From: Cellulosimicrobium cellulans
Lineage (GTDB): Bacteria > Actinomycetota > Actinomycetes > Actinomycetales > Cellulomonadaceae
Length of the DNA: 64,000 nt
Direction: 5' to 3'
Assembly: GCF_016921195.1 (NCBI RefSeq)
Contig: NZ_JAFGYF010000001.1
Span: 992,001-1,056,000 of the forward strand
Position numbers and translations under genes: made by a program. The notes beneath the pieces were generated by a model. That model had not been told where the DNA came from and searched no databases. It saw only the letters and a program-made list of their open reading frames with translations. Position 1 is the first letter of the stretch, and each line of letters opens with the position of its first letter. This document shows, piece after piece, positions 1-64,000 of the stretch.

Positions 1-1
1 C

Positions 2-61
2 CCCGCCGCCGCGCTCGTGGCGGCGGTCGTCTACTGGATCCTCAGCCCGATCCTGCTCTGA
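2..61 (+). CDS. C-terminal end of a membrane protein (partial)
   Basis: The reading frame entering at base 2 codes a short hydrophobic tail (VAAVVYWILSPILL) and stops with TGA at 59-61. It looks like the last transmembrane helix of an integral membrane protein whose body lies upstream of the window. A phosphate transporter would fit the neighbouring polyphosphate genes, but 19 residues cannot identify the family. It is convergent with the gene ending at 71. Confidence 0.45.
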   Translation, partial: PAAALVAAVVYWILSPILL

Positions 62-70
62 CCGTCGGCG

Positions 71-1108
71 TCAGTGCAGCGGCGGGGCGACCTTCTCCGC
101 CGCGACGACGCGCGGGCCCTTGGGCGTGCGGGCCACGTGGGCGACGATCATCTCGCCCGGCTCGAGGAACGGGTCGTGCGTCGGCAGGGCGTTCGCGACG
201 GGTCGCCGCGAGTGCTGGCCGAGCACGTCGAGGACGGTGGGCAGCACGGGCCGGTGCGTGCACAGCACCGTGGACCGCTCGGCCTCGAGGAGCTCGCGGA
301 CCGTCCGGGCGACCCGGGACGGCGAGCGCTCGTGCTGCGCCTCGGTGAGGTGGTCGATGCTCACGGTCTCCAGTCCCGACGCGGTCGCGTACGGCGCGAT
401 CGTCTGGGCGCAGCGGTCCCACCGGCTCGTGACGATCGTCTCGACGCCGTAAGCCGCGAGCACCGGCACGAGCGCGACCCCCTGGGCGTGGCCGGCGGGC
501 GTGAGCGGACGGTCCTGCTCGTCGCCGTGCCACGCCGACCGGGCGACGGCCTTGCCGTGCCGCGCGATGACGACGACGTGCGTCGCGAGCCGCCCCTCCT
601 CGCGCTCGCGCACGAGCGCGTCGAGCGGCGCCCGGTCGGCCTGGCGCGTGAGCCGGCGTGCGGCGTCGTCGGCCGACAGCCAGGCGGCGCGGTCGATCTC
701 CTGCGGTGACACCGGGGGGACGGGCGCGCGCGCGGCGAGCGCGCCGGCGTCGGACCGGCGCGACGCCTTGCGCGCGGCCCAGTAGTGCACGCGCTTCACG
801 CGGCCCTCGGGCGTGAGGTACTGCAGGCCGGGCAGCGGGACGCCCAGCACGACCGGCTTGCCCGTCTCCTCGGCGACCTCGCGCGCCGCGGCGGCCTGGA
901 ACGTCTCCCCGGGGTCGAGCTTGCCCTTGGGCCACGACCAGTCGTCGTAGCGCGGACGGTGCACGAGGCGGACCTGCAGGTCGCCGTCGCGCACCCGCCA
1001 CACGAGGGCACCCGCCGACTCGATGACCGGGGCGTGCGAGACGTGCGTCGGGCCGAGGGCGTCCACGAGGGGAAGCCCGCTGCGCAGGGCGGGGGAGGGC
1101 ACGCCCAT
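71..1108 (-). CDS. Nudix hydrolase fused to histidine phosphatase (MutT1-like)
   Basis: The 345-residue protein has an N-terminal Nudix domain with a full Nudix box at about residues 62-84 (G-x5-E-x7-REVAEE). A C-terminal histidine-phosphatase domain carries the RHG motif at 183-185. This arrangement is that of mycobacterial MutT1, which removes oxidised or diphosphorylated nucleotides: the Nudix half hydrolyses the diphosphate bond and the phosphatase half removes a further phosphate. The ATG lies 3 bp after the ppk stop on the same strand, so the two are almost certainly co-transcribed. MutT1-like next to ppk is a common actinobacterial pairing. Substrate (8-oxo-dGTP, diadenosine polyphosphate or other) cannot be read from sequence. 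Confidence 0.9.
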   Translation of the reverse strand: MGVPSPALRSGLPLVDALGPTHVSHAPVIESAGALVWRVRDGDLQVRLVHRPRYDDWSWPKGKLDPGETFQAAAAREVAEETGKPVVLGVPLPGLQYLTPEGRVKRVHYWAARKASRRSDAGALAARAPVPPVSPQEIDRAAWLSADDAARRLTRQADRAPLDALVREREEGRLATHVVVIARHGKAVARSAWHGDEQDRPLTPAGHAQGVALVPVLAAYGVETIVTSRWDRCAQTIAPYATASGLETVSIDHLTEAQHERSPSRVARTVRELLEAERSTVLCTHRPVLPTVLDVLGQHSRRPVANALPTHDPFLEPGEMIVAHVARTPKGPRVVAAEKVAPPLH

Positions 1109-1111
1109 CCG

Positions 1112-3376
1112 CTACCGCCTCCCGACGAGCCGGCGCCGCTGGCGCTGCACGAGGCTCGCCTGGAGGTCGACGAGGGGCGCGCCGTCGGGCCCGGACTCGG
1201 GCCGGTGCCACGTGCCGTCGGCGTCGAGGTGCCACGACGCGGTGCGCTCGGACATCGACGCGTCGAGCAGGTCGAGCAGCTCGATGACCTGGTCGGGGTC
1301 GGTGATGCGCACGAGAGCCTCGACGCGGCGGTCGAGGTTGCGGTGCATGAGGTCGGCCGACCCGATGAACACCTCCGGGCCGCTCTCCGGCCCCTCGCCG
1401 ATCGCGGGACCCGCGGAGTTGGCGAACGCGTAGATGCGCGAGTGCTCGAGGAAGCGTCCGAGGATCGAGCGCACGCGGATGTTCTCGCTGAGCCCGGGCA
1501 CCCCCGGGCGGACGGCGCAGATGCCGCGCACGACGAGGTCGACCTTCACCCCGGCCTGCGACGCGCGGTACAGCGCGTCGAGCGTGGTCTCGTCGACGAC
1601 GGAGTTGACCTTGATCTTCACCCACGCCTCGTGGCCCTCGCGCGCGGCGGTCGCCTCGCGGTCGATGCGCTCGACGAGCCCCGAGCGGACCGTGCGCGGC
1701 GCGACGAGCAGACGGTGGAAGCGCGACTGGGGCGCGTACCCGGAGAGCTGGTTGAAGAGGCGGGTGAGGTCCTGCCCGACGTCCGGGTCGCACGTCAGCA
1801 GCCCGTGGTCGGTGTACAGGCGGGCCGTCTTCGGGTGGTAGTTCCCCGTGCCGACGTGGCAGTAGCGGCGCAGGCCGTCCGACTCCTGGCGCACCACGAG
1901 CGAGAGCTTGCAGTGCGTCTTGAGCCCGACGATCCCGTACACGACGTGCACGCCCGCCTGCTCGAGCTTGCGCGCCCACGAGATGTTGGCCTGCTCGTCG
2001 AACCGGGCCTTGATCTCGACGAGCGCGAGCACCTGCTTGCCCGCCTCGGCCGCGTCGATGAGCGCGTCGACGATCGGCGAGTCGCCCGACGTCCGGTACA
2101 GCGTCTGCTTGATCGCGAGCACCGCCGGGTCGGCCGCCGCCTGCTCGAGGAACGTCTGCACCGACGTCGAGAACGAGTCGTACGGGTGGTGCAGCAGGAC
2201 GTCGCGCTCGCGGATCGCGGCGAACACGTCCGTCGGGGACGAGCTCTCCACCTCGGCGAGGAGGCGGTGCGTCGTCGGGACGAACGGCGGGAAGTGCAGG
2301 TCCGCGCGGTCGAGGTCGGCGATGAGGTTGAGCCCCGTGAGGTCGAGCGGCTCGGGGATCTCGTAGACCTCCTCCTCGACGACGCCGAGCTCGCGCACGA
2401 GCAGAGCGCGGATGCGCGGGCTGATCCCCGGCGTCAGCTCGAGCCGCACGGGCGGCCCGAACCGTCGGCGCAGGAGCTCCTTCTCCATGGCCTGGAGCAG
2501 GTTCTCGGCGTCGTCCTCCTCGACCTCCACGTCTTCGTTGCGCGTGACGCGGAACAGGTGGTGCTCGCGCACCTCCATGCCCGGGAAGAGGTGGTCGAGG
2601 TGCTGGGCGATGACCTCCTCGATCGGCACGAACGACGTCGGGCCGCGGTCCGGCGCGGCGGTCTGCGACGTCGGCGCGCTGGGGCGGCCCCGCGCGTCCA
2701 CGGCGATGAACCGTGGCAGGAGAGGCGGCACCTTGACGCGCGCGAAGTGCTCCTTGCCCGTGGTCGGGTTCGCCACCACGACCGCGAGGTTGAGCGAGAG
2801 GCCCGAGATGTACGGGAACGGGTGCGCCGGGTCGACGGCGAGCGGCGTGAGCACGGGGAAGATCTGCTTGCGGAAGAACTTGTGCAGGCGCTCCTGCTCC
2901 CGCGTCTCGAGCTCGTCCCAGTGGACGAGCGTGATGCCCTCCGCGGCGAGAGCGGGCTGCACGTCGTCGGCGAAGACGCGCGCGTGCCGTGCCATGAGCT
3001 CGTGCGCGCGCTCGCTGATCGCGTCGAGCACCTGACGCGGCGAGAGCCCCGAGGCGGCGGTGACCGCGATGCCGGTCGCCATGCGGCGCTTGAGGCCCGC
3101 GACGCGCACCATGAAGAACTCGTCCAGGTTGGACGCGAAGATCGCGAGGAACCGGACCCGCTCCAGGAGCGGCTGGCTCGGGTCCTCCGCGAGCTCGAGC
3201 ACGCGCTGGTTGAACGCGAGCCAGCTCAGCTCACGGTCGGCGAACCGGTCGTCGGGCAGCGGACCGAGGTCGAGCTCCGCGCCCACCGGCTCGATCTCGG
3301 GCTCCTCGGCGATGTGCTCGGCGATGTGCGCGGCGAGGTCCGGGTCGAGCGTGCGCTGCGTGGACGTGTCGGTCAT
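1112..3376 (-). CDS. ppk: polyphosphate kinase 1
   Basis: At 754 residues the protein has the usual length of actinobacterial PPK1, which reversibly polymerises the gamma-phosphate of ATP into polyphosphate. The N domain shows the [15 protein letters not shown] signature. The two phospholipase-D-like C domains contain [15 protein letters not shown], the [13 protein letters not shown] segment and [12 protein letters not shown], whose histidine is the predicted autophosphorylated residue, followed by [19 protein letters not shown]. The gene sits 43 bp after mshD on the same strand. No Shine-Dalgarno is seen before the ATG. A three-codon reading frame (Met-Asn-Pro) beginning at 3384 ends in a TGA that overlaps the ppk ATG, which could allow translational coupling; this is inference. 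Confidence 0.97.
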
Positions 3377-3419
3377 GGGTTCATGGTGGCACCAGTTGGT
3401 GAACGGTGCGTGACACGGG

Positions 3420-4445
3420 TCACCGTGCGGTCGGGCGCGCGTACTGCACGTGCACCGCGCGGCGCGCGAAGCCGGCTCGCTCGTACGTGCGCACCGCGGG
3501 CACGTTGTCGCCGTCGACGTACAGCACCGCGGTCGTGACCCCCCGCCCGGCGAGGTGCGCGAGCCCGACGGCGGTCAGGAGCCGACCGAGCCCCTCGCCC
3601 TGTGCGGACGGCACGACGCCGACGACGTAGATCTCGCCCTCGCGCACGTCGTCGGGCTGGCCTGTCGGGATCTTGGTCCACACGAACCCGACGAGCTCCG
3701 CCGCGCCGGACCCCTGGCCCGGGGTGCGCTCGAGGAGCAGGAGCCCGGCGGCGTCGAACCAGTCCTCCCGCATCCGGGCGTGCAGGTCGTCGACGGTGAG
3801 CCGGCCCTGCTCCGGGTGGTGCGCGAAGGCGAGCGCGTTGGCCGCGACCCACGCGGCGTCGTCGTCCCCGGGCACGAACGCGCGCAGCCGAAGGCCCGCC
3901 GGGACGACCGGCCGGGGGTGCGCGCTCGGCCCGTCGAGCGGTCGTTCGAGGACCAGCAGCTCGCGCACGACGTCGTAGCCCGCGCGCGCGGCGAGGCCGC
4001 GGGCCGCGGGGAGGTCGCCATGGGCCCAGACGCGCAACGACGCGCGCGCGGGCGTGCCGTCGGGGCCGCCGTCGTGGACGGAGCCGCCGTCGTGCCGGGT
4101 CCGGTCGGCGTGGTCCGCCCCGGGGCGCGGCTCGGCCGCACGGTCGGCCGCGCTGCCGAGCAGGTGGAAGCCGAGGCCGTGCCGCCGGTGCTCGGGGCGG
4201 ACGACGAGCTCGGCGCTCGGTGCGTCGCCGCGCTTGTCGACCTGCGCGTACCCCGCGAGCTCGCCGGCACGCCACGTGAGGAGGTGCACGACGTCGTCCG
4301 TCGCCTCGCGCAGGTTGAGCAGCGGCTGCTCCGAGAGGGGAGCGACGCCGTCCTCGCGCTCGGCCGCCGCGGCGAGGTCGTGGACCTGCGCGATCTCGAC
4401 GTCGTCGATGAGCGGCCCGGTGTGCCAGAGGATCGCGGTCTCCAC
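3420..4445 (-). CDS. mshD: mycothiol synthase MshD
   Basis: This 341-residue protein with tandem GNAT domains acetylates the cysteinyl amine of desacetylmycothiol, the last step of mycothiol synthesis, using acetyl-CoA. The C-terminal GNAT domain shows the family signature [19 protein letters not shown] and ends in [11 protein letters not shown]. The N-terminal half is a second degenerate GNAT domain. The GTG at 4443-4445 is chosen because the protein ([12 protein letters not shown]) aligns from there and no in-frame start with a ribosome site is seen upstream. It heads the mshD-ppk-nudix run and is divergent from the flavin monooxygenase. Mycothiol is restricted to actinobacteria, so the gene also places the organism. 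Confidence 0.93.
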
Positions 4446-4583
4446 CGGTCCATCTTGCCCCCGGCGCCCACGCCGGGCCGAACCCGGGCCGCGCGGCCGA
4501 CGCGTCGCGCCTGGTGCGCGTCCTGTCCGGCACGTCACCCGGTGGCGGGGAAGGTTCGGCGGGCCGGGGTCGTTGAGGCGGTC

Positions 4584-5786
4584 GTGAGAAAGGCGACGGA
4601 CGTGCGGGAGACGGTGGACGCGGCCGCGGGGGAGCCCGGTGGGCCGGGCGACGCCGTGCGCGACGTCGTGGTCGTGGGCGCCGGGCAGGCGGGGCTGTCC
4701 GCGGCCTACCACCTGCGCCGCGCGGGGCTGGACCCGCTCGTGCTCGACGGCGGTCGCGGCCCGGGCGGGGCGTGGCAGGACCGCTGGGACGCGCTCACCA
4801 TGGCCGAGACGCACGCCGTGCACGACCTCCCGGGCGTCCCCCTCCCGGCCGGGGACCCCGCGGAGCGCGCGAACGTCGCGGTGCCGCGCTACTACGCCGC
4901 GTACGAGCGCGAGAACGACCTGCGCGTCGTGCGCCCGGCCGCGGTCGACGACGTCACGCAGGACCCCGACGACCCCGCCCTGCTGCGCGTGCGCGCGACG
5001 GTCGGCGCCGGGCCCGACGCGCGCGGGCTCACCGTGCGCACGCGCACGCTCGTCAACGCGACGGGCACGTGGACCCGGCCGTTCTGGCCCCGCTACCCGG
5101 GCATGGAGACGTTCCGCGGCCGCCAGCTGCACACGCACGACTTCCGCGCGGCCGAGGACTTCGCGGGGCAGCACGTCGTGGTCGTGGGCGGCGGGGCGTC
5201 CGCGACGCAGCTCCTGCTGCAGATCGCCCCGCACGCGTCCGGCACCACGTGGGTGACGCGCCGCGAGCCCGTCTGGGTCGAGGAGGAGTTCTCGCCCGAG
5301 CTCGGGCGCGCGGCCGTCGCACGCGTCGCCGAGCGGACGTCCGCGGGTCTCCCGCCCGGGAGCGTCGTCTCGGTCACGGGACTGCCGCTCACGCCGCGCT
5401 ACCGCGCGGGGATCGCGAGCGGGGTGCTGCGCCGTCGGCCGATGTTCGAGCGGGTGACGCCGTCCGGCGTCGAGTGGGCCGCGGGCGCGAACGACGACGG
5501 GCTGCTCTTCCAGCCCGCCGACGTCATCCTCTGGGCGACCGGCTTCCGCGCCGCGCTCGACCACCTCGCACCGCTCACCCTGCGCGAGCCCGGTGGCGGG
5601 ATCGTCCTCGACGGCACGACGGCGGCCCGCGACCGGCGCGTGCAGCTCGTCGGGTACGGGCCGAGCGCGTCGACGATCGGCGCGAACCGGGCCGGGCGGG
5701 AGGCCGCGCGCGGAGTCCTGCGCGCGCTCGGTGCGAGACCGGAGCTCGGGTACGCGGCAGGATCTCGCCTCCCGGTGGCGGTGTAA
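4584..5786 (+). CDS. FAD/NAD(P)-dependent monooxygenase-like oxidoreductase
   Basis: The 400-residue flavoprotein belongs to the FMO/CzcO-like group. An FAD-binding Rossmann motif [18 protein letters not shown] lies near residue 31. It is followed by a GG-W-D-R motif ([14 protein letters not shown]), an [11 protein letters not shown] segment resembling the FMO fingerprint, a second NADP-binding motif [16 protein letters not shown] and a terminal LWATGF motif. The GTG at 4584 follows a GAGG sequence 6-7 nt upstream. Substrate is unknown. It is divergent from mshD across 138 bp and ends 40 bp before the MFS gene, so the two may form a transcription unit, although the MFS gene has its own -10. 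Confidence 0.85.
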
Positions 5787-5826
5787 GCGCTCGTCAGGGC
5801 GGGCCGCCGCGGCCTACCGTGCACCG

Positions 5827-7212
5827 GTGAGCACCGAACCGCCCTCCGCCCACCCGTCGCCCGTGCACCCCGTGGCCGCGCCCGACGACCCCGCCCTCCC
5901 GACGCAGCGCCGCACCCTCACGACGCTGGCCGCGACGCAGGTGCTCTCGGGGGTGGGCGTCGCGAGCGGGATCGCGGTCGCGCCGCTCGTCGCGTCCGCG
6001 CTCTCGGGGTCGGACGCGATCGCCGGGCTGACCTCGACCTCCGGGGTCGTCGGCGCCGCGCTCGTCGCGCTGCCGCTCGCGCACGTCGCGGGGCAGCGCG
6101 GGCGACGGCCGTCCCTGCTCCTCGGCTTCGGCGTCGCGACCGGCGGTGCGGTCCTCGCGACGCTCGCCGTGCTCGTCGGCTCGTGGCCCCTGCTCGTCGT
6201 GGCCATGCTGCTGTTCGGTTCGGGCACGGCCGCCGGGCTCGCGTCCCGGTTCGCGGCGACCGACCTCGCGACGCCCCAGCGGCGGGCGCGCGACCTGTCC
6301 GTGGTCGTGTGGGCGACGACGGTGGGTTCCGTCGTCGGGCCGACGCTCGCCGGTCTCGCGGACCGCGTCGCCGGCGCCGGCCTGCGTCTCGACGACGCGC
6401 ACGCGCAGCACGGGTCGACCGCGCCGAGCGCGGCACCCTTCGTCCTCGCGGCGGTCGCGTTCGCGCTGGCGGCGGCCGTCGTCGCGGTGTGGCTGCGGCC
6501 CGACCCGCTGCTCGCGTCGCGCGCGACGTCGGACGCGGAACCCGGTGCGGTGGGCGTCGCTGCGCCCGGTGCGGCCTCGGGTCCGGTGCCGGGCGGTGGC
6601 ACGGGGGCGTCGTGGCGCGACGGCCTGCGCGCGGGATGGGCCGTGGTCTCGGCCAGCCCGACGGCGCGCCTCGCCCTCGGCGCGATCGTGCTCAGCCACC
6701 TCGTCATGGTCGGGCTCATGTCCATGACGCCCGTCCACATGAACCACGGCGGCGCCACGCTCCAGGTCGTCGGCCTCGTGATCAGCGCGCACATCGCGGG
6801 CATGTACGCACTGAGCCCGGTCGTCGGGTGGCTCGCCGACCGCGTCGGCCACGCGCGCGTGCTCTACGTCGGGGGCGCGCTGCTCCTCGCCGCGGCGGTC
6901 GTGGTGGCGGGCGCGCCGGGCGAGGACTCGGCGCGGCTGACGGTCGGCCTCGTGCTGCTCGGGCTCGGCTGGTCCTGCGGGCTCGTCGCCGGGTCGGCGC
7001 TGCTCGTCGACGCCACGCCCGGTCCGTCGCGCACGTCCGTGCAAGGCCTCTCCGACCTTGCGATGAACACCGGCGGCGCGGTCGGCGGGATCCTCGCCGG
7101 TGCGATCATCGGCTTCTCGTCCTACGGCGCGCTCGCCTGGGGCGCCGCCGCGCTCGTCGTCGTGTGCGCCGTCGTGGCGGCACCGCTGGCGCGGCGGGCC
7201 ACCCTGCGCTGA
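5827..7212 (+). CDS. MFS transporter
   Basis: The 461-residue integral membrane protein has roughly 12 hydrophobic segments in two halves. They are separated by a hydrophilic loop near residues 225-265 rich in Gly, Ala and Pro. The loop ADRVGHARVLYVGGALL between helices of the second half matches the MFS-1 drug/proton antiporter group. The start is GTG at 5827, preceded by TACCGT at 5815-5820 with only 6 nt between, so the mRNA is probably leaderless. The C-terminal half includes GLSDLAMNTGGAVGGILAGA, common in exporters. Substrate unknown. Confidence 0.85.
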   Translation: MSTEPPSAHPSPVHPVAAPDDPALPTQRRTLTTLAATQVLSGVGVASGIAVAPLVASALSGSDAIAGLTSTSGVVGAALVALPLAHVAGQRGRRPSLLLGFGVATGGAVLATLAVLVGSWPLLVVAMLLFGSGTAAGLASRFAATDLATPQRRARDLSVVVWATTVGSVVGPTLAGLADRVAGAGLRLDDAHAQHGSTAPSAAPFVLAAVAFALAAAVVAVWLRPDPLLASRATSDAEPGAVGVAAPGAASGPVPGGGTGASWRDGLRAGWAVVSASPTARLALGAIVLSHLVMVGLMSMTPVHMNHGGATLQVVGLVISAHIAGMYALSPVVGWLADRVGHARVLYVGGALLLAAAVVVAGAPGEDSARLTVGLVLLGLGWSCGLVAGSALLVDATPGPSRTSVQGLSDLAMNTGGAVGGILAGAIIGFSSYGALAWGAAALVVVCAVVAAPLARRATLR

Positions 7213-7223
7213 CCGAGACCGAC

Positions 7224-7296
7224 GAGAGATCGGCGGACCCGGTCGAGATCGGCGGTCGCGGCTGCCGATCTCGACCGTGAGTGCCGATCTCGCGGT
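7224..7296. repeat. inverted pairs of 19 bp-spaced GATCGGC repeats
   Basis: Between two convergent genes, GATCGGCGG occurs at 7228 and 7247, and the opposite orientation GCCGATCTCG occurs at 7264 and 7283. Both pairs are spaced by exactly 19 bp, giving two direct copies facing two inverted copies. The inner pair forms the 14 bp stem listed separately. The whole block fills the 103 bp intergenic space. Confidence 0.8.
7240..7277. terminator. bidirectional hairpin between convergent genes
   Basis: CGGTCGAGATCGGC (7240-7253) and GCCGATCTCGACCG (7264-7277) form a perfect 14 bp stem with a 10 nt loop. It lies 28 bp after the MFS stop and 39 bp after the stop of the minus-strand pentapeptide gene, so it could terminate both. 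There is no U-tract, as is usual for actinobacterial terminators. Confidence 0.65.
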
Positions 7297-7315
7297 GTGG
7301 CCGGTCGGAGCGGAC

Positions 7316-8197
7316 TCAGGCGACGGCCGCCGGGAGGGCCGTGCGCTCGTCCCGGCGGATCGCGCCGGCCTGCGCCGGGGTGAGGAACAGCGCCCGGGAG
7401 AGGTCGGTGCCGCGCGCGTCGGCGCCGCGCAGGTCCGCGCCGAGGAGGTCGGCGGCGTCGAGCCGGGAGCCCCGCAGGTCCGCGCGGAGCAGCAGCGCGC
7501 CCCGGAGATCGGACCCGGTGAGGTCGAGCGCACGCAGGTCGGCGCCGACGAGGTCCGCGCCGGGCCGGAGGCGGCGGCGCACGGCCGCTCCGGGAGCCCG
7601 GTACCGCGCGGTCGTCCGGTGGGCGGCGGCTCGGGCCGCGTCCCGCACGAGCGCGCTCGCACGGTCGATCAGCGGCCCGACGTCGCGGCGGACGGTGCCG
7701 ACGTCGAGCGCGAGGAGGGCGGCCGGGGCGAGGTCCGCGAGGGGCGCGGTCTGCGCGAGGGCCCGTCGTGCGTCGTCGTGCACGGGGGCCGCGGCGGGCA
7801 GCGACAGCACCTCGGCGAGGTACCAGAGCAGCTTTTGGAGCTGCGTGACGACGGGGAGCGTGGCGAACGCGTCGCGCGCGGCGGCGGGGTCGTCGCGCCA
7901 CGTCGCGCCGCCGTGCGCGGACCGGACGGCCGCCGTCACGCGCTGTCCCGCGCCGAGGCAGTCGTACGCGACGCAGCCGGGGAACCCGGTCTCGCGCAGC
8001 CGGGCGTGGATTCCGCAGCCGAAGTCGGAGCGCAGGTTCGGGCACGGGGTGCCCGCGGGCTTGTCGATCGCGAAGTCGGCGGAGCGCACGAGGTGCAGAC
8101 CCACGCAGCACAGGCCGGTGCAGCGCGCGCAGTCGCTGCGCAGGCCGAGCTGCTCGACGAGGAGGGCGCGACCGTCGGCCGCGGGAACGGGTGGCAC
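7316..8197 (-). CDS. pentapeptide-repeat protein with N-terminal cysteine cluster
   Basis: This 293-residue protein has two regions. Residues 20-80 hold eight cysteines (23, 26, 30, 31, 52, 61, 75, 80) in the pattern C-x2-C-x3-CC ... CPNL ... C ... C ... C, resembling the YkgJ/CxxCxxxCC putative metal-binding domain. Residues about 205-270 are pentapeptide repeats (GADLVGADLRALDLTGSDLR and following) that should fold as a short right-handed quadrilateral beta-helix. Pentapeptide proteins of the Qnr/MfpA type protect gyrase, but this helix is too short to assume that role. The GTG at 8197 follows TAGCGT by 6 nt, suggesting a leaderless message. Confidence 0.75.
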   Translation of the reverse strand: MPPVPAADGRALLVEQLGLRSDCARCTGLCCVGLHLVRSADFAIDKPAGTPCPNLRSDFGCGIHARLRETGFPGCVAYDCLGAGQRVTAAVRSAHGGATWRDDPAAARDAFATLPVVTQLQKLLWYLAEVLSLPAAAPVHDDARRALAQTAPLADLAPAALLALDVGTVRRDVGPLIDRASALVRDAARAAAHRTTARYRAPGAAVRRRLRPGADLVGADLRALDLTGSDLRGALLLRADLRGSRLDAADLLGADLRGADARGTDLSRALFLTPAQAGAIRRDERTALPAAVA

Positions 8198-8246
8198 GTC
8201 CCGACGCTACGCCGTCCGCGGGAGGTCGGGCACGGACATATCGACC

Positions 8247-8305
8247 GCCGGGCGCGGGAGGGCGACCGGGCCTCGGGTGATTTGGTCGCCGGTCCCGCGC
8301 CCGGC
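8247..8305 (-). terminator. two-part hairpin downstream of the mannanase gene
   Basis: GCCGGGCGCGGGA (8247-8259) pairs with TCCCGCGCCCGGC (8293-8305), and inside it GGCGACC (8261-8267) pairs with GGTCGCC (8284-8290). The 13 bp outer and 7 bp inner stems begin 9 bp after the mannanase stop, so this is the likely terminator of that gene. Confidence 0.7.
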
Positions 8306-8313
8306 GTGCGGGC

Positions 8314-9750
8314 TCAGGGAGCGGTGCAGGCCGCCGTGGGGGCGGTGGTCGGGGCGGCGCCCGTCGCGATGAACCCGGCGGTCGTCGTGCCGCCCGCGGC
8401 GAGCGCGCCGTTCCACGCGGCGTTCGTCACCTGCTCGCCCGCGGCGGTCGCGCCGTGCACGCCGCCCCACAGCTGCGCGACGGCGGTGCCCGACGGCAGC
8501 GCGAACGTCGCCGTCCAGCCCGTGACCGCGGCGTCACCCGCCGTGACGACGAGCTCTCCCTGCCACCCGCCGGGCCAGGCGTTCGCGACGCGGACCGTCG
8601 CGGAGCACGCCGCGTCGTCCGAAGGATCGGTCGGGTCGGGCGGGTCGGTGGGGTCCGGCGGGTCCACGGGGCCGTCGCCGCCGAACCACGACGCCTCGAC
8701 CGCGGTCTCACGCAGGCCGCCCGGCCCGTCGATCACGCGGGTGCCCCACGCGCTCGGGTTCGCGGCGTCGAACCCGAGGACCATGTCGAGGTACGGGTCG
8801 GTGTTGCCGCTCCACGACCACGCGAGCCAGCCCAGGTCGAGGCGGTTCGCCTCCGCGATGACGACGTCCGCGTCGACGTCGCCCTCGGCGCGCTTCCAGC
8901 CGAACTCGCCGACCATGATCGGCAGCCCGGCGTCCACGAAGTGCTCCAGGTAGTCCGTGACGGTCGCCGCGTGCGCGTACACGCCGTACATGTGGATGGA
9001 GAAGATCGTGTTCGCGTCCGGGTCGGCGTCGAACACGCCCTGCGCCTCGGCGCGCATGACGTTCGTCCAGTCCTGCCCCCAGTTGGGCGCGTCGACGACG
9101 ATCGCGTGCTCGTAGCCGATGCCTCGCAGCCGCTGGATCGCGGCCGACGTCTCGGGCGCCCACCGCTGGTTGACCGTCGCGTCGTTGCCGAACGGCTCGT
9201 TGCCGATGTTGACGAGGACGAAGTCCTCGGTGCCGGCGAGCGTCGGGTACAGGTCCTCCCAGTAGTCGACCGCCTGGTCGAGGGTCCCGGCGTCGGGCGC
9301 GTGCTGGTCGCCGTAGCCCGTGGTGTCGTGCACCTCGAGGACGCACACGAGGCGGTTCTCCTCGCACAGGTCGACGACGTTCGCGACGTCCTCGGGGGAG
9401 TTGCGCGTCCACTGGTCGCCGCTCGACAGGACGACGCGCACCGTGTTGGCACCGGCCGCCTTGATGTCGGCGAACGACCCCGTGGCGTGCGTGTACCAGG
9501 TGTGCGCGTGGTTGACGCCGCGCAGCACGAGGTCCGTGCCGTCGGCCTCGACGATCCTCCCGTCGGCCACGTGGATGCCGGGCGGCGTGCCCGCCTCGGC
9601 GGCCGCCGCGGACCGCGCGGTCGCGGTCGCGACCGCGCCGCACGTGGCGAGGATCGCGGCGGTCGCGAGCGCGGCGACCAGCGGGGCGGACCGTCCGGTC
9701 CCGGGCGGTCGGGCGGCGCCGGCGTCGGGTGCGGGGGCGGTGCGGCTCAT
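8314..9750 (-). CDS. secreted GH5 (subfamily 8-like) endo-beta-1,4-mannanase with CBM2
   Basis: The 478-residue precursor begins with a basic stretch and hydrophobic core (PLVAALATAAILATCGAVATA), a Sec signal. The catalytic domain matches GH5_8 mannanases: GIHVADGRIVEADGTDLVLRG, GVNHAHTWY, the acid/base glutamate in NIGNEPFGN (about residue 185) and the nucleophile glutamate in IMVGEFGW (about residue 282). A PVDPPDPTDPPDPTDPSDD linker leads to a C-terminal CBM2-type module with conserved tryptophans (AWPGGW, VTGW, NAAWNG). It should cut mannan or glucomannan outside the cell. ATG at 9750 is chosen because GAGG lies 6-7 nt upstream; an ATG 54 bp earlier lacks this. A LacI-type operator lies upstream. 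Confidence 0.93.
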   Translation of the reverse strand: MSRTAPAPDAGAARPPGTGRSAPLVAALATAAILATCGAVATATARSAAAAEAGTPPGIHVADGRIVEADGTDLVLRGVNHAHTWYTHATGSFADIKAAGANTVRVVLSSGDQWTRNSPEDVANVVDLCEENRLVCVLEVHDTTGYGDQHAPDAGTLDQAVDYWEDLYPTLAGTEDFVLVNIGNEPFGNDATVNQRWAPETSAAIQRLRGIGYEHAIVVDAPNWGQDWTNVMRAEAQGVFDADPDANTIFSIHMYGVYAHAATVTDYLEHFVDAGLPIMVGEFGWKRAEGDVDADVVIAEANRLDLGWLAWSWSGNTDPYLDMVLGFDAANPSAWGTRVIDGPGGLRETAVEASWFGGDGPVDPPDPTDPPDPTDPSDDAACSATVRVANAWPGGWQGELVVTAGDAAVTGWTATFALPSGTAVAQLWGGVHGATAAGEQVTNAAWNGALAAGGTTTAGFIATGAAPTTAPTAACTAP

Positions 9751-9835
9751 CGGACGACCTCGTCTCTGTCGGCTGCGCACGCCCGGGTCGGCGTGCCCGG
9801 ACATCGTGCGGCGGGCCGTCGCCGTCGAGCAGGGA

Positions 9836-9849
9836 CTGAACCGATTCAG
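9836..9849. promoter_or_regulatory. LacI-family-type operator upstream of the mannanase
   Basis: CTGAACCGATTCAG is a 14 bp near-palindrome, symmetric except for one central pair and centred about 92 bp before the mannanase ATG. Its form is that of LacI-family sugar-repressor sites, which have a central CG step in many actinobacterial glycoside hydrolase genes. The repressor gene is not in the window. Confidence 0.55.
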
Positions 9850-9925
9850 CGAGGCGGCGTCCCGCCGAGCACGAGTCTGCCCGCACGAGAACGGGGCCGG
9901 TGCCCTTCTCGCGCGGAGAACGACA

Positions 9926-9941
9926 CCGACCCCGTGGTCGG
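9926..9941 (-). terminator. hairpin downstream of acsA
   Basis: CCGACC (9926-9931) and GGTCGG (9936-9941) form a 6 bp stem with a CCGT loop, 12 nt after the acsA stop on the minus strand. A second imperfect hairpin follows at 9887-9910 (GAGAA/TTCTC with GGGC/GCCC). Together they probably end the acsA transcript before the mannanase promoter. Confidence 0.5.
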
Positions 9942-9952
9942 CGCAGGGCCGG

Positions 9953-11971
9953 TCAGTCCTCCGAGGACGACGGCTTCTGCAGACCGGCCGAGATGAGCTC
10001 CATCACCGACGAGTCCGCGAGGGTCGTCGCGTCGCCGACGGTGCGGTTCTCCGCGACGTCGCGTAGCAGGCGGCGCATGATCTTGCCGGACCGGGTCTTG
10101 GGCAGCTCCGGCACGACGAGGATGCGCTTGGGCTTGGCGATCGGGCCGATCTCCTTGGCCACGTGGTTGCGCAGCTCGGTCTGCACCGCGGCGGCGCCGT
10201 CGGCGTCCGACGCCCGGCTCGCGTGCTCGCCGCGCAGGATGACGAACGCGACGACGGCCTGCCCCGTGAGGTCGTCGCTCGCGCCGACGACCGCGGCCTC
10301 CGCGACGATCTCGTGCGACACGAGCGCCGACTCGATCTCCGTGGTGGACAGGCGGTGGCCCGAGACGTTCATGACGTCGTCGACACGGCCGAGCAGCCAG
10401 ATGTCGCCGTCCTCGTCCTTCTTGGCGCCGTCGCCCGCGAAGTAGATCCCCGGGAAGCGGGACCAGTACGTGTCCTTGAAGCGCTCGAGGTCGCCCCAGA
10501 TGCCGCGCAGCATGGACGGCCAGGGCTCGGAGAGCACGAGGTACCCGCCGCCGCCGTCCGGCACGGAGTGCGCCTCGTCGTCGACGACGTCCGCGACGAT
10601 GCCCGGGAGCGGGACCTGGGCGGAGCCCGGCTTGGCGGCCGTCACGCCGGGGAGCGGGGAGATCATGATCGCGCCGGTCTCGGTCTGCCACCACGTGTCG
10701 ACGATCGGCGTGCGGTCGCCGCCGATGACGCGGCGGTACCACATCCACGCCTCGGGGTTGATGGGCTCGCCCACCGAGCCGAGCACGCGCAGCGAGGACA
10801 GGTCGAACTTCGCCGGGATGTCCTCGCCCCACTTCATGCACGCGCGGATCGCGGTCGGCGCCGTGTAGAGGATCGAGACCTTGTACTTCTCGACGAGCTC
10901 CCACCAGCGGCCCTGGTGCGGGGTGTCGGGCGTGCCCTCGTAGATGACCTGCGTCGCGCCGTTGAGCAGCGGACCGTAGACCACGTAGGAGTGGCCGGTG
11001 ACCCAGCCGATGTCGGCCGTGCACCAGTAGACGTCGGTCTCGGCCTTGAGGTCGAAGACGTTGCGGTGCGTGTACGCGGCCTGGGTGAGGTACCCGCCGG
11101 TCGTGTGCAGGATGCCCTTGGGTTTCCCGGTCGTCCCGGACGTGTAGAGGATGAACAGCGGGTGCTCGGCCTCGACCCACACGGGCGTGTGCGTCGTGTC
11201 GGCCGACTCGAGCGCGTCGTGCCACCACACGTCGCGGCCCTCGGTCCACGCGGTCTCCTGGCCGGTGCGGCGCACGACGAGCACGTGCTCGACCGTCGTC
11301 GGCTCCGCGCCCTCCTTCGGTGCGAGCGCCTCGTCGACCGCGGGCTTGAGCGCGGAGGCCGCGCCGCGGCGGTACCCGCCGTCGGCCGTGATGACGAGCT
11401 TCGCCTCGGCGTCGGCGATGCGGCTGCGCAGCGCGTCGGCCGAGAACCCGCCGAACACTACCGAGTGGGGCGCACCGATCCGCGCGCACGCGAGCATTGC
11501 GACGACAGCCTCGACGACCATCGGCAGGTAGATGACGACGCGGTCGCCGGTCTCGACGCCGAGCGCCGCGAGAGCGTTGGCGGCGCGCGACACGTCGCGC
11601 TGGAGCTCGGCGTACGTGACCGTCCGGGTGTCGCCCGGCTCGCCCTCGAAGTGGATCGCGACCCGGTCGCCCAGACCGGCCTCGACGTGGCGGTCCACCG
11701 CGTTGTACGCGGCGTTGAGCGTGCCGTCCGCGAACCAGCGCGCGACGGGGGCCTGTGACCAGTCGAGCGTCTCGGTGAACGGCGTGCGCCAGGTGACGAG
11801 GTCGTTCGCCTGCCGCGCCCAGAACGCGAGCCGGTCGGCCCGGGCCTCCTCGTAGAGCTCGGGCTTCGCGTTCGCCTGCGCGGCGAACTCCGGGCTCGGC
11901 GGGAAGCTGCGGGTCTCGTGGAGGAGGTTCTCCAGCCCGGGCTGAGCAGTGGTGGACTCGTTCTCTGGCAC
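9953..11971 (-). CDS. acsA: acetyl-CoA synthetase (AMP-forming)
   Basis: The 672-residue ANL-superfamily enzyme activates acetate to acetyl-AMP and then acetyl-CoA in the cytoplasm. It shows the P-loop [13 protein letters not shown], the [10 protein letters not shown] adenine-binding motif, the hinge region [19 protein letters not shown] and the C-terminal [11 protein letters not shown], whose last catalytic lysine is the site acetylated by protein acetyltransferases in homologues. The GTG at 11969-11971 is chosen because a perfect GGAGGT lies 5 nt upstream; the frame stays open upstream but has no such site. Length fits Acs (about 650). A CRP-like site and a TAGACT -10 lie about 110 bp upstream. 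Confidence 0.97.
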
Positions 11972-12081
11972 GCTGACCTCCGGTGCGCATCGACTCTGGT
12001 GCGGCGCCCGTGCGTGGGCCGCCGGGGGAGCGGCGGACGCGGGGCGGTCGGCCGCCCACCCTGTGGGCCCCGACCTTCGGG

Positions 12082-12113
12082 AGTCTAGACCTGTTGCGGT
12101 GAGCGCGGTCACA
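12082..12113 (-). promoter_or_regulatory. acsA promoter with CRP/GlxR-like site
   Basis: On the minus strand, TGTGACCGCGCTCACC (12113-12098) fits the TGTGA-N6-TCACA consensus of CRP/GlxR in all but the last base, and TAGACT (12087-12082) is a good -10 box. The CRP-like site overlaps where the -35 would lie. This leaves a leader of about 105 nt before the acsA GTG. cAMP-dependent control of acs is common in bacteria; here it is inferred from the motif only. Confidence 0.6.
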
Positions 12114-12201
12114 GGGTCCACCATTCGGCGGGGCCGCTCGCAAATGTCCCGAGCGTGGACCGCCCGGGCTGCGGTGCCGGGGCCGAGCCGGCGAGCCGGC
12201 G

Positions 12202-13035
12202 TCAGCGCGCCCGGCGCTGGCGGACCGCCTCGTACAGCACGACCGTCGTCGCGCTCGCGGCGTTGAGCGAGCTCGCCGAGCCGAGCATGGGGATGCTCAC
12301 CATGACGTCGCACGCCTCGCGCCAGCCCGCGCTGAGCCCGGTCGTCTCGTTGCCGGTGAGGACGAGCGTCGGGCCGGTGAGGTCGTGCTCGGCGAGCTCG
12401 ACGTCGCCGTGCTCGTCGGTGCCCACGAGGGTGAGGGGGACGCCGGCGGCGCGCCGCGCCGCGACCCAGTCCAGCACCTCGCGCCCGGACGGGACGCGCA
12501 CGGTCGGCACGGAGAAGATCGAGCCGGTGCTCGCGCGGACGGCGCGCGGGTCGTACGGGTCGGCGGCGTGCCCGGCGACGATCAGCCCGCCGCCTCCGAA
12601 CGCGTCGAGCGAGCGCGCGACGGTCCCGATGTTGCCGGGGCTGTTCGGCCGGTCGAGCACGACGCCGAGGAAGGCGGCAGCGTCCCCCTCCACGCGGCGA
12701 CCCGCGTCGAGGCGCCCCAGGTCGTCCGGCGGCGTCGCGACGACGGCGAGGAGCTCGGGTGCGTCGTCCTCCTTGCCGCCGAGCTCACGCAGCAGCTCCG
12801 AGGACACGGCGAACCGCTTCGTGCGGACGCGGTCGAGCATCGCGTGCGCCCAGCTCGACAGCGACCGGTCGGCGTCGACGAGCCACGTCCGCACGGTCCA
12901 GCCCGACTCGACCGCGAGCGTGATCGGGCGCACCCCCTGGACGACCATCTCGCCTGCTCGGTGGCGCTTGGTGCGGTTGCTGAGCAGCGCCTCCCACTGC
13001 TGGAACGTGGCGTTGCGGGTCGTGACGCGCTGCAC
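12202..13035 (-). CDS. TrmH/SpoU-family RNA 2'-O-methyltransferase
   Basis: The 277-residue SPOUT-class protein has the knot motifs [32 protein letters not shown] and [22 protein letters not shown], which form the S-adenosylmethionine-binding trefoil. A substrate-binding region lies at the N-terminus. In motif 2 the usual GNEGxG reads GNETTG. The family methylates ribose 2'-OH in tRNA or rRNA; the target base is not predictable. The gene starts 3 bp after the malic enzyme stop, so they are co-transcribed. Confidence 0.88.
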
Positions 13036-13038
13036 GGG

Positions 13039-14496
13039 TCAGGCCCCCGGGGTGGTGGTCGTCGCGACGCGCGGGAGGCCGCCGGTGAGCGCGGCCGGCT
13101 CGGCGGCGTCGGCCTCGCGCGCGGCCCGCTCGACGGCGGCGGCGACGAGCGTCGTCACCTCGGGGTTGAACACGCTCGGGATGATGTAGGTGGGGTTGAG
13201 CTGGTCCTCGTGGATCGCGGACGCGAGGGCGCGCGCCGCCGCGAGCAGCATCCCGTCGGTGATGCGGTGCGACTGCGCGTCGAGCAGCCCGCGGAACACG
13301 CCGGGGAACGCGAGGACGTTGTTGATCTGGTTGGCGAAGTCGGAGCGCCCGGTGCCGACGATCGCCGCGTGCCGCGCCGCCTCGACCGGGTCGACCTCGG
13401 GCCGCGGGTTCGCCATCGCGAAGACGACGGCGCCGGGCGCCATGCGTGCGACGTCGTCGCCCGTGAGGACGTCCGGGGCGGAGACGCCGATGAACACGTC
13501 CGCGTCCACGACGGCCTCGCGCAGCGTCCCGGTGACGCGCCGCGGGTTCGTGTTGGCGGCCGTCCACGCGAGCGACGGCGACAACCCCGGTCGCGCCGGG
13601 TGGACGACGCCCTCGATGTCGGCGACGACGACGTCGTGCGCGCCTGCCGCGAGGAGCAGCTTGAGCACCGCGGTCCCGGCCGCACCGGCACCCGAGAGGA
13701 CGATGCGCACGTCCGGCAGGTCCTTGCCCACGACGTTGAGCGCGTTCGTCAGCGCCGCGAGAGCGACGATCGCCGTGCCGTGCTGGTCGTCGTGGAACAC
13801 GGGGATGTCGAGCTCGGCGCGCAGACGGGCCTCGATCTCGAAGCACCGCGGCGCGGAGATGTCCTCGAGGTTGATGCCTGCGAACACGGGCGCGATGGCC
13901 TTGACCGTGCGCACGATCTCCTCGACGTCGGTCGTGTCGAGCGCGATCGGGAACGCGTCGATGTCCGCGAACCGCTTGAAGAGCGCGGCCTTTCCCTCCA
14001 TGACCGGCAGCGAGGCGAGCGGCCCGATGTCGCCCAGCCCGAGCACGGCCGACCCGTCGGTGACCACCGCGATGGTGTTGCGCTTGATCGTGAGGCGGCG
14101 CGCGTCGTCGGGCTTGGCCGCGATGGCCTCGCACACGCGTGCGACGCCGGGCGTGTAGATCATCGACAGGTCGTCGCGGTTGCGGATCGGCACCTTGGAG
14201 TCGATCTGGAGCTTGCCCCCCAGGTGCAGGAGGAACGTGCGGTCGGAGACGCGGTCGACGACGACACCCGGCAGCGCGCGCAGCGCGTCGACGATCTGCC
14301 CGGCGTGCTCCTCGCCACGGGTGGCGACGGTCACGTCGACCGTGATGCGCTCGTGGCCCGACGCCGTGACGTCGAGCGCGGACACGATGCCGCCGGTGTG
14401 CTCGATCGCCGTCGTCAGCTCGCTCACGGCGGTGGGGCGCGCCTCGACCTGGAGGCGGACGGTGATGGAGGAGGAGACACTCGGCGCTGACGTCAT
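13039..14496 (-). CDS. NAD(P)-dependent malic enzyme with N-terminal ACT domain
   Basis: The 485-residue enzyme oxidatively decarboxylates malate to pyruvate. Residues 1-85 form an ACT-like domain (ITVRLQVEARPTAVSELTTAIEHTGGI), a possible amino-acid or metabolite sensor. The catalytic part has the substrate motif MIYTPGVARVCEAIA, the metal site in FEIEARLRAELDIPVFHDDQHGTA, the Rossmann motif LSGAGAAGTAVLKLLL and FANQINNVLAFPGVFRGLLD. It lacks the C-terminal phosphotransacetylase domain of the longer MaeB type. GATACT lies 7 nt before the ATG, pointing to a leaderless message. Confidence 0.93.
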   Translation of the reverse strand: MTSAPSVSSSITVRLQVEARPTAVSELTTAIEHTGGIVSALDVTASGHERITVDVTVATRGEEHAGQIVDALRALPGVVVDRVSDRTFLLHLGGKLQIDSKVPIRNRDDLSMIYTPGVARVCEAIAAKPDDARRLTIKRNTIAVVTDGSAVLGLGDIGPLASLPVMEGKAALFKRFADIDAFPIALDTTDVEEIVRTVKAIAPVFAGINLEDISAPRCFEIEARLRAELDIPVFHDDQHGTAIVALAALTNALNVVGKDLPDVRIVLSGAGAAGTAVLKLLLAAGAHDVVVADIEGVVHPARPGLSPSLAWTAANTNPRRVTGTLREAVVDADVFIGVSAPDVLTGDDVARMAPGAVVFAMANPRPEVDPVEAARHAAIVGTGRSDFANQINNVLAFPGVFRGLLDAQSHRITDGMLLAAARALASAIHEDQLNPTYIIPSVFNPEVTTLVAAAVERAAREADAAEPAALTGGLPRVATTTTPGA

Positions 14497-14891
14497 GGGC
14501 TCCAGTATCGCGCGGCGACCAGGCGCCCGGCGCGACGACGGCGCCCCTTGCGGAGCGCCGTCCCGCCAGCATCGCGGCGGCTATCAGGCGTGCAACCGTG
14601 TCCGCTGCAACGGTGCGAGGTGGCCGTCGTGGCCGGGTCTCGTCCGGTCAGCGAGTCCCTACGTGGACTGCCTGCGCGTGGGTACCGCCGCGATGCTGTT
14701 GTCCCTCCATGACAGCCCGGGCGGTCGGCGAGCGCAACCGTTCCGCGGGGACTTCCACACCGTGTTCTACCGGCGTTCGAACGGCTCGGAGCGGTTGGTC
14801 CGGGAGGTCCGGAAAGGGCCTTTCGGCGGGCGTCGCGGCCCGTCTCGCGACCCGTCTCCGGCTCGTCTCGTGGCCTCGGAGCCGGCCCCGG
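14497..14891. other. 395 bp gap with no recognised gene
   Basis: Apart from the malic enzyme -10 (14504-14509), no gene is supported. The stretch looks less GC-rich than its flanks and has near-repeats TGCAACCGT and TGCAACGGT (14590-14615) and a GAAAGGGCCTTTC palindrome near 14813-14825. A plus-strand frame from 14693 (MLLSLHDSPGG) runs through it but shows no family, no ribosome site and no natural end. It may be a decayed gene. Confidence 0.5.
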
Positions 14892-15713
14892 TCAGCCGCG
14901 GCTGCGACGGCGCAGCGCGCGCCACACGACGCACGCCACCACCCCGAGCGCGACGACGCCCGCCGCGGCGAGGGCCGGCGTCGACCCGGCAAGGTGCGAC
15001 CGCAGCGCGACGGGCTTGGAGAACGTCAGGGCACCCCAGCCGTGCTCCGCGGCGAGCCGGCGCAGCGTCCGGTCGGGGTTGACCACGAACGCGTGCCCGA
15101 CGGCACCGAGCATGGGGGCGTCCGTCACGGAGTCGGAGTAGGCGTAGCTCGCGGCGAGGTCGTACCCCTCCCGCTCGGCGAGCTCGCGGATCGCGACGGC
15201 CTTGTTCTCGCCGTACGCGTAGAAGTCGATCGCGCCCGTGTACCGGCCGTCCTGGACCGCCATGCGGGACGAGATCGCGTGGTCAGCCCCGAGCACCGCC
15301 GCAATGGGCTCGACGACCTCGCTCCCGGACGCGGACACGATGACGACGTCGTGCCCGTGCTCGTGGTGGGACTCGATGAGCTCGACCGCCTCCGCGTAGA
15401 CGACGGGGTCGATGTGCTCGTGCAGCGTCTCCTCGACGATGCGCGACACCGTGGCCACGTCCCACCCGGTCACGAGGCTGGAAAGGTGCGCGCGCATGCG
15501 CTCGGTCTGGTCCGCGTCGGCCCCGCCGACCATGAAGAGGAAGTGCGCGTAGGCGCTGCGCAGCACGTCCCCGCGGTTGATGAGCCCGCCCGCGAAGAAC
15601 GGCCGGGAGAACGCCGCGGCCGACGACGTCGCGATGATCGTCTTGTCCAGGTCGAAGAACGCGGCGACCCGGCCGGCGCGCGGCGGGTCCGTCGGGTCCG
15701 GGAGCGGGGTCAC
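14892..15713 (-). CDS. HAD-IB family phosphatase (SerB-like) with C-terminal membrane anchor
   Basis: The 273-residue HAD hydrolase has the nucleophile motif DLDKT at 21-25 (FFDLDKTIIATSSAAAF), the motif II serine in VVIVSASGSE and motif III/IV in ENKAVAIREL and YSDSVTDAPML. A C-terminal hydrophobic segment (AAAGVVALGVVACVVW) should anchor it in the membrane. Actinobacterial homologues sit beside ssd-tad, as here, where the gene is divergent from ssd. The GTG at 15713 is preceded by TAGGCT (15726-15721) with 7 nt between, suggesting a leaderless mRNA. Substrate is unknown; phosphoserine or a lysophospholipid-type ester are possibilities. Confidence 0.85.
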   Translation of the reverse strand: MTPLPDPTDPPRAGRVAAFFDLDKTIIATSSAAAFSRPFFAGGLINRGDVLRSAYAHFLFMVGGADADQTERMRAHLSSLVTGWDVATVSRIVEETLHEHIDPVVYAEAVELIESHHEHGHDVVIVSASGSEVVEPIAAVLGADHAISSRMAVQDGRYTGAIDFYAYGENKAVAIRELAEREGYDLAASYAYSDSVTDAPMLGAVGHAFVVNPDRTLRRLAAEHGWGALTFSKPVALRSHLAGSTPALAAAGVVALGVVACVVWRALRRRSRG

Positions 15714-15861
15714 GGTCGCGAGCCTAGCCGCGGATCGTGGCCGTCCACAGGAGCGCTCGCCGGGGCAGCCGCCCACAGGTCACGCATGCGGCCCGACGAC
15801 GTCCGGCCGGTGAGGGCAAGGTGGGGCGCCGGTCGGTCGACGGGCAGCGGGGGAGGACGCG

Positions 15862-16578
15862 ATGGGCGGAGCGGTCGTGGCGGTGGTCGGAGCGCGCGGC
15901 GGGGCGGGGGCGAGCGTCGTCGCGGCCTCGCTCGCGCGCGCGGTGGCACGGCGCCGCGCGCCCACCTGCCTGGTCGATCTCGCGCTCGCGGGTGGTGGCC
16001 TCGACGTGCTCCTCGGCATCGAGCAGGACCCCGGGGTGCGCTGGCCCGACCTCGCCGACGCGCGCGGCCGGCTCGACGGCGAGGACCTCCTCGCGCGCCT
16101 GCCGCGGTGGGGCACGGTCCCGGTCGTCAGCACCGAGCGCGGCGGCGGCCCGGAGCACGCGGCGCTCGCGGACGTCGTGGCGGCGCTCGCCGAGGTGACG
16201 TCAGCGCGGTCGGGGGTGCTCGTGCTCGACGTCGACCGCGCCGCGACCGGGTCGGGCGCGGCCGGCGCGGGGCTTCTCGGGGTATGCGACGAGGTGCTGG
16301 TCGTGACGCCGCTCGACGTGGCCGGGGTCGCGGGCGCCGCGGCGGTGCGCGACCGGCTCGCCGGTCCGGCGGCGCTCGTCCTGCGCAGGCCGGCCCCGGG
16401 GCGGTTGTCCGGCGACGAGGTCGCGGACGCCGTCGGGCTCGAGGTCGCCACGACCGTCGGCTGGGACCGGGCGCTCGCCGGAGCGATCGAGCGCGGTCAG
16501 GGTCCGTGCGTCGGTCGGGGACCGGCCGTGCGCGCCGGCCGAGAGCTCGCGGCGCGCTACGTGGGGAGCGGTCGGTGA
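15862..16578 (+). CDS. ssd: septum-site-determining/CpaE-like P-loop ATPase
   Basis: The 238-residue MinD/CpaE-family protein has a deviant Walker A, VVGARGGAGASVVAASLARAV. It lacks the final Lys-Thr/Ser, having Ala-Ser instead. VLVLDVDRA is the Walker B region. It heads the Flp pilus cluster and overlaps tadA by 4 bp (GTGA), so the proteins are translationally coupled. In the tad system CpaE-like proteins place the pilus machinery; the actinobacterial version was named Ssd for its effect on septation. At 238 aa it is shorter than mycobacterial Ssd and lacks an N-terminal receiver-like part. ATG at 15862 follows GGGGGAGG. Confidence 0.85.
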   Translation: MGGAVVAVVGARGGAGASVVAASLARAVARRRAPTCLVDLALAGGGLDVLLGIEQDPGVRWPDLADARGRLDGEDLLARLPRWGTVPVVSTERGGGPEHAALADVVAALAEVTSARSGVLVLDVDRAATGSGAAGAGLLGVCDEVLVVTPLDVAGVAGAAAVRDRLAGPAALVLRRPAPGRLSGDEVADAVGLEVATTVGWDRALAGAIERGQGPCVGRGPAVRAGRELAARYVGSGR

Positions 16579-17849
16579 GCGGGCGCGACCCGGCCCCGGA
16601 CCGTCCCGGACGGGGACGCGGCCCGCTGCTCGACGGCGTCCGGGACCGCCTCGTGCGGGCCGGCGCCGAGCCGGGAGCGGGCTCGGGGGCGGGGTCCGAC
16701 GACGCGGCCGTCGCCGACGCGCTGCGGGCGTCCGGGCGCGTGCTCGGCACGACGGCCCTGCGGGAGCTGACGCGCGCGGCGCACGCGGAGATCTTCGGCG
16801 CCGGACCGCTCCAGCGGTACCTCGACGAGCCGGGCGTGACCGACGTGCTCGTCAACGGGTCGGACGAGGTCTGGGTCGACCGCGGGGCCGGTCTGGAACG
16901 GGTCGTGGTCCCGCTCGGCGGGCCGGAGGCCGTGCGGGCGCTCGCGGTGCGGCTCGCCGCCGCAGGCGGGCAGCGCCTCGACGACGCGTCGCCCGTGGTC
17001 GACGCGCGGCTCCCGGACGGGACACGCCTGCACGCCGTGGTGGCGCCCGTGTGCGAGACGGGGGCCGTGATCTCGCTGCGCGTGCTGCGGACGCGGACGT
17101 TCGGGCTGGCCGACCTCGTCGCGTCCGGCACGGTCCCGCGCGCCTGGGAGCCGGTCCTGCGCGGGCTCGTCGCGCGGCGTGCCAGCGTCCTCGTCTCGGG
17201 CGGGACCGGCACCGGCAAGACGACGCTGCTCGCCGCGCTGCTCGCCCTCGTCCCGCCCGACGAGCGCATCGTCTGCGTGGAGGAGGCGCGCGAGCTCGAC
17301 CCGGACCACCCGCACGTCGTCCCGCTCACCGCGCGCCGGGCGAACGTCGAGGGCGCCGGCGGCGTCGACCTCGCCGACCTCGTGCGCGCAGCGCTGCGGA
17401 TGCGCCCCGACCGCATCGTGCTGGGCGAGTGCCGCGGGGCGGAGGTCCGCGAGGTGCTCATGGCGCTCAACACCGGTCACGAGGGCGGGCTCGCGACCAT
17501 CCACGCCAACGACGTCGAGGTGATCCCGGCCCGGCTCGAGGCGCTGGCGGCGCTCGCGGGCATGGACCGCGCCGCCGTGGCAGCACAGGCGGTCGGCGGG
17601 CTCGACGTCGTGCTGCACCTGCGCCGCGTGCGCGTCGGCGGCACGACCCGGCGCGTGCTCGCCCAGGTCGGGGTCGTGCGGGGCGACCCCCGGACGGGTC
17701 TCCGGGTCGACGTCGCGGGCTCGTGGGACGGGGCGCCGGGCCCCAGCGACGGTTCCTCCGACGGCGACGACCGCAGCGGCACCGAGCCGGTCGCGGGCCC
17801 GGCCTGGGACGAGGTCGCGGCGCGGTGGTGCGACGTGAGGCGCGCGTGA
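16575..17849 (+). CDS. tadA: TadA/CpaF-type secretion ATPase
   Basis: The 424-residue hexameric ATPase powers Flp pilus assembly. Motifs seen are VLVSGGTGTGKTTLLAALLA (Walker A, around residue 212), the Asp box CVEEARELDPDHPHVV, the RMRPDRIVLGECRG Walker B region and the His box HEGGLATIHAND. The GTG start at 16575 overlaps the ssd stop (GTGA), and the gene's own stop overlaps tadB in the same way. The C-terminal 45 residues are Gly/Ser/Asp-rich and probably disordered. Confidence 0.95.
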   Translation: MSGRDPAPDRPGRGRGPLLDGVRDRLVRAGAEPGAGSGAGSDDAAVADALRASGRVLGTTALRELTRAAHAEIFGAGPLQRYLDEPGVTDVLVNGSDEVWVDRGAGLERVVVPLGGPEAVRALAVRLAAAGGQRLDDASPVVDARLPDGTRLHAVVAPVCETGAVISLRVLRTRTFGLADLVASGTVPRAWEPVLRGLVARRASVLVSGGTGTGKTTLLAALLALVPPDERIVCVEEARELDPDHPHVVPLTARRANVEGAGGVDLADLVRAALRMRPDRIVLGECRGAEVREVLMALNTGHEGGLATIHANDVEVIPARLEALAALAGMDRAAVAAQAVGGLDVVLHLRRVRVGGTTRRVLAQVGVVRGDPRTGLRVDVAGSWDGAPGPSDGSSDGDDRSGTEPVAGPAWDEVAARWCDVRRA

Positions 17850-18496
17850 CGGTCCTCGTGGGTGTCCTCGTCGGGGCCGCGGTCTGGTGCTCGGCGGCGC
17901 AGGGCGGGCGCCGTGCACGCAGCGTCGTCCGCACCTCGCCGCCGCGGCCCGGGCGATCCGCGTTCCTGCGGCGCCGGTCCCAGGCTCGGGCGGTGCCGGA
18001 GCTGGTGCGCGTCGTCGTGACGCAGGTGGGATCGCTCCTGCGGTCCGGGGCCGCACCTGGGGTCGCCTGGGAGCGGGCGGTCGGGGTGCGGGTCGACGCC
18101 GCGGGCGTCCCTTGGGTCGCCGAGCTCGCGCCGCACGTGGGCGGGCCCGCGACGGCGCGGGCCCTCGTGGCGGCGTGCCGGCTGGCGCTCGAGGTGGGCG
18201 CGCCGCTCGCCTCCGTGCTCGACGAGGTCGCGGCCTCGGTGGCGGCGGACGCCGAGGCCCGCGCCGAGCGGGACGCGGCGCTCGCCGGACCCCGGGCGAC
18301 CGCACGCGTGCTCCTGTGGCTCCCGGCGGTCGGTGTGCTGCTGGGCTACGTCCTCGGTGCGGACCCGCTCGGTACTGCCACCGACGGCGGTCTCGGGACG
18401 GCCGGGGTCCTGCTCGGGCTCGTGCTCCTGCTCGCGGGTCGCACCTGGTCTGGGCGCCTCGTCGAACGGGCACGCAGCGCGGGGGACGACCGGTGA
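17846..18496 (+). CDS. tadB: TadB-like inner-membrane platform protein
   Basis: The 216-residue protein has an N-terminal helix (VLVGVLVGAAVWCSA), a GspF/T2SSF cytoplasmic domain (LVRVVVTQVGSLLRSGAAPGVAW ... LALEVGAPLASVLDEVA) and two C-terminal helices. With TadC it should form the membrane platform on which TadA works. It starts at GTG 17846 with a 4 bp overlap with tadA and ends with a 4 bp overlap with tadC. It is shorter than proteobacterial TadB, as usual in actinobacteria. Confidence 0.85.
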   Translation: MTVLVGVLVGAAVWCSAAQGGRRARSVVRTSPPRPGRSAFLRRRSQARAVPELVRVVVTQVGSLLRSGAAPGVAWERAVGVRVDAAGVPWVAELAPHVGGPATARALVAACRLALEVGAPLASVLDEVAASVAADAEARAERDAALAGPRATARVLLWLPAVGVLLGYVLGADPLGTATDGGLGTAGVLLGLVLLLAGRTWSGRLVERARSAGDDR

Positions 18497-19110
18497 CCGC
18501 GCTCCTGGTGGCGGCTTGGATCCTGGCGGCGACCGCGCCGTGGTGGGTGGCGCGGGCGGCCGTCGCGCGACGGGCCACCGCGGTGTCGCGGCGTGCAAAG
18601 AGCACGGCCGGCCGCCCTGACTGGACGTGGGATGAGGGGGAGGTACCGGGCGGAGGCCGTGTGCGCACGGAAGATACCGGGCCCCTCGAGACGGGCGTGC
18701 TCCTCGAGCTCCTCGCGGCGGCGGTCCGCTCGGGCGCGGCCGTCCCGCGTGCCCTGGACGTGGTCGGGTCGTGCGTCGGTGGTCGGGAGGGTGCCGGCCT
18801 GCGGGCCGCGGGCGCTGCCCTCCTCCTGGGCGCGTCGTGGGACACCGCCTGGGCGACGGCGCCACCGCGGCTCGCGGTCGTGCAGCGCGCGCTGCGTCCG
18901 GCATGGCTGCACGGCGCGGCCCCCGCGCCCGCGCTGCGGGCCGCGGCGCAGGCGTCGCGACAGGACCGGACCGCCGCGGCCAAGGCCGCCGCGGCGCGGC
19001 TCGCCGTGCACCTCGTCCTCCCGCTCGGCGTGTGCTTCCTCCCGGCGTTCGTGCTCGTCGGCCTCGTGCCCGTCCTCGTCTCGCTGGGGTCGGGTCTCCT
19101 TGGCAGGTAG
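18493..19110 (+). CDS. tadC: TadC-like inner-membrane platform protein
   Basis: The 205-residue membrane protein has an N-terminal helix, a GspF-like domain (LLELLAAAVRSGAAVPRALDVVG) and a C-terminal hydrophobic region (LPLGVCFLPAFVLVGLVPVLVSLG). The GTG at 18493 overlaps the tadB stop. It is the last gene of the first half of the tad cluster; the phosphotransferase gene separates it from the pilin genes. Confidence 0.83.
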   Translation: MTALLVAAWILAATAPWWVARAAVARRATAVSRRAKSTAGRPDWTWDEGEVPGGGRVRTEDTGPLETGVLLELLAAAVRSGAAVPRALDVVGSCVGGREGAGLRAAGAALLLGASWDTAWATAPPRLAVVQRALRPAWLHGAAPAPALRAAAQASRQDRTAAAKAAAARLAVHLVLPLGVCFLPAFVLVGLVPVLVSLGSGLLGR

Positions 19111-19220
19111 TCGACGCGAAGGGCCGGACGGCTGCGCTGACGTCGTGCGGACCCGTGCCCCCCACGAGACCGAGGAGGAGTGCGGGGACCTGCCGGCGGG
19201 CCGCTCGCTACCGTTGCTGC

Positions 19221-20027
19221 ATGGATCCTGAAGTCGTCGGCCGGACCGAGCCGTGGCCCCTCGCGCAGGAGCTCTGGACGGAGGTCGGCAGCGGCGAGTC
19301 GTCCGCCCGGGTCTTCGTGAGCAAGGACGGTGCTCGGTACGCCAAGGTCGCGAGCGGCGACCAGGTGACCGCGCTGGCGGGTGAGCGTGACCGCGTGCGA
19401 TGGGCCGCCGACCGGGGGGTGCACGGGCCGTCGTTGCTGGGATGGGTGGACGGCCCCGACGGGGCGGTCCTGACGACCGGCGCGGTGGCGGGGACGCCCG
19501 CGGACCAGGTCCGTCCCGACCAGGCCCGTCGGGCGTGGGCGAACATCGTGGCGGCGGTCAGGGCGCTCCACGACGTCCCCACAGACAGCTGCCCGTTCGA
19601 TCGGGGGCTGCGCACCATGCATGCGCTCGCGCAGGACGTGGTGGCGCGTGGCGCCGTGCGCCGGGAGTTCCTGCGCCCCGAGCAGGAGTCTCGGACGGGC
19701 CACGACCTCCTCGCCGAGCTCGTCGCCGAGCTGCCCGTGCGTCAGGAGCAGGAGGCGGCCGACCAGGTGGTCTGCCACGGCGACCTCTGCCTGCCCAACA
19801 TCCTGCTCGACCCCGACACGCTGGAGGTCTGCGGGTTCGTCGACCTCGGTCGCCTCGGAGTTGCCGACCGGCACGCCGACCTCTCGTTGCTGCTCGCGAG
19901 CGCGCAGGACACCTGGCCGCACGAGTCCCAGCACCTGCAGGATCAGCTCCGGCCCCTCTACGGGTCTCCGGTCGACGCGGGGCGGCTCCGGTTCCACCTC
20001 TTCCTTGACCCCTTGACCTGGGACTGA
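19221..20027 (+). CDS. aminoglycoside 3''-phosphotransferase-like enzyme (StrA family)
   Basis: The 268-residue APH-family kinase has the Brenner motif VVCHGDLCLPNILLDPDTL with catalytic Asp and Asn, and the metal-binding FVDLGRLGVADRHADLSLLL. HGDLCLPNI with DLGRLGxADRxADL is the pattern of the APH(3'') streptomycin kinases such as StrA. A role in aminoglycoside inactivation is inferred from family only. TACCGT (19209-19214) lies 6 nt before the ATG, so it probably has its own leaderless promoter. It sits between tadC and the pilin genes, where no such gene is expected, which suggests insertion. Composition is only slightly less GC-rich than the neighbours. Confidence 0.8.
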   Translation: MDPEVVGRTEPWPLAQELWTEVGSGESSARVFVSKDGARYAKVASGDQVTALAGERDRVRWAADRGVHGPSLLGWVDGPDGAVLTTGAVAGTPADQVRPDQARRAWANIVAAVRALHDVPTDSCPFDRGLRTMHALAQDVVARGAVRREFLRPEQESRTGHDLLAELVAELPVRQEQEAADQVVCHGDLCLPNILLDPDTLEVCGFVDLGRLGVADRHADLSLLLASAQDTWPHESQHLQDQLRPLYGSPVDAGRLRFHLFLDPLTWD

Positions 20028-20265
20028 CTCGCCGCGTCGCGTGCCGGGCGCCCCGACCGGCGGGTCCGTTGCCTCAGCGCCGTGCGTGCGGGCAGCGTCC
20101 TCGGAGCGGCGACGCCCCGACAGGCGGGGGCCGTCGCCGTCCACAGGTCCGTCGCGCGAGGGTCCCGTCCACCGGCGCCGCGGGGCAGGGTGCGGCTACG
20201 GTCGTCGGCCCGCCACGGTGTCCTGGACCGCCCGCGGACGCGGGCCACGAGAGGGGAGACCTGAC

Positions 20266-20472
20266 ATGCCAGGACGGGTTCGGCGCGCGCTCGCGCGCCT
20301 GACGGGGACGAGCACGGGACAGGACGCCGAGGCGGGACTCGCGACCGCGGAGTACGCCATCGCGACCGTCGCGGCGGCGGGCTTCGCCGGGCTGCTCATC
20401 GTCGTGCTCAAGAGCGGCGAGGTGCGCGAGCTGCTGCTCGGCATCGTGCGCAGCGCGCTGTCGCTGGGCTGA
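20266..20472 (+). CDS. Flp-type pilin (DUF4244)
   Basis: The 68-residue prepilin has a basic N-terminus, a class III cleavage context G-LATAEYAIATVAAAGF with the key Glu five residues after the cut, and one hydrophobic helix. It matches the short actinobacterial DUF4244 pilins found after tadC. GGGGAG lies upstream of the ATG. It should be the main subunit of the pilus assembled by the tad products. TACGGT (20197-20202) is a possible -10. Confidence 0.82.
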   Translation: MPGRVRRALARLTGTSTGQDAEAGLATAEYAIATVAAAGFAGLLIVVLKSGEVRELLLGIVRSALSLG

Positions 20473-20475
20473 GCC

Positions 20476-20892
20476 GTGCGACGGGACGCAGGCACCGGCG
20501 CGTGGCGCGGGTCCCGCTCGCGGGCGCTCCGCTCGCCGGGGGTCCGGTCGCACGACGACCGGGAGCGGGGGGCTGTCACGGCCGAGCTCGCCGTCGCTCT
20601 GCCGGCGGTCGTCCTCGTCCTCGTCGTCGTCCTCACCCTCGCCGCGGCGGCGGGCGCCCAGATGCGCTCCGCCGACGCGGCGAGGGCCGCTGCCCGTGCC
20701 GCCGCCATCGGTGAGGACGAGGCGACCGTCCGGTCGACGGCGCTGCGGGTGGCGGGCGACGGAGCGACCGTCGGCGTCGTGCGCGGCGACCCGTGGGTGG
20801 AGGTCCGCGTCACGACGCCCGTCGTGGGCGGGTGGCTCTCCGGGTCGCCGCTGCGCGCGAGCGGCGAGGCCGTCGCGTGGGTCGAGCCGTGA
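20476..20892 (+). CDS. TadE-like minor pilin
   Basis: The 138-residue protein has a basic N-terminus, then ERGAVTAELAVALPAVVLVLVVVLTLA, the TadE-type motif with the Glu-containing hydrophobic helix, and a small extracytoplasmic domain. It begins with GTG 3 bp after the pilin stop and overlaps the next gene by 4 bp. It probably acts as a pseudopilin in pilus assembly. Confidence 0.8.
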   Translation: MRRDAGTGAWRGSRSRALRSPGVRSHDDRERGAVTAELAVALPAVVLVLVVVLTLAAAAGAQMRSADAARAAARAAAIGEDEATVRSTALRVAGDGATVGVVRGDPWVEVRVTTPVVGGWLSGSPLRASGEAVAWVEP

Positions 20893-21308
20893 CCTGGGGA
20901 TCGGCGGTCGGCCGGCGAGGTCGCGCCGCGACCGGGCGGCAGGACGGCCCGGCCGACGCGGAGCGTGGCGCGGGCACGGTGCTCGTGCTCGGGATCGTCG
21001 CGACCGTGCTCGTGCTCGCCCTCGGGCTGGCCGCGCTCGCGCACGCCCAGGCGGCGCGCGGGGCGGCGCAGACCGGAGCCGACCTCGCGGCGCTCGCGGC
21101 CGCCACGGCTGCCCGAGACGGCTGGGACCCGTGCGGTCGCGCCCGGGAGGTCGCCGCCCGCAACGCGGTGGCGGTCACCGCGTGCGCCGAGCAGGGCGGC
21201 GGGGTCGTCCGGGTCGACGTCGCTTCGACCACCGGAGTCACCGTCCTCGGTGTGGCGCTCGGCCGGGGAACCGCCGGCGCCCGTGCCGGCCCGGCGACCG
21301 CGCGCTGA
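20889..21308 (+). CDS. Rv3654c-like secreted TadE/TadG-type protein
   Basis: The 139-residue protein starts at GTG 20889, overlapping the TadE-like stop. A motif GAGTVLVLGIVATVLVLALGLAALAHAQ gives one N-terminal helix resembling TadE/TadG; the rest is small, Ala/Gly-rich and holds two cysteines (DPCG, TACAEQ) that could pair. It closes the cluster, as the equivalent gene does in Mycobacterium and Streptomyces. Confidence 0.72.
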   Translation: MTWGSAVGRRGRAATGRQDGPADAERGAGTVLVLGIVATVLVLALGLAALAHAQAARGAAQTGADLAALAAATAARDGWDPCGRAREVAARNAVAVTACAEQGGGVVRVDVASTTGVTVLGVALGRGTAGARAGPATAR

Positions 21309-21357
21309 ACGTGGGCCGCGACCACCCTCGCCACGACGCGCCGTCGGGCACGACGTC

Positions 21358-21371
21358 GGTTCTCCCTCGGC
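21358..21371 (+). repeat. single copy of the 21 bp repeat core
   Basis: GGTTCTCCCTCGGC, followed by GG, lies 50 bp after the last tad gene and just before the stop of the convergent helicase gene. It is identical to the core of the tandem units at 49073-49155 and close to those at 32048-32110 and 32397-32501. Confidence 0.75.
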
Positions 21372-21381
21372 GGCAAGGGCC

Positions 21382-23904
21382 CTACGAGGTGGGGGCGTGG
21401 GCGAGGACAGCGTCGAGGAGCCGGACGGCGGCGGCCTTCTCGAGCGGGGCGTTGTACGACCCGCACTTGGGGGACTGCACGCACGCGGGGCAGCCGTCGT
21501 GGCAGGGGCAGCGGGCGATGGCGTCGCGCGTGGCGCGGAGCCACGTCGCGCCGAGCTCGAACCCTCGCTCGGCGAACCCGGCGCCGCCGGGATAGGCGTC
21601 GTGGACGAACACGGTGGCCTCGCCGGTGTCGGCGTGCAGCGCGGTCGATACGCCACCGAGGTCCCAACGGTCGCACGTCGCGAGGAGCGGCAGGAGGCCG
21701 ATCGACGCATGCTCCGCGGCGTGCAGCGCGCCGGGCAGCTCGTCCGCGTCGACCTCCGCCTCCTCGATCACCGACTGCGGGACGGTCCACCACACGGCCA
21801 TCGTCGGGAGCGTGCGCTCGGGGAGGTCGAGGGTCTCGGTGCCGAGCACCTGCATGTCCGGGAGGCGGCGGCGCTGGAAGCTCACGACCTGCGAGCACAC
21901 GTCGACCGGGCCGTAGCCCCAGCCGACGGGTCCCCAGGACCGTTCGACGACCTCGCGCCCCGCCGCAACGTCACCGTCGGCGGGATCGTCGACGATCGTG
22001 ATGGACGTCGCGGACCGGGACCAGGTGCCGTAGTCGACGTCCTGCCGACGCACGAGCGCGACGTGGTCGGCGAGGTCGAGGTGCTCGACGACGTAGGTGC
22101 GGCCCTGGTGGACGTACACCGCGCCGTCGTGCACCGACCCGTCCGCGGACGCCGCGTCGACGGTCCCGAGGAGCCGACCGGTCCGCGCCTCGGCGACCCG
22201 CACGGGCGCGCCGCCCGAGCCGCGCAGGTCGGTCATGCCCGACGCGGGCTGCGCGTGCGTCCAGTACCACCCGGACGCCCGCCGGCGCAGCGCGCCCCGG
22301 GCGACGAGCACGTCGAGCAGGCCGCGCACCGCGTCGGGATCGCCGAACGCCGCGAGGTCGTCGGATCGCAGCGGGTTCTCGGCCGCGGCCGCGCACAGGT
22401 GGGGCGCGAGGACGTACGGGTTCGCGGGGTCGAACACGGTCGCCTCGAGCGGGGCGTCGAACACGGCCTCCGGGTGGTGCACGAGGAACGTGTCGAGGGG
22501 GTCCTCCCGCGCGACGAACGCCACCAGGCCGTCCGCACCCGCGCGCCCGGCGCGGCCCGCCTGCTGCCACACCGACATGCGGGTCCCCGGCCACCCCGCG
22601 ATGAGGACGGCGTCGAGACCCGAGATGTCGACACCGAGCTCGAGCGCGTTGGTCGTCGCGAGGCCCAGGACGTCGCCCGTGCGCACGGCGTCCTCGAGCT
22701 CGCGCCGCTCCTCGGGCAGGTACCCGCCGCGGTAGGCGGCGACGCGCCGCACGAGCCGCGGGTCGACGACGCGCACGCTGTCCTGCGTCTGGACCGCGAC
22801 CGACTCCGCCCCGCGGCGCGAGCGCGTGAACGCGAGCGTGCGGGCGCCCGCGATGACGAGGTCCGCGAGCAGGTCGGCGGCCTCGGCGGTCGCGCTGCGC
22901 CGCGGGTGCTCGGGCGCGGCGTCGACCGTCGTCGGGACGGTCGGGTCGTCGACGTGCGCCTCGGCGGTACCGTCGGAGGGTTCGTCGGCGGCGGCCGCGT
23001 CGAAGCCCACGACGACGGGCGGCTCCCACAGCGCGAACGTCTTGCGCCCCGCGGGGGAGGTGTCGCGCGCGACCGTCACGACGTCGTCGGGCTCGACCCC
23101 CACGAGGCGAGCGGCGCTGGTCGCGGGGTCGGCGGTCGTGGCCGACGCGACGACGAACGTCGGCGGCCGGTCGCCCTCGCGCGCGTAGTGCGCGGCCAGA
23201 CGCCGCAGGCGCCGCAGGACGAGGGACACGTGCGCGCCGAACACGCCGCGGTAGGCGTGGCCCTCGTCGACGACGACGTACCGCAGGTCGCGCAGCAGCC
23301 GCGACCAGCCCCGGTGGTTCGGCAGGAGCGCGAAGTGCAGGAAGTCGGGGTTGGTCAGCACGACGTCGGCGTGCTCGCGGACCCAGCGGCGCTCGTCCTG
23401 CCCGGTGTCGCCGTCGCACGTCGCGACCCGCACGTCGCGCGTCCCGGCGGCGTCGAGCAGCCGCTGGAGGCCCGAGAGCTGGTCGGCGGCGAGCGCCTTG
23501 GTGGGCGACAGGTAGAGCACGGCGCCGCGGCGGGCGACCGACTCGATGCGGCCGGGGTCGAGGAGGCGCGTGGCCGCGTCGGCCCGCACCGAGGAGAGCG
23601 CAGGGAGCCAGAACGCGAGCGACTTGCCGGAGCCCGTCGAGGTGGCGAGCGCGACGTGCCGGCCCGACCACGCGGCGTCGGCCGCGACGACCTGGTGCTC
23701 CCACGGACGGTCCACGCCGAGCGCGCGGTACCCCGCGACGAGCGACGCGTCGGCCCACTCCGACCACTCGGCCTGCGTGCCCGCCCGCGCGGGCAGCTCG
23801 CGCACGTGCAGCAGCCGCTCGTCGCGCCGCCCGCCCGCGCGCAGCACGTCGAGCAGCGTCGCGCTCGTCGGTCGCAGGGAGGCGGGGGCAGGGGCGTGCG
23901 GCAC
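21382..23904 (-). CDS. DEAD/DEAH helicase with DUF1998 (MrfA/Hrq1-type)
   Basis: The 840-residue SF2 helicase has ATSTGSGKSLAF (Walker A, about residues 88-97), YLSPTKALAADQL (Ia), VVVDEGHAYRG (II), VVASATTADP (III) and GRAGRAGADG (VI). The C-terminal DUF1998 domain holds four cysteines in CPCHDGCPACVQSPKCG, the metal-binding site of MrfA of Bacillus and Hrq1 of fungi. Those relatives act in repair of mitomycin adducts or interstrand crosslinks; the same role is inferred. The gene beside the tad cluster corresponds to the arrangement in Mycobacterium. The GTG at 23904 has GGAGG close upstream. Confidence 0.9.
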   Translation of the reverse strand: MPHAPAPASLRPTSATLLDVLRAGGRRDERLLHVRELPARAGTQAEWSEWADASLVAGYRALGVDRPWEHQVVAADAAWSGRHVALATSTGSGKSLAFWLPALSSVRADAATRLLDPGRIESVARRGAVLYLSPTKALAADQLSGLQRLLDAAGTRDVRVATCDGDTGQDERRWVREHADVVLTNPDFLHFALLPNHRGWSRLLRDLRYVVVDEGHAYRGVFGAHVSLVLRRLRRLAAHYAREGDRPPTFVVASATTADPATSAARLVGVEPDDVVTVARDTSPAGRKTFALWEPPVVVGFDAAAADEPSDGTAEAHVDDPTVPTTVDAAPEHPRRSATAEAADLLADLVIAGARTLAFTRSRRGAESVAVQTQDSVRVVDPRLVRRVAAYRGGYLPEERRELEDAVRTGDVLGLATTNALELGVDISGLDAVLIAGWPGTRMSVWQQAGRAGRAGADGLVAFVAREDPLDTFLVHHPEAVFDAPLEATVFDPANPYVLAPHLCAAAAENPLRSDDLAAFGDPDAVRGLLDVLVARGALRRRASGWYWTHAQPASGMTDLRGSGGAPVRVAEARTGRLLGTVDAASADGSVHDGAVYVHQGRTYVVEHLDLADHVALVRRQDVDYGTWSRSATSITIVDDPADGDVAAGREVVERSWGPVGWGYGPVDVCSQVVSFQRRRLPDMQVLGTETLDLPERTLPTMAVWWTVPQSVIEEAEVDADELPGALHAAEHASIGLLPLLATCDRWDLGGVSTALHADTGEATVFVHDAYPGGAGFAERGFELGATWLRATRDAIARCPCHDGCPACVQSPKCGSYNAPLEKAAAVRLLDAVLAHAPTS

Positions 23905-24052
23905 GCCTCCGAGTCTCCCACCTCCGGCCCACCCTTCGGCCGACGGCGGCTGCGCTCAGGCCTCCGGTCGACCATGCGGTCGTACCTCGTCGGCGTCTCG
24001 TGAGCGTCGCGTGAGGGGAGGCGACCTCTGCTCGGCTGGGTGTGGGGGTGGG

Positions 24053-25444
24053 TCAGCCGCGGAAGACCTCGACCACCGCGCGGGAGAGGTACCACGGGTC
24101 GACGACGGCGGTGAGCTCGCGCGCGGAGTGCATCGAGAGGATGGGGACGCCGACGTCGACCGTGCGGATGCCCAGGCGGGTCGCGGTGAGCGGGCCGATG
24201 GTCGACCCGCACGGCACGGTGTTCTTGGACACGAACTCCTGGCTCGGCACTCCTGCCCGTGCACACGCCCGTGCCCAGGCCGCCGCGCCGTGCGCGTCGG
24301 TCGTGTAGCGCTGGTTCGCGTTGATCTTGAGGATCGGCCCGCCGCCCGCGAGGGGGCGGTTCGCCGGGTCGTGGCGCTCCGGGTAGTTCGGGTGCACGGA
24401 GTGGCCGACGTCGCTCGACACGCACAGCGACGCCGCGAGCTGGCGGTGCCGCTCCTCCTGCGTCGCACCGAGGCCGGCCGCGACCCGGTCGAGCACGTCG
24501 GCGAGGAAGGGGCCGGACGCCCCGGACCGCGACTCGGACCCGATCTCCTCGTGGTCGAACGCGGCCAGCACGGGGATCGCGGCGCCCTCGACGGGCCGGT
24601 CGGGCGTGCCCGCGACCTCGAGCAGCGCGGCGAGTCCGGCGTGCACCGACAGCAGGTTGTCGAGCCGCCCGGACGCGAGGAACGCGTCGTGGGCACCGAA
24701 CACGCGGGGCGACTGGGTGTCCGCGACCACCACGTCGTACCCGGCGACGTCGCTCGCCCGCACGCCCGCGTGGTGCGCGAGCTCGGCGAGCACGTCTCCG
24801 CCGCTCGTCCCGTGCGCCGTGCCCGCGACGTCGGACCCGGCCGGCCCGGACGCCGACGCGAGCCCCCACACGGGCTGCGTGTGCTGCTGCTTGTCGAGCG
24901 TGAGCCCGTCGTTCGCGGCGCGGTCGAGGTGGATCGCGAGCTGCGGGACGCGCAGGAGCGGGCCGGTGCGGACGAGGTGCTCGACGCCGTCGGCGGTGAC
25001 GAGGCGCCCGGCGAGCTCGAGCTCGCGGTCGAGCCACGAGTTGAGCAGCGGGCCGCCGTAGATCTCCACGCCCGCCTGCCACCAGCCCTCGCGGCCCACG
25101 CTCGGGCGCGGCTTGAGCTTGAAGCCGGGGGAGTCGGTGTGTGCGCCGAGGATCGCGAACGGCGTGGTCGCGGTCGCGCCCGTGGGGACGGCCCAGGCGA
25201 TCACGGCGCCGTCGCGCACGACGACGTACCGCCCGCCCGCGGGGCCGCTGCCCCCGGTCGTCGACGGCCACGCCGCCGTCTCGTCGAGCCGCTCGAAGCC
25301 GGCGGCCTCCAGGCGGCGCGCGACCTCCTGGGCCGCGTGGTACGACGACGGGGACGCCTCGACGAACGTCGCGAGGTCGCGCGCGTGGGTGAGGGCGCGG
25401 TCGTGGGGGGTCGGGTCGGTCACGGGGGTGCTGGGCGTCGACAC
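24053..25444 (-). CDS. apeB: M18 family aspartyl aminopeptidase
   Basis: The 463-residue dodecameric metallopeptidase type shows zinc and catalytic motifs GAHTDSPGFKLKP, FGAHDAFLASGRLDNL, FDHEEIGSESRSGA and ILSMHSARELTAV. It trims acidic N-terminal residues from peptides in the cytoplasm. The GTG at 25444 is preferred to one at 25453 because TAGGGT at 25457-25452 lies exactly 7 nt upstream, which would start the mRNA at the codon. It is divergent from the hydrolase gene through a symmetric promoter. Confidence 0.92.
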   Translation of the reverse strand: MSTPSTPVTDPTPHDRALTHARDLATFVEASPSSYHAAQEVARRLEAAGFERLDETAAWPSTTGGSGPAGGRYVVVRDGAVIAWAVPTGATATTPFAILGAHTDSPGFKLKPRPSVGREGWWQAGVEIYGGPLLNSWLDRELELAGRLVTADGVEHLVRTGPLLRVPQLAIHLDRAANDGLTLDKQQHTQPVWGLASASGPAGSDVAGTAHGTSGGDVLAELAHHAGVRASDVAGYDVVVADTQSPRVFGAHDAFLASGRLDNLLSVHAGLAALLEVAGTPDRPVEGAAIPVLAAFDHEEIGSESRSGASGPFLADVLDRVAAGLGATQEERHRQLAASLCVSSDVGHSVHPNYPERHDPANRPLAGGGPILKINANQRYTTDAHGAAAWARACARAGVPSQEFVSKNTVPCGSTIGPLTATRLGIRTVDVGVPILSMHSARELTAVVDPWYLSRAVVEVFRG

Positions 25445-25449
25445 GGGTT

Positions 25450-25486
25450 CCACCCTACGCACGCCCAGGAGCGCTCCGTAGGGTGG
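25450..25486. promoter_or_regulatory. symmetric divergent promoter
   Basis: CCACCCTACG (25450-25459) and CGTAGGGTGG (25477-25486) are a perfect 10 bp inverted repeat separated by 17 bp. Each arm contains TAGGGT as an outward-facing -10 box, one for apeB (leaderless) and one for the hydrolase gene (leader about 25 nt with an AAGGAG site). The two promoters must share or compete for the space between them. Confidence 0.65.
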
Positions 25487-25513
25487 TCGCGCACCGCGAG
25501 AGAAGGAGTCCGC

Positions 25514-26341
25514 ATGACCTGGGTCGTCCTGCCCGGACTGGCGCTCGCGCCCGAGGACTTCGCGCCCCTCGCGGGCGAGCTCCGCGTCGCCGCCGGCACG
25601 GACGGCGTCCGCGTCCTCGACGCGTGGCGCACGCCCGTCACCGGCCCGGTGGACGCGGTGCGGGAGGCCCTGGGGGTCGACGGTTCCCGGCCGGTGGATC
25701 TGGTGGGTCACTCCGTGGGCGGGCTCGCGGCGATCGAGTGGGCGCTGCTCCACCCGGACGAGGTCCGCCGTCTCGTCCTCCTCGACCCGACGAGCCCGTG
25801 GGAGGCACACCACCCGGCCCTGCACCCGGGCCGTCCGACCGCCCGGGCGGGCGACGCGCTGGCCGCGGCGATCGGCGGCGCGCTCGCGACGGCCGGGCCC
25901 GCCCTGCGGCGCGGGGCGGTGCGCGTCGTCACGCGCCGCCCGGACCCGCTCGCGCGCGACGTGGCGCGGGCGCGCTACGCGAGCCCGAGCACCTGGACCA
26001 TGCTCGCTCGCGAGTGGTTCGCGAGCTGGGAGCAGGCGCCGCGCGTCCGCGCCCTGCTCGACGCCGGGTGCTGCTTGCCCGCGACCGTGGACGCCCTGGT
26101 CGTCACCGGGCTGCGGGCGAGCGCGCGCTTCCTGCGCCAGCAGCGCGAGCTGTCCGACCGCCTCGCCGTCCCGCGCGTCGGCCTCGCGGGCGAGGGTCAC
26201 CTGTTCCCGCTGACGCGACCCGACGTCGTCGCGCGCCTCGCGGTCGGTCGCCTCGACGTGGAGGGTGGACGGCCCGCGGCAGGTGGACGGCATGCGGTCT
26301 CCCGGCGGACGACCGGGCCGCTCCCCGGCCCGGTCACGTGA
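25514..26341 (+). CDS. alpha/beta hydrolase
   Basis: The 275-residue alpha/beta-hydrolase-fold protein has the nucleophile elbow VDLVGHSVGGLAAIEWA (Ser67) and a late histidine in GEGHLFPLTRPDVV. The oxyanion-hole region is VVLPGLALAPEDFAPLA. AAGGAG lies 7 nt before the ATG. The substrate (ester, lactone or thioester) is not predictable. The last 30 residues are low complexity. No partner gene is obvious; it shares the promoter region with apeB. Confidence 0.8.
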   Translation: MTWVVLPGLALAPEDFAPLAGELRVAAGTDGVRVLDAWRTPVTGPVDAVREALGVDGSRPVDLVGHSVGGLAAIEWALLHPDEVRRLVLLDPTSPWEAHHPALHPGRPTARAGDALAAAIGGALATAGPALRRGAVRVVTRRPDPLARDVARARYASPSTWTMLAREWFASWEQAPRVRALLDAGCCLPATVDALVVTGLRASARFLRQQRELSDRLAVPRVGLAGEGHLFPLTRPDVVARLAVGRLDVEGGRPAAGGRHAVSRRTTGPLPGPVT

Positions 26342-26467
26342 TCGTGAGGCGGACCGGGGCCGAGACGAGCCAGCAGGTGCCGGACGCCGTCCGACGGGCT
26401 GCGGCGACGCTCCGACGGTTCGACGGCGGGTGGCGCGGCGCGTTTGTGACGTCCTGCACGAGTGGTC

Positions 26468-26494
26468 GTGACGTGCGCCACACGTGCGTAGACT
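26468..26494 (+). promoter_or_regulatory. hppA promoter
   Basis: TAGACT at 26489-26494 is a good -10, and GTGACG at 26468-26473 is a plausible -35 with a short 15 bp spacer. CGTGACGTGCGCCACA overlaps it and resembles an imperfect CRP-type site. The leader to the hppA ATG is about 55 nt. Confidence 0.5.
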
Positions 26495-26555
26495 CACCCC
26501 CATCGCTCCGGCAGGGGACCGGCGCGACGGTCGCGCGGTTCGTCAAGGAGGACGG

Positions 26556-28871
26556 ATGCTCACGCTCGGTTCGGAAAGTCTCACCATCGTCGCCGTCATC
26601 GCGGTGATCGCGCTCGTGGCGCTGGTCTTCGCGTTCGTCCTGCGCAGACAGGTCCTGGCCGCCAACGACGGCACGGCGAAGATGCAGGACATCGCCCAGG
26701 CCGTGCAGGAGGGCGCCGGGGCCTACCTGAGCCGCCAGTTCCGCACGCTCGCCCTGTTCGCGGTGATCGTGTTCGGCCTGCTGTTCCTCCTGCCGGGCGA
26801 CGGCGGCATCCGCGTGGGGCGCTCGGTCGCGTTCCTCGTCGGCGCGGGGTTCTCGGCCGCGATCGGCTACCTCGGCATGTGGCTCGCGGTGCGGGCCAAC
26901 GTGCGCGTCGCGTCGGCCGCGACCCGGCCCGGCGGACGCACCGAGGGCGCGCGCATCGCGTTCCGGACGGGCGGCGTCGTCGGCATGTCGGTCGTCGGCC
27001 TCGGCCTGCTCGGCGCGGCGGGGGTCGTGCTGATCTACAAGGGCGACGCCCCGGCCGTGCTCGAGGGATTCGGCTTCGGCGCCGCGCTCCTCGCGATGTT
27101 CATGCGCGTCGGCGGCGGCATCTTCACCAAGGCGGCCGACGTCGGCGCGGACCTGGTCGGCAAGGTCGAGCAGGGCATCCCCGAGGACGACCCGCGCAAC
27201 GCGGCGACGATCGCCGACAACGTGGGCGACAACGTGGGCGACTGCGCCGGCATGGCGGCCGACCTCTTCGAGTCGTACGCCGTGACGCTCGTCGCGGCGC
27301 TCATCCTGGGCAAGGCCGCCATGGGCGAGGAGGGCCTCGTCTTCCCGCTCGTGGTCACCGCGATCGGCGCGCTCGTCGCCGTGCTCGGCGTCTTCATCAC
27401 GCGCGTGCGCGGCCAGGAGAACGGCCTCAAGGCCATCTACCGCGGGTTCTATCTCTCCGCGCTCATCGGCGCGGTGCTCGCCGCCGTCGCCGCGTTCGTC
27501 TACCTGCCGTCGTCGTTCGCCGCGCTCGACGGCACGGCGGACCTCGGCGACCTGTCGGGGATCGCTGCCGACCCGCGCGTCGTCGCGAGTCTCGCCGTCG
27601 TGATCGGCATCGTCCTCGCAGGCATCATCCTGTGGATCACGGGCTACTTCACGGGCACGACGTCGAAGCCCACCCTGCACGTGGCCGCCACCTCGCGGAC
27701 GGGCGCGGCGACCGTCGTCCTGTCGGGCATCGGGGTCGGGTTCGAGTCCGCGGTGTACACGGCGGGCGTGATCGCCGCGGCGATCTGCGGCCTGTTCCTC
27801 CTCGCGGGCGGCTCGGTGTGGCTCGCGCTGTTCCTCGTGGCGCTCGCCGGGTGCGGGCTGCTCACCACGGTCGGCGTCATCGTCGCGATGGACACGTTCG
27901 GCCCCGTCTCCGACAACGCGCAGGGCATCTACGAGATGTCGGTCGGCGAGGCCGGCGACGGCGACGAGGAGGCCGCGCAGATCCTCACGGACCTCGACGC
28001 GGTGGGCAACACGACGAAGGCCATCACCAAGGGCATCGCGATCACGACCGCCGTCCTCGCGGCGACGGCGCTCTTCGGCTCGTACGCCGACGCGGTGAGC
28101 CACGCCCTGGCGGACGTCGAGGGCATCGGCACCGGCCTCGTCACGGCGATGCTCGACTACCAGATCATCTCCCCGATCACGCTCGTGGGCGTGATCCTCG
28201 GCGCCGCGACGGTGTTCCTCTTCTCCGGCCTCGCGATCGACGCGGTGACGCGCGCGGCCGGGGCGATCGTCTTCGAGGTGCGTCGCCAGTTCCGCGAGCA
28301 CCCCGGGATCATGACGTTCAAGGAGCGCCCCGAGTACGGGAAGGTCGTGGACATCTGCACGCGAGACTCGCTGCGTGAGCTCGCCACGCCGGGCCTGCTC
28401 GCCGCGTTCGCCCCCATCGCCGTCGGGTTCGGCCTCGGCGTCGGCCCGCTGGCCGGGTTCCTCGCCGGGGCGATCGGCGCGGGCGTGCTCATGGCGGTGT
28501 TCCTCGCCAACTCCGGCGGCGCGTGGGACAACGCGAAGAAGATCGTCGAGGACGGCGCGTACGGGGGCAAGGGTTCCGAGGCGCACGCGGCGACCGTCAT
28601 CGGCGACACCGTCGGCGACCCGTTCAAGGACACGGCCGGACCGGCGATCAACCCGCTCATCAAGGTCATGAACCTCGTGTCGGTGCTGATCGCCCCGGCG
28701 GTGGTGCTCATGAGCGTCCCGGCGGACGCGAACCACGCGCTGCGCATCGGCATCGCCGTGGTCGCGGCGGCGATCGCGTTCGGCGCGGTCGTCATGTCCC
28801 GCCTGCGGGCGGCGCGGGTCGACCGTGAGGAGTCGTCGGTCGAGCCGGAGCGCGTCGCGACCGGCGCCTGA
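26556..28871 (+). CDS. hppA: H+-translocating inorganic pyrophosphatase, K+-independent type
   Basis: The 771-residue polytopic membrane enzyme, with about 16 helices, couples PPi hydrolysis to proton export. Catalytic loops are DVGADLVGKVEQGIPEDDPR and the NVGDNVGDCAGMAADLFESY segment; the C-terminal counterpart reads GDTVGDPFKDTAGPAINPL. GNTTKAITKG has Lys where K+-dependent enzymes have Ala, so it should not need potassium. ATG at 26556 follows AAGGAGGA. A long terminator hairpin follows the stop. Confidence 0.97.
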   Translation: MLTLGSESLTIVAVIAVIALVALVFAFVLRRQVLAANDGTAKMQDIAQAVQEGAGAYLSRQFRTLALFAVIVFGLLFLLPGDGGIRVGRSVAFLVGAGFSAAIGYLGMWLAVRANVRVASAATRPGGRTEGARIAFRTGGVVGMSVVGLGLLGAAGVVLIYKGDAPAVLEGFGFGAALLAMFMRVGGGIFTKAADVGADLVGKVEQGIPEDDPRNAATIADNVGDNVGDCAGMAADLFESYAVTLVAALILGKAAMGEEGLVFPLVVTAIGALVAVLGVFITRVRGQENGLKAIYRGFYLSALIGAVLAAVAAFVYLPSSFAALDGTADLGDLSGIAADPRVVASLAVVIGIVLAGIILWITGYFTGTTSKPTLHVAATSRTGAATVVLSGIGVGFESAVYTAGVIAAAICGLFLLAGGSVWLALFLVALAGCGLLTTVGVIVAMDTFGPVSDNAQGIYEMSVGEAGDGDEEAAQILTDLDAVGNTTKAITKGIAITTAVLAATALFGSYADAVSHALADVEGIGTGLVTAMLDYQIISPITLVGVILGAATVFLFSGLAIDAVTRAAGAIVFEVRRQFREHPGIMTFKERPEYGKVVDICTRDSLRELATPGLLAAFAPIAVGFGLGVGPLAGFLAGAIGAGVLMAVFLANSGGAWDNAKKIVEDGAYGGKGSEAHAATVIGDTVGDPFKDTAGPAINPLIKVMNLVSVLIAPAVVLMSVPADANHALRIGIAVVAAAIAFGAVVMSRLRAARVDREESSVEPERVATGA

Positions 28872-28893
28872 CCGTCGGCGCAACAGCACGCAG

Positions 28894-28929
28894 GAGGACG
28901 CCCGGGCCGTGCGCGGCCCGGGCGTCCTC
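28894..28929. terminator. strong bidirectional terminator hairpin
   Basis: GAGGACGCCCGGGCC (28894-28908) and GGCCCGGGCGTCCTC (28915-28929) form a perfect 15 bp stem with a 6 nt loop between the convergent hppA and GH3 genes. It starts 23 nt after the hppA stop and 27 nt after the GH3 stop. Confidence 0.88.
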
Positions 28930-28955
28930 GTCCGCTCTCGCGGCCGGGGCGCCTC

Positions 28956-31193
28956 TCAGCCCGTGACGGTGAACGGTGCGCGCAGGAGCGCGTCCTCGCG
29001 GGACGACGGGCCGACGCGGAGCTCGAACTCGCCGGGCTCGACGACCCGCCGACCCTGGGCGTCGACGAGCGTGCAGTCCGCGACGGGTACCTCGAGGTCG
29101 ACGACGACGGACTCGCCGGGGGCGAGCGCGACCTTGCGGTACCCCTTGAGCTCCTTCTCGGCCCACGTCACGGACGTGACCGTGTCGCTCACGTAGACCT
29201 GCACGGTCTCGCGGACGGGCCGCGTGCCGGTGTTGGTGAGCGTGACCTGGGCGCGGACGACGTCGTCGGGTCCGTGCACCGAGCCCAGGACGCGCAGGTC
29301 CGCGTAGTCGACCGTGGTGTAGCTCATGCCCTCGCCGAACGCGAAGGCGGGGCTCTGGGTGAGGTCGGCGTACCGGTCCCCGTGCTGGCCGCGGACCACG
29401 TTGTAGTACGTCGGCTGCTGGCCGGCGTGCCGGGCGAACGAGATCGGGAGCCTGCCCTCGGGCTCGATCTGCCCGAGCACGAGCTCGGCGACGGCCTGGC
29501 CGCCGCGCATGCCCGGGTTTGCGGCCCAGACGATCGCGGCCGCCGCGTGGGCGGACGGCGGGAGGACGAGCGGCTTGGACGCGACGACGACGACCACGAC
29601 GGGGGTACCGGTCGCGACGAGCGCGTCCAGCAGGGCGACCTGACCGCCGATGAGCTCGAGCGTCGCGGTCGACCTGCCCTCGCCGACGAGCTCGATCCGG
29701 TCGCCGACGACGGCGACGACGAGGTCCGCGTCGCGCGCGGCGGCCACGGCCTCGGCGATCAGCGCGTCGTCGGGCCGGGCGGGCACGACGACCCGAGGGC
29801 GCGGCTGACCGTCGGGGAACAGCTCGCCTTCGGGGTCGGGCTCGAGCGTGAGGATGTCCGCCCCGCGCGCGTGCGTGACCGTCCAGCCTTCGGGCACGAG
29901 GTCGCGGAAGCCGTCGAGGACGGTCGTGGTCATCTCGCGCGGGTGGCCGTCGGGCAGCCAGTCCGCCTGGCCCGACGCGCCGGCCCAGTCGCCCAGCTGC
30001 GTGTGGTCGTCGTCCGCGTTCGGCCCGACGACGGCGACCGTGCGGCCACCCGTGAAGGGGAGCGTGCCGTCGTTGGTGAGCAGGACGAGGGAGCGCCGGG
30101 CGACCTCGAGGTTGACGGCGGCATGCTCCGCCGACGCGATGACGGCCTCCTGGCGCGCCACGTCGGGGCGGCGCGGGTCCTCGAAGAGGCCGAGCCGGAC
30201 CTTGAGCGTGAGGATGCGGCGCACCGCAGCGTCGATCGCGGACTCCTCGACGAGACCGCGGGCGACCGCCTCGAGCGCGCCCTCGAAGAACGCCGGCGTG
30301 GTCATGATCATGTCGTTGCCCGCGCGCACCGCGGCGGCGGAGGCGTGCACGTGGTCGGGCTGGATGTGCTGCTCCCAGACCATGCGGCCGACGTTGTCCC
30401 AGTCGGTGACGAGCGTGCCGGTGTAGCCCCACTCGCCCCGCAGGACGTCGTCGAGCAGCCAGCCGTTGACCGTGACGGGCACGCCGTCCATCGACTGGTA
30501 GCCGAGCATGAACGTCGCGCAGCCCTCGCGCGCGACGCGCTCGAACGGGGGCAGGAACCAGGACCGGAGCTTGCGCGGCGAGATGTCGGCCTCGCTCGCG
30601 TCGCGGCCGCCCTGCGTCTCGGAGTAGCCGGCGAAGTGCTTCGCGGTCGCGAGGATCCCGGTCGGGTCCGCGAGGCCGTCGCCCTGGTACCCGCGCACCA
30701 TCGCGGACGCGAGCTCGCCGATGAGGAACGGGTCCTCGCCGAACGTCTCGTCGACGCGCCCCCAGCGCAGGTCGCGCGCGATGCACAGCACGGGGGAGAA
30801 CGTCCAGTGGATGCCGGTCGCGGAGACCTCGACCGCCGTGGCGCGGGCGACCCGCTCGACGAGCTCGGGGTCCCACGTTGCGGCCATGCCGAGCTGGGTG
30901 GGGAAGATCGTCGCGCCGACCCAGAAGGAGTGGCCGTGGATGCAGTCCTCGGCGACCAGCAGGGGGATGCCGAGCCGGGTCTGCCCGGTGAGCGCGTGCG
31001 CCTCGACCACGTTCTGCGGGGACGCGTGCAGCAGCGACCCGGCGTGCTTGTCCAGGACCGCGGGCCCGACGCCGTCGCGCGCGTCGAGCTGCAGCATCTG
31101 CCCGACCTTCTCGGGGAGCGTCATCCGCGCGAGGAGGTCCTCGACGCGATCGGCCACGGGCAGAGCGGGGTCGAGGTAGGGGAGGGTGCTCAC
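28956..31193 (-). CDS. GH3 family beta-glucosidase
   Basis: The 745-residue protein has no signal peptide and should be cytoplasmic. The GH3 N domain has FSPVLCIARDLRWGR, ATAKHFAGYSETQGGRD (substrate Lys-His) and GTLVTDWDNVG with the nucleophile aspartate near residue 264. The GH3 C domain and a C-terminal fibronectin-III-like domain (TVQVYVSDTVTSVTW) complete it. It would release glucose or another sugar from imported oligosaccharides; specificity is uncertain. GTG at 31193 is chosen because GGAAGG lies 7 nt upstream; a GTG at 31208 is possible. It lies downstream of a tetR gene on the same strand. Confidence 0.92.
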   Translation of the reverse strand: MSTLPYLDPALPVADRVEDLLARMTLPEKVGQMLQLDARDGVGPAVLDKHAGSLLHASPQNVVEAHALTGQTRLGIPLLVAEDCIHGHSFWVGATIFPTQLGMAATWDPELVERVARATAVEVSATGIHWTFSPVLCIARDLRWGRVDETFGEDPFLIGELASAMVRGYQGDGLADPTGILATAKHFAGYSETQGGRDASEADISPRKLRSWFLPPFERVAREGCATFMLGYQSMDGVPVTVNGWLLDDVLRGEWGYTGTLVTDWDNVGRMVWEQHIQPDHVHASAAAVRAGNDMIMTTPAFFEGALEAVARGLVEESAIDAAVRRILTLKVRLGLFEDPRRPDVARQEAVIASAEHAAVNLEVARRSLVLLTNDGTLPFTGGRTVAVVGPNADDDHTQLGDWAGASGQADWLPDGHPREMTTTVLDGFRDLVPEGWTVTHARGADILTLEPDPEGELFPDGQPRPRVVVPARPDDALIAEAVAAARDADLVVAVVGDRIELVGEGRSTATLELIGGQVALLDALVATGTPVVVVVVASKPLVLPPSAHAAAAIVWAANPGMRGGQAVAELVLGQIEPEGRLPISFARHAGQQPTYYNVVRGQHGDRYADLTQSPAFAFGEGMSYTTVDYADLRVLGSVHGPDDVVRAQVTLTNTGTRPVRETVQVYVSDTVTSVTWAEKELKGYRKVALAPGESVVVDLEVPVADCTLVDAQGRRVVEPGEFELRVGPSSREDALLRAPFTVTG

Positions 31194-31283
31194 GGACGGT
31201 CCTTCCACGGCGTCGGCGACGGTTCCCCGGGGCCGTGCGTCGGGCGGGTCGCTTCCGACGTGCTCGGGAGCCCGGGCGCCGCC

Positions 31284-31312
31284 ACCCTATCCGCAAAACT
31301 GAATAACCGGTA
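31284..31312 (-). promoter_or_regulatory. promoter and possible operator of the GH3 gene
   Basis: On the minus strand TAGGGT (31289-31284) has TTACCG (31312-31307) 17 bp upstream. The -35 overlaps a near-palindrome around ACCGGT (31306-31311, in TAACCGGTAA) in an unusually AT-rich patch, 31295-31319. The adjacent TetR protein is a candidate to bind here. Confidence 0.5.
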
Positions 31313-31324
31313 AGTAAGTGGGCG

Positions 31325-32008
31325 TCAGCGCCAGTGGTCCAGGAAACGCGCCACGGTCTCCGTCGCACGGTCCAGCACGCGCCCGTCCTCCGCCGCCGCT
31401 GCGGAGAGCAGCGCCGCGTCGACCACGTGCGCCACCAGGTCGACGTCCGTCACGTGCGCGTGCCCCGACGCGTCCAGCACGGTCCGCGCCGCTGCGAGCA
31501 GGCGCGGTCGCGACGCGCGCATGATCGGTCGCAGCGCAGGGTCGCGCATCGCCGTGAGCATCGGGTCCAGCCGTACGTCGACCACCGTGTCGTCCACGTG
31601 CGGCGCATACAGCGTCTCGATCAGCTCGCGCGCCGTCGCCGCGCTCGACCGGGCTTCCCGCGGCAGCGCGTCCGCCCGCTCCTGCGCCGCCGTCGCACGC
31701 ACGTCCTCCGCGGCCTCGACCGCCGTCGAGACCAGCGACGCACTCGTCGGGAAGTAGTACGACGCCGAGCCCTGGGGCACTCCCGCCGCGCGCGCCACCT
31801 GGCGGTGGGTCACGGCACCGAAGCCCTCCTCGATGAGCAGGTGCGCCGCCGCTTCCACCATCGCGCGCTGCCGCTGTGCGCTGCGCCCTTGCACGGTAGC
31901 GCGGGCCCCGTGCGTCGCGTCGTGAACCGTCCCGCGAGCCGCCCCGGTCTCAGCGCTCGCTCCGTCGTGCCGCGCTGCCCGGTCGATGGTGCCCGCTCCG
32001 TCGTCCAC
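31325..32008 (-). CDS. TetR family regulator
   Basis: The 227-residue protein has a TetR helix-turn-helix at about residues 65-92 (AVTHRQVARAAGVPQGSAS followed by YYFPT). A variable C-terminal ligand domain follows. The first 40 residues are hydrophilic, Ala/Thr/Asp-rich, and a later start is possible. It lies 131 bp upstream of the GH3 gene in the same direction, so it may control that gene or its own transcript; no ligand is predictable. Confidence 0.82.
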   Translation of the reverse strand: MDDGAGTIDRAARHDGASAETGAARGTVHDATHGARATVQGRSAQRQRAMVEAAAHLLIEEGFGAVTHRQVARAAGVPQGSASYYFPTSASLVSTAVEAAEDVRATAAQERADALPREARSSAATARELIETLYAPHVDDTVVDVRLDPMLTAMRDPALRPIMRASRPRLLAAARTVLDASGHAHVTDVDLVAHVVDAALLSAAAAEDGRVLDRATETVARFLDHWR

Positions 32009-32047
32009 GGGGCCATCGTAGTGAGGCCGCCGACTCCCGCCCGGGCT

Positions 32048-32110
32048 GCCGAGGGAGAGCCCTGGCTGGCCGAGGGAGAACCCTGGTCGCGCGAGGTAGA
32101 ACCGTGGTTC
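32048..32110 (-). repeat. three tandem 21 bp repeats, reverse orientation
   Basis: Units run 32048-32068, 32069-32089 and 32090-32110. Each reads G/C-C/G-CGAGGGAGA-A/G-CC-CTGG or a close variant, the complement of the core GGTTCTCCCTCGGC. The exact 21 bp register is kept across all three. Confidence 0.85.
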
Positions 32111-32144
32111 TTGTGCTCGACGGCGTGTGGTCGCCCTGGGTGGT

Positions 32145-32237
32145 CGGGGTGGGTGGTGGTGCCGCGTCTACCGTCCGCCGCTCGTTCCTCGCGGCTCCCG
32201 CCAGGCACGCCACGACGCGGCACCACCACCCACCCCG
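32145..32237. repeat. 24 bp perfect inverted repeat with 45 bp loop
   Basis: Arms 32145-32168 and 32214-32237 are exact reverse complements (ends CGGGGTGGG and CCCACCCCG) and enclose 45 bp. As RNA this would be a very stable stem; as DNA it has the size and shape of a miniature element. No flanking target duplication is seen. Confidence 0.8.
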
Positions 32238-32396
32238 CCCGGCGTCGTCTCGCCCTGGTCGTCGCTCGGCCCGGGCGACTGCCCGCCGTGCCGGCAGTCT
32301 CTTGCGGTGCCGTGCGCCCGCGCGCGGCCGGGTGCGGGTCGTCCGGTCGCCTCACGCGATCCGGCTGCGGCGGGCGACCCGCTGCCGTGGGGTGCG

Positions 32397-32501
32397 ACCA
32401 CGGTTCTCTCTCGGGGGCCCGCTGTTCTATCTCGGTGGACCACGGTTCTCTCTGGGGGGCCGTGGATCTACCTCGCGGGCCTGCGGTTTCCCTCGGCGTC
32501 G
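32397..32501 (+). repeat. five tandem 21 bp repeats, forward orientation
   Basis: Units start at 32397, 32418, 32439, 32460 and 32481 with no spacing. Two read ACCACGGTTCTCTCT at their start; the others diverge (GCTGTTCTATCTCGG, GTGGATCTACCTCG, GCGGTTTCCCTCGG). The register is exact, so divergence has been by substitution, not by insertion or deletion. Confidence 0.85.
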
Positions 32502-32548
32502 CAGGGATCTGCTTCGACAGCGCGAACCGGCCGAGGCAGCGGGCGGGG

Positions 32549-32575
32549 AATAATCTATACGCGCGTATGGTTATT
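32549..32575 (+). promoter_or_regulatory. AT-rich promoter patch with palindrome before DUF981 gene
   Basis: ATACGCGCGTAT (32557-32568) is a perfect 12 bp palindrome flanked by TAATCT (32551-32556), a good -10 box, and TTATT. A transcript starting near 32563 would begin inside the palindrome, so a protein bound there would block the promoter. The regulator is unknown. Confidence 0.5.
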
Positions 32576-32626
32576 GCTTCCGAGCCGTGAGCGCGGCTCG
32601 TGGGAACGAACGAGGAGTGGACAGAG

Positions 32627-33337
32627 ATGGTCGCCGCCGAGGGGCTCGTCATCGACTGGGCGCAGATGCCCACCTACAACACCGTGATGTCCGTCGCCGT
32701 CGGCGCCGGGCTGATCCTGCTGGTCATGCTCGGCCGAGAGCTCCTGCGAGCGCCCGGGAAGGTCGTCGTCGAAGGCTGGTCGCTCGCGTTCGGCGTGCTG
32801 GGCACGATCCTCACGGCGACCGGGCTGCACATGACGCTCACGTGGCCGCTCGCCGCAGGCGGTTTCCCGTTCGACAACATCATCTTCGGCGAGACGAGCC
32901 TCGCGTTCGGCGTGCTCCTCCTCGCCGCCGCCTTCTACCTGTGGACGCGCGGCCGGGCGGCGCTCGAACGCGCCGACGCGACCGAGCACCTCCAGGCCGT
33001 GGCCCGCCCCGTCTCGGTGTTCGTGCTCGGCATGGGCCTGGGGCTCGTCGCCATCGCGATCGCGGGCGTGACGTACCAGCTCTTCGCCGCACCGCCGGAG
33101 GAGCCCATCTCGGGCGCGTTCGCCGCCTACCCGCTCGTCGAGGCGATCTTCATGTCCGGGCTCATCGCGCTCGTGGGCCTCGGAGCCATCCTCTTCCCGT
33201 TCGCGGTGCGTTCGGGGCGGCGTGCGGTGCGTGCCGTCATCGGTTGGGCCTGGGGGCTGTCCGGGGTGGCGTTCCTGCTGTTCGGCGCCATGAACTTCTT
33301 CACCCACATCGGCCTCATCGTCAACACGATGGGCTGA
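32627..33337 (+). CDS. DUF981 family membrane protein
   Basis: The 236-residue protein has about six to seven hydrophobic helices, with MPTYNTVMSVAVGAGLILL at the start, GLHMTLTWPL and FPFDNIIFGETSLAFG in the middle, and GAMNFFTHIGLI at the end. The pattern, including a conserved His-Met and Asn-Phe-Phe-Thr-His, is that of DUF981, whose function is not known. ATG at 32627 is chosen for GAGGAG nine nt upstream over a GTG at 32600. It appears to be a single-gene unit ending in a terminator. Confidence 0.8.
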   Translation: MVAAEGLVIDWAQMPTYNTVMSVAVGAGLILLVMLGRELLRAPGKVVVEGWSLAFGVLGTILTATGLHMTLTWPLAAGGFPFDNIIFGETSLAFGVLLLAAAFYLWTRGRAALERADATEHLQAVARPVSVFVLGMGLGLVAIAIAGVTYQLFAAPPEEPISGAFAAYPLVEAIFMSGLIALVGLGAILFPFAVRSGRRAVRAVIGWAWGLSGVAFLLFGAMNFFTHIGLIVNTMG

Positions 33338-33356
33338 CGCCGCGGCGACCGTGAGG

Positions 33357-33385
33357 ACCCCGTGGGCCGCCCTGGCCCGCGGGGT
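33357..33385 (+). terminator. terminator of the DUF981 gene
   Basis: ACCCCGTGGGCC (33357-33368) and GGCCCGCGGGGT (33374-33385) form a 12 bp stem with one G-U pair and a GCCCT loop, followed by TCTTC. It lies 20 nt after the stop. Confidence 0.8.
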
Positions 33386-33420
33386 TCTTCGCGCGCGCGG
33401 GAGGCGTCATCATAGGGGCC

Positions 33421-34035
33421 ATGCAATCACCGGTGCGCGCCGTGGCCCACGCCGCGGTCCTCGCCGTCGTCGCCGGGCTGTGCCTCGCCGTGGTCGCGAG
33501 CGGCGCGTTCGACGTCGTGTCGTTGCCCGACGCCGCCCCCGCCGCCGTCCCCTCGCCGCCCGGCGTGTCGGAAGGCAGCGACGCCGCCCCGGTGGACGAC
33601 GGCGCCGGCACCCCGGGCGCCGTGCCCGACGACGGCGCTGCCGACCCGGGGGACGGGGCGGACGCCGCGACCGCGGCCCCCGCCGCCCCGGGCGCCGTCG
33701 ACCCGGTCTGCCGGGACGCCGAGGTCGCGTGGGGGGCTGCGGCCAAGGCGCAGGTCAATCTCACCGTCGAGCACCCGGAGGCGCTGGTCGAGGGCTTCAC
33801 GACGGCGCGGGACGCGCTCACCGGTGCCACACCACCGGGCGAGATCGCGCGCGACTGGTCCGTCGTGACGACCTATCTCACGATGATCGCGGACGAGGTC
33901 GAGGCGACCGGAGCACGCGACACGGGCGAGCTGTCCCGGGCGATCGACCGCGTGGGGCGACGCATCGACACGGGCGCGCTCACGTCGTCGTCGCAGGCGG
34001 TCACCGAGTTCTTCCGGACCGGCTGCACCCGCTGA
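33421..34035 (+). CDS. exported protein of unknown function, Pro/Ala/Asp-rich linker
   Basis: The 204-residue protein has an uncleaved anchor or signal (VAHAAVLAVVAGLCLAVVASGAF), then about 60 residues rich in Ala, Pro, Asp and Gly. A C-terminal domain of about 110 residues starts at DPVCRDAEVAW and ends EFFRTGC. The two cysteines bracket the domain and could form a disulfide. The domain shares the pattern C ... P-x-EI-x-x-DW-x-x-V ... C with the next gene, so the two are diverged paralogues. No family was recognised. Confidence 0.65.
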   Translation: MQSPVRAVAHAAVLAVVAGLCLAVVASGAFDVVSLPDAAPAAVPSPPGVSEGSDAAPVDDGAGTPGAVPDDGAADPGDGADAATAAPAAPGAVDPVCRDAEVAWGAAAKAQVNLTVEHPEALVEGFTTARDALTGATPPGEIARDWSVVTTYLTMIADEVEATGARDTGELSRAIDRVGRRIDTGALTSSSQAVTEFFRTGCTR

Positions 34036-34122
34036 GCCCGGCCCGACGAAACTTCACCCGGTGGCGCTCGACACATGGGGAGCGGTCCCCACCTCGGCGG
34101 TTTGAGGGCGCGCGAGGCGCCG

Positions 34123-34147
34123 GCATGGGAAACCATGGGTCCCATGC
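34123..34147 (+). promoter_or_regulatory. hairpin over the start codon of the lipoprotein gene
   Basis: GCATGGGA (34123-34130) and TCCCATGC (34140-34147) form a perfect 8 bp stem with a 9 nt loop; the right arm contains the ATG at 34144. A second ATG (34135) is in the loop. No ribosome site is obvious. The fold could hide the start codon if the transcript begins upstream. Confidence 0.4.
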
Positions 34148-34680
34148 GCAACCGACTGACGATCACGAAGACCACGACCGCCCTCGCGACGAGCGCCCTG
34201 CTCGTGCTCGGCCTCGCCGCCTGCAGCGGTTCGGGCGACGACGCGAGCACCGACTCCGAGACCACCGCGTCGGAGGAGACGACCCCGGCCGAGGACGAGT
34301 CCACCGACACCACCGAGTCGGAGGAGCCGACGGAGGAGGAGTCCGGCGACGTCGAGGCGTCGGGCGACTTCTGCACCGCCTACGAGACCCTCATCGACGC
34401 CCAGAGCTCCCTCGGCTCGATCGACACGAGCGACCCGGCCGGCGCCGTGACCGAGTTCGAGACGTTCACCGCTTCTCTCGAGGCCGCCGAGGCTCCCGCC
34501 GAGATCAGCGCCGACTGGGACAACGTGACCGGCGTCTTCCGCCAGCTCACCGACACCCTCAAGACCGCCGTCGACGACCCGGCCAGCGCCGACATGTCCG
34601 CCCTCACGTCGATCATGACCGACGAGGCGTTCCAGACTTCCGCGCAGAACGTCGCGGTGTACGGCACGCAGAACTGCTGA
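34144..34680 (+). CDS. lipoprotein of unknown function
   Basis: The 178-residue protein has a lipoprotein signal with lipobox LGLAAC near residue 24. An acidic Ser/Thr/Glu spacer of about 40 residues follows, then a C-terminal domain from DFCTAYETLIDAQSS to VYGTQNC. It contains AEISADWDNVTGVFRQL, matching EIARDWSVVTTYL of the preceding gene, and cysteines at both ends. It should be anchored to the outer face of the membrane. ATG at 34144 is chosen because the signal peptide then has normal length; ATG 34135 is possible. Confidence 0.7.
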   Translation: MRNRLTITKTTTALATSALLVLGLAACSGSGDDASTDSETTASEETTPAEDESTDTTESEEPTEEESGDVEASGDFCTAYETLIDAQSSLGSIDTSDPAGAVTEFETFTASLEAAEAPAEISADWDNVTGVFRQLTDTLKTAVDDPASADMSALTSIMTDEAFQTSAQNVAVYGTQNC

Positions 34681-34696
34681 CGACTCCTGCCCCTCC

Positions 34697-34730
34697 CGGA
34701 CCCCGGCCCGCCTCGGCGTGCCGGGGTCCG
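34697..34730 (+). terminator. terminator after the lipoprotein gene
   Basis: CGGACCCCGGC (34697-34707) and GCCGGGGTCCG (34720-34730) form an 11 bp stem with a 12 nt loop, beginning 17 nt after the stop. Confidence 0.75.
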
Positions 34731-34783
34731 GCGCGTCCGGGGCCGGACCGGCCGGGCCGTCGGCGATCCGCCAGGATGGACCC

Positions 34784-36445
34784 ATGTCTCCCGCCGTCCC
34801 CGCCCCAGCCTCCACACCCGGCCCGCCGCGCGCCGTCGCGGGCCCGCCCCCGCCCGGCTCAGGTCTCGCCCCCGACGACCTCGCGGCGGCCACGGCCACG
34901 CTGCGCGCGGACCTCGCGGCGGTGGACTTCACGGTCGACGGCGTCGAGCGCGTGCTCGGCCCCGTCGCGTCCGCCGCGCTGCACCGCGAGCAGTCCGTCC
35001 CGGCGCTCCGAGCGCTGCGCCGCCGCGAGGACGACCCCACGGCCGCGCTCGCCGCGCTGTTCCTCCTGGGCGACGACGTCCCGCGCACCGCGCTCGACGC
35101 CGCCCTCGGACGCACGGGCGTCGACGGCGCCCGGCGCCTCGGTCTGGTCGAGGTCGCGGGCGCGGCCGACGACGACGCCGTCCGCGCCGTCGTGGACCTG
35201 CGGCCGTACGCGGCGTCGGACGCGGCGGGCCCGGTGACGTGGTGGCTCTCGTCGGACCTGGGTGAGCTCGCGACGGGTCGCCGTCTCGCCCCGGACCACG
35301 TGCTGGGCGCGGGCGGGGCGTCCGTGACGCTCGCGCAGGTCACGGTCCGCAGCCCGGTCGGGCGAGTGCTCGACCTCGGGACGGGCTGCGGGATCCAGGC
35401 GCTGCACGCCGCGCGGCACGCGCGGTCGGTGGTCGGCACCGACATCTCGCGTCGCGCGCTGGGCTTCGCGGCGTTCAACGCGGCGATCAGCACGGTGCCC
35501 GCCGCGGGGACGGCGGGGTCCGGCGCGTCGATCGAGCTCCGCGCCGGGTCGATGCTCGAGCCCGTGGCGGGTGACCGGTTCGACCTCGTCGTGTCGAACC
35601 CGCCGTTCGTCATCACCCCGCGGGGCCTCGGCGACGGGGCGGACGCGCTGCCCGAGTACGAGTACCGCGACGGCGGGCGGGCGGGCGACGACGTCGTGCG
35701 CGACCTCGTGACAGGAGTCGGCGCCGTGCTCGCCCCGGGCGGCGTGGCCCAGCTCCTCGGCAACTGGGAGCACCGCCGCGGCGTCCCGTGGGACGAGCGC
35801 GTCGGCACCTGGCTCGACGAGGCGGGGCTGGACGGCTGGGTGGTCCAGCGCGAGGTGCAGGACCCCGCCGAGTACGCCGAGACGTGGATCCGCGACGGCG
35901 GGACCACCCCGGAGCGCGAGCCCGCGGCGTGGGCGGCGGCCTACGGCGCGTGGCTCGACGACTTCGCGGCGCGCGACGTGGAGGCCGTCGGCTTCGGGAT
36001 CGTCACCCTGCGGCGTCCTGTCGACGGCGCGCGCCCGACGCTGCGCCGGCTCGAGGAGCACACGGGCCCCGTTCGTCAGCCGCTCGGTGGGCACCTCGCG
36101 GCGGCGCTCGCGGCGCACGACTGGCTCACGGCCCGCGACGACGCCGCCCTCGCGGGCGCGCGTCTCGCCGTCGCGCCCGACGTGACCGAGGAACGGTTCC
36201 ACACGCCGGGCGCTCCCGACCCCACGGTCGTCCTCCTGCGTCAGGGCGACGGGTTCGGGCGGGCCGTCCAGGCGTCGACGGGGCTCGCCGCGCTCGTCGG
36301 GGCGAGCGACGGCGAGCTCACGGTCGGGCAGCTCGTCGGAGCGATCGCCGCGCTCTTCGAGGTGTCGGCCGACGACCTGGCGGGCGAGCTGCTGCCGACC
36401 GTGCGGGGACTCGTGCGCGACGGCTTCCTGGTACCGGCCGGCTGA
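34784..36445 (+). CDS. class I SAM-dependent methyltransferase (RsmC/HemK-like)
   Basis: The 553-residue protein has a Rossmann methyltransferase core with motif I VLDLGTGCGIQALHAA and motif IV DLVVSNPPFVITP; the NPPF tetrapeptide marks N-methyltransferases acting on bases or glutamine. An N-terminal domain of about 170 residues and a C-terminal winged-helix-like part (LTVGQLVGAIAALFEVSADDL) flank it. Proteins of this layout are common in actinobacteria and annotated only as methyltransferases. The target is unknown. It stands alone between a terminator and the decayed LysR gene. Confidence 0.8.
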   Translation: MSPAVPAPASTPGPPRAVAGPPPPGSGLAPDDLAAATATLRADLAAVDFTVDGVERVLGPVASAALHREQSVPALRALRRREDDPTAALAALFLLGDDVPRTALDAALGRTGVDGARRLGLVEVAGAADDDAVRAVVDLRPYAASDAAGPVTWWLSSDLGELATGRRLAPDHVLGAGGASVTLAQVTVRSPVGRVLDLGTGCGIQALHAARHARSVVGTDISRRALGFAAFNAAISTVPAAGTAGSGASIELRAGSMLEPVAGDRFDLVVSNPPFVITPRGLGDGADALPEYEYRDGGRAGDDVVRDLVTGVGAVLAPGGVAQLLGNWEHRRGVPWDERVGTWLDEAGLDGWVVQREVQDPAEYAETWIRDGGTTPEREPAAWAAAYGAWLDDFAARDVEAVGFGIVTLRRPVDGARPTLRRLEEHTGPVRQPLGGHLAAALAAHDWLTARDDAALAGARLAVAPDVTEERFHTPGAPDPTVVLLRQGDGFGRAVQASTGLAALVGASDGELTVGQLVGAIAALFEVSADDLAGELLPTVRGLVRDGFLVPAG

Positions 36446-36509
36446 GCGCCGTGGCCTCGGCGCGACCGCCGCGAGAGAGGGCAGGGTCGCAGCGATACGT
36501 TCAGGTCGC

Positions 36510-36954
36510 ATGGACCTCGAGGTGCGTCACCTGCGCCTGATCGTCGTGGTGGCCGAGTCCGGCAGCGTGACCAAGGCGGCCGCGTCGCTCGGGCTCGCGC
36601 AGCTGCCCTCACCGCCCAGCTCGACCGCATCGACCGCGCGCTGGGCGGGTGCGTGCTCACGCGCGACCGTCAGGGGGCGCGCCCGACCGAGCTCGGCGAG
36701 CTGGTGCTGCGTCACGCGCGCGTCGCTGCCCGCGATGGCGGCGCTCGTCGACGACGCGCGGCGGCACGTGAGCGACCGGGCGACGGCGGGGTCCGTCCGC
36801 GTGGGGACGGTGAGCTCCGCGATCGGCGGGCTGTTCCCGAGCCGCCTGCACGCGGCGCTGCCCGCGGCCCTCCCGTCCACTTTCCGGGAGCAACCCCGTG
36901 CTCGGCGGCGTGCAGGGGGAGTGCTCGGCGCGGCTCGACGGCGCGCGGGTCCCG
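36510..36954 (+). pseudogene. decayed LysR-family regulator gene
   Basis: ATG at 36510 opens a normal LysR helix-turn-helix (HLRLIVVVAESGSVTKAAAS, then LGLAQ). One base is missing near 36603, so the expected PALTAQLDRIDRALGG follows in the next frame, with VLTRDRQGARPTELGELVL. Near 36722 the frame returns to the original (LPAMAALVDDARRHVSDRA ... GGLFPSRLHAALPA). After about 36880 it shifts again, where GSNPVLGGVQGE resembles the start of the ligand domain. Nothing of the remaining ligand domain is found before the VKOR stop. The gene is inactivated and truncated. Confidence 0.8.
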
Positions 36955-37659
36955 TCAGGCGAGCAGCGCCGGGCCGTACTTGAGCACCACGAGGATCGCG
37001 AGCCCGACGAGCCACGCCGCGACCAGGTACCCGTACGAACCCGAGCGGACGAACCCGAGCAGCCGCGCCTGGGCGCCGCGCGGCAGGTACAGGTTGTCCT
37101 CCAGCACGTTCCAGTGCAGGAGCGACGCGAAGACCAGCGTCGTCGAGACCGTGATGAGCAGGCACCACGGGCACAGCGCGCCGATGACGAACATCGACTG
37201 GTAGAAGAGCCAGTACGCGAACACGACGCCGAGGAAGTACACGCACTGCGCCGCGAAGAGGAACCACCGCGGGAAGCGGGTTCCGCCGAGCGCGGCGACC
37301 GCCGTCGTGATGACGATCGGTTCCGCGATCAGGCCGAGGAACGCGTTGGGGAACCCGAAGACGTGCGCCTGCCACGACTGCGCGACCGTCCCGCACGACA
37401 GCACGGTGTTGACGTCGCACGCGAGCGTCGCGGTGGGGTTCGCGGCCAGGAGCACCGCGTCGTACGACAGCACGAACGCCGCGGTGAGGCTGAGCAGGCC
37501 GAACAGCAGCATCTCGCCGAACAGCGCCCCGCGGGAGTGCGCCCAGCCGGTCGGGCGGGCGAACGGGTCGTACGCCGCGTCCTCGGGGCGCTCCGGGCCC
37601 GACGGCGTCCGGCCGCCCGGCCGCGCGTCGTCCGCGAGCGCGGTGGTGGTTCCGGTCAC
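36955..37659 (-). CDS. vitamin K epoxide reductase (VKOR) family protein
   Basis: The 234-residue membrane protein has about five helices, the active-site CPWC at 163-166 and the loop cysteines 81 and 89 (CDVNTVLSCG). Bacterial VKOR reoxidises DsbA-like proteins and passes electrons to quinone, thus driving disulfide formation outside the cell. No thioredoxin-like domain is fused and no DsbA gene lies beside it. GTG at 37659 is chosen for GAGGA seven nt upstream. It is divergent from jetA across 367 bp with several palindromes. Confidence 0.92.
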   Translation of the reverse strand: MTGTTTALADDARPGGRTPSGPERPEDAAYDPFARPTGWAHSRGALFGEMLLFGLLSLTAAFVLSYDAVLLAANPTATLACDVNTVLSCGTVAQSWQAHVFGFPNAFLGLIAEPIVITTAVAALGGTRFPRWFLFAAQCVYFLGVVFAYWLFYQSMFVIGALCPWCLLITVSTTLVFASLLHWNVLEDNLYLPRGAQARLLGFVRSGSYGYLVAAWLVGLAILVVLKYGPALLA

Positions 37660-37717
37660 GGGCGGTCCTCGGGTCCGCGGGGCCCCGCCGGGTCGATCCG
37701 GCGGGCGGGCAGAAGGT

Positions 37718-37757
37718 GGCGCCGGCCGGCAGGGTGGGCGCGCTGCCGGCCGGCGCC
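37718..37757. repeat. 15 bp inverted repeat
   Basis: GGCGCCGGCCGGCAG (37718-37732) and CTGCCGGCCGGCGCC (37743-37757) are exact reverse complements with a 10 nt loop. It lies between divergent genes, so it is unlikely to be a normal terminator. Confidence 0.8.
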
Positions 37758-37793
37758 GCACCCAGGGTACGAAGCGCGCAGCCGGCGCCGACA

Positions 37794-37807
37794 GGGACCA
37801 TGGTCCC
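37794..37807. promoter_or_regulatory. 14 bp perfect palindrome GGGACCATGGTCCC
   Basis: It is a fully symmetric site with no spacer in the VKOR-jetA divergent region, of the size bound by dimeric regulators. No matching copy was noticed elsewhere in the window. Confidence 0.5.
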
Positions 37808-37855
37808 GGATGCGGGGCCGTGCCCGGCCGCCGAGCGACGCGTCCCCGCCCGGGC

Positions 37856-37875
37856 GCTGCGTCCGCGGACGCAGC
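37856..37875. promoter_or_regulatory. 20 bp perfect palindrome upstream of jetA
   Basis: GCTGCGTCCGCGGACGCAGC is symmetric over 20 bp, centred 83 bp before the TAAGAT -10. The right half (CGCGGACGCAGC) is repeated directly at 37883-37894, so there may be one and a half operator sites. Confidence 0.55.
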
Positions 37876-38026
37876 CGTCGCTCGCGGACGCAGCGCTCGC
37901 GGTCGGGTCGGGTCCGTCCGCCCGGTGGGTCGTCCAGGTGGTGGGGGCGCCGCGACCTAAGATCTGGGGGCGCCCGCGCTTCCCGCGGTGCCGCCCGACC
38001 GGAACCCGCTCGTCGAGAGGACCTGC

Positions 38027-39727
38027 GTGCAGCACGACGACGTCGACTCCCTGCGACGGTCGAGCGCGGCGTGGCGGCTCCTGCGCGCGGACACGGCGCC
38101 GCTCGTGCTGTCGTTCCTCGGCACGCTGTTCGTCGAGGACAACGTGCGCGCGATCCCCGAGAGCGAGCTCGTCGCGCGGCTCGACGACCACCTCTGGGCG
38201 ATCGACGGCCGGTCCGCGCGGGCCTCCGGCGCGGAGCCGCGGTACCCGCGCGCCCCGCAGGCGTACGTCGACCACTGGGCGCACCCGGACCAGGGCTGGC
38301 TGCGCGCCTGGTACCCGCCGGGCTCCGGCGAGCCGCACTACGACGCGACCCCCGCCGTCGAGCAGGCCGTGCGCTGGGTCACGTCGCTCCGGGGCCGCGG
38401 GTTCGTGGGCACGGAGTCGCGGCTCAACACGGTCTTCGAGCTCCTGCGCCAGCTCGCCGTCGGGACGCAGACCGACCCGGCCGAGCGACTGCGCGAGCTC
38501 GAGGAGCGGCGCGCCGCCATCGACGAGGAGATCGCGCAGGTGCGTGCCGGGCGCGTCGCCGTCCTCGATGCCGCCGCGCAGCGCGACCGCTACCAGCAGC
38601 TCACCCAGACCGCCGCCGACCTCCTCTCGGACTTCCGCGAGGTCGAGGCGAACTTCCGCTCCCTCGACCGCGAGCTGCGCGAGCGGATCACCGGCTGGGA
38701 CGGCGCGAAGGGCGAGCTGCTCGAGGAGGTCGTGCGGTCGCGCACCGCCATCGCGGAGTCGGACCAGGGCCGGTCGTTCCACGCGTTCTACGACTTCCTG
38801 CTCGACCGCCGACGCCAGGAGGAGTTCGCCGCGCTCGTCGAACGCGTGCAGTCCCTCGACGCGATCTCGCCGGACGTCGTCCGGTCGGCCCCGGAGGGAC
38901 CGGGGGCCGTCGTGGACGCCGCCGCGGCGCAGGCCGTGGCCCGCGAGCAGGAGCACCGCCGGCTGCGGCGCGTCCACTACGACTGGCTCGACGCCGGCGA
39001 GCGCACCCAGGCGACCGTGCGGACGCTCTCGGAGCAGCTCCGCCGCTTCCTCGACGACCAGGTGTGGCTGGAGAACCGGCGGGTCATGGACATCCTGCGC
39101 GGCGTCGAGGCCAAGGCGCTCGCCGCGCGCGACGTCCGCAGGGGGCCCGGCGGGCCGCCGGGCATGGCGATCGACGCCGTCGCCCCGGACGTCGTGCTCC
39201 CGACGGAGCGGCCGCTCTTCACGCCGCGGCCCACGGCCCGGCTCGACTCCGACCACGTCGAGGTCGGCGACGACGACTTCGAGGTCGACGCGCTCTACGA
39301 CCAGGTGCACGTGGACCCCGAGCGGCTCGCGCGCGCGGTCCGGGCGACGCTCACGGCCCCCGGCGGACCAGGGGAGGTCGCGCTCGCGGACCTGCTCGAG
39401 GCCGCGCCGCTCGAGCACGGCCTGGCCGAGCTCGTGACGTACCTGTCGCTGGAGGACCCGCGGTTCGTCGTCGTGCACGACGAGGAGCGGACGGACGAGG
39501 TGCGCTGGGAGGGCGAGGCCCCGGCGGGGCCGGTCGTCGAGGACGGCACGCCGGACCCCGTGGTGCGCGTCGCACGCCTGCCGCGCGTCACCTACGCGCG
39601 GCGCACGGGGGCGGGCGGCGGGGCCTCGCCGACGCCGCGCGGCCCCGCCCCGGACGGCCCGTCCGCGACCCGACCCGACGACGACCCCCGCGACACCGCC
39701 GACCCCGCCCCGGAGGAGACCCCGTGA
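38027..39727 (+). CDS. jetA: JetA (DUF3375), kleisin-like subunit of a Wadjet-type complex
   Basis: The 566-residue protein matches DUF3375/JetA, the MukF-like kleisin of Wadjet. An N-terminal winged-helix region (SSAAWRLLRADTAPLVLSFL) and the segment FVGTESRLNTVFELLRQL precede a long coiled coil at about residues 140-235 (RLRELEERRAAIDEEIAQV). A middle part with GRSFHAFYDFLLDRRRQEEF follows, and the last 50 residues are a Pro/Asp/Gly-rich tail. The GTG at 38027 has GAGAGG upstream. The stop overlaps jetB by 4 bp. Wadjet complexes recognise and restrict plasmids by loop extrusion; here jetD is absent. Confidence 0.92.
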   Translation: MQHDDVDSLRRSSAAWRLLRADTAPLVLSFLGTLFVEDNVRAIPESELVARLDDHLWAIDGRSARASGAEPRYPRAPQAYVDHWAHPDQGWLRAWYPPGSGEPHYDATPAVEQAVRWVTSLRGRGFVGTESRLNTVFELLRQLAVGTQTDPAERLRELEERRAAIDEEIAQVRAGRVAVLDAAAQRDRYQQLTQTAADLLSDFREVEANFRSLDRELRERITGWDGAKGELLEEVVRSRTAIAESDQGRSFHAFYDFLLDRRRQEEFAALVERVQSLDAISPDVVRSAPEGPGAVVDAAAAQAVAREQEHRRLRRVHYDWLDAGERTQATVRTLSEQLRRFLDDQVWLENRRVMDILRGVEAKALAARDVRRGPGGPPGMAIDAVAPDVVLPTERPLFTPRPTARLDSDHVEVGDDDFEVDALYDQVHVDPERLARAVRATLTAPGGPGEVALADLLEAAPLEHGLAELVTYLSLEDPRFVVVHDEERTDEVRWEGEAPAGPVVEDGTPDPVVRVARLPRVTYARRTGAGGGASPTPRGPAPDGPSATRPDDDPRDTADPAPEETP

Positions 39728-40464
39728 GCACGACCCGCACCGCACGCGACCCGGAGCTGTCCGTCGTCGTGACGTCGCTGCTCAAGGGCGTCGTCTACCG
39801 CGAGTCCGGCGAGGCGCTGTGGCGCGACCTGCTCGCGCGAGAGGCGCAGGTGCGCGACGCCGTGGCGATGCTCGGGCTGCAGGTCGTCGTCGACGAGGGC
39901 GACGGCTACGCCTACCTGCGCTCGCAACCCGAGCACGAGCGCGACGAGCGCGTGCCGCGCCTCATCCCCCGGCGAGAGCTGCCGTTCGACGTGAGCCTGC
40001 TGCTCGCGCTGCTGCGCAAGCGGCTCGCGCAGGCCGACTCCGAGGGCGGGGAGACGCGCCTCGTGCTCGCGCGCACGGAGATCGTCGACCTGCTCCGGGT
40101 GTTCCTCGCGCAGGACGCGGGGGCCGCCGCCAACGAGGCGCGGCTCGTCGATCGGGTCGACGGTCTGGTGCGGCGCGTCGTCGAGCTGGGCTTCCTGCGT
40201 CCGGCGGGTCGTCCCGACCCGGACGGCGTGCCCGACGGCGGGGCCGCCCCGGGCGAGGACGGCGACCCGGCCGCCGGCGACGCACGGCGGTACGAGGTGC
40301 GCCGCATCCTCAAGGCGTTCGTCGACGCCCAGTGGCTCGCGGACTTCGACGCGCGCCTCGCGCAGTACCTGGAGCTCGCCGCGGACGGCGGGCCCCGCGG
40401 GACGGCGTCGGGCACGGCGGGCACCGGCACGAGTGCGGGCACGACGACGAGGACGGTGGCGTGA
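39724..40464 (+). CDS. jetB: JetB (DUF4194), MukE-like subunit
   Basis: The 246-residue protein matches DUF4194/JetB. It has two winged-helix-like parts, with LSVVVTSLLKGVVYRESGEA near the start, ELPFDVSLLLALLRKRLAQ in the middle and YEVRRILKAFVDAQWLADFD near the end. It should bind JetA as MukE binds MukF. The last 30 residues are Gly/Thr/Ala low complexity. GTG at 39724 overlaps the jetA stop, and the TGA overlaps the jetC ATG by one base (TGATG), so the three are translationally coupled. Confidence 0.9.
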   Translation: MSTTRTARDPELSVVVTSLLKGVVYRESGEALWRDLLAREAQVRDAVAMLGLQVVVDEGDGYAYLRSQPEHERDERVPRLIPRRELPFDVSLLLALLRKRLAQADSEGGETRLVLARTEIVDLLRVFLAQDAGAAANEARLVDRVDGLVRRVVELGFLRPAGRPDPDGVPDGGAAPGEDGDPAAGDARRYEVRRILKAFVDAQWLADFDARLAQYLELAADGGPRGTASGTAGTGTSAGTTTRTVA

Positions 40465-43400
40465 TGGAAGGCCTGTTCAGCGCGGTCGAGCTGCACGACC
40501 CGGCCGCCGACCTCGACGCGCGGGCGGGCTTCCGCCTCGAGCGGCTCGAGGTCCTCAACTGGGGAACGTTCGACCAGCGCGTGTGGGCGTTCGACCTCGA
40601 CGGCCGCAACGCGCTCCTCACGGGCGACATCGGCTCGGGCAAGTCGACGATCGTCGACGCGGTGACGACCCTCCTCGTGCCGTCGCACCGGATCTCCTAC
40701 AACAAGGCCGCCGGGGCGGGCGCGCGCGAGCGGTCGCTGCGCTCGTACGTCGCCGGGCACTACAAGTCCGAGCGCGACGAGGCGACGGGCACGACGCGCC
40801 ACGTGGGCCTGCGCGAGCGCGGCACGTACTCGGTCGTGCTGGGGCGGTTCTCGAACCGCGGGTTCGACCAGGAGGTCACGCTCGCCCAGGTGTTCTGGCT
40901 CGCGCCGGGCCAGTCGGGACAGCCCGACCGGTTCTTCGTCACGGCCGACCGGCCGCTGACGATCACCGAGGACTTCGCGGGGTTCGGCGGCGACGTCGCC
41001 GCGCTGCGGCGACGGCTGCGCGAGTCGGGCGCCCAGGTGCGCGACCACTTCCCCGAGTACGGCCGCGACTTCCGCCGCCTGCTCGGCATCCCGTCGGAGC
41101 AGGCGATGGACCTGTTCCACCAGACCGTGTCCATGAAGTCGGTCGGCGACCTCGGCGAGTTCGTGCGCGAGCACATGCTCGAGCCGTTCGACGCCGACCG
41201 CTGGACGGACCGGCTCGTCGCGCACTTCGACGACCTCACGAGCGCGCACGACGCCGTCGTGCGGGCCACCGCGCAGATCGAGCGCCTCGCGCCGCTGCTC
41301 GCGGACTGCGACGCGCACGACGAGCTGGGAGAGCGCGCAGCGGCGCTCGTGGCCCGGCGCGACGCCTTGCGCGCGTTCACGGCGTCGCGCCGCGTGGCCG
41401 ACCTCGACGGCCTCATCGGCGCGCTCGACGAGCGAGTCGCGGACGGCGAGACCCGGCGCCAACGCGTCGCCGACGAGCTCGGGCTCCTCGCGGCCGAGCG
41501 GCAGCGGCTCGAGCTCGAGCGCGCGGGCCACGGCGGCGACCGCCTCGCCGCGATCGAGGGGGAGGTCGCGCGCCGCGAGGTCGAGCGCGCCGCGCGCGAG
41601 CGCCGCGTCGCCCAGCTCGCGGGCTACGCCGCCGCAGCCGGCCTCACGCTCGGCACCGAACCCGGGGTTGCAGCACCCCAAGGCGCCGAACCCGGCGACA
41701 TCCCCGGGTTCGGCGGTTCTGGTGACCACAACCCCGGGTTCGGCGGCGGGGCGGCGGCGGTGGCCGCCGCGCTCGTCGATCCCGACGCGTTCGCCGCGCT
41801 GCGGCGTGCGGCCGACGACGCCGCGGTGCGCGTGCGCGAGGACCTCGCCCGGGCGGAGGAGCGCGCGAGCGAGGTCGCCGCGGAGCTGCGCGCCGTCGAG
41901 CAGGAGACCGCCGACGTCAAGGCCGAGCTCGCGAGCCTCGCCGACCGCCGCTCCAACCTGCCGCGCACCCACCTGGAGGTCCGCGACCGGCTGTGCGCCG
42001 GCGTCGGGCTCTCGCCGGGCGACGTGCCGTTCGTGGGTGAGCTGCTCGCCGTCCGCCCCGAGCACGCCGAGTGGGAGGGCGCGGCCGAGCGCGTGCTGCG
42101 CGGCTTCGCGCTCTCGCTCCTCGTGCCGGCGGCGCACTACGACGCGGTGTCCGCGTGGGTCGACCGTGAACACCTCGGGCTGCGGCTCGTCTACCACCGG
42201 GTGCCCGAGCGCGTCACCGCCGCCCGCCCGGCGCCGCGCGAGGACGGCGTGCCGCTCCTCGCCGACCTGCTCGACGTGCGCCGCCTCGACGACGCGCCGT
42301 CGCTCACCGCGTGGGTCGAGGCCGAGCTCGAGCGTCGCGCCGACCACGCGTGCGCGCCCGACCTCGACGCGTTCCGCCGGCTGCCCCGGGCGATCACGCG
42401 GGCCGGCCAGGTCAAGCACTCGCCGGACCACCACGAGAAGAACGACACGCGCGCCGTCGACGACCGCCGCGGCTACGTGCTCGGGTGGTCGACACAGGCC
42501 AAGATCGACGCGCTGCTGGAGCAGGCGGCCGAGGTGACCGCGCGCCGCGACGCGCTCGTGCGGCGTCGGGACGAGGCCGCCGCCGCGCGCGCGGACCTCC
42601 AGTCGCGGTCCGCCGCGCTCGGCCGCCTCGACGTGTACCGCGACTGGGACGAGCTCGACCGCGGCGCGGAGACGGCACGGATCGCGGAGCTCGCCGAGGA
42701 GAAGCGCCGCCTCGAGCAGGCGAGCGAGGAGCTCGGCCGCCTCGCAGCCCTGCTCGACGACAACGCGCGCCGACAGGCGGAGCTCGAGGCCGAGCGCGAC
42801 CGCGTCGTCGCGACGCTCGGCGCCGACCGGCACGCGCTCGACGAGGCGAGGACGGCGCGGGAGCGGGCGCGCGCGGTGCTCGACGGCGCGCGCGAGACGC
42901 TCGACGAGGAGACGACGGCGGCGCTCACCGCGGAGTTCGAGCGCGAGCTCGCGGCGGTCGGACCCGACGGCGGGGCGGCCCCGGACGGCGGGGCAGGCGG
43001 CCCGACGCGCGCGGCCGACCTCGACGCCGTCGAGAACGCGGTGCGCTCGCGGCTCACCGCCGAGGCCGAGCAGGCGCAGCGCGAGCGCGCGGACCTCGGG
43101 ACCCGGATCGCCGGACAGATGGCGTCCTTCCGCTCGGCGTACCCGGTCGAGACGGCCGAGCTCGACGCGGACGTGCGGTCGGCCGACGGCTACCGGGAGA
43201 TCCACGACCGGCTCGTGCGCGACGACCTCCCGCGCTTCGAGGCCGACTTCAAGGCGTACCTCAACACCAACGCGATCCGCGACATCGCGGGGTTCGCGGC
43301 CGAGCTCGCCAAGCAGGCCGACGTCATCCGCGACCGGATCGACACCATCAACGACTCGCTGCGCGCGATCGACTACAACCCGGGCCGGTACATCCGGCTC

Positions 43401-44114
43401 GAGATGTCGCGCACGCCGAACCTCGAGGTGCGCGAGTTCCAGCAGGACCTGCGCGCGTGCACCGACGGCGACGGGATCCTCGCGGAGGACGACCGCGCGC
43501 TCGCCGAGGGCGACGGGTCGCTCGCCGACGGCGCGCTGTCGTACTCGGAGGACCGGTTCCTGCGGGTCAAGGCGCTCGTCGAGCGGTTCCGCGGGCGCGA
43601 AGGCATGAGCGACCTCGACGAGGCGTGGCGCCGGCGGGTCACGGACGTGCGCAACTGGTTCGTGCTCTCCGCGTCCGAGCGCTCGCGCGCCGACGACTCC
43701 GAGCACGAGCACTACTCCGACTCGGGCGGCAAGTCCGGCGGGCAGAAGGAGAAGCTCGCGTACACCGTCCTCGCGGCGTCGCTGGCCTACCAGTTCAAGC
43801 TCGACTGGGGCGCGGTGCGCTCGACGGCGTTCCGGTTCGTCGTCATCGACGAGGCGTTCGGGCGGGGGTCGGACGAGTCGACCCGGTTCGCGCTCGAGCT
43901 GTTCCGTCGCCTGGGCCTGCAGCTCCTCATCGTCACGCCGCTGCAGAAGATCCACGTGATCGAGCCGTACATCTCGGCCGTCGGGTTCGTGGACAACCCG
44001 TCGGGGCGGTCCTCACGCCTGCGGACCCTGTCGATCGCCGCGTACCGCGACGGTCGTCCGGCCGGCGAGGCAGCGGCGTCGGGCGCCGTCCCCGAGCCCT
44101 CTGCCGCGAGGTAG
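40464..44114 (+). CDS. jetC: JetC, SMC/MukB-like ATPase with inserted palindromic element
   Basis: The 1216-residue ATPase is the motor of the complex. It has NALLTGDIGSGKST (Walker A, residues 54-62), long coiled coils at about 290-400, 435-480 and 700-880, and a hinge-like region around 490-660. The ABC signature is GGKSGGQKEKLAYTVLAAS and Walker B is FRFVVIDEAFGRGSDESTR. Residues about 398-427 (TEPGVAAPQGAEPG ... HNPGFGG) interrupt the first coiled coil and are coded by a nested palindrome. The stop codon lies within a degenerate 21 bp repeat unit. No jetD follows; the next gene is a tetR on the other strand. Confidence 0.93.
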   Translation: MEGLFSAVELHDPAADLDARAGFRLERLEVLNWGTFDQRVWAFDLDGRNALLTGDIGSGKSTIVDAVTTLLVPSHRISYNKAAGAGARERSLRSYVAGHYKSERDEATGTTRHVGLRERGTYSVVLGRFSNRGFDQEVTLAQVFWLAPGQSGQPDRFFVTADRPLTITEDFAGFGGDVAALRRRLRESGAQVRDHFPEYGRDFRRLLGIPSEQAMDLFHQTVSMKSVGDLGEFVREHMLEPFDADRWTDRLVAHFDDLTSAHDAVVRATAQIERLAPLLADCDAHDELGERAAALVARRDALRAFTASRRVADLDGLIGALDERVADGETRRQRVADELGLLAAERQRLELERAGHGGDRLAAIEGEVARREVERAARERRVAQLAGYAAAAGLTLGTEPGVAAPQGAEPGDIPGFGGSGDHNPGFGGGAAAVAAALVDPDAFAALRRAADDAAVRVREDLARAEERASEVAAELRAVEQETADVKAELASLADRRSNLPRTHLEVRDRLCAGVGLSPGDVPFVGELLAVRPEHAEWEGAAERVLRGFALSLLVPAAHYDAVSAWVDREHLGLRLVYHRVPERVTAARPAPREDGVPLLADLLDVRRLDDAPSLTAWVEAELERRADHACAPDLDAFRRLPRAITRAGQVKHSPDHHEKNDTRAVDDRRGYVLGWSTQAKIDALLEQAAEVTARRDALVRRRDEAAAARADLQSRSAALGRLDVYRDWDELDRGAETARIAELAEEKRRLEQASEELGRLAALLDDNARRQAELEAERDRVVATLGADRHALDEARTARERARAVLDGARETLDEETTAALTAEFERELAAVGPDGGAAPDGGAGGPTRAADLDAVENAVRSRLTAEAEQAQRERADLGTRIAGQMASFRSAYPVETAELDADVRSADGYREIHDRLVRDDLPRFEADFKAYLNTNAIRDIAGFAAELAKQADVIRDRIDTINDSLRAIDYNPGRYIRLEMSRTPNLEVREFQQDLRACTDGDGILAEDDRALAEGDGSLADGALSYSEDRFLRVKALVERFRGREGMSDLDEAWRRRVTDVRNWFVLSASERSRADDSEHEHYSDSGGKSGGQKEKLAYTVLAASLAYQFKLDWGAVRSTAFRFVVIDEAFGRGSDESTRFALELFRRLGLQLLIVTPLQKIHVIEPYISAVGFVDNPSGRSSRLRTLSIAAYRDGRPAGEAAASGAVPEPSAAR
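41656..41743 (+). repeat. 88 bp nested palindromic element inside jetC
   Basis: Outer arms CCGAACCCGGGGTTG (41656-41670) and CAACCCCGGGTTCGG (41729-41743) are perfect 15 bp complements. Inner arms CGCCGAACCCGG (41684-41695) and CCGGGTTCGGCG (41704-41715) are perfect 12 bp complements. It is read through in frame as a Gly/Pro-rich peptide without a stop. A related string CCGAACCCGGG lies near 4479-4489 upstream of mshD. Confidence 0.85.
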
Positions 44115-44146
44115 GACCCTGCTCGCGCGTGGGAGGACCCGGCCGT
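44105..44146 (-). repeat. two degenerate 21 bp units at the jetC stop
   Basis: CGCGAGGTAGGACCCTG... (44105-44125) and CGCGTGGGAGGACCC... (44126-44146) match the reverse-orientation units at 32069-32110 in register. The jetC stop TAG (44112-44114) lies inside the first unit. Confidence 0.6.
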
Positions 44147-44190
44147 GACCGGCCTCCTGCCGCGGCGAGCCGTGCCCGACGGCGGCCGGT

Positions 44191-44901
44191 TCAGCCGAGC
44201 GGGCGCGGTCGCCGGGCCCCGGCGAGGGTCGAGGCGAGGACCGCCTCGATCGCGAACGCGGTGGACTCGGCGAGGTCCACGGCCTCGGGGTCGAGGAGCC
44301 ACTGGATCTGGAGGCCGTCCATCGCGCCGATGATCGTCGACGCCGCGAGGTCGAGCGCGGCGTCGGTGAGCTCGTAGTCCGTGTCGGTGTCGCCCGCGGC
44401 GCGGCGCTCCTCGATCACCTCGCGCAGGGCGCCCGCGATGTCGGCACGCAGCCCCGTGAAGCGCTCCGTGACCCAGGCGCTCGCCGGGTGCCCGTCGGTG
44501 ACGGCCTCGCCCGTGAGCACGGCGTAGGCCTGGACGATCCCCGGCCGCTCGGCGTTGATGGCGGCGGTCGTGACGAGGTGCCGGAAGAGGTCCAGCCCGC
44601 CCGGGATGTGCTGCCCCTCGAGGTGCTCGACGTCGACGCGGTCGCGGAACTCGAGCACCTCGGTGAGCAGCCGGTCCTTGGAGCCGAAGTGGTGCAGCAC
44701 CCCCGCGTGCGTGATGCCGACCTGCTCGGCGACCTCGGCGAGCGATCCCTGGTGGTAACCCTTGGACCCGAACACGCGCATCGCCGCGCGCAGGATCTCC
44801 TCGCGGCGCTCGAGCGTCGCCGCGCGCGTGCGGCGGGGCCGGGGTGTCCGCGCGGGGGCGGCGCCGTCGTCGGCGCCCCGCGCGGGGGAGACGTCCGTCA
44901 T
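44191..44901 (-). CDS. TetR family regulator
   Basis: The 236-residue protein has a clear TetR helix-turn-helix (RREEILRAAMRVFGSKGYHQ, then SLAEVAEQVGITHAGVLHHFGSK) and a C-terminal ligand domain (DAALDLAASTIIGAMDGLQIQWLLDP) typical of the TetR_C_6-like group. ATG at 44901 is chosen because TAGGGT (44914-44909) lies exactly 7 nt upstream, giving a leaderless mRNA. It converges on jetC and is divergent from the PAP2 gene; its target is not evident. Confidence 0.88.
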   Translation of the reverse strand: MTDVSPARGADDGAAPARTPRPRRTRAATLERREEILRAAMRVFGSKGYHQGSLAEVAEQVGITHAGVLHHFGSKDRLLTEVLEFRDRVDVEHLEGQHIPGGLDLFRHLVTTAAINAERPGIVQAYAVLTGEAVTDGHPASAWVTERFTGLRADIAGALREVIEERRAAGDTDTDYELTDAALDLAASTIIGAMDGLQIQWLLDPEAVDLAESTAFAIEAVLASTLAGARRPRPLG

Positions 44902-45025
44902 GACGGTCACCCTACTGTGGCCCCGTCTTGCCCTGCGGGGCTGGTCGGCCCGGGTGGGAACAGCGCGCGGAGCCTCTTCCCGCCGTCTTCTCGGAACGCA
45001 CACACGTGTCCTCTACGGTGGAGGG

Positions 45026-46105
45026 ATGTCTGCAGACCCCGCCCCGACCCGGCCGCTGCCGACCAGCGGCGGGACGGGCACGCGACCGCTCCCGGCGACG
45101 CCGCCGGTGCTGCCGCCCGCGCCGTCCGGCGCCCCGCACCAGCCGGCCGCTCCGCCCCCTCCGGTGGCCCCGTACCCGCCCGGGGCGTCGCGCCCGCCGG
45201 TGCCGCAGCCGGCGTCCCGCCGCCCTCCGACCGTCGTGGCGGACGGCCCGAGCACCGTGTCGCGGGTCGTCGCGGCCGTCGTCGCGGTGCTCGCCGTCGC
45301 GGGCGCGTGGCTCGTGTGGCGGTTCTTCGTCGACACCTTCGCGGGGCAGATGCTCGAACGTGCCGCGTTCGACGGTGCGGTCACGGGGCAGGGCGAGCTG
45401 TGGAGGGTGGCCGAGCCGGTCCTCGACACGGTGTCGGTCGCGTTCGTCGTCGGCGGGCTCGGCGCCGCCATGGGCATCGCGCTCCTGCGGCGCCGCTGGG
45501 GGCTCGCCGTGCAGGTCGCGTTCCTCGTCGTGGGGGCGAACGTCACGACCCAGCTCGTCAAGCACTCGCTCCTCGGTCGTGAGGAGCTGATCGGCGGGTG
45601 GCACTGGGAGAACTCGCTGCCCAGCGGCCACACGACGGTCGCGGGCTCGGTCGCGGCGGCGCTGCTGCTCGTCGTGCCGCGTGCGGCCCGGCCGCTCGTG
45701 GCCGTCCTCGGCGGCGCGTACACGGCCGCGACCGGCGTCTCGACGCTCGTCGGCCAGTGGCACCGACCGAGCGACGTCGTCGCCGCGGTCCTCGTCGTCC
45801 TCGCGTGGGCGGCGCTCGTGTGCGCCTTCACGCCCCGCTCCGCGCTCGACCCGGGCGCCGGCGCGTCACCGGGCTCGACCGTCATGGCCGTGCTGCTCCT
45901 CCTCGGGGCGGGCGCGGCCGGCGTGGCGGCGGCGCTCGCGCTGCGGGCGACGCCCGCGACGTGGGACACGACGGCCGCGCAGGAGGTCACCGCGTACGCC
46001 GGCGGGGTCGCGGGCGTGCTCGCGGTGACCGCCGCGGCGTTCGCCGTCCTGCTCCTCGTCCGCCAGTCCACAGCCCGCCCGGACGCCCGTCCGGTTCGGC
46101 GGTAG
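45026..46105 (+). CDS. PAP2 superfamily membrane phosphatase
   Basis: The 359-residue protein has a Pro-rich cytoplasmic N-terminus of about 75 residues, then about six to eight helices. The PAP2 signature is present as VKHSLLGREEL, NSLPSGHTTVAGSVAAA and VGQWHRPSDVVAAV. It would remove phosphate from a lipid such as phosphatidic acid or undecaprenyl pyrophosphate on the outer face of the membrane. TACGGT lies 6 nt before the ATG, suggesting leaderless initiation, although GGAGGG is also immediately upstream. Confidence 0.88.
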   Translation: MSADPAPTRPLPTSGGTGTRPLPATPPVLPPAPSGAPHQPAAPPPPVAPYPPGASRPPVPQPASRRPPTVVADGPSTVSRVVAAVVAVLAVAGAWLVWRFFVDTFAGQMLERAAFDGAVTGQGELWRVAEPVLDTVSVAFVVGGLGAAMGIALLRRRWGLAVQVAFLVVGANVTTQLVKHSLLGREELIGGWHWENSLPSGHTTVAGSVAAALLLVVPRAARPLVAVLGGAYTAATGVSTLVGQWHRPSDVVAAVLVVLAWAALVCAFTPRSALDPGAGASPGSTVMAVLLLLGAGAAGVAAALALRATPATWDTTAAQEVTAYAGGVAGVLAVTAAAFAVLLLVRQSTARPDARPVRR

Positions 46106-46274
46106 GGTGCGGCTGGCGCGATTGGCGTAACGTCGTAGGCTGCCACCTCGGACGACCGGAGGGTCGTCCACGCGGCACCACGACGCGCCGGACGCGCCCC
46201 GGGTGGTGCCCCGGCCGCCGTCGGGCGGGGAGCGCCCGCCACGGACACGTACGCACGGACGAAAGCAGGATCGG

Positions 46275-49037
46275 ATGCCACGCAAGCTCGTGATCGTCGA
46301 GTCGCCCGCCAAGGCTCGAAAGATCCAGGGCTACCTCGGCGACGACTACGAGGTCGAGGCGAGCGTGGGGCACATTCGCGACCTGCCGCAGCCGTCCGAG
46401 CTGCCCGCGGACATGAAGAAGGGTCCGTACGGCAAGTTCGCCGTCGACGTCGACCACGGGTTCGACCCCTACTACGAGGTCTACGCGGACAAGAAGAAGA
46501 AGGTCGCCGAGCTCAAGCGCGCGCTCAAGGACGCCGACGAGCTCTACCTCGCGACCGATGAGGACCGCGAGGGCGAGGCCATCGCGTGGCACCTCCTCGA
46601 GGCGCTCAAGCCCAAGGTCCCGGTCAAGCGCATGGTCTTCCACGAGATCACGCGCGAGGCCATCCAGCGGGCGCTGCAGAACACGCGCGACCTCGACGAG
46701 CACCTCGTCGACGCGCAGGAGACGCGACGCATCCTCGACCGCCTGTACGGCTACGAGGTCTCGCCCGTGCTGTGGCGCAAGATCGCCCAGGGGCTGTCGG
46801 CGGGCCGCGTGCAGTCGGTCGCGACGCGCCTCGTCGTCGAGCGCGAGCGCGAGCGCATGGCGTTCGTCCCCGCCGAGTACTGGGACGTCACGGGCACGTT
46901 CGAGCACGCGGACGCCTCCGCCCCCGACGCGGGGAAGGCGTTCGGCGCCCGTCTCGTGCAGGTCGGCGACGCGCGGGTCGCGTCGGGCCGCGACTTCGAC
47001 GACCGGGGGCAGCTCAAGGCGGCCGCGGTGCGCGACGGCGTCGCGCACCTCGACGAGGCGACGGCGCGCTCCGTCGTGGCCGGGCTCACGGACGCCGCGT
47101 TCGTCGTGCGCTCGCTCGAGACCAAGCCGTACACGCGCCGTCCCGCGGCGCCGTTCACGACGTCGACCCTCCAGCAGGAGGCGAGCCGCAAGCTCCGCAT
47201 GTCGTCGCGCCAGGCGATGCGGACGGCACAGTCGCTGTACGAGAACGGCTACATCACCTACATGCGTACGGACTCGCCGTCGCTGTCGGCCGAGGCCACC
47301 ACGGCGGCGCGCCGGCAGGCCGCCGAGCTCTACGGCCCCGAGTTCGTGCCCGAGAAGCCGCGCGTCTACGCCGCGAAGAACCAGGGCGCGCAGGAGGCGC
47401 ACGAGGCGATCCGTCCCGCGGGCGACTCGTTCCGCACGCCCGCGCAGGTCAAGCGCGAGCTGAGCGACGACCAGTTCAAGCTCTACGAGCTCGTGTGGAA
47501 GCGCACCGTCGCGTCGCAGATGGCCGACGCCAAGGGGTCGACGGCGTCGGTGCGCCTCGGCGCGGCCCTCTCGGCCGCCGCGGGCGACGTCGCGGGTCGC
47601 GACGCGGTGTTCGCCGCGTCGGGCACCGTCATCACGTTCCGCGGGTTCCTCGCCGCGTACGAGGAGAGCTCGGACGTCGACCGGTACGCCGAGGACGCGC
47701 CCGTCGTCGGCAGCAAGGGCGACGACGACGCGCGCCTGCCGCAGATGAGCGAGGGCGACGCGCTGCGCGGCGACGACCTCACGGCGGACGGGCACTCGAC
47801 GTCGGCCCCGCCCCGCTACACCGAGGCGAGCCTCGTCAAGGCGCTCGAGGAGCTCGGCATCGGCCGTCCGTCCACGTACGCCTCGACGATCTCGACGATC
47901 CAGGACCGCGGGTACGTGCTCTCGCGCGGACAGGCGCTCGTGCCGAGCTGGCTCGCGTTCGCCGTCGTGCGGCTCCTCGAGGAGCACTTCGACCGGCTCG
48001 TCGACTACGACTTCACGGCGCGGATGGAGGCGGACCTCGACGAGATCGCGGCCGGGCGCCGCGACCGCGTCGCGTGGCTCACGGAGTTCTACTTCGGGGA
48101 CGCCGCGAAGGGCGAGGACGGCGAGGGCCTGCGCGACCTCGTCGCGAACCTCGGCGACATCGACGCGCGCGGCATCAACTCCGTGCCGATCGGGGAGGGG
48201 ATCCAGCTCCGGGTCGGTCGGTACGGCCCGTACGTCGAGGACCTCTCCGTCCCGGTCAAGGAGGGGCAGAACCCGCCGCGAGCGTCCGTGCCCGACGACG
48301 TGGCCCCCGACGAGCTGACCGTCGCCAAGGCGCGCGAGCTGCTCGCGGCGGGCGCCGACGACGGCAAGGTGCTCGGCACCGACCCCGCCTCGGGCAACGA
48401 GATCGTGGCCAAGGCGGGCCGCTACGGCCCGTACGTCACCGAGGTGCTCGACCTCCCGCCCATCGACACGAGCCTGTCCGCCGCCGCGCAGAAGAAGGCG
48501 AAGGCCGCGCAGCCCAAGCCGCGCACGGCGTCGCTGCTCAAGACGCAGTCGCTCGACACCGTCACGCTCGAGGATGCTCTGCGTCTGCTCTCGCTGCCGC
48601 GCGTGGTCGGGACCGACCCGGAGTCGGGCGAGGAGATCACGGCGCAGAACGGCCGCTACGGCCCGTACCTCAAGAAGGGCACCGACTCGCGCTCGCTGCC
48701 CGACGAGGAGTCCATGTTCACCGTCACTCTCGACGAGGCGATCGAGCTCTACAAGCAGCCCAAGCGCGGCCGCGGCCAGCGCGCCGCGACGCCGCCCCTG
48801 CGCGAGCTCGGCGACGACCCGAACAGCGGCAAGCCGATCGTCGTCAAGGACGGCCGGTTCGGCGCGTACGTCACCGACGGGGAGACGAACCGCACCCTCC
48901 CGCGCGACGTCACTCCCGAGTCGATCACGCCCGAGCGCGCGATCGAGCTCCTCGCGGAGAAGCGTGCGCAGGGTCCGGCGAAGAAGCGCACGGCAACGCG
49001 CAAGCCCGCCGCGCGAAAGACTGCCGCCAAGAAGTAG
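46275..49037 (+). CDS. topA: DNA topoisomerase I
   Basis: The 920-residue type IA topoisomerase relaxes negative supercoils. The TOPRIM domain has LVIVESPAKARKIQGYLGD and ATDEDREGEAIAWHLLE; the active-site tyrosine is Y329 in GYITYMRTDSPSLS. C-terminal repeats (GRYGPYV, GRYGPYL, GRFGAYV) replace zinc fingers, as in other actinobacteria, and a Lys/Arg/Ala tail (KKRTATRKPAARKTAAKK) binds DNA. ATG at 46275 follows an AGCAGGA site. topA near tmk-holB is the usual actinobacterial order, here separated by about 10 kb of other genes. Confidence 0.98.
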   Translation: MPRKLVIVESPAKARKIQGYLGDDYEVEASVGHIRDLPQPSELPADMKKGPYGKFAVDVDHGFDPYYEVYADKKKKVAELKRALKDADELYLATDEDREGEAIAWHLLEALKPKVPVKRMVFHEITREAIQRALQNTRDLDEHLVDAQETRRILDRLYGYEVSPVLWRKIAQGLSAGRVQSVATRLVVERERERMAFVPAEYWDVTGTFEHADASAPDAGKAFGARLVQVGDARVASGRDFDDRGQLKAAAVRDGVAHLDEATARSVVAGLTDAAFVVRSLETKPYTRRPAAPFTTSTLQQEASRKLRMSSRQAMRTAQSLYENGYITYMRTDSPSLSAEATTAARRQAAELYGPEFVPEKPRVYAAKNQGAQEAHEAIRPAGDSFRTPAQVKRELSDDQFKLYELVWKRTVASQMADAKGSTASVRLGAALSAAAGDVAGRDAVFAASGTVITFRGFLAAYEESSDVDRYAEDAPVVGSKGDDDARLPQMSEGDALRGDDLTADGHSTSAPPRYTEASLVKALEELGIGRPSTYASTISTIQDRGYVLSRGQALVPSWLAFAVVRLLEEHFDRLVDYDFTARMEADLDEIAAGRRDRVAWLTEFYFGDAAKGEDGEGLRDLVANLGDIDARGINSVPIGEGIQLRVGRYGPYVEDLSVPVKEGQNPPRASVPDDVAPDELTVAKARELLAAGADDGKVLGTDPASGNEIVAKAGRYGPYVTEVLDLPPIDTSLSAAAQKKAKAAQPKPRTASLLKTQSLDTVTLEDALRLLSLPRVVGTDPESGEEITAQNGRYGPYLKKGTDSRSLPDEESMFTVTLDEAIELYKQPKRGRGQRAATPPLRELGDDPNSGKPIVVKDGRFGAYVTDGETNRTLPRDVTPESITPERAIELLAEKRAQGPAKKRTATRKPAARKTAAKK

Positions 49038-49061
49038 CCGCCTCCGCGAGGACGCTGCTCT

Positions 49062-49155
49062 GCCGGGGGAGAACCACGGTTCTCCCTCGGCGGACCGGGG
49101 TCCTGCCTCGGGAGACCAGGGTTCTCCCTCGGCGCAGCGGGTTCTGTCTCGCCGG
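49062..49155 (+). repeat. four tandem 21 bp repeats after topA, with hairpin
   Basis: Units 49073-49093, 49094-49114, 49115-49135 and 49136-49155 follow one another with a register of 21, 21, 21 and 20 bp. The first and third contain the core GGTTCTCCCTCGGC exactly. The first unit with the preceding bases forms a hairpin: GGAGAACC (49068-49075) pairs with GGTTCTCC (49078-49085), flanked by GCCG and CGGC. This may act as the topA terminator. Confidence 0.85.
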
Positions 49156-49184
49156 CCGGGCTCGGCCGTGGTGCGGTGTGGCGA

Positions 49185-49940
49185 TCACCCGCGGGGGAGG
49201 AGCACCGTGACGCCGGCGACGACGACCGTCGCCACCGGCACCGCGAGGAGGCCGGTGAGGACCGCGAACCGGCCGCGCGGGTCGCGGTGCGGCGCCTCGC
49301 CGTCGTGCGGCCCGACGACGGGGTCGTCGCCGTCGCGCAGCTCGATCGCCTCCCAGGCCGTGGCGCCGGCGAGGACCACCGCTCCGCCGACGAGGACGAC
49401 GAGGGGCGGCAGCGTGACGACGGGCGTCCGGACCGTGAGGCCCAGCGCGACGAGCGCTCCTGCGCCGACGGCGACGGTCAGGGCCGTGAGCACCGGGTGG
49501 TCCAGGACCGCGCGCAGCACCCGCTCGGTGCGTGCGCCGAGCGTGAGGACCGCGGCGACCAGGACTGCGAGCACGAGGAGCAGCCCCGCGGAGGCCTGCA
49601 GCGGCTCGCCGTCGAGCGCCGGCGGGAGCGACCAGAGCACGGCCAGCATGCCGACGAGCTGGAGGCCGGACGCCGCGACGACGCGCGTCGTCGCACCTCG
49701 GGACTGCGCCCGCGACACGGGGAGGCCGAGAGAACGGGCGTAGGTGACCGGGTCCCCGAACGCGTCGGGCGCGCTCTCCCCGCTGTCGACGACGTGGGCG
49801 TCCACCTCCGCGAGGACTGCGCCGATCCGGTCGCCGGCGACGCCCTGGAGGCGCAGCTCGAGGACGAGCCTCTCGGCCCACCTCGGGTCGACGTGCGGCG
49901 CGTACCGGCGCTCGATCGCGTACCGGGTCGTGTCGGTCAT
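49185..49940 (-). CDS. integral membrane protein of the PadR-partner (HAAS-like) type
   Basis: The 251-residue protein has an N-terminal soluble region of about 85 residues (PRWAERLVLELRLQGVAGDRIG ... DAFGDPVTYARSLGLP). This resembles the HAAS/DUF1700 sensor domain found downstream of padR genes, and six or so helices follow. It overlaps the padR gene by 4 bp (ATGA), so the two are translated together. GAAGGA lies 8 nt before the ATG. It is thought to transmit an envelope signal to such regulators; this is inference from family context. Confidence 0.75.
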   Translation of the reverse strand: MTDTTRYAIERRYAPHVDPRWAERLVLELRLQGVAGDRIGAVLAEVDAHVVDSGESAPDAFGDPVTYARSLGLPVSRAQSRGATTRVVAASGLQLVGMLAVLWSLPPALDGEPLQASAGLLLVLAVLVAAVLTLGARTERVLRAVLDHPVLTALTVAVGAGALVALGLTVRTPVVTLPPLVVLVGGAVVLAGATAWEAIELRDGDDPVVGPHDGEAPHRDPRGRFAVLTGLLAVPVATVVVAGVTVLLPRG

Positions 49941-50323
49941 GGTGCCGTCCTTCCGGGAAGGGTGGGTGCGGGGACCGGGTCGGCGACGCCCCGGGCGACC
50001 AGGCCGGACGCCGCGGACGTCAGGGCCTCCCACCGGGCCGCGGCCGCGCCGAGCGCGTCCCGTCCTGCGCCGGTGACCTCGTAGTACTTCCGGCTCGGGC
50101 CCCGGTCGCCCTCGCGCCACGAGGTGGTGACGAGCCCGTCGTCGTCGAGCCGTTGCAGCAGCGGGTACAGCGTCCCGCCCTTCACGACGCCGAGCCCGGC
50201 GTCCGCGAGCGAGCGCGTGATCGCGTAGCCGTAGGTCGGGCCGTCCGCGGCCACGACGGCGAGCACGCACAGCGGCAGGACCCCGCGCAGGAGCTCTCGG
50301 TCGAGCCGGTCGTCGAAGGGCAT
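49937..50323 (-). CDS. PadR family regulator
   Basis: The 128-residue winged-helix protein has the PadR motif GPTYGYAITRSLADAG, then VVKGGTLYPLLQRLDDDGLV and RGPSRKYYEVT. It is followed with a 4 bp overlap by its membrane partner. The promoter is well formed: TTGCCT (50358-50353), 17 bp, TACTGT (50335-50330), then 6 nt to the ATG, so the message is probably leaderless. CTAG half-sites at 50343 and 50360 flank the -35 and may be its own operator. Confidence 0.9.
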   Translation of the reverse strand: MPFDDRLDRELLRGVLPLCVLAVVAADGPTYGYAITRSLADAGLGVVKGGTLYPLLQRLDDDGLVTTSWREGDRGPSRKYYEVTGAGRDALGAAAARWEALTSAASGLVARGVADPVPAPTLPGRTAP

Positions 50324-50329
50324 GGCTAG

Positions 50330-50363
50330 ACAGTAGGGCGATCTAGTTAGGAAGGCAACCTAG
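50330..50363 (-). promoter_or_regulatory. padR promoter with CTAG-flanked operator
   Basis: Minus strand: -35 TTGCCT, 17 bp spacer, -10 TACTGT, ATG six nt on. CTAGTTAGG (50343-50351) and CCTAG (50359-50363) form an imperfect inverted repeat over the -35 region, suited to autorepression. Confidence 0.65.
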
Positions 50364-50453
50364 TGGTCGCCGGTCCGTGCGCCGTGGTCGCCGGTCAGGG
50401 GGCGTCGGCTGTGCACGTTGTCCGCGCGACCCGCTTCCTCGGGAGCATGAGTG

Positions 50454-50469
50454 CTGTTATAACAGTCCT
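50454..50469 (+). promoter_or_regulatory. MarR operator overlapping its own -10
   Basis: CTGTTATAACAG (50454-50465) is a perfect 12 bp palindrome that contains the -10 box TATAAC (50458-50463), six nt before the GTG. Binding of the encoded MarR protein here would shut off the marR-MFS unit. Confidence 0.7.
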
Positions 50470-51006
50470 GTGACAAATTCCGACCCGACCGCTGTCGCCG
50501 GACGCTGGGATGCGCTGTACGCCCTGCTGCGCCGTCTCGACGACGAGATCGGCACCGTCTACACCGACCGTGGTGTCGAGGGAGTGCGCCCGCGCTTCGT
50601 CTACCCGCTGATCCGCCTCGCCCACACCGGCCCGCTCACGATCCGCGACCTCGCCGCGTCCCTCGGGCGGACGCACTCGGCCATGAGCCAGACCGTCACC
50701 GCGATGCGCCGGGAGGGTCTCGTCGAGACCAAGTCCGGCGAGGACGCCCGCACACGCCGCGTGGCGCTCACCGAGAAGGCCCGCGCGCTCGTCCCGCTGC
50801 TCGAGGCCGAGTGGCGGGCGACCGAGGAGTCGGTCGCCGAGATCGACGACGAGCTGCCGCACGCGCTGAGCGCGGTCGTCGTCGAGCTCGAGCGCGTCCT
50901 CGCGCGGAGGTCCCTGCGGGAGCGGCTCGTCGAGCGGCTCGACGCGGCGGGCTACCCGCTGCCTGCCGGGCCCGCCCCCGAGCCCACCCCGCCCGGGGGC
51001 CGCTGA
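50470..51006 (+). CDS. MarR family regulator
   Basis: The 178-residue winged-helix protein shows GPLTIRDLAASLGRTHSAMS as recognition helix region, then TAMRREGLVETKSGEDARTRRVALTEKA, the MarR wing. GTG at 50470 is chosen because TATAAC lies 6 nt upstream; an open frame continues upstream without support. It lies 1 bp before the MFS gene and probably represses both in the absence of a small-molecule ligand. Confidence 0.88.
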   Translation: MTNSDPTAVAGRWDALYALLRRLDDEIGTVYTDRGVEGVRPRFVYPLIRLAHTGPLTIRDLAASLGRTHSAMSQTVTAMRREGLVETKSGEDARTRRVALTEKARALVPLLEAEWRATEESVAEIDDELPHALSAVVVELERVLARRSLRERLVERLDAAGYPLPAGPAPEPTPPGGR

Positions 51007-51007
51007 G

Positions 51008-52384
51008 GTGCGCGACCACGTCCTCGACCTACGACCGCTGCGCGCGAACCGCGCGTACCGCGACCTGTGGGCCGGGTCCGCCGTCGGTGGGCTGGGCTTC
51101 CAGATCGCGAGCGTCGCCGTGCTGCTCCAGGTCTGGGAGCTCACGCACAGCCCGCTGTGGACGGGCACGATCGGCCTCGCCACGGCGGTCCCGCTCCTGA
51201 CGCTCGGGCTCGTCGGCGGCCACCTCGCCGACGTGCACGACCGGCGCACGATCATGCGGCTGGCCGCGGCCGGGCAGGTGCTGGCCGCCGTGGGGCTCGC
51301 CGCGCAGGCGCTCGCGGGCAACCGGTCGGTGTGGGTGCTCCTCGGCCTCGTGAGCCTCGGCGCGGCGTGCAACGCGCTGGGATCCCCGGCCCGGCGGACG
51401 GTGCCGCCGCGACTCCTGCCGTCCGACCAGGTCGCCGCGGGCCTCGCGCTCCAGAACCTCTCGTTCCAGGTCGCGATGCTCGTGGGCCCTGCGCTCGCCG
51501 GCCTGGTGCTCGCGCGCTGGGACCTCCCGGCGGCGTACGGGCTGCAGGCCGCCGCGGCGGTCGTCGCGCTGCTGGGGCTCGTCCGCCTCCCTCCGCTCCC
51601 GCCGGGCAGCGCTGCTGGCTCGTCCGACGTCGTCCCCGCTCCGGCGCTGGCCGGCAGGGTTCCCGACGACCGCGCGGCGGGGCCGGACGCGCGGGGCGAG
51701 GCCCTGGTGACGGGTGCGCCGGTCGCCGCACCCGTGCCGGCCGTGGCGGTCGTGCCGCGCCGTCGGGCGGCCGCGGGCGGATGGTCGATCGTCTGGCGCA
51801 AGGCGACGCTGCGCGGCTCGTTCGCGACCGACGTCGCGGCGACCGTGCTCGCGATGCCGATCTCGCTCTTCCCGCTCGTCAACGAGCTCCGGTTCGACGG
51901 CGACCCGCGCACCCTCGGCCTGTTCCTCTCGGCCGTCGCAGTGGGCGGCATCGGCGCCGGGCTGATCTCGGGAGCGGTGACGCGCGCGACCCGCTCGGGC
52001 GCCCTGCAGCTCGCCGCGGCGGCGACGTGGGGCGTCGCGCTCGCCGGGTTCGGCCTCGCGGGGCCGCTGTGGCTCGCGCTCGCGTGCCTCGCCGTGGCGG
52101 GCGCCGCCGACACGGTGAGCGTGGTGACGCGCGGCGCCCTCGTCCAGCTCGAGACGCCCGACGAGTTCCGTGGTCGCGTGTCGTCGGTCGAGCACGTGGT
52201 GGGCGTGGCGGGACCGGAGGTCGGGAACTTCCGCGGGGGAGTGCTCGCGTCGCTCACGTCGGCGCCCGTCGCGCTGGTCGCGGGCGGGCTCGTGGCGAGC
52301 GCCGTCGTCGGGTTGGTGGCGTGGCGCAACGCCCCGCTCCGCCGCTACCGCACCCCGGTTCCGGAGACGGTCCCCGTGGGCTGA
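51008..52384 (+). CDS. MFS exporter (EntS-like)
   Basis: The 458-residue transporter has about 12 helices, with LRPLRANRAYRDLWAGSAVGGLGFQ at the start, GGHLADVHDRRTIMRLAAAG between helices 2 and 3, and a hydrophilic central loop at about residues 200-255. The late segment LVQLETPDEFRGRVSSVEHVVGVAGPEVGNFRGG is typical of the EntS/MFS_3 group of small-molecule and siderophore exporters. It is coupled to the marR gene, a common arrangement for drug efflux. No siderophore gene is nearby. Confidence 0.87.
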   Translation: MRDHVLDLRPLRANRAYRDLWAGSAVGGLGFQIASVAVLLQVWELTHSPLWTGTIGLATAVPLLTLGLVGGHLADVHDRRTIMRLAAAGQVLAAVGLAAQALAGNRSVWVLLGLVSLGAACNALGSPARRTVPPRLLPSDQVAAGLALQNLSFQVAMLVGPALAGLVLARWDLPAAYGLQAAAAVVALLGLVRLPPLPPGSAAGSSDVVPAPALAGRVPDDRAAGPDARGEALVTGAPVAAPVPAVAVVPRRRAAAGGWSIVWRKATLRGSFATDVAATVLAMPISLFPLVNELRFDGDPRTLGLFLSAVAVGGIGAGLISGAVTRATRSGALQLAAAATWGVALAGFGLAGPLWLALACLAVAGAADTVSVVTRGALVQLETPDEFRGRVSSVEHVVGVAGPEVGNFRGGVLASLTSAPVALVAGGLVASAVVGLVAWRNAPLRRYRTPVPETVPVG

Positions 52385-52441
52385 GCGCGGCGGCTGTCGC
52401 GTCGGGTGCCCGGAGCCTGACCGTCTCCCGCGCGGGTCGGG

Positions 52442-55111
52442 TCAGTCGACGGTCGCCGCGTCGAGCACGGGGAGGCGGGCGGCGCGGATCGCGGGCCACA
52501 CGCTCGCGACGAGGCCGATGACCACGGCGACGCCGAGGATCGCGAGCACCTGGCCCCAGGGGACCGCGAGCGTGCTCAGGCCCTCGTCGGCGAGCACGCC
52601 GGGCAGCGCGGCCCCGATCCCGATGCCCGTCGCGACGCCCAGCACGGTCCCGTAGACCGCCGTGAGCACCGACTCGATCGCGATGACGCCCGCGAGCTGG
52701 AGCCGCCCCAGGCCCACGGCGCGCAGCAGCCCGATCTCGCGCGTGCGCTCGATGATCGACAGGGCGAGCGTGTTGACGATGCCGAGCAGCGCGATGACGA
52801 TCGACAGCGCGAGCAGCGCGTAGAGGATGACGAGCACCTGGTTCACCTGGTCGGCGAACGCGGACGCCGTGTCCTCGCGGTCGAGCACGGTGACGACGAG
52901 GAACGGCTCGACGGCGGTCGTCAGCGCAGCGCGCAGCTCCTCGACCTCCGCCGGCGTCGCACCCTCCGCCGCCGACACGTAGACGATCCGGACGCTCGCC
53001 TGCGCGGCGGGTACGACGGCGTCGAACACGTCGTCGCGCACCAGAACGCCCGTCCCGACGAGCTGGCTGTCGATCACCGCGCCCACGCGCGCCTCGACCG
53101 CGGCGGCGCCCTCACCGAGGCGCAGGGTGTCGCCCACCTCCCAGCCTCGCTCGCGCGCGGTGCGCCGGTGCACGACGACGTCCCCGTCCTCGAGGGTCCC
53201 CGTCGGGTCTCCGGCGAGCGCCACGGGGTCGAGGGCGGTGTCGAAGAACCCGGCCGGCACGCCGGCGACGTCGGTGCCGCGCGCCGCGCCGTCGTCGGCC
53301 GCGTCGGCGCCCGACCCCTCGGCTCCGGCGCCCTCGACCGTCGCGACCGGCGCGAGGCCCAGCCGCACGGTGTCCACCACCGCGGCGCCCGGGGTCGCGG
53401 TCACCGCCTCGACGGCGCCCTCGGGGACGACGAGCGTCGCGGAGTCGACCACGAGGTCGGCGCGCACCTCGTTCTCGACGATGCTGCGCACGGACGCCTG
53501 GGTCGAGGCGGCGATGACGCCCGTGACGGACACGAGCGCCATGCCGATGAGCAGGGCACCGGCGGTGCTCGCCGTGCGGCGCGGGTTGCGCGTGACGTTG
53601 CCGCGCGCGAGGCGCCCGAGCGGTCGCAGCGCCACGACGAGCGGCCACGCGAGCACGGTGAGCACGCCGCGCGCGACCGCCGGGGAGCCGACGAGCACCC
53701 CCACGAGCACGAGGCCCGCACCCACGCCGAGCAGCAGGCGCGGGCTCAGGTCGTCGACCCACGCCCAGCCGGTCGGCGCCTCCGCGACCGACGACCCGAG
53801 GTACGCCGCGAGCCACAGCACCCCGGCGCCCGCCGCGACCAGCACGATCCCGCCCGCCGCCCGGATCCCGGTCCCGCGGTCCGGGGCGACGTCGTCACGC
53901 ATCGCCTGGACCGGCGGGATCGCGGCGGCGCGCCGCGCGGGCAGGACCGCCGCGAGCACGCTGACGACCGCCCCGAGCGCGACCGCCGCGACGACCTGCG
54001 TCGTGCCGAGCGGCACGCGGCCGGAGAACTCCATGCCGGCGAGCGCGAGCCCCCACCGGATGACGCGCACGAGCCCCGCGCCGGCCAGGACGCCGAGGCC
54101 GCCGCCCACGAGCCCGACGACGAGCGCCTGCACCAGGACCGAGGCGAAGACCTGGCCCGGCGACGCGCCGAGCGCGCGCAGCAGCGCGAGCTCGCGCAAC
54201 CGCTCCCGCACCGACATGGCGAACGTGTTCGCGATGATGAACGCGCCGACGAACAGCGCGATCGCGGCGAACACGAGCAGGAACGTCTCGACGAACCCGA
54301 GCACCTCCTCGACGGCCTCGCTCGCCTCGGCGCGCGCCTGCTCGCCCGTCACGGCCTCGGCACCCTCGGGCAGCACGTCCCCGACGCGCTCCGCGAGCGC
54401 GTCCTCGTCGACCTCCCCCGACGTCTGCGACGACCAGACCGAGAGCTGCGGCACCATGCCGTCCGGTGCGTACACCTCGCGCGCGGTCTCGCCGTCGATC
54501 CCGACGAGCACGGCCCCCGCCGCGGCGGCCTCGATCCCGAAGACCCCGGAGACGGTCACCGGCGTCGGCTCGCCCCCCAGCACGACCGTCGTCTCGTCGC
54601 CCGTCGACAGCCCGGCCGTCTCCGCCGCGCTCTGCTCGAGGACGATCTCGCCGCGCTGCGGCCACGCCCCGTCGAGCAGCGTGAGGCTCGGGTCCTCGGG
54701 GTCGACCGAGAACGCGGTGCTGGGCGGGCCGGTCGTCACGACGGCGGTCCCGTCGGCCGCGACGAGCACGACCGGCCCGGACACATCCGGGACTGCCCGC
54801 GCGACCCCGTCGACCGCCTCGACGTCCGCCGCGAGGTCGGCCGGGACGAGCGTGCGGTCGCCCGCGAACCCGTTGCCGCCCCCGCCGCCTCCGCCCCCTG
54901 GCGCGGCCGCGTCCCCGGTGACCTCCTGCGACCCGCGCACGTAGACGTCGGCGGTCAGCGTCGTCGCGATGATGTCGTCGAACGTGGAGGAGAGCATGCC
55001 GCGGAACGCGAACGTGCCGACGACGAACGCGACGCCGAGCGTCACGGCGAGCACGGAGAGCGCGAACCGCACGACGTGCGCGCGCACGCCCCGCAGCGCG
55101 ACGCGGATCAT
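52442..55111 (-). CDS. ABC transporter permease, double FtsX type
   Basis: The 889-residue protein has two FtsX/MacB-like units. Each has a transmembrane helix, a large extracytoplasmic domain, then three helices; the first unit has a Gly-rich stretch of nine glycines near residue 75. FtsX signatures are MSVRERLRELALLRALGASPGQV and SIIERTREIGLLRAVGLGRLQL. With the adjacent ATPase it should form a MacB/LolCDE-like exporter or mechanotransmitter rather than a channel. The ATG at 55111 overlaps the ATPase stop (ATGA). Confidence 0.92.
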   Translation of the reverse strand: MIRVALRGVRAHVVRFALSVLAVTLGVAFVVGTFAFRGMLSSTFDDIIATTLTADVYVRGSQEVTGDAAAPGGGGGGGGNGFAGDRTLVPADLAADVEAVDGVARAVPDVSGPVVLVAADGTAVVTTGPPSTAFSVDPEDPSLTLLDGAWPQRGEIVLEQSAAETAGLSTGDETTVVLGGEPTPVTVSGVFGIEAAAAGAVLVGIDGETAREVYAPDGMVPQLSVWSSQTSGEVDEDALAERVGDVLPEGAEAVTGEQARAEASEAVEEVLGFVETFLLVFAAIALFVGAFIIANTFAMSVRERLRELALLRALGASPGQVFASVLVQALVVGLVGGGLGVLAGAGLVRVIRWGLALAGMEFSGRVPLGTTQVVAAVALGAVVSVLAAVLPARRAAAIPPVQAMRDDVAPDRGTGIRAAGGIVLVAAGAGVLWLAAYLGSSVAEAPTGWAWVDDLSPRLLLGVGAGLVLVGVLVGSPAVARGVLTVLAWPLVVALRPLGRLARGNVTRNPRRTASTAGALLIGMALVSVTGVIAASTQASVRSIVENEVRADLVVDSATLVVPEGAVEAVTATPGAAVVDTVRLGLAPVATVEGAGAEGSGADAADDGAARGTDVAGVPAGFFDTALDPVALAGDPTGTLEDGDVVVHRRTARERGWEVGDTLRLGEGAAAVEARVGAVIDSQLVGTGVLVRDDVFDAVVPAAQASVRIVYVSAAEGATPAEVEELRAALTTAVEPFLVVTVLDREDTASAFADQVNQVLVILYALLALSIVIALLGIVNTLALSIIERTREIGLLRAVGLGRLQLAGVIAIESVLTAVYGTVLGVATGIGIGAALPGVLADEGLSTLAVPWGQVLAILGVAVVIGLVASVWPAIRAARLPVLDAATVD

Positions 55112-55983
55112 GCGGGGTCGACCGGGGCGGCGTGCCGACCGACGGGCGCCGCGGGCACGTCGGGAGCCGCGGGCCCGGGAGCGGCGGACCCGGCCGGTTG
55201 GCCGTCGTCGTCCGCCGCGAGCGCGAGCGCGTCGAGGATGTCCTGCTGCGTCGGGTCGTGCAGCTCGCCCGCGAGGCGGCCGTCGGCGAGGAACACGACG
55301 CGGTGCGCGTACGACGCCGCGCGCGGGTCGTGCGTGACCATGACGACGGTCTGCCCGAGCTCGTCGACGGACCGGCGCAGGAACGCGAGCACCTCGCCCG
55401 CGGAGCGGGAGTCGAGGTTGCCGGTCGGCTCGTCGGCGAACACGATCGACGGCCGTGAGACGAGAGCCCGCGCGCACGCGACACGCTGCTGCTGGCCGCC
55501 GGAGAGCTCGGACGGGCGGTGGTGCAGGCGGTCGCGCAGCCCGACGGAGTCGACGACCTCGTCGAACCACCCGCGGTCCACGGGTGCGCGCGCGATGTCG
55601 AGGGGGAGCGTGATGTTCTCCGCCGCGGTGAGCGTCGGCACGAGGTTGTACGCCTGGAAGACGAACCCGACGCGCGTGCGGCGCAGGGCCGTGAGGCGGC
55701 GCTGCGAGAGGCGGCTGATCTCCTGCCCGTCGATCACGACGCTCCCGGACGTGGGCGAGTCGAGCCCGGCGAGGCAGTGCATGAGCGTCGACTTCCCGGA
55801 GCCCGACGGTCCCATGATCGCGGTGAGGCGCCCGCGCGCGAAGTCGACGTCGACGCCGTCGAGCGCGCGCACCGCGGTCGTGCCCGACCCGTAGACCTTG
55901 ACGAGATCCCGCGCGCTCGCACGCGCCTCGGGCGCGTCCGGGGTGCCGGTCGGCGCGTCGGTCCGGGGGGCGGGGGGCGTCAT
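55108..55983 (-). CDS. ABC transporter ATPase (MacB/LolD type)
   Basis: The 291-residue ATPase has AIMGPSGSGKSTLMHCLAGL (Walker A), FQAYNLVPTLTAAENI (Q-loop), ELSGGQQQRVACARALV (signature), IVFADEPTGNLDS (Walker B) and VMVTHDPRAASYAHR (H-loop). The C-terminal 40 residues are a Pro/Ala tail. It forms an operon with the FtsX-type permease. ATG at 55983 is taken; an in-frame ATG at 55992 is equally possible. The substrate is unknown. Confidence 0.93.
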   Translation of the reverse strand: MTPPAPRTDAPTGTPDAPEARASARDLVKVYGSGTTAVRALDGVDVDFARGRLTAIMGPSGSGKSTLMHCLAGLDSPTSGSVVIDGQEISRLSQRRLTALRRTRVGFVFQAYNLVPTLTAAENITLPLDIARAPVDRGWFDEVVDSVGLRDRLHHRPSELSGGQQQRVACARALVSRPSIVFADEPTGNLDSRSAGEVLAFLRRSVDELGQTVVMVTHDPRAASYAHRVVFLADGRLAGELHDPTQQDILDALALAADDDGQPAGSAAPGPAAPDVPAAPVGRHAAPVDPA

Positions 55984-56109
55984 GCTCCCCATCGTGGCGC
56001 GCCGCGCCCCACGCCGCACCACCCGCGTGGGGGAGATGCCGTGCCGCGCAGGCCGACGATCCGTGGACACCGCGGCGTGGGAGCGATCCCACCGGGATAG
56101 CGTGGGGTC

Positions 56110-57192
56110 ATGAGCACCGTCGCCCCCACGCCCGCCGGGCAGTCCGCCCGGTCCGCCGTCCACCCCGTCCCCGACCTGTCCGCCGACGTCACGGGCACGG
56201 TCCCCGACCCGCGCAGCGCACCCCCGGTCCGCTGGGGCATCCTCGGCGCGGGCGGCATCGCGTCGTCGTTCGCCGAGGCCGTGCGCGTGCACACGCAGGG
56301 CCGTGTCGCGTCCGTCGGGTCGCGCGACCGCGTGCGCGCCGAGCGCTTCGCGACCGCGCACGGCGTGCCGACGACGCACCACGGCTACGAGGAGCTCGTC
56401 GAGGACCCGCAGGTGGACGTCGTCTACGTCGCGACGCCGCACTCGCACCACCACGAGCACGCGCTGCTCGCGATCCGCGCGGGCAAGCACGTGCTCGTCG
56501 AGAAGGCGTTCACGCGCAACGAGGCGGAGGCGGTCGAGGTGCTCGACGCCGCGCGCGAGGCCGGCGTGTTCGTCATGGAGGCCATGTGGACGCGGTTCCT
56601 GCCGCACGTCGCCGCGCTGCGCGGGGTGATCGCGCGCGGCGAGATCGGCGACGTCGTCAACCTCAGCGCCGACCACGGGCAGTGGTTCGCGTTCGACCCG
56701 GCGCACCGCCTCTACGCGCCGGAGCTTGCCGGCGGCGCGCTGCTCGACCTGGGCGTGTACCCGGTCTCGTTCGCGCACGACCTGCTGGGCGTGCCGTCGT
56801 CGGTCACCGCGGTGGGCTCGCTCACCGAGACGGGCGTGGACGGGCAGGTGAGCGTCGTGCTCGGCTACGGCGACACGCAGGCGACGCTCTCGACGACGCT
56901 GTGGTCGCGCACCGCGACGACCGCGGTGATCTCGGGCACGGCGGGGCGCATCGAGGTCGAGGGCAACTTCTACGCGCCGACGTCGTTCCGCGTGGTCCGC
57001 CACGACGGCGCGTCCTGGTACTACGACGGCTTCACGGGCGAGGGCAAGCAGTACCAGGCGGCCGAGGTCGCGCGCCGCGTCGCCGCGGGCGAGACGCAGA
57101 GCCCGCGCATGTCGTGGGACTCGACGCTCGAGGTCATGCGGACGCTCGACGAGGTCCGTCGTCAGATCGGGGTCGTGTACCCGGGGGAGTGA
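56110..57192 (+). CDS. Gfo/Idh/MocA family oxidoreductase
   Basis: The 360-residue enzyme has an N-terminal Rossmann fold (WGILGAGGIASSFAEAV), VDVVYVATPHSHHHEHALLA, the conserved Glu-Lys in GKHVLVEKAFT, and GGALLDLGVYPVSFAHDLLG in the catalytic domain. It resembles trans-dihydrodiol or glucose-fructose oxidoreductase-like members; a sugar or inositol substrate is likely. The first 40 residues are a low-complexity extension. TAGCGT (56098-56103) lies 6 nt before the ATG. Confidence 0.88.
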   Translation: MSTVAPTPAGQSARSAVHPVPDLSADVTGTVPDPRSAPPVRWGILGAGGIASSFAEAVRVHTQGRVASVGSRDRVRAERFATAHGVPTTHHGYEELVEDPQVDVVYVATPHSHHHEHALLAIRAGKHVLVEKAFTRNEAEAVEVLDAAREAGVFVMEAMWTRFLPHVAALRGVIARGEIGDVVNLSADHGQWFAFDPAHRLYAPELAGGALLDLGVYPVSFAHDLLGVPSSVTAVGSLTETGVDGQVSVVLGYGDTQATLSTTLWSRTATTAVISGTAGRIEVEGNFYAPTSFRVVRHDGASWYYDGFTGEGKQYQAAEVARRVAAGETQSPRMSWDSTLEVMRTLDEVRRQIGVVYPGE

Positions 57193-57205
57193 GTCTCGCG
57201 GGCGG

Positions 57206-57415
57206 TCAGTCGGTGTGCTCGACGACGTAGCTGCGGCCGTCCGGGCCCGTCACGCGCTCGAAGCGGGTCTTGAGCTCCTGGTCGCGCTCGCGTTCCGCGT
57301 CGGAGACGCCGCGCCCGTCCGCGTCCTGCCGGCCCACCTGGGCGGGGCCGAAGATCGGGAGGAAGCCCTCGGTGATGCGCATGCCGAGCGTGCGCCTGTC
57401 GTTCTTCCGCGCCAC
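57206..57415 (-). CDS. small hypothetical protein
   Basis: The 69-residue hydrophilic protein (start VARKNDRRTLGMRITEGF, end TGPDGRSYVVEHTD) has no recognised domain. GTG at 57415 has GGAGGA five nt upstream, and the codon use matches neighbouring genes, which supports it. It is divergent from the OhrR-like regulator, with a 27 bp palindrome between, so it is the likely regulated target. No cysteine is present, so it is not Ohr itself. Confidence 0.6.
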   Translation of the reverse strand: MARKNDRRTLGMRITEGFLPIFGPAQVGRQDADGRGVSDAERERDQELKTRFERVTGPDGRSYVVEHTD

Positions 57416-57446
57416 GGTGTCCTCCGCTGCAGGTCTCGTCAGATGG

Positions 57447-57473
57447 TTGGCACACCAATCATTGGTGTGCCAA
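57447..57473. promoter_or_regulatory. 27 bp perfect palindromic operator
   Basis: TTGGCACACCAAT (57447-57459) and ATTGGTGTGCCAA (57461-57473) are exact complements around one central base. It lies between the divergent small gene and the OhrR-like gene, 31 bp from each start, the typical position for a MarR-family autoregulated operator. Confidence 0.85.
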
Positions 57474-57503
57474 GAATAGCGCGATCCTCGGTACCATGGC
57501 GCC

Positions 57504-58007
57504 ATGGCGGGTGACGAGGTCGACGGGACGGGCGCGCGGGGTGCGGGCACGCTGTTCGCCGACCCCCTCGCGCTCGAGGCGCAGGTGTGCTTCGCGCTCT
57601 CGGCGGGCGCTCGGGGCATGGTCGCGCTGTACCGCCCGCTGCTCGAGCCGCTCGGCATCACGCACCCGCAGTACCTCGTGCTCCTCGCGCTCTGGCAGGA
57701 CGACGCCGCGGGCACGACGTCGACCGTGGGCGACCTCGCGAGCCGCCTCCATCTCGACGCCGGGACGCTCTCGCCCCTGCTCAAGCGGCTCGAGGCGCTC
57801 GGCTTCGTGCGCCGGTCGCGCTCGCCCGACGACGGCCGGCAGGTCCGCGTGACCCTCACGGCCGAGGGGCGCGCCCGCCGCCGGGACGCCGAGAGCATCC
57901 CCCCGTCGATCGTCGCGGCCACGGGACTCAGCCTCGACGAGCTCGCCGAGGTGCACGCCGCGGCCTCGAAGGTCGTCGCCGCCGCGCTGCGCGCGGGCGT
58001 CTACTGA
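57504..58007 (+). CDS. MarR/OhrR-like regulator
   Basis: The 167-residue winged-helix protein has an OhrR-type N-terminus, LEAQVCFALSAGARGM with Cys29 at the position of the peroxide-sensing cysteine, and ITHPQYLVLLALWQDD. HLDAGTLSPLLKRLEALGFV is the recognition region and SPDDGRQVRVTLT the wing. Homologues repress ohr until the cysteine is oxidised by organic hydroperoxides or hypochlorite. No ohr gene is in the window. TACCAT lies 6 nt before the ATG, suggesting a leaderless mRNA. Confidence 0.87.
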   Translation: MAGDEVDGTGARGAGTLFADPLALEAQVCFALSAGARGMVALYRPLLEPLGITHPQYLVLLALWQDDAAGTTSTVGDLASRLHLDAGTLSPLLKRLEALGFVRRSRSPDDGRQVRVTLTAEGRARRRDAESIPPSIVAATGLSLDELAEVHAAASKVVAAALRAGVY

Positions 58008-58094
58008 CGAAAATGCGCCTGCTGCCCGCCGACCATGCGGTTCTGGCCCGTCAGGGGACGAGGGCGGGAGCCAATCCCATGCTCGGCGGGGTGG

Positions 58095-58805
58095 TCAGGC
58101 GTCGGTGACGCGGACGCCGTCGGGACCGACGACGAAGCGGACCGCCGCGAGGCCCGCCGCGAGCGCGTCGGGGGCGGGGGACGCAGTCGCGAGCTCGTCC
58201 GCCGCGTGGGTGCCCGTCACGGCGAGCGTCGCGCAGCCCGCCGCGCGCGCCGCGGCGATCCCCGCCGGGGCGTCCTCGACGACGAGGCAGCGAGCGGGGT
58301 CCACGCCGAGGCGCTCCGCGCCGAGCAGGAACGGGTCCGGGTCGGGCTTGCCGCGCGCGACGTCGTCGGCCGTCACGACGACGGACGGGGCGTCGAGCCC
58401 CGACGCCGCCATGCGCGCCGACGCGAGCGGGCGCGTGCACGAGGTGACGATCGCCTGCCGTTCGGCAGGGAGCGCGCCGAGCGCGTCCCGCGTCCCGGGC
58501 AGGATCGTCACGCCCTCGTTGTCCTCCAGCTCGAGCTCGTGGATGCGCTCGTAGGCCGACTCGACCCGGTCCTCCGGCAGGAGCTCGGCAATGAGCGTGC
58601 GCGCCGGCGTGCCGTGCTGGATCTGGAACTCCTCGGGGTCGGGCAGGCCGTGCTCCGCGGCCCAGCGCCGCCAGTTCCGGTCGACCGCCGGGACGGAGTC
58701 GATGAGCGTGCCGTCCATGTCGAACAGCACGGCGTCGAACGTGCGTCCGGCGAACGCGACGCCGGGGGTGGGCAGAGGGCGGGGCGCGGCAGCAGGGTCG
58801 GGCAT
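58095..58805 (-). CDS. HAD-IA phosphatase (sugar-phosphate type)
   Basis: The 236-residue HAD hydrolase has FDAVLFDMDGTLIDS (motif I), VTSCTRPLASARM (motif II), GKPDPDPFLLGAERLG (motif III) and VVEDAPAGIAAARAAG (motif IV). The cap sits between motifs I and II, as in the DOG/GPP and beta-phosphoglucomutase group; it may dephosphorylate a sugar phosphate. TAGCCT (58817-58812) lies 6 nt before the ATG. It is divergent from tmk across 58 bp. Confidence 0.87.
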   Translation of the reverse strand: MPDPAAAPRPLPTPGVAFAGRTFDAVLFDMDGTLIDSVPAVDRNWRRWAAEHGLPDPEEFQIQHGTPARTLIAELLPEDRVESAYERIHELELEDNEGVTILPGTRDALGALPAERQAIVTSCTRPLASARMAASGLDAPSVVVTADDVARGKPDPDPFLLGAERLGVDPARCLVVEDAPAGIAAARAAGCATLAVTGTHAADELATASPAPDALAAGLAAVRFVVGPDGVRVTDA

Positions 58806-58863
58806 GCCCCGAGGCTAGCCCGCGGCCGCACCGGTGTCCGACGGCGCGGCTAGGGTGGACGCC
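58806..58863. promoter_or_regulatory. divergent leaderless promoters of the HAD and tmk genes
   Basis: Minus: TAGCCT (58817-58812) then 6 nt to the HAD ATG. Plus: TAGGGT (58851-58856) then 7 nt to the tmk GTG. The two -10 boxes lie at the outer edges of the 58 bp region, so both mRNAs should begin at or next to their start codons. Confidence 0.6.
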
Positions 58864-59634
58864 GTGAGCGCACCCGGGTACTTCATCTCGTTCGAGGGCG
58901 GCGACGGCGTCGGCAAGTCGACGCAGGCGCGCCTGCTCGGGCAGTGGCTCGGCGAGCTCACGGGTCGCGAGGTCGTGCTCACGCGCGAGCCCGGCGGCAC
59001 CGAGCTCGGCAAGGAGCTGCGCGCCGCGGTGCTCCACGGGCAGGACATGGACCCCCGCACCGAGGCGCTGATCTACGCCGCGGACCGCGCGCACCACGTC
59101 GCGAGCCTGGTGCGACCGGCGCTCGAGCGCGGCGCGATCGTCGTCACGGACCGCTACCTCGACTCGTCGGTCGCGTACCAGGCGGGCGGGCGCGAGCTCG
59201 GCGCGGACGAGATCGAGCTCATCTCGCGCTGGGCCGTGCAGGACCTCATGCCGGACGTCACGATCCTGCTCGACCTCGACCCCGCCGCGGCCTCCGCGCG
59301 GATCCGACGGCAGCACGACCGCCTGGAGCGCGCGGGGGCAGAGTTCCACCGTCGCACGCGGGAGGCGTTCCTCGCGCGCGCGGCGGCGGACCCGGAGCGC
59401 TGGGTCGTGCTCGACGCCACGACCTCCATCGACGACCTCCAGGCGCAGATCCGCGTCGACGTCGCGGCCCGGCTCGAGCTGACGCCGGTCGTGGAGGAGG
59501 CGGAGGACACGGTCGCTGCCGAGCCCGACGACGGCTTCGACGACACCGACAGCGCGATCGGGTACACGCCGGGCCTCGGCCTCGGCCTCGGTCCGGGCGC
59601 CGCCGGGCCGGCGACGGGGAGCGGGGCCGCGTGA
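58864..59634 (+). CDS. tmk: thymidylate kinase
   Basis: The 256-residue enzyme phosphorylates dTMP to dTDP. It has SFEGGDGVGKSTQARLLGQW (P-loop), TREPGGTELGKELR (the DRX/REPGG motif), VTDRYLDSSVAYQ and a lid region RIRRQHDRLERAG. The core ends near residue 215; the last 40 residues are an acidic and Gly/Leu-rich tail (TPGLGLGLGPGAAG) not found in the standard enzyme. GTG at 58864 has TAGGGT 7 nt upstream. It overlaps holB by 4 bp. Confidence 0.95.
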   Translation: MSAPGYFISFEGGDGVGKSTQARLLGQWLGELTGREVVLTREPGGTELGKELRAAVLHGQDMDPRTEALIYAADRAHHVASLVRPALERGAIVVTDRYLDSSVAYQAGGRELGADEIELISRWAVQDLMPDVTILLDLDPAAASARIRRQHDRLERAGAEFHRRTREAFLARAAADPERWVVLDATTSIDDLQAQIRVDVAARLELTPVVEEAEDTVAAEPDDGFDDTDSAIGYTPGLGLGLGPGAAGPATGSGAA

Positions 59635-60767
59635 CCGTCTGGGACGACGTCGTCGGCCAGGAGCAGGCCGTCGAGGTGCTCCGCACCGCCGCGACCGACC
59701 CCGCCGCGATGACGCACGCGTGGCTGCTCACCGGACCGCCCGGCTCCGGTCGCTCGAACGCCGCGCGCGCGTTCGCCGCCGCGCTCCAGTGCGAGCAGGG
59801 CGGGTGCGGGCACTGCCAGGCGTGCCGCACGACGCTGGCCGGGACCCACCCCGACGTGACCCTCGTCGCGACCGAGCTCGTGACGATCAAGATCGACGAG
59901 GTGCGCGACCTCGTGACGGTCGCGAGCCGCAGCCCGTCGCAGGGCCGGCGTCGCGTGATCGTCGTCGAGGACGCCGACCGCATGGCGGAGCGCACCACCA
60001 ACGTGCTGCTCAAGGCGATCGAGGAGCCCGCACCCCACACGGTGTGGATCCTCTGCGCGCCGAGCCCGCAGGACGTGCTCGTCACGATCCGCTCCCGGTG
60101 CCGTGGCGTCGTGCTCCGCGTGCCTCCGGTCGAGGCCGTGGCCGGGCTGCTCGTCCAGCGCGACGGCGTCGACGAGCACGTCGCGCTCGTCGCCGCCCGC
60201 GCGGCGCAGAGCCACATCGGGCTCGCGCGGCGGCTCGCCCGGGACGCGGGGGCGCGCGAGCGCCGGACGTCGGTGCTGTCGCTCGCGCGCCGGGTCCGGG
60301 GGGTGGGCGACGCCGTGCTCGCGGCGGGCGAGCTCGTGGACCTGGCCCAGGCCGAGGCGAAGGCGGCGACCGAGGAGCGCGACGCGGCCGAGAAGGCCGA
60401 GCTGCTGCGCGCGCTCGGCGTCGCCGACGGCGAGACCCTGCCGCCCCGCCTGCGCTCCCAGCTCCGCGACCTCGAGGCCGACCAGAAGCGGCGCGCGACC
60501 CGGCACCAGCGCGACGTGCTCGACCGCGCGATGGTCGACCTGCTGTCCCTCTACAGGGACGTGCTCGTCGTGCAGCTCGGGGCGGAGGTCGAGCTCGTCA
60601 ACGTCGAGCTCGCGGACGCGGTCCGCCTGCTCGCCGAGGACTCCACGCCGGAGCAGACCGTCCGCCGCATGGACGCGATCGGCGTCGCGCGCGAGCGGCT
60701 CGAGGGCAACGTCGCACCGCTCCTCGCCGTCGAGGCGATGGTCATCGCGTTGCGGCCGCAGGGCTGA
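59631..60767 (+). CDS. holB: DNA polymerase III subunit delta'
   Basis: The 378-residue clamp-loader subunit has LLTGPPGSGRSNAARAFA, a Walker A with Arg in place of Lys, as expected for a subunit that need not hydrolyse ATP. A zinc module (CEQGGCGHCQAC), VIVVEDADRMAERTTNVLLK and the SRC motif in TIRSRCRG follow. The GTG overlaps the tmk stop (GTGA). It ends 6 bp from the convergent LLM gene, with no room for a separate terminator. Confidence 0.94.
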   Translation: MTVWDDVVGQEQAVEVLRTAATDPAAMTHAWLLTGPPGSGRSNAARAFAAALQCEQGGCGHCQACRTTLAGTHPDVTLVATELVTIKIDEVRDLVTVASRSPSQGRRRVIVVEDADRMAERTTNVLLKAIEEPAPHTVWILCAPSPQDVLVTIRSRCRGVVLRVPPVEAVAGLLVQRDGVDEHVALVAARAAQSHIGLARRLARDAGARERRTSVLSLARRVRGVGDAVLAAGELVDLAQAEAKAATEERDAAEKAELLRALGVADGETLPPRLRSQLRDLEADQKRRATRHQRDVLDRAMVDLLSLYRDVLVVQLGAEVELVNVELADAVRLLAEDSTPEQTVRRMDAIGVARERLEGNVAPLLAVEAMVIALRPQG

Positions 60768-60773
60768 CGGCCA

Positions 60774-61763
60774 CTAGCTCGACGGCGCCGCCGCGCGCAG
60801 CTTCTCCAGGAGCGGGCCCGCGGCGTCCGCGAGGAACTCGCGCTGCCCGACCTCGCCCACCTGGACCAGCGCGAGGTCCGTGAACCCCGCCTCCCACCAG
60901 GCGGACGCCGCCTCGACGATCGCGTCGAGGTCCGGGCCGCACGGGATCGACTGCGCGACGTCCTCGGGCCGCACGAAAGCGGTCGCCGCCTCGAACGCCT
61001 CGGTCGTGGGCAGGTCGGCGTTGACGCGCCAGCCGCCCCCGAACCAGCGGAACTGCTCGTGCGCACGGGCCACCGCGGCGTCCTCGTCGGGGTCCCAGCA
61101 GATCGGCATCTGCCCGACGACGCGCGACGGAGCGAGGTCCGCGCGGTCCCGGACCTCGGACCACCGCTCGACGACGTCGGCGTCGGGCTCGGTGGTCACG
61201 AGGTGGTCCGCCAGCGGGGCGAACCGCTCGATCGACTGCGGGCCGGAGACGGCGACGCCGATCTCCACCGTCTCGTCGGGGAGGTCCCACAGCCGGGCCG
61301 AGTCGACCCGGTAGTGCACGCCCTCGAACGTGAGGCGCTCGCCGTCGAGCAGCGACCGGATGATCTCCACGGCCTCCTCGAGCATGTCGTGCCGCTCGCC
61401 GACCGCGGGCCAGCGCTCGCCCGCGACGTGCTCGTTGAGGTTCTCCCCGGCTCCGAGGCCGAGGGTGAAGCGGTCGTCGGAGAGGAGGGCGACCGTCGCG
61501 GCCTTCTGCGCGACCACCGCCGGGTGGTAGCGCATGAGGGGGCAGGTCACGTAGGTCATGAGCCCGACGCGCTCGGTCGCCTGGGCGACCGCGCCGAGCA
61601 CGGACCAGGCGTAGGGGGAGTGGCCCTGGGCGTCGAGCCACGGAAAGTAGTGGTCGCTCATCACCTCGAACTCGAAGCCGACGCGCTCCGCGTCGACCGC
61701 GTGCTCGACGAGCGCGCGAGGGCCGGACTGCTCGGTCATGAGGGTGTAGCCGAAGCGGGTCAT
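60774..61763 (-). CDS. LLM class F420-dependent oxidoreductase
   Basis: The 329-residue luciferase-like TIM-barrel protein has FGYTLMTEQSGPRALVEHAV, VMSDHYFPWLDAQGHSPYAW and FTLGLGAGENLNEHVAGERW. It matches the F420-dependent glucose-6-phosphate dehydrogenase-related group (TIGR03557-like). It should use coenzyme F420 in the cytoplasm; the substrate is uncertain. ATG at 61763 has CGAGG immediately upstream and CACGAT at a leaderless -10 position. Confidence 0.88.
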   Translation of the reverse strand: MTRFGYTLMTEQSGPRALVEHAVDAERVGFEFEVMSDHYFPWLDAQGHSPYAWSVLGAVAQATERVGLMTYVTCPLMRYHPAVVAQKAATVALLSDDRFTLGLGAGENLNEHVAGERWPAVGERHDMLEEAVEIIRSLLDGERLTFEGVHYRVDSARLWDLPDETVEIGVAVSGPQSIERFAPLADHLVTTEPDADVVERWSEVRDRADLAPSRVVGQMPICWDPDEDAAVARAHEQFRWFGGGWRVNADLPTTEAFEAATAFVRPEDVAQSIPCGPDLDAIVEAASAWWEAGFTDLALVQVGEVGQREFLADAAGPLLEKLRAAAPSS

Positions 61764-61775
61764 ACCTCGATCGTG

Positions 61776-61819
61776 GGACGGGCCGGCCGCACCCGCACGC
61801 GGGTGCGGCCGGTCCGTCC
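61776..61819 (-). terminator. very long hairpin between the SHOCT and LLM genes
   Basis: Bases 61776-61795 pair with 61800-61819 over 20 bp with one G-U pair and a CACG loop. The inner 13 bp arms are CCGGCCGCACCCG and CGGGTGCGGCCGG. It lies 13 nt after the SHOCT gene stop and 12 nt before the LLM start on the same strand, so it ends the SHOCT transcript. Confidence 0.85.
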
Positions 61820-61832
61820 GGTCACGCGAAGG

Positions 61833-62207
61833 TCAGGCGAGCGCCTTCGCCTTGAGCTGCGCGAACTCCTCGGGCGTGATCGCCCCGGAGTCGAGGAGCG
61901 CCTTCGCGTGCGTGATCTGCTCGGCCGGCGACGTGCTCGCGACCTGGCGGATGTAGGCATCGGTGTCGTTCTTCGCCTGCGCGACGGCGGCCGCCTGCCG
62001 CTCCGCCATCCCGCGCCCGCGCGCGACGAGGTAGACGAGCGACGTCAGGATCGGCAGGAAGATGAGGAAGATGATCCACACGGCCTTCCACCAGCCCGAG
62101 AGCTCGCGGTCACGGAACAGGTCCGCGACGATCTGGAAGAGCACGATGAGGTAGGCGATGAACAGGAAGCTCCAGACGAGGAGCCAGAAGAAGTCCCAGA
62201 AGTCCAC
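61833..62207 (-). CDS. PLDc_N/SHOCT domain membrane protein
   Basis: The 124-residue protein has two N-terminal helices (WDFFWLLVWSFLFIAYLIVL and WWKAVWIIFLIFLPILTSLV) forming a PLDc_N-like hairpin. A short linker and a C-terminal SHOCT motif (STSPAEQITHAKALLDSGAI, then TPEEFAQLKAKAL) follow. SHOCT domains mediate oligomerisation; the cellular role is unknown. GTG at 62207 is preceded by AAAGGG. It is a single-gene unit. Confidence 0.82.
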   Translation of the reverse strand: MDFWDFFWLLVWSFLFIAYLIVLFQIVADLFRDRELSGWWKAVWIIFLIFLPILTSLVYLVARGRGMAERQAAAVAQAKNDTDAYIRQVASTSPAEQITHAKALLDSGAITPEEFAQLKAKALA

Positions 62208-62356
62208 GGTCGCGCCCTTTCTCGACGATCCCGGTTCCCGGTGCGCGGCGGGCTGCCGCATACCGACAGGGCGAACCTAGCGACGACGGGGGGTTCGTGC
62301 CCGGCGAGAGCCGGGTGGAGCGCGCGAAGAGGCCGTACCTCGCCTCTCGACGCGGA

Positions 62357-63601
62357 TCACCCCGGGTCGGCGGCCGCTCGTCGACGCCGCGCACGGGCGA
62401 CGTCACCGACGATGACGGCGAGCAGGATGCCGTCGGTGACCCAGTTGAGCGTGAGGGGCGTGAGCCACGCGTGCGTCGCGTAGAGCGCGCCGACGGCGAC
62501 GGCGCCGAGGAGGTGCGGCAGCGACCACGGGCCACCCGTCGCGCGGCGGAACAGCGCGTTCCCGACGAGGTACGTCGTCGCGGCCCCGCACACGAGCGCG
62601 GCCGTCCACGGGTCGGCGTGGCCCGCGCCGTCGTGCCCCGTCGGGTGGAGCAGGACCAGCTCGTCCGCCACCGCCGTGAGCACGATCCCGGCGACGATGA
62701 CGAACGGTACGTACGTGTAGGCCGTCTGGGCCACCATGCCGCGCTCGTCGCGCGAGGTGAAGTACTCGGTGGCGCGCCGCTCCGAGCGGTCGAAGAACAG
62801 CAGCCACATGAGCACGGTGCTCGCGAACGCGGAGCAGAACGCGGAGACGGTCGTCGCGTCGAGCGGCAGCTCCGCGAACGCGGCGCCCGTGACGATGATC
62901 GACTCGCCCAGGCAGATGATGACGAACAGGCTGACGCGCTCGGCCATGTGCTCGCCCCGCACGACCCACGTGCTCGCGCGTGACGCGCCGATGCCGGGCA
63001 GCCAGAACATGGCGCGCGGACCGGCGACGTCGATCGCGGCCGCGACGGCCCACAGGAGCAGCCGGTGCTCCTCGACGAGGCCGCCTGCCACCCACACCGC
63101 ACCCGAGAACGCGAGCCATGTGGTGACGCGGACGAAGTTCACCGCGTTCTCCGGCCACACGCGGCCCATCGCGACCATCGTGAAGACGCTGCGCCCGACC
63201 TGCATCGACACGAGCATCACGGCGAACAGCAGGCCCTTGTCGCCGAACGCCTCCGGGATCGCGCTCGCGAGGACGAGCCCGAGCAGCATGAGCACCACGA
63301 GCATCGCGCGCACCGGGGCGCGCTCGGGGTCGAGCCAGTTCGTGACCCACATCGTGTCGACCCACACCCACCACACGGCGACACCCAGGACGAGCGTGTG
63401 GGCGAGCGCCTCACCGCCCGGGTGGGCGATGAGGCCGTGCGAGAGCTGGGTGACCGCGAAGACGAAGACGAGGTCGAAGAAGAGCTCGACGTAGCCGACG
63501 CGGCTCGAGTCGCCGCCGTCGCCGTGCCGCAGGAGGTCGGTGCGCAGTCCCCAGCGCAGCGGGGACCGCCCGGTGCCGGGCGTCGTGAACGGTGCGTCCA
63601 T
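62357..63601 (-). CDS. low temperature requirement protein A (LtrA) family
   Basis: The 414-residue membrane protein has about 11-12 helices and the LtrA signatures VGYVELFFDLVFVFAVTQLS near residue 36 and LFVIICLGESIIVTGAAF in the middle, followed by RRATEYFTSRDERGMVAQTA. LtrA was named from Listeria mutants that fail to grow in the cold; its activity is unknown. ATG at 63601 is the first in-frame start after the conserved region; no strong ribosome site is seen. It is divergent from the lipoprotein at the window end. Confidence 0.88.
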   Translation of the reverse strand: MDAPFTTPGTGRSPLRWGLRTDLLRHGDGGDSSRVGYVELFFDLVFVFAVTQLSHGLIAHPGGEALAHTLVLGVAVWWVWVDTMWVTNWLDPERAPVRAMLVVLMLLGLVLASAIPEAFGDKGLLFAVMLVSMQVGRSVFTMVAMGRVWPENAVNFVRVTTWLAFSGAVWVAGGLVEEHRLLLWAVAAAIDVAGPRAMFWLPGIGASRASTWVVRGEHMAERVSLFVIICLGESIIVTGAAFAELPLDATTVSAFCSAFASTVLMWLLFFDRSERRATEYFTSRDERGMVAQTAYTYVPFVIVAGIVLTAVADELVLLHPTGHDGAGHADPWTAALVCGAATTYLVGNALFRRATGGPWSLPHLLGAVAVGALYATHAWLTPLTLNWVTDGILLAVIVGDVARARRRRAAADPG

Positions 63602-63731
63602 GCTGGGATGCTCCCACCGGCGTCGGGTCACCGTCCGGTCACGATCGCCCGGCGCGTCGCGGTTCGCCGCGCACGACCGCCCCGCAGGGACCACGATGGT
63701 CGCGCCACCCGTCGTCGACCGAGGAGTCCCC

Positions 63732-64000
63732 ATGGTTCCCGTCCGCCGCCCCGTCTCCCGGTCGGCACGTGCCGCGTCTGCGCTCTCGCTCGTCCTCGCG
63801 GTCGGCCTCCTGGGGGCGTGCGCCTCCGAGACCGACGGCGGCGGGGACGACCCGTCCGCGTCCGAGGAGTCCACCGAGCCCGGCGAGGACGCGTCCGAGG
63901 AGCCGTCGGACGACGCCACCGAGGAGGAGGGCCTGCCCGACGCCGGGACGATGGACGTCGTTGCGGGCGCGCACGGCACGGGCCTGCCGCCCGGCGTGGA
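63732..64000 (+). CDS. lipoprotein, N-terminal part (cut by window end)
   Basis: ATG at 63732 follows GAGGAG. The 89 visible residues start with a lipoprotein signal (ALSLVLAVGLLGAC, lipobox LLGAC near residue 30). An acidic Glu/Asp/Ser/Pro spacer of about 40 residues follows, then the start of a domain (LPDAGTMDVVAGAHGTGLPPG). The layout is like the lipoprotein at 34144, but no homology is visible beyond the spacer. Function cannot be assigned. Confidence 0.7.
   Translation, partial: MVPVRRPVSRSARAASALSLVLAVGLLGACASETDGGGDDPSASEESTEPGEDASEEPSDDATEEEGLPDAGTMDVVAGAHGTGLPPGV

Follow-up and report, generated by a model that had tools for sequence, protein, structure and literature searches.

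What might a Wadjet-type DNA motor do in a genome in which its partner nuclease is not found? As described in the accessible text of two publications (PMC10586767 and PMC12647877), JetABC is a dimeric DNA-extruding motor, and JetD cuts once extrusion is complete. The window analyzed here, a 64,000-nucleotide stretch of Cellulosimicrobium cellulans DNA, contains a jetABC operon that is not followed by jetD (an arrangement referred to below as D-less). For this locus, the first-pass annotation had offered three alternatives: that jetD lies elsewhere in the genome, that the genes encode a nuclease-free complex of the MukBEF/MksBEF kind, or that the complex works with a different effector.

The jetABC operon and its surroundings

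The operon consists of three co-directional genes on the forward strand, all of them open. The first, jetA/mksF (38027..39727), begins with a GTG start and encodes a kleisin of 566 aa (DUF3375; PF11855, 1.9e-136; PADLOC JetA1, 4.9e-189). The second, jetB/mksE (39724..40464), encodes a KITE subunit of 246 aa (DUF4194; PF13835, 2.3e-36; PF21980 MksE, 4.7e-12; PADLOC JetB1, 5.9e-79), and the third, jetC/mksB (40464..44114), encodes an SMC-like ATPase of 1,216 aa (PF13555 and PF13558; PADLOC JetC1 model PDLC00512, E = 0). The jetA and jetB genes overlap by 4 bp and jetB and jetC by 1 bp, and PADLOC places all three in Wadjet type I. Open reading frames, Pfam, and PADLOC therefore agree with the initial description of three intact genes of these families with overlaps of 1 to 4 bp. 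Coordinates and Pfam matches likewise bear out the neighbors named there: a 76-bp gap (44115..44190), where jetD would follow, separates jetC from a convergent tetR-family gene on the other strand (44191..44910; PF00440), and a VKOR gene (PF07884), also on the other strand, lies upstream of jetA. No jetD remnant was seen in the 76-bp gap, and its RNA fold, considered as a possible terminator, was no better than those of shuffled sequences (z = -0.84).

JetC contains GDIGSGKST, SGGQKEK, and VIDEAF, which we take to be the Walker A motif, the signature motif, and the Walker B region, respectively; all three are invariant in a seven-row alignment covering four genera and one JetD-bearing relative. 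Inside jetC, on the same strand, lies an in-frame Gly/Pro-rich insert with repeats (41640..41760), the length of which varies within Cellulosimicrobium and which is absent from the other measurable alignment rows. Wadjet type I systems (JetABCD, also MksBEFG or EptABCD) resemble the window operon in their JetA, JetB, and JetC families, gene order, gene overlaps, and ATPase motifs, and the window JetC matches the solved JetC chains 8dk2 (1.3e-41) and 8as8 (6.8e-39).

Position 15 of the window JetB pairs with position 51 in the JetB proteins of 8as8 and 9qxt, so that the N-terminal extension is missing. An IFDR motif at the JetB N terminus contacts JetD in one characterized system, according to the accessible part of a review (PMC10586767). 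The missing extension was nevertheless not taken to prove that a docking site for JetD has been lost, because a JetD-bearing locus (L081) lacks it too.

Distribution of JetD and of D-less operons

The absence of jetD from the operon holds up: none follows jetC, and a JetD profile applied at E ≤ 10 to window open reading frames of at least 90 aa gave no match. Searches of the organism's own genome, a draft assembly of 23 contigs with completeness listed as 100%, returned 0 matches to PF09983 and 0 to PF11795, each with Corynebacterium glutamicum matching as a control. A full-length profile built from 11 JetD proteins also gave 0 matches at E ≤ 1, with a second Cellulosimicrobium genome (G006) matching as a control. 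For this genome, these three profiles contradict the suggestion that jetD lies elsewhere. Wadjet type I differs in this respect: it has JetD, whereas by profiles neither the operon nor the genome does.

Profile searches of 17 Cellulosimicrobium genomes found JetD in 1, G006, with no match at E ≤ 1 in the other 16. The G006 jetD sits on contig C6 behind a second jetABC, the JetC of which is a 32% BLAST match to the window JetC; the copy of the window operon in the same genome, on contig C8, is D-less. From the 16 other genomes of the genus, 15 jetABC loci were retrieved (the operon of G014, on a 4.2-kb contig, was left out). Three of these (L066, L068, and L079) stop inside jetC. The remaining 12 extend past it, 11 with an intact jetABC and no jetD and 1, in G013, with a split jetC and likewise no jetD. 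The comparison with related strains proposed in the first-pass annotation accordingly finds 12/12 genus loci running past jetC to be D-less. Because the arrangement recurs in other assemblies of the genus, a local misassembly at the end of jetC is unlikely. We regard it as exceedingly improbable that a jetD is present and was missed, be it through a fault in the assembly or because it has diverged too far for the profiles: the assembly is a draft, and a very divergent, unlinked JetD can escape profiles, but all three profiles were negative and the D-less arrangement is repeated in one-contig (G004 and G007) and two-contig (G012) genomes.

The arrangement extends well beyond this genus. In the family sample, JetA was found in 128/160 genomes, among the matches listed, and JetD in 23/160. 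JetD lay within 9 kb of 20/144 strong JetA loci among the matches listed, and none was so near in the other 124; in two of these 124 cases (G126 and G138), a JetD is present on a different contig. In the class sample, JetA was found in 68/394 genomes and JetD in 39/394, and 28/68 strong JetA loci had JetD within 9 kb and 40/68 did not. Upon retrieval of 20 class-level D-less JetA loci, 19 proved to have jetA, jetB, and jetC and no JetD; the other (L192) has jetA and, at a distance of 5.5 kb, a jetB-like open reading frame, but the retrieved stretch contains no jetC. D-less loci retrieved from other genera of the family contained jetC in 18/18 cases. JetA loci with no nearby JetD thus make up most of the family sample and are frequent in the class sample, and on these counts a type I operon without jetD is nothing unusual there.

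Phylogeny, genomic neighborhood, and sequence constraint

The window operon belongs to a D-less clade that spans four genera: Cellulosimicrobium, Oerskovia (g23), and two designated g11 and g19. Viewed beyond the single sequence, the D-less state is lineage-wide. In a wider genome scan for related loci, the best 80 of 528 confirmed stretches were analyzed, and 6 of these (L105 to L110) belong to the clade. Among the other 74, jetD directly follows jetC in 69, a count that includes L117 and L178, in which jetD is cut by the contig end, and L126, in which it is split over two open reading frames. L166 is jetD bearing, with jetD in a longer overlapping open reading frame. The remaining five comprise one locus that ends at jetC (L125), three Gordonia loci without jetD, and one without a jetA or jetD match (L183). 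The nearest JetD-bearing relatives among these best 80 of 528 loci are ∼50% identical to the window in JetC.

A FastTree phylogeny built from 147 JetC rows shows the clade as uniformly D-less, with a support of 100; its 31 rows contain repeats, including a split jetC entered as two rows in both copies of one genome (L071 and L110) and other genomes that are also present twice. An IQ-TREE quick tree of 49 hand-chosen JetC rows recovers it as a starred clade with an SH-aLRT of 100. The JetD-bearing rows nearest to it in that tree are those of Geodermatophilus and Pseudofrankia, attached at a node with a value of 93 that is not starred. The D-less Gordonia operons (L132, L133, and L137) likewise have no jetD after jetC, and the JetC of L133 falls in the same PADLOC subfamily, PDLC00512, as the window JetC. 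They differ in that an approximately unbiased (AU) test rejects a joint grouping with the Cellulosimicrobium-Oerskovia clade (p-AU = 1e-4) and in that their JetB has changed more. A single JetD-bearing clade excluding both D-less clades was also rejected (p-AU = 6e-5). Since both one-group trees are rejected, the D-less state in this subfamily is not one clade. Loss of jetD in the window clade, rather than primitive absence, is favored by parsimony only, because a tree with just the Cellulosimicrobium-type clade outside all JetD-bearing members of the subfamily was not rejected (AU p = 0.295).

The chromosomal setting of the clade also sets it apart from Wadjet type I: JetA was found by profile search in 17/17 Cellulosimicrobium genomes, and the operon lies near topA in three genera. 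The distance is 1 to 15 kb in Cellulosimicrobium, in g11, and in most Oerskovia loci with both on one contig; the exceptions are G057, with jetABC and topA on different contigs, and L106, with no topA within the 8-kb flank. In g19, jetABC is not near topA. TopA identity to the window falls from 86% in g11 to 84% in Oerskovia and 79 to 80% in g19, and JetC identity falls in the same order (66%, 65%, and 56 to 60%), a parallel that fits largely vertical descent. Loci from three further groups (g7, g21, and g3) have TopA proteins 80 to 81% identical to that of the window but JetABC of other classes; the g19 copy may therefore be a sideways gain, or the others may have lost theirs. Judged from these identities, descent of the clade's jetABC would be largely vertical, though not cleanly so.

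Downstream of jetC, Cellulosimicrobium has tetR followed by c5/topA, g11 has c5/topA, Oerskovia has a two-component pair or other genes, and g19 (L098) has unrelated genes. No fourth gene after jetC common to all four genera was found, and the idea of a different effector thus gains no support from the locus itself. The same observation weighs against the proposal that JetABC cooperates with an unlinked effector, which could be a nuclease of another kind or, in one strain, the JetD encoded by a different Wadjet operon. Genomes with both kinds of operon lend this proposal some substance: G006 has a complete jetABCD beside its D-less jetABC, and in Gordonia hydrophobica (L133) a separate jetABCD, to which the jetD of that locus belongs, lies directly upstream of the D-less jetABC. 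Given that 16/17 Cellulosimicrobium genomes show no JetD match, we consider an unlinked effector unlikely.

Constraint on the three genes was gauged by Nei-Gojobori dN/dS, for which the high G+C content makes dS rough. Relative to five close relatives, dN/dS was 0.10 to 0.14 for jetC, 0.13 to 0.18 for jetA, 0.06 to 0.19 for jetB, and 0.05 to 0.08 for topA. For jetC, it rose to 0.20 to 0.22 in more distant pairs (L065, L069, and L072) and to 0.57 against g11 (L092), a pair in which topA gave 0.23 and dS is probably underestimated. JetABC is under purifying selection, and the weaker constraint on jetC than on topA is real. These values bear on the reading of the operon as the degenerating relic of a Wadjet system that has been lost. 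In favor of that reading are the split jetC of one draft genome (G013, the same contig as L110) and, outside the clade, the Accumulibacter locus L183, which has no jetA or jetD match. Set against this are the intact operons in the window and in 11/12 other genus loci extending past jetC, dN/dS values below 1, invariant ATPase motifs, and presence in four genera; decay is largely refuted, and we consider it very unlikely.

Conserved columns were defined as those invariant in JetD-bearing rows, which for JetC gave 408 columns from 42 rows, mostly proteobacterial. By this measure, the D-less clade has lost 26/164 columns in JetA, 8/72 in JetB, and 64/408 in JetC, compared with 24, 9, and 60 in JetD-bearing Acidimicrobia, 21, 3, and 44 in other JetD-bearing actinobacteria, and 26, 17, and 79 in the D-less Gordonia operons. 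The losses in the clade resemble those in JetD-bearing Acidimicrobia, and the motor has therefore been kept without the nuclease at about that level. Columns lost in both the clade and Gordonia yet kept in JetD-bearing actinobacteria number 3 in JetA, 3 in JetB, and 7 in JetC. Because the clade shows little excess over the Acidimicrobia control, these sequence columns give no docking-site signal of the kind expected if JetD-contact residues had been released in D-less clades. The JetA C-terminal tails span 15 to 58 residues in 11 clade rows, 17 to 34 in 3 Gordonia rows, and 0 to 27 in 20 hand-chosen JetD-bearing rows, a comparison in which the longer tails come from just two D-less clades. The conservation of JetABC, which extends to positions that JetD-bearing systems also keep, is just as compatible with a complex that still encounters a nuclease in trans.

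Candidate functions of a JetABC motor without JetD

Lacking JetD, the operon falls outside Wadjet proper as delimited by that protein, and its gene content fits the description of a nuclease-free MksBEF. The Pseudomonas aeruginosa MksBEF, also nuclease free and MukBEF-like, resembles the clade in having three subunits without MksG alongside SMC-ScpAB, of which ScpA was found here; the two are likened by subunit description, and the chromosome data are on the Pseudomonas side. In the text accessible to us, MksBEF of P. aeruginosa acts in chromosome organization and segregation (PMC7485682), whereas the nuclease-bearing MksBEFG of C. glutamicum, an actinobacterial relative, was reported to target plasmids rather than the chromosome (PMC7083940), a point against a chromosomal role of the window complex. 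The Escherichia coli MukBEF is described, in the part of the source available, as a JetD-lacking member of the Wadjet group and a condensin of kleisin, KITE, and SMC subunits (PMC7617805). It differs from the window complex, the JetC of which scores 19.4 bits on the MukB model PF04310 against a cutoff of 23 and the host of which also has ScpA.

On the absence of JetD, the P. aeruginosa precedent, and the presence of ScpA in 17/17 Cellulosimicrobium genomes, a nuclease-free second condensin is the best-supported reading. We put the probability at roughly 0.6 that the operon encodes a chromosomal, nuclease-free type I JetABC (MksFEB), most likely serving as a second condensin beside SMC-ScpAB. 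Among the three alternatives of the first-pass annotation, the nuclease-free complex is thus the one that stands, on the strength of a missing JetD and a conserved JetABC; its chromosomal role is a prediction. In such a complex, dimers of JetC, linked through the kleisin JetA and through JetB, would entrap DNA, and ATP hydrolysis would drive translocation or extrusion of the entrapped DNA, an activity expected from the family. Since no JetD was found in the genome, extrusion would run to completion without subsequent cleavage, and the complex may take part in chromosome organization or segregation, as MksBEF does in P. aeruginosa.

A motor that does not cut could also act against plasmids by extruding, compacting, or trapping small circles, which would then be silenced or lost. 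Conservation of the JetABC core is about equal to that in JetD-bearing relatives, and Smc5/6 is reported to compact circular viral DNA without cleavage (PMC10586767, in the accessible text), both of which are consistent with such a role. The occurrence of JetA in every genome of the genus and the shared site near topA are core-gene-like, however, and not those of a defense island, so that we find a noncutting anti-plasmid function rather doubtful.

Returning to the nuclease-free condensin, members of the Wadjet group without a nuclease have already been published, as far as the text available to us covers them, and the present clade is a well-delimited further case. Among the titles and opening abstract lines listed for this genus and Wadjet, and for JetABC or JetD loss, none concerned the present clade. 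The accessible text of a review (PMC10586767) treats as unresolved both the question of chromosomal action by Wadjet motors and that of an origin of condensins such as MksBEF and MukBEF from defense systems. To these questions the clade brings a conserved nuclease-free type I JetABC with JetD-bearing relatives at the JetC identity given above, a proximity that makes nuclease-free and nuclease-armed motors directly comparable. The D-less motor is conserved and so probably handles DNA without cutting it. Annotating plasmid defense from jetA, jetB, and jetC without regard to jetD could give operons of this family a wrong label, given the predominance, among the matches listed for the family sample, of loci without JetD within 9 kb. 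More broadly, and at slightly less than even odds, repeated deletion of jetD in actinobacteria may have made a plasmid defense cutter into an SMC complex that stands alone and acts on the chromosome or in silencing, with this clade and Gordonia as separate cases. If repeated deletion is true, close pairs of JetD-bearing and JetD-free operons would amount to a natural experiment in the conversion of a defense motor into a housekeeping condensin.

Variation within jetC of Cellulosimicrobium

The jetC gene, which encodes the SMC-like ATPase, carries an in-frame, Gly/Pro-rich insert at positions 41640-41760 of the window (JetC residues about 393-433) that is made up of direct and inverted repeats (CCGAACCCGG). 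Comparison of the aligned JetC rows shows that the insert varies in length between Cellulosimicrobium species, and it was not found in the measurable rows from Oerskovia or from two further genera of the same jetD-less clade (g11 and g19). Judging from its position, the insert may lie near the SMC elbow. In the draft genome of Cellulosimicrobium sp. CUA-896 (G013; loci L110 and L071 are copies of the same locus), jetC is made up of two overlapping ORFs, reflecting either a sequencing error or real inactivation of the gene.

Loci lacking jetD or jetC in other families and genera

In the class-level sample, eight loci from families f11 and f27 (L193, L198-L203, and L205) form a single jetD-less JetC clade with a support of 100 (FastTree, 147 JetC rows). 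This clade is another candidate for an ancient lineage without the nuclease. Three of the genomes concerned (G208, G308, and G359) encode JetD elsewhere. In Gordonia hydrophobica (L133:1-11420), two operons follow each other directly on the same strand: first a jetABCD operon, whose jetA is truncated by the locus edge and whose jetC is predicted as two ORFs, and then a jetD-less jetABC operon. In two other Gordonia species (L132 and L137), the jetD-less operon occurs alone within the stretch examined. Another locus (L192:3985-11821, genome G389) comprises a JetA-like (DUF3375) gene and, 5.5 kb beyond it, a jetB-like ORF, separated by an opposite-strand ORF judged by eye to be transporter-like; no jetC match was found anywhere in the 16-kb stretch that contains these genes.

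Proximity of jetABC to topA

In the window, topA (46275-49037) lies 2.2 kb downstream of jetC. Among loci with both on one contig, jetABC and topA lie within about 15 kb of each other in three genera. This proximity is possibly a hint of a link to DNA topology, or possibly a product of shared descent only.
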